Source of the DNA: Candidatus Aerophobetes bacterium Ae_b3b
Lineage (GTDB): Bacteria; Aerophobota; Aerophobia; Aerophobales; AE-B3A
Direction: 5' to 3'
Assembly (NCBI GenBank): GCA_005223085.1
Contig: NJBP01000086.1
Coordinates: 1 to 5,144 of the forward strand
Length of the DNA stretch: 5,144 nucleotides
This document shows, in pieces, positions 1-5,144 of this stretch. Every line of letters begins with the position of its first letter. Positions within the stretch are counted from its first letter, which is position 1. Position numbers and translations under genes: made by a program. The notes beneath the pieces were generated by a model, which had not been told where the DNA came from, made no database searches, and saw only the letters and a program-made list of their open reading frames with translations.

Positions 1-15
1 CAAATTGTTAAGCAT
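1..15 (-). CDS. Start of an unidentified leftward gene (partial)
   Basis: Only five codons (MLNNL) lie inside the window, so the product cannot be named. The start is supported by a very good ribosome binding site on the minus strand, AAGGAGGG at 22-29, placed 6 nt before the ATG at 15-13. A possible minus-strand promoter lies further upstream (251-278). A competing short frame, ATG at 42 reading MNEMIRRVSNA to a stop at 9-11, overlaps it and has no comparable ribosome binding site. If the call is right, this gene is divergent from HU. Confidence 0.35.
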
Positions 16-44
16 TACTAACCCTCCTTATCATTTCGTTCATG

Positions 45-54
45 TTACTAGTAA
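45..54. repeat. Palindrome TTACTAGTAA, with flanking 9-bp direct repeat
   Basis: TTACTAGTAA is a perfect 10-bp palindrome in the putative leader of the leftward gene. The 9-mer TAAGCATTA occurs at 9-17, over the putative start codon, and again at 52-60, partly overlapping the palindrome. This could be an operator that controls the leftward gene, but repeats of this size also occur by chance. Confidence 0.25.
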
Positions 55-110
55 GCATTAATAGTCATTTTTCAAGTGCATTCCAGGAAAACTGATAGAT
101 ATTGCTGGGA

Positions 111-128
111 TTAAGGTGGATCTCTCAT
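111..128 (-). other. Five-codon leader reading frame (MRDPP)
   Basis: On the minus strand AAAGGAG is followed at normal spacing by ATG (128-126), and the frame reads MRDPP before TAA at 113-111. The binding site is as good as those of the real genes nearby, but the peptide is only five residues long. It could be a leader peptide of the leftward gene or the remains of a longer gene. No attenuator-like structure is evident between it and the start at 15. Confidence 0.2.
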
Positions 129-250
129 AGTTTCTCCTTTCTTTAGCAAACAACAGATCGTTTCCCAAATTCAAGAGTTTCCGGAAGGAAACGACAAGCA
201 GCTCTTCGATAACTGAATCTCTGTTCTGCTGTTAATGTGAGACAAGTGTT

Positions 251-278
251 AGCATATAGCTTTTGTGGGGTTTGTCAA
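251..278 (-). promoter_or_regulatory. Possible minus-strand promoter for the leftward gene
   Basis: The minus strand has a perfect -35 TTGACA at 278-273. It is followed after 16 nt by TATGCT at 256-251, a 4/6 match to TATAAT. A transcript would begin near 244 and carry a leader of more than 200 nt before the start at 15. The spacer does not resemble those of the HU and oxidoreductase promoters. Confidence 0.35.
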
Positions 279-295
279 TTTGGAGGGTTGAAAGA

Positions 296-420
296 CCGTG
301 TTTTAAGGGTTTGCAGAAGGGAAGCTGAGAGACCTTCTGAGCGAAAGGAAAATGTGCCTACCCAGGTTATCCAGAGGAGAACCCATTCTTTCAAATAGAG
401 GGAATGGGTTTTTGCTTTTT
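296..420 (+). ncRNA. Candidate small RNA ending in an intrinsic terminator
   Basis: No reading frame explains why a + strand terminator stands at 380-420 between two genes that appear divergent. Upstream of it a second hairpin can be drawn: CAGAAGG (314-320) pairs perfectly with CCTTCTG (333-339) around a 12-nt loop. I compared the sequence mentally with SRP RNA and TPP, glycine, lysine, FMN and T-box patterns and recognised none. No convincing + strand promoter is visible, so the 5' end is a guess. Confidence 0.2.
380..420 (+). terminator. Rho-independent terminator, + strand
   Basis: AACCCATTC (380-388) pairs perfectly with GAATGGGTT (402-410) to give a 9-bp stem with a 13-nt loop. The stem runs directly into a T-rich tract, TTTGCTTTTT, at 411-420. 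There is no T-tract on the other side, so it acts on rightward transcription only. It isolates the HU promoter from transcription coming from the left. Confidence 0.7.
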
Positions 421-486
421 ATTGGTGGCAAAACTCCTTTTTCAGCAGAGGCAATTTACGCAAAACACAGCCCTTAAAACGGGTTT

Positions 487-514
487 TTGACACCCCTTAG
501 TTTTGAGCTAAAAT
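487..514 (+). promoter_or_regulatory. Promoter of the HU gene
   Basis: A perfect -35 TTGACA (487-492), a 16-nt spacer (CCCCTTAGTTTTGAGC) and a -10 TAAAAT (509-514, 5/6) form a strong sigma-70-type promoter. The start of transcription should fall near 521, leaving a leader of about 38 nt. The -35, the spacer and the -10 match the oxidoreductase promoter at 4848-4875 in 25 of 28 positions. Spacer bases are normally not conserved, so this hints at a shared operator or a copied cassette. Confidence 0.75.
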
Positions 515-523
515 TATGAGTAA

Positions 524-539
524 ATTCTTCAATAACAAT
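524..539 (+). promoter_or_regulatory. Possible operator just downstream of the HU transcription start
   Basis: The block ATTCTTCAATAACAAT matches ATTGTTCAAGAACAAT, found at the same place in the oxidoreductase promoter (minus strand, 4839-4824), in 14 of 16 positions. In the oxidoreductase copy it is a perfect 7+2+7 palindrome; here 5 of the 7 arm pairs remain. It would lie at about +4 to +19, a classic repressor position. It is followed by AGGAGG at 546-551 and, 7 nt later, by the GTG of HU. Confidence 0.45.
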
Positions 540-558
540 CAAAACAGGAGGCATTGCC

Positions 559-831
559 GTGAACAAAGCAGAGTTAGTAGAGCAAGTAGCTAATCAGACA
601 GGGTTAACAAGGAAAGCATCTAGGGAAGCGGTTGATGCAATAGTCTCAGCTATAACCGACTCCCTGGTCAGAGAAGAAAAAGTTACTTTAGTCGGCTTTG
701 GCACTTTTCAGGTTATGGAAAGAAAGGCAAGAAAAGGAAGAAATCCACAGACAGGGCAGACTATTCAAATACCGGCTAAGAAAGTCCCCAAGTTCAAACC
801 AGGGCAAGGGCTAAGGGAGAAGGTGAAGTAA
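559..831 (+). CDS. hup: HU family nucleoid DNA-binding protein
   Basis: This is a small basic histone-like protein that binds and bends DNA as a dimer in the nucleoid. The 90-residue length is exactly that of the HU/IHF family. Helices fill the first 40 residues. They are followed by GFGTF (46-50), the family signature around ERKARKGRNP (54-63), and the DNA-gripping beta arm, whose RNPQTG tip (61-66) carries the conserved proline P63 that wedges between bases. The C-terminal PKFKPGQGLREKV is also typical. Translation starts at GTG, 7 nt after AGGAGG (546-551). The gene has its own strong promoter (487-514), and no terminator separates it from the omptin-like gene 58 bp downstream, so the two may be cotranscribed. 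HU rather than IHF is preferred because the sequence is generic HU, though the family cannot always be split by eye. Confidence 0.97.
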   Translation: MNKAELVEQVANQTGLTRKASREAVDAIVSAITDSLVREEKVTLVGFGTFQVMERKARKGRNPQTGQTIQIPAKKVPKFKPGQGLREKVK

Positions 832-889
832 AGAGAGGGGTCGGCTCCGAACGGATAGACAAGAAGATAGCTGGGAAAAGGAGGACGAA

Positions 890-1894
890 ATGGTAAAGAG
901 AGTTCTAATAGGGATACTGACCGTTTATTCGCTGATAGCCTTTGGCTATAGTATGGGTTTGGCAAAGATAAATCAGCAGTTACGGGAATATAGAGATCCT
1001 GAGAGTGCTCTTTTGTGGTCTTTTCTTGCTACTGGGGGTCATATTAGTGGAAATGCCACTTATCATATCACTTCTTATAAGGGTACATCGGGCATAGAAA
1101 GCGAACTGAAATTTCCCCTGAATAATTCTTTACTGGGTATTGAGGGGAGTTTACATTATAAAAATCCCAATAATGGGCAAGATAAAGCTAAATTAAGTAT
1201 TGGATGGTATACTAATACTAGTGATTATGCAGGGAAGCTGAAAGATTCTGACTGGCTCAGTAATGACTTAGATATTGTCTTGACAGGCTCCGCTCACAGC
1301 GGTAAGGACATTTATTCCGAATCAGATGCAGAAGTAAGAGCCAATATAATCGATGTAAGGTATGTATATAATTTCTATTCTACTAAAATTTTGAACATCG
1401 GATCAGTGATAGGATATAAACGTCAGAAATTTGAATATGATGCTAGCAATGTGGACCAGATTGGTTATGGTCCTTATGTTCACTATCAAACAGTATCTGT
1501 TTTAGGACCCGTATTGGATTATGAGGTAGAGCATAGCATCCCCTACTTAGGATTAAGCGCTGAGGTATTGTCCGGAAATAGATTTCGGTTAAATGTGAGA
1601 GCAGTTTATTCTCCTCGGACTTGGGCTCATGATAGAGATGATCATATTCTAAGGTATAAACTTAGCAAAGGAAACTGCGAAGGAAATGCTTACTTTGTCA
1701 CTATGAATGCTAACTGGAAATTCTCATCCAATTGGTTGCTGCAAATAGGAGGCGAATATACGGGTATTAATACGGAGGGAACGCAATATCAAGAATTCTA
1801 TGCAGGTTCTCATATGGGTGAGAGCTATACAGTGGAGGATAGGATAACTTCCTCTATTTTGATGGGTTTCGTAGGTTTTGAATATAGATTCTAG
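890..1894 (+). CDS. Omptin family outer membrane aspartyl protease
   Basis: This is a predicted ten-stranded outer membrane beta-barrel protease (family A26) that would cleave peptides at the cell surface. The start ATG has AAGGAGG (878-884) at good spacing. Residues 1-25 form a signal peptide: a basic start, a hydrophobic core, and likely cleavage after GLA. The protein ends in YRF, the C-terminal aromatic expected of barrel assembly substrates. Compared from memory with E. coli OmpT, DSDW at 119-122 lines up with D83/D85, and DRDDH at 248-252 lines up with D208, D210 and H212. The catalytic Asp pair and the Asp-His dyad are therefore present. Distances between these motifs and to the C-terminus also match. 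The OmpT lipopolysaccharide-binding segment YQESR appears changed to YKRQK (176-180). At 334 residues it is slightly longer than OmpT. It follows HU without a terminator. The substrate is unknown. Confidence 0.85.
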   Translation: MVKRVLIGILTVYSLIAFGYSMGLAKINQQLREYRDPESALLWSFLATGGHISGNATYHITSYKGTSGIESELKFPLNNSLLGIEGSLHYKNPNNGQDKAKLSIGWYTNTSDYAGKLKDSDWLSNDLDIVLTGSAHSGKDIYSESDAEVRANIIDVRYVYNFYSTKILNIGSVIGYKRQKFEYDASNVDQIGYGPYVHYQTVSVLGPVLDYEVEHSIPYLGLSAEVLSGNRFRLNVRAVYSPRTWAHDRDDHILRYKLSKGNCEGNAYFVTMNANWKFSSNWLLQIGGEYTGINTEGTQYQEFYAGSHMGESYTVEDRITSSILMGFVGFEYRF

Positions 1895-1908
1895 AGATTG
1901 CTGCAAAG

Positions 1909-1971
1909 TTATGTGATGGTTTTGGTTAGCATCATCTCCAACTTCCTTGAATGTCACATAATTAGCCAAAA
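1909..1971 (+). other. Two interleaved inverted repeats (pseudoknot-like) after the omptin gene
   Basis: TTATGTGA (1909-1916) is complementary to TCACATAA (1954-1961). TTTTGGTTA (1920-1928) pairs with TAGCCAAAA (1963-1971) with one G-U wobble. The arms occur in the order A, B, A', B', so as RNA they would form a pseudoknot rather than nested hairpins. This lies in the 98-bp gap behind the omptin stop codon, where no ordinary intrinsic terminator is visible. It may mark the mRNA 3' end or be chance. Confidence 0.25.
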
Positions 1972-1992
1972 TAAGGAGTCTTAGTCTTTTCA

Positions 1993-2806
1993 GTGAAGCG
2001 AAGAGGCAGTAGCCGAAGACCAATCAAACAAACAAAGGTAGAGGTCAAACCACGGGAGAAAAAAAGGGCACAAATAATAACTGAACTAGCCCAAAGTATT
2101 ATCCAAATCGAGGTGATGGCTAATAAGGGAAAGAATCCCGTGCAAAATGCCATTGTTGAGATAGTATCTCATCGAGGGATACCATATCGTAATGAACTGA
2201 CTGATGCTAATGGACAAACCAATGAGATTACGCTAGCACGAACTACTGGAAAAGATGATTTGTCCTTGGGTCGAGGTTTCAAATCGGCACCATCAAAATT
2301 CTTAGCTTCCTTAGCAAAAACTTTCCTTCACATCATCCTGGTGCAGTAGACTAAAAAAAGATCAGAGTTGAAGGAATTCAAGAAAAAGAGTCTTATCGCA
2401 CTATTTTGCGGCGAGACTTTGCACTGAAATAGAGCAAAACACATTAGCTTAGTTGTCCTGGATTCTTTAGGAGATAAATCAATATAGTGTAAGAATAGCT
2501 TATAGTAGCTTTCGGGATCTTTCTTCAGCAAACGGCAAGAAAATTGCTCTAAGAATAGTCGGCATTCCGGTTACACTGCAGGGAAGGAGACGAGGAGCAG
2601 CGCTATTTGTCCCGTGGTTCATCAACAGACAATCAGAAGCCGAGGGACCTCTTGGTCCTCAGATCTTGCCGGGGATTGAATTGGGCATTGACAAAGTTTT
2701 TTTGGCGGGGAGAAGCGCGGTATATTTCTGGTCAGGTAGAGAAATGGAGGATTTTGAGAGTGTGGAGATGGATGGCTTAGAAATTGCAATATTAAAAGGA
2801 GGGTAA
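1993..2806 (+). pseudogene. Decayed gene with Ig-like, beta-rich sequence (unrecognised family)
   Basis: Protein-like sequence continues through several frames. From GTG 1993 the frame gives a basic start and then an Ig-like or carboxypeptidase-regulatory-like stretch with PVQNAIVEIVSHRG and LTDANGQTNEI, up to about 2270. It resumes one frame over from 2271 (QIGTIKILSFLSKNF, then PGAVD) to TAA at 2352. The same frame continues with KKIRVEGIQEKESYR to TAG at 2430. Short pieces follow (EIEQN from 2429; ISLVVLDSLGDK from 2443). A final 111-codon open frame, 2471-2806, has no good start; it contains IALRIVGIPVTLQ and DKVFLAGRSAVYFWSG. The last frame stops one base before the next gene's ATG, as in an operon. 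At least three frameshifts plus stops imply decay. The alternating hydrophobic pattern suggests beta strands, perhaps a cell-surface protein, but I do not recognise the family. Sequencing indels are the alternative, although all other genes here are intact. Confidence 0.65.
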
Positions 2807-2807
2807 A

Positions 2808-3035
2808 ATGAAGTTGGCGGTAAATGTTAAAAGGTCCCAATTGCGGGGGGTGTTGCAGGAGTTAGGGAAGAGTTTTCCTGATATGGAGATCGTGATCAAT
2901 ATCAAGGAAGAGGAATCTGAGGAAGAGGAATCTGAGGAAAAACGTCCGAACTATGAGAGTCTCACTACAGAGGATCTTGAGAAGATACAAGAGAAGGAAA
3001 AGGAGATGGAGAAAAAGGAAGAATATTCAACTTAA
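2808..3035 (+). CDS. Small acidic, highly charged protein of unknown function
   Basis: This 75-residue protein is not recognised. Its start is clear: AGGAGG at 2797-2802 lies 5 nt before the ATG, and the stop of the preceding decayed frame is one base away, so it was probably translationally coupled to that gene. Residues 1-35 look like a small mixed alpha/beta segment (MKLAVNVKRSQLRGVLQELG, then MEIVINIKEE). The remainder is almost entirely Glu, Lys and Ser, with a likely disordered patch at 34-44 and a charged, probably helical or coiled-coil tail (EDLEKIQEKEKEMEKKEE). No signal peptide or membrane segment is present, so it should be cytoplasmic. The Glu/Ser patch is encoded by a 15-bp tandem duplication. 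With the partner gene upstream decayed, it may itself be nonfunctional, although its frame is intact. Confidence 0.65.
   Translation: MKLAVNVKRSQLRGVLQELGKSFPDMEIVINIKEEESEEEESEEKRPNYESLTTEDLEKIQEKEKEMEKKEEYST
2910..2939 (+). repeat. 15-bp tandem duplication, two copies
   Basis: GAGGAATCTGAGGAA is present twice without a gap (2910-2924 and 2925-2939) and encodes the Glu/Ser patch of the small acidic protein. The copies are identical, so the duplication is recent or held by slippage. Because 15 is a multiple of three, copy number changes keep the frame. Confidence 0.9.
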
Positions 3036-3077
3036 AAAAAGCTCCCAGCAGTCGAGTAGTGATCTCGTTGCTGGGAG
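3034..3077 (-). terminator. Intrinsic terminator acting on the minus strand
   Basis: CTCCCAGCA (3042-3050) pairs perfectly with TGCTGGGAG (3069-3077), and CGAG/CTCG extends the helix inside. On the minus strand the hairpin runs, after one base, into seven Ts (3040-3034). On the + strand there is no T-tract after the hairpin, although it sits 6 nt behind the stop of the acidic protein and may slow transcription there. It probably stops leftward transcription from the oxidoreductase side from running into 1993-3035. Confidence 0.6.
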
Positions 3078-3145
3078 GTGGTACTTAAATCAAAACCTTC
3101 ATAGCAATATCGTATGAAACTTGGAAAGAGTCTCAATCTTTATTG

Positions 3146-3337
3146 ATGAGCTTTTCCTCTAGCACAAGGTCTTCTTATCTGCCAAGGGGATCAAGAGATA
3201 ATTGCAGAGCAACGACTGCCTATTTCCTCAGATCCGACTGGGATCTTCTGGCAAGGATCTCTCAATATGCTGGAAGACTTAGGGCTGAACTGGTTAGGGA
3301 AGCTGTGGCTGAATACACTAAGAACTCGGTTCACTAG
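3146..3337 (+). CDS. Small ribbon-helix-helix (CopG-like) DNA-binding protein candidate
   Basis: The C-terminal 40 of 63 residues read as a ribbon-helix-helix fold. A beta strand (TAYFLRSDWD) is followed by helix one (LLARISQYA), a GRLR turn and helix two (AELVREAVAEY). The G-R-x-R-x-E-L-V-R-E-A-V-x-E-Y spacing is characteristic of CopG/MetJ-type regulators and antitoxins, which dimerise to bind DNA through the strand. The first 25 residues are Ser/Arg-rich and look non-conserved. The start is uncertain: ATG 3146 and TTG 3143 are adjacent, and the only ribosome binding site is a weak, distant GGAAAGAG (3123-3130). No toxin-like gene follows, as the sequence after the stop at 3337 does not read as a clear protein. 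It could be a gene fragment. Confidence 0.45.
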   Translation: MSFSSSTRSSYLPRGSRDNCRATTAYFLRSDWDLLARISQYAGRLRAELVREAVAEYTKNSVH

Positions 3338-3598
3338 ATATTTGAATAAGAAGTTCACCTGGTCTCTTGATGAATGGTGTAAGAAGCACCCGTTCTTGGG
3401 AAAGTTGTAGTGGCATTGTAGCCATAAGAATTTTGGACTGGACTTCGGTACTGATCTAATGCATGCTAGCGTACTGACGAAAAAAGGAAGGGTACTAGAG
3501 ATTGGAGCTTCGAGACCCTTCTCCGGACCTGACATAATACGGAACAATTCGCGATCATTGGGAAGGGTCCTGTTGTCAATCTATTCAGTCATTCACAT
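3338..3598. other. Gene-free stretch between the RHH-like gene and the oxidoreductase
   Basis: No convincing gene is present. One + strand frame reads protein-like in two pieces: a tail ending DEWCKKHPFLGKL at TAG 3408, and then, in the same frame, FGLDFGTD followed by VLTKKGRVLEIG and onward to TAA at 3599. It has no usable start or binding site and I recognise no family. It could be a remnant of a lost gene. The stretch also holds a possible minus-strand terminator (3480-3521). Confidence 0.3.
3480..3521 (-). terminator. Possible terminator of the oxidoreductase gene
   Basis: On the minus strand GAAGGGT (3521-3515) pairs with ACCCTTC (3493-3487) to give a 7-bp stem around a 21-nt loop, followed one base later by six Ts (3485-3480). 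It lies about 80 nt behind the oxidoreductase stop. The long loop makes it weaker than the hairpin at 3042-3077, which could act as backup. Confidence 0.4.
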
Positions 3599-4735
3599 TT
3601 AAATGACTTGACACGGGGGATACCCCAATTCTGGAAATGGAACCTCAATTCTTTTTCCACCGTTCATAGCTGATTCATGAGCACATATACCAGCCATTGT
3701 CCAGTTAGCCGCTGTAACAGCGTCACTAAAAGATTCCCTCTCTTCGACTATGGCACGTATAAACTCATGCGTCAGATGGGGATGTGAACCTCCATGTCCT
3801 GAACCCTGTACGAAGGATGTATGTTCATGTTCATCATCATACACTCCTCTTATTGTGTATGGTGCAATTTCTTTTGGCAAAAGGTGTCCGTAGTCCAGAA
3901 CTTCTATTCTCTTTGCATCTTCATATCCTGAATAAATAACAGACCCTTCACCTACAATCTGCTCCCATTCAAAGGAAAGCTTTGTGCCATATACGTCGAA
4001 GCTTTCTCTGTACTGTCTGATTGTGTCAAACAGCGACCTCGTGACCTCACATACAAGGTCGGAGTCGCGGAGTTTCAGATGAGCGGTTTCGATGGCGAAG
4101 GGAGAGTTGTACTTTTCGATATACTCTTTTCTGATTGTCCCGGAGCCATGGCACACCACAGACTCGACTTCCTTCTTAGCAAGCGCCAACAGGGGACTCA
4201 CCGCATGGGTTGCATAGTACATAGGAGGAAGGCCGTACCAGTACTTCGGCCAACCCGGCAGGCTCATGTTCTGCTGGTGAGAGCCTCTCAGGAACTGGAT
4301 CTTGCCTAGCTTCCCGGATTCAACCAGCTCTTTTGCATAGAGAAACTCTCTGGTATAGACGGCCGTCTCCATCATCATGTAGACCTTGCCTGACTTCTTG
4401 CGTGCCTTTACTATCTCAAGGCACTCTTCTTTCGTCGTCGCCATGGGGACTGTGCACGCAGTGTGTTTTCCGGCATTTAAGGAAGCCAAACTCATCCACG
4501 CGTGAGCGGCTACGGGGGTCACTACGTGGATCGCATCCAGCTCCTCGATCTCGAGAAGGTCTTCAAATTTCGTGAATCGTCTCTCTACCCCAAATTGGTC
4601 CCCTACCTCATTCAAATGACCTTCGCTTCTTTGGCATATTGCGTAGCATTCAGCATCGGGGTGTTTCTGATACAGGGGAACAAACTCCGCACCAAAACCG
4701 AGTCCAACCACTGCAACCTTCACTTTTTTGTTCAT
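3599..4735 (-). CDS. Gfo/Idh/MocA family oxidoreductase with variant TVP motif
   Basis: This is a predicted NAD(P)-dependent dehydrogenase of the glucose-fructose/inositol dehydrogenase family, cytoplasmic, probably acting on a sugar or cyclitol. Numbering from the preferred start, residues 4-17 (KVKVAVVGLGFGAE) form the first Rossmann strand with the GxGxxx dinucleotide loop. HVVTPVAAHAWMSLASLNAG at 70-89 is the usual second segment. The position of the family EKP motif reads TVP (95-97), so the lysine is replaced by valine. The C-terminal alpha/beta domain has YYATHAVSPLL (173-183), and GGSHPHLTHEFIRAIVE (315-331) followed by AANWTMAGICAHES is typical of the family. Length (378 aa) is normal. 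ATG 4735 is chosen because AGGAGG (4750-4745) precedes it and the Rossmann strand begins right after; an in-frame ATG at 4825 would add 30 unrelated residues. The 5' two-thirds looks GC-richer than the rest of the window. The exact substrate is unknown. Confidence 0.92.
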   Translation of the reverse strand: MNKKVKVAVVGLGFGAEFVPLYQKHPDAECYAICQRSEGHLNEVGDQFGVERRFTKFEDLLEIEELDAIHVVTPVAAHAWMSLASLNAGKHTACTVPMATTKEECLEIVKARKKSGKVYMMMETAVYTREFLYAKELVESGKLGKIQFLRGSHQQNMSLPGWPKYWYGLPPMYYATHAVSPLLALAKKEVESVVCHGSGTIRKEYIEKYNSPFAIETAHLKLRDSDLVCEVTRSLFDTIRQYRESFDVYGTKLSFEWEQIVGEGSVIYSGYEDAKRIEVLDYGHLLPKEIAPYTIRGVYDDEHEHTSFVQGSGHGGSHPHLTHEFIRAIVEERESFSDAVTAANWTMAGICAHESAMNGGKRIEVPFPELGYPPCQVI

Positions 4736-4740
4736 TCCTT

Positions 4741-4805
4741 TCACCCTCCTGTCTTGCTCATTTTGTGAGCTGATAGTCACACCTCCCTGAGCTTGCTCCG
4801 GGCAC
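4741..4805 (-). other. Two overlapping short leader frames ahead of the oxidoreductase
   Basis: A GTG at 4805-4803 sits 7 nt after AGGAGG (4818-4813), the same geometry as the HU start. It reads 15 codons (VPGASSGRCDYQLTK) to TGA at 4760-4758. That stop overlaps, as ATGA, an ATG at 4761 that reads MSKTGG to TGA at 4743-4741, six bases from the oxidoreductase ATG. This chain could couple translation of the enzyme to a leader peptide. Both are tiny and may be chance. An alternative is that the region encodes an N-terminal extension of the enzyme in its own frame. Confidence 0.25.
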
Positions 4806-4823
4806 CGCATCACCTCCTCCAGC

Positions 4824-4839
4824 ATTGTTCTTGAACAAT
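4824..4839 (-). promoter_or_regulatory. Perfect palindromic operator candidate at the oxidoreductase transcription start
   Basis: On the minus strand ATTGTTC-AA-GAACAAT is a perfect 7+2+7 palindrome at about +3 to +18 of the predicted transcript. The position fits a repressor site. It is matched 14/16 by the block at 524-539 ahead of HU. As RNA it could instead form a 6-bp stem with a CAAG loop at the 5' end of the message. The cognate regulator is not identifiable; the RHH-like protein at 3146 is a possible but untested candidate. Confidence 0.55.
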
Positions 4840-4847
4840 TTGCCCTT

Positions 4848-4875
4848 ATGTTAGCTCAAAAATAAGAGGTGTCAA
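4848..4875 (-). promoter_or_regulatory. Promoter of the oxidoreductase gene
   Basis: On the minus strand there is a perfect -35 TTGACA (4875-4870), a 16-nt spacer CCTCTTATTTTTGAGC and a -10 TAACAT (4853-4848, 4/6). Transcription would start near 4841, giving a leader of about 106 nt to the ATG at 4735. The arrangement and sequence are nearly those of the HU promoter at 487-514. Confidence 0.7.
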
Positions 4876-5144
4876 AGAAGGCTTCGTGAGATTTCGTGTG
4901 AGATCAGGTGTAACAGGCTCGCTTGAGTGAACAAAAATTAAGAATCCGACTTACCGCAGACTAGGGTGAGCGAAACGCAAGCAGTGAGCTGAGAAGGAAT
5001 CATCCAGAACCCACCAGCAGACAAGTCTACACAGCCTAAGCCCCTCCCCAGAGCCTTCCAAGCGGATTGACAATGCTGAGATTTGGCTCAACTCATCCCT
5101 ATGTGATACGATTAGGGCGTCCTTGAGTAAGTGGTAGGTCCGGA
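4876..5144. other. Upstream intergenic stretch without a convincing gene
   Basis: Immediately upstream of the oxidoreductase -35 are two adjacent similar blocks, TTCGTGAGAT (4883-4892) and TTCGTGTGAGAT (4893-4904), which could bind an activator. One minus-strand frame is open from the window edge (5142) to TAA at 4953-4951, 63 codons beginning RTYHLLKDALIVSHRDELSQ. It could be the end of a gene entering from the right, but its later part (CRLVCWWVLDD onward) does not read like a known family and open frames of this length arise by chance. No tRNA or rRNA is seen. Confidence 0.3.

Follow-up and report, generated by a model that had tools for sequence, protein, structure and literature searches.

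The DNA analysed here is a stretch of 5,144 nucleotides, referred to below as the window, and constitutes the entire contig C34 of a 2.04-Mb draft genome in 86 contigs (G000), a MAG of Candidatus Aerophobetes. Three genes are recognisable in it through Pfam, encoding the DNA-binding protein HU, an omptin-family protein and a Gfo/Idh/MocA oxidoreductase. These genes and the elements around them are arranged as follows.

487 to 514, + strand: predicted class-1 promoter of the window HU gene (HU34), with TTGACA at 487-492, a 16-nt spacer and TAAAAT at 509-514; it matches the class pattern with 0 mismatches
524 to 539, + strand: leader block ATTCTTCAATAACAAT, HU copy, the operator-like block of an earlier sequence-only reading; dyad not significant
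546 to 551, + strand: ribosome-binding site (RBS) AGGAGG of HU, read in the sequence
559 to 831, + strand: HU (Bac_DNA_binding, Pfam 4.9e-36), 90 aa, starting with GTG; belongs to a set of several HU paralogs in the genome
890 to 1894, + strand: omptin-family outer-membrane protein (PF01278, Pfam 3.5e-12), RBS AAGGAGG
3599 to 4735, - strand: Gfo/Idh/MocA oxidoreductase (Pfam 9e-20), 378 aa, likely starting at ATG 4735
4813 to 4818, - strand: AGGAGG preceding a GTG at 4805-4803 that is not in the oxidoreductase frame
4824 to 4839, - strand: leader block ATTGTTCAAGAACAAT, oxidoreductase copy; dyad with 7-nt arms
4848 to 4875, - strand: predicted class-1 promoter upstream of the oxidoreductase (OX34), with TTGACA at 4875-4870 and TAACAT at 4853-4848
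5067 to 5086, + strand: degenerate copy of a second motif (motif 2), TTGACAATGCTGAGATTTGG, pointing away from the oxidoreductase

HU and the omptin-family gene are separated by a gap of 58 nt and are probably co-transcribed. An omptin-family outer-membrane protein directly 3' of HU is an unusual neighbour for it, and its motifs DSDW and RDDH resemble the omptin active site. The sequence immediately upstream of the HU -35 (471-495) also has a 72% inverted partial copy at 285-309, in opposite orientation.

The promoter of HU (TTGACACCCCTTAGTTTTGAGCTAAAAT) and that of the oxidoreductase (TTGACACCTCTTATTTTTGAGCTAACAT) are identical at 25 of 28 positions. An identical TTGACA, 14 of 16 spacer matches and 5 of 6 in the -10 had been read from the window by eye, and all are borne out in this match; the hand count of 43 in 53 that extended into the leader likewise comes close to the 83% over 54 nt of a gapped BLASTN comparison. 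Across 200 dinucleotide-shuffled versions of the window, the HU promoter was matched at 20/28 at best (mean 17), and the next-best site in the real window after the oxidoreductase copy matches at 16/28. An ungapped inverted repeat of 29 nt (90%) links the two promoters.

Could the two sites have converged independently on the usual strong promoter of this genome, without common descent? TTGACA and a mid-spacer T-run are common here: the T-run lies at the offset that is commonest among the genome's TTGACA-N16-TATAAT promoters (TTTT in 9/37), which makes the spacer identity between HU and the oxidoreductase generic in part. The argument that spacers do not converge must therefore be trimmed, in that the 25/28 match exceeds chance while the T-run is shared with ordinary promoters. 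Against convergence, a match of 25/28 with a leader that matches as well lies far beyond chance, and a C after TTGACA with a GC before the -10 sets the class apart from the TATAAT promoters (5/26 vs 0/37, p 0.009, a partly circular comparison). We consider such convergence very improbable.

The class to which both sites belong, class 1, can be written as TTTTTGACAC-N6-CTTTT-N2-GCTAARAT-AAGA; after it there is often a leader containing TTCTT/AAGAA. Elsewhere in the genome, a third close copy (C40:16145) lies 48 nt upstream of another HU gene (HU40) and has the same leader block; it matches the oxidoreductase copy at 87% over 53 nt (BLASTN). In simulations from the class column frequencies, the core match of HU34 to OX34 (29/40) has a p of about 0.03 and that of HU40 to OX34 (31/40) a p of 0.004, which makes the latter the closer pair. 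The likeness of HU34 to OX34 is thus mostly explained by class membership, the core being only modestly above expectation. Nevertheless, HU34, HU40 and OX34 also agree at variable spacer positions, an indication of recent common descent.

When nine HU cassettes, and not the oxidoreductase copy, were used to build a sequence-only profile, the profile recovered that copy at E 1.4e-6. Other targets of this profile in G000 are a CarboxypepD_reg/DUF2914 protein, a DUF4870 protein and unknown small membrane proteins; in relatives they include a rubrerythrin, an ABM monooxygenase, a zinc alcohol dehydrogenase, a PilT-like ATPase and others. In a genome of the same genus (G001), class-1 copies stand upstream of two intact HU genes and a truncated one, and in relatives the promoter also precedes further HU paralogs. 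Pattern searches (TTTTGACA-N8-TTTT-N3-CTA-N2-AT, at most 2 mismatches, with the reversed pattern as control) add an FMN reductase (C40:15236) and a rubredoxin/rubrerythrin pair in G007. The pattern outnumbers its control by 18:0 in G000, 9:0 in G001 and 23:0 in G002, with a smaller excess in other families of the order, and about 11 of the 18 sites in G000 were judged genuine class members by inspection (4 HU, the oxidoreductase and 6 others). As members were gathered by similarity, from incomplete draft genomes, part of the conservation of the class is ascertainment. The pairing of HU and the oxidoreductase is accordingly not a private one, and the earlier suggestion of a dispersed promoter element is upheld: the genome and its relatives have further copies, ahead of HU and of non-homologous genes and in some cases with surrounding homology, and the functions downstream are mixed.

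Like sigma70/sigmaA promoters, class-1 copies have TTGACA and TAARAT at a 16-nt spacing; the -35 and -10 hexamers lie within a spacing of 15-18 nt, and a gene with its RBS lies 3' of them. At least five intact sigma70-region-2 genes are present in the genome, so an alternative sigma factor may serve the class. Beyond the sigma70/sigmaA pattern, class 1 adds a T-run leading into TTGACA, C at +7, the mid-spacer CTTTT, GC before the -10 and AAGA after it. A terminator-like hairpin upstream was considered as a defining part of the class and rejected; it is clear in C71m, C65a, C65b, C40b, G001 C114 and C71 HU, and absent elsewhere. At several loci the T-run of such a hairpin runs into TTGACA (L062 near 1928, L210 near 2421, L282 near 9025 on the - strand, L064 near 1018, L289 near 307).

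A regulon offers another account of the shared sequence. Class-1 genes would share the operator of one regulator, either the leader block or a TTTTnAGCTnAAA-like dyad overlapping the -10, and selection would preserve both promoter and operator. The conserved columns of the class cluster in blocks that look functional (T-run, GCTA, AAGA) instead of spreading uniformly, two congeneric species both keep the class-1 promoter at the ABM gene, and a stress theme could accommodate rubrerythrin, rubredoxin, FMN reductase and HU. Leader dyads are also present in the oxidoreductase, C40 HU, G001 C52 HU and G005 C31 copies. The near-palindrome that had been described in both window copies holds for the oxidoreductase leader block (7-nt arms, p 0.003) but not for that of HU, where the symmetry test gave a 3-nt arm and no significant dyad (p 0.95). 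Spacing and dyad axis shift among the class-1 copies compared, and the leader block is absent at C76 HU and its G001 ortholog. No operator thus occupies the same place in all class-1 members, the leader dyad being absent or re-registered, and an operator palindrome was rejected as a feature of the class. The shared variable spacer positions of HU34, HU40 and OX34, with their indication of recent common descent, also speak against selection on an operator, and the downstream genes are mixed and some of them decayed. The single-repressor regulon once proposed for the two window genes finds no support, given the leader block missing from some promoters, the unconserved axis and the HU copy without a dyad. 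A class-wide regulon seems to us unlikely, and it is possible that a regulator reads the core promoter itself, at the -10 region or the spacer.

The gene starts had seemed to extend the resemblance, with AGGAGG 7 nt before a GTG in both places. This is literally so at both sites, but the second GTG (4805-4803) opens a 15-codon ORF (VPGASSGRCDYQLTK*) in a different frame from the oxidoreductase, so equal spacing from RBS to start is not a common feature of the two gene starts. The likely start of the oxidoreductase is ATG 4735, preceded by AGGAGGGTGAAAGGA with an AGGAGG of its own, and the homology to G002 begins there.

How the copies are related was traced through pairwise BLASTN blocks in promoter coordinates, with TTGACA at 0. 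HU paralogs share promoter and gene together, from -28 or -18 onward; the window HU and the C40 HU, for example, are homologous over -28 to 318. The HU34-OX34 and HU40-OX34 pairs, in contrast, are homologous only from -1 to about +52/53. Elsewhere the blocks are mosaic. The C36 copy of G001 is 100% identical to C53m over -7 to 29, with flanks not shared and unrelated downstream sequence, and over -69 to +38 it is 87% identical to C71m (the second C71 copy). A 179-nt block that matches the upstream side of G001 C36 at 95.5% stops within the -35 hexamer found 430 nt ahead of HU71, and a 97-nt block (91%) is shared upstream of different genes. Such mosaic blocks require common descent by DNA duplication rather than convergence.

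Multiple copies with mosaic flanks, and the 179-nt and 97-nt blocks upstream of different genes, would also suit a defined mobile element, MITE-like, of about 40-180 bp and with an outward promoter. Yet the blocks begin anywhere from -1 to beyond -200 and end between +4 and +107, with no common ends, nor were terminal inverted repeats reported in the window or an empty site found. The class-1 copies thus have neither the fixed ends nor the terminal inverted repeats of a MITE or small transposon, and we hold a defined element of this kind to be distinctly unlikely.

In an HU tree, the promoter-bearing HU genes are extra paralogs outside two widely shared ancestral HU groups, with modest to weak branch support; these two groups lack the class-1 promoter in the genomes compared. 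Detached HU 3' ends, comprising about the last 35-40 codons and the stop, occur in G000 directly behind other genes such as a cold-shock gene and a DUF4870 gene (L066 207-302 and 618-714, L217 4571-4700, L069 1488-1590), and similar ones occur in G002. They were weighed as a possible sign of HU-targeted integration. The regions from promoter to gene start (TTGACAACCACCGGGCTCTAC...) of L213 near 749 (C46) and L214 near 1820 (C59) are nearly identical, a recent duplication.

Among 16 relatives searched, a single close ortholog of the oxidoreductase was found, in G002, a member of another genus (87% amino acid identity). It aligns from the ATG on at 82% DNA identity. Upstream of it, the class-1 promoter was not found, and the flank cannot be aligned with the window; at 82% DNA identity a non-coding flank may have diverged beyond recognition, and a clean empty site was not seen. 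A 23-nt element related to motif 2 lies upstream of the oxidoreductase in both G000 and G002. Since the G002 ortholog is alike from the ATG on and lacks the class-1 promoter, the promoter at the oxidoreductase would most simply be a gain in the present lineage; with one ortholog compared, a loss in G002 is possible. The sequence-only reading had staked its case on conservation at orthologous genes and on other copies in the genome, and the outcome is divided: the promoter is absent at the G002 ortholog, but other genome copies exist.

Motif 2 itself, TTGACAAGTGCTGAGATTTGG-N2-TAnnnT with an N17 spacer, occurs 64 times in G002, 19 times in G005, 13 times in G000 and at most twice elsewhere, with 0 in the reversed controls. 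Read the other way it is TTGACA-N17-TAnnnT, and over 70 copies its spacer is nearly invariant with sharp edges. The copies form same-strand runs, 0.3-2 kb apart (for example on contigs C70, C127, C67 and C104 of G002 and C20, C53, C56 and C21 of G000). Genes of at least 100 aa with an RBS follow 15/55 sites in the promoter direction vs 4/55 in the opposite one, and about 16% of random positions. An integron-like cassette array, suggested by the same-strand runs, was set aside because the gene direction fits a promoter family better. The genes that follow encode, among others, an amidohydrolase, a homocysteine methyltransferase, Fe-ADH, HAD and radical SAM proteins, an ODP-family beta-lactamase-fold protein and an ApeA-type HEPN protein. 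Motif 2 therefore looks like a second, larger dispersed promoter-like family ahead of varied metabolic genes. On the opposite strand, a repeated protein C-terminus (...EIPIFDIPLQQRVRAR*) ends at several of its copies (L387, L388, L389, L393, L395).

We infer, as the probable explanation, that a lineage-specific family of sigma70-type promoters with their 5' leaders has a copy at each of the two window sites, and that this family spread along with HU duplications and through promoter capture. Class 1 would have spread in Aerophobetes mainly alongside repeated duplication of HU genes and would sometimes have moved without HU, landing upstream of unrelated genes; the oxidoreductase would have captured its copy in the present lineage, the transfer running from an HU-type copy to the oxidoreductase. 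Both window copies probably serve as ordinary strong promoters, each coupled to a strong RBS, one of them predicted to drive the HU-omptin operon and the other the oxidoreductase.

Two known situations come close to this. Putative mobile promoters, or promoter propagation (Matus-Garcia, Nijveen and van Passel 2012, cited in PMC9208149), as outlined in the citing text, likewise involve near-alike regulatory DNA ahead of non-homologous genes in the same genome and in relatives, as in the HU34-OX34 (83%/54 nt) and HU40-OX34 (87%/53 nt) pairs. Unlike them as outlined there, many class-1 copies travel with duplicated HU genes, and the copies are diverged (about 75-87%) and known from sequence comparison, in which no clean insertion was seen. 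Promoter capture, or horizontal regulatory transfer, resembles the case of the oxidoreductase, where one lineage differs by a recognisable promoter (G000 vs G002); here donor and event are putative, and the comparison covers one ortholog.

A wider idea, which we put forward tentatively and think rather more likely wrong than right, is that Aerophobetes has promoter families in which the spacer itself is the conserved element, class 1 and the motif-2 family being two of them. These could be global regulons specific to the phylum, with an operator embedded in the spacer, or else short promoter units able to spread by themselves and to plug into HU-rich gene arrays of fast turnover. The second, much larger family would make this question testable within one genome set. 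On our main reading the window would provide an example, from an uncultured phylum, of a promoter and leader that spread with a duplicating gene, HU, and were then adopted by unrelated genes. Promoter takeover of this kind would be a route to strong expression for new genes, and a common upstream sequence need not imply a common regulator.
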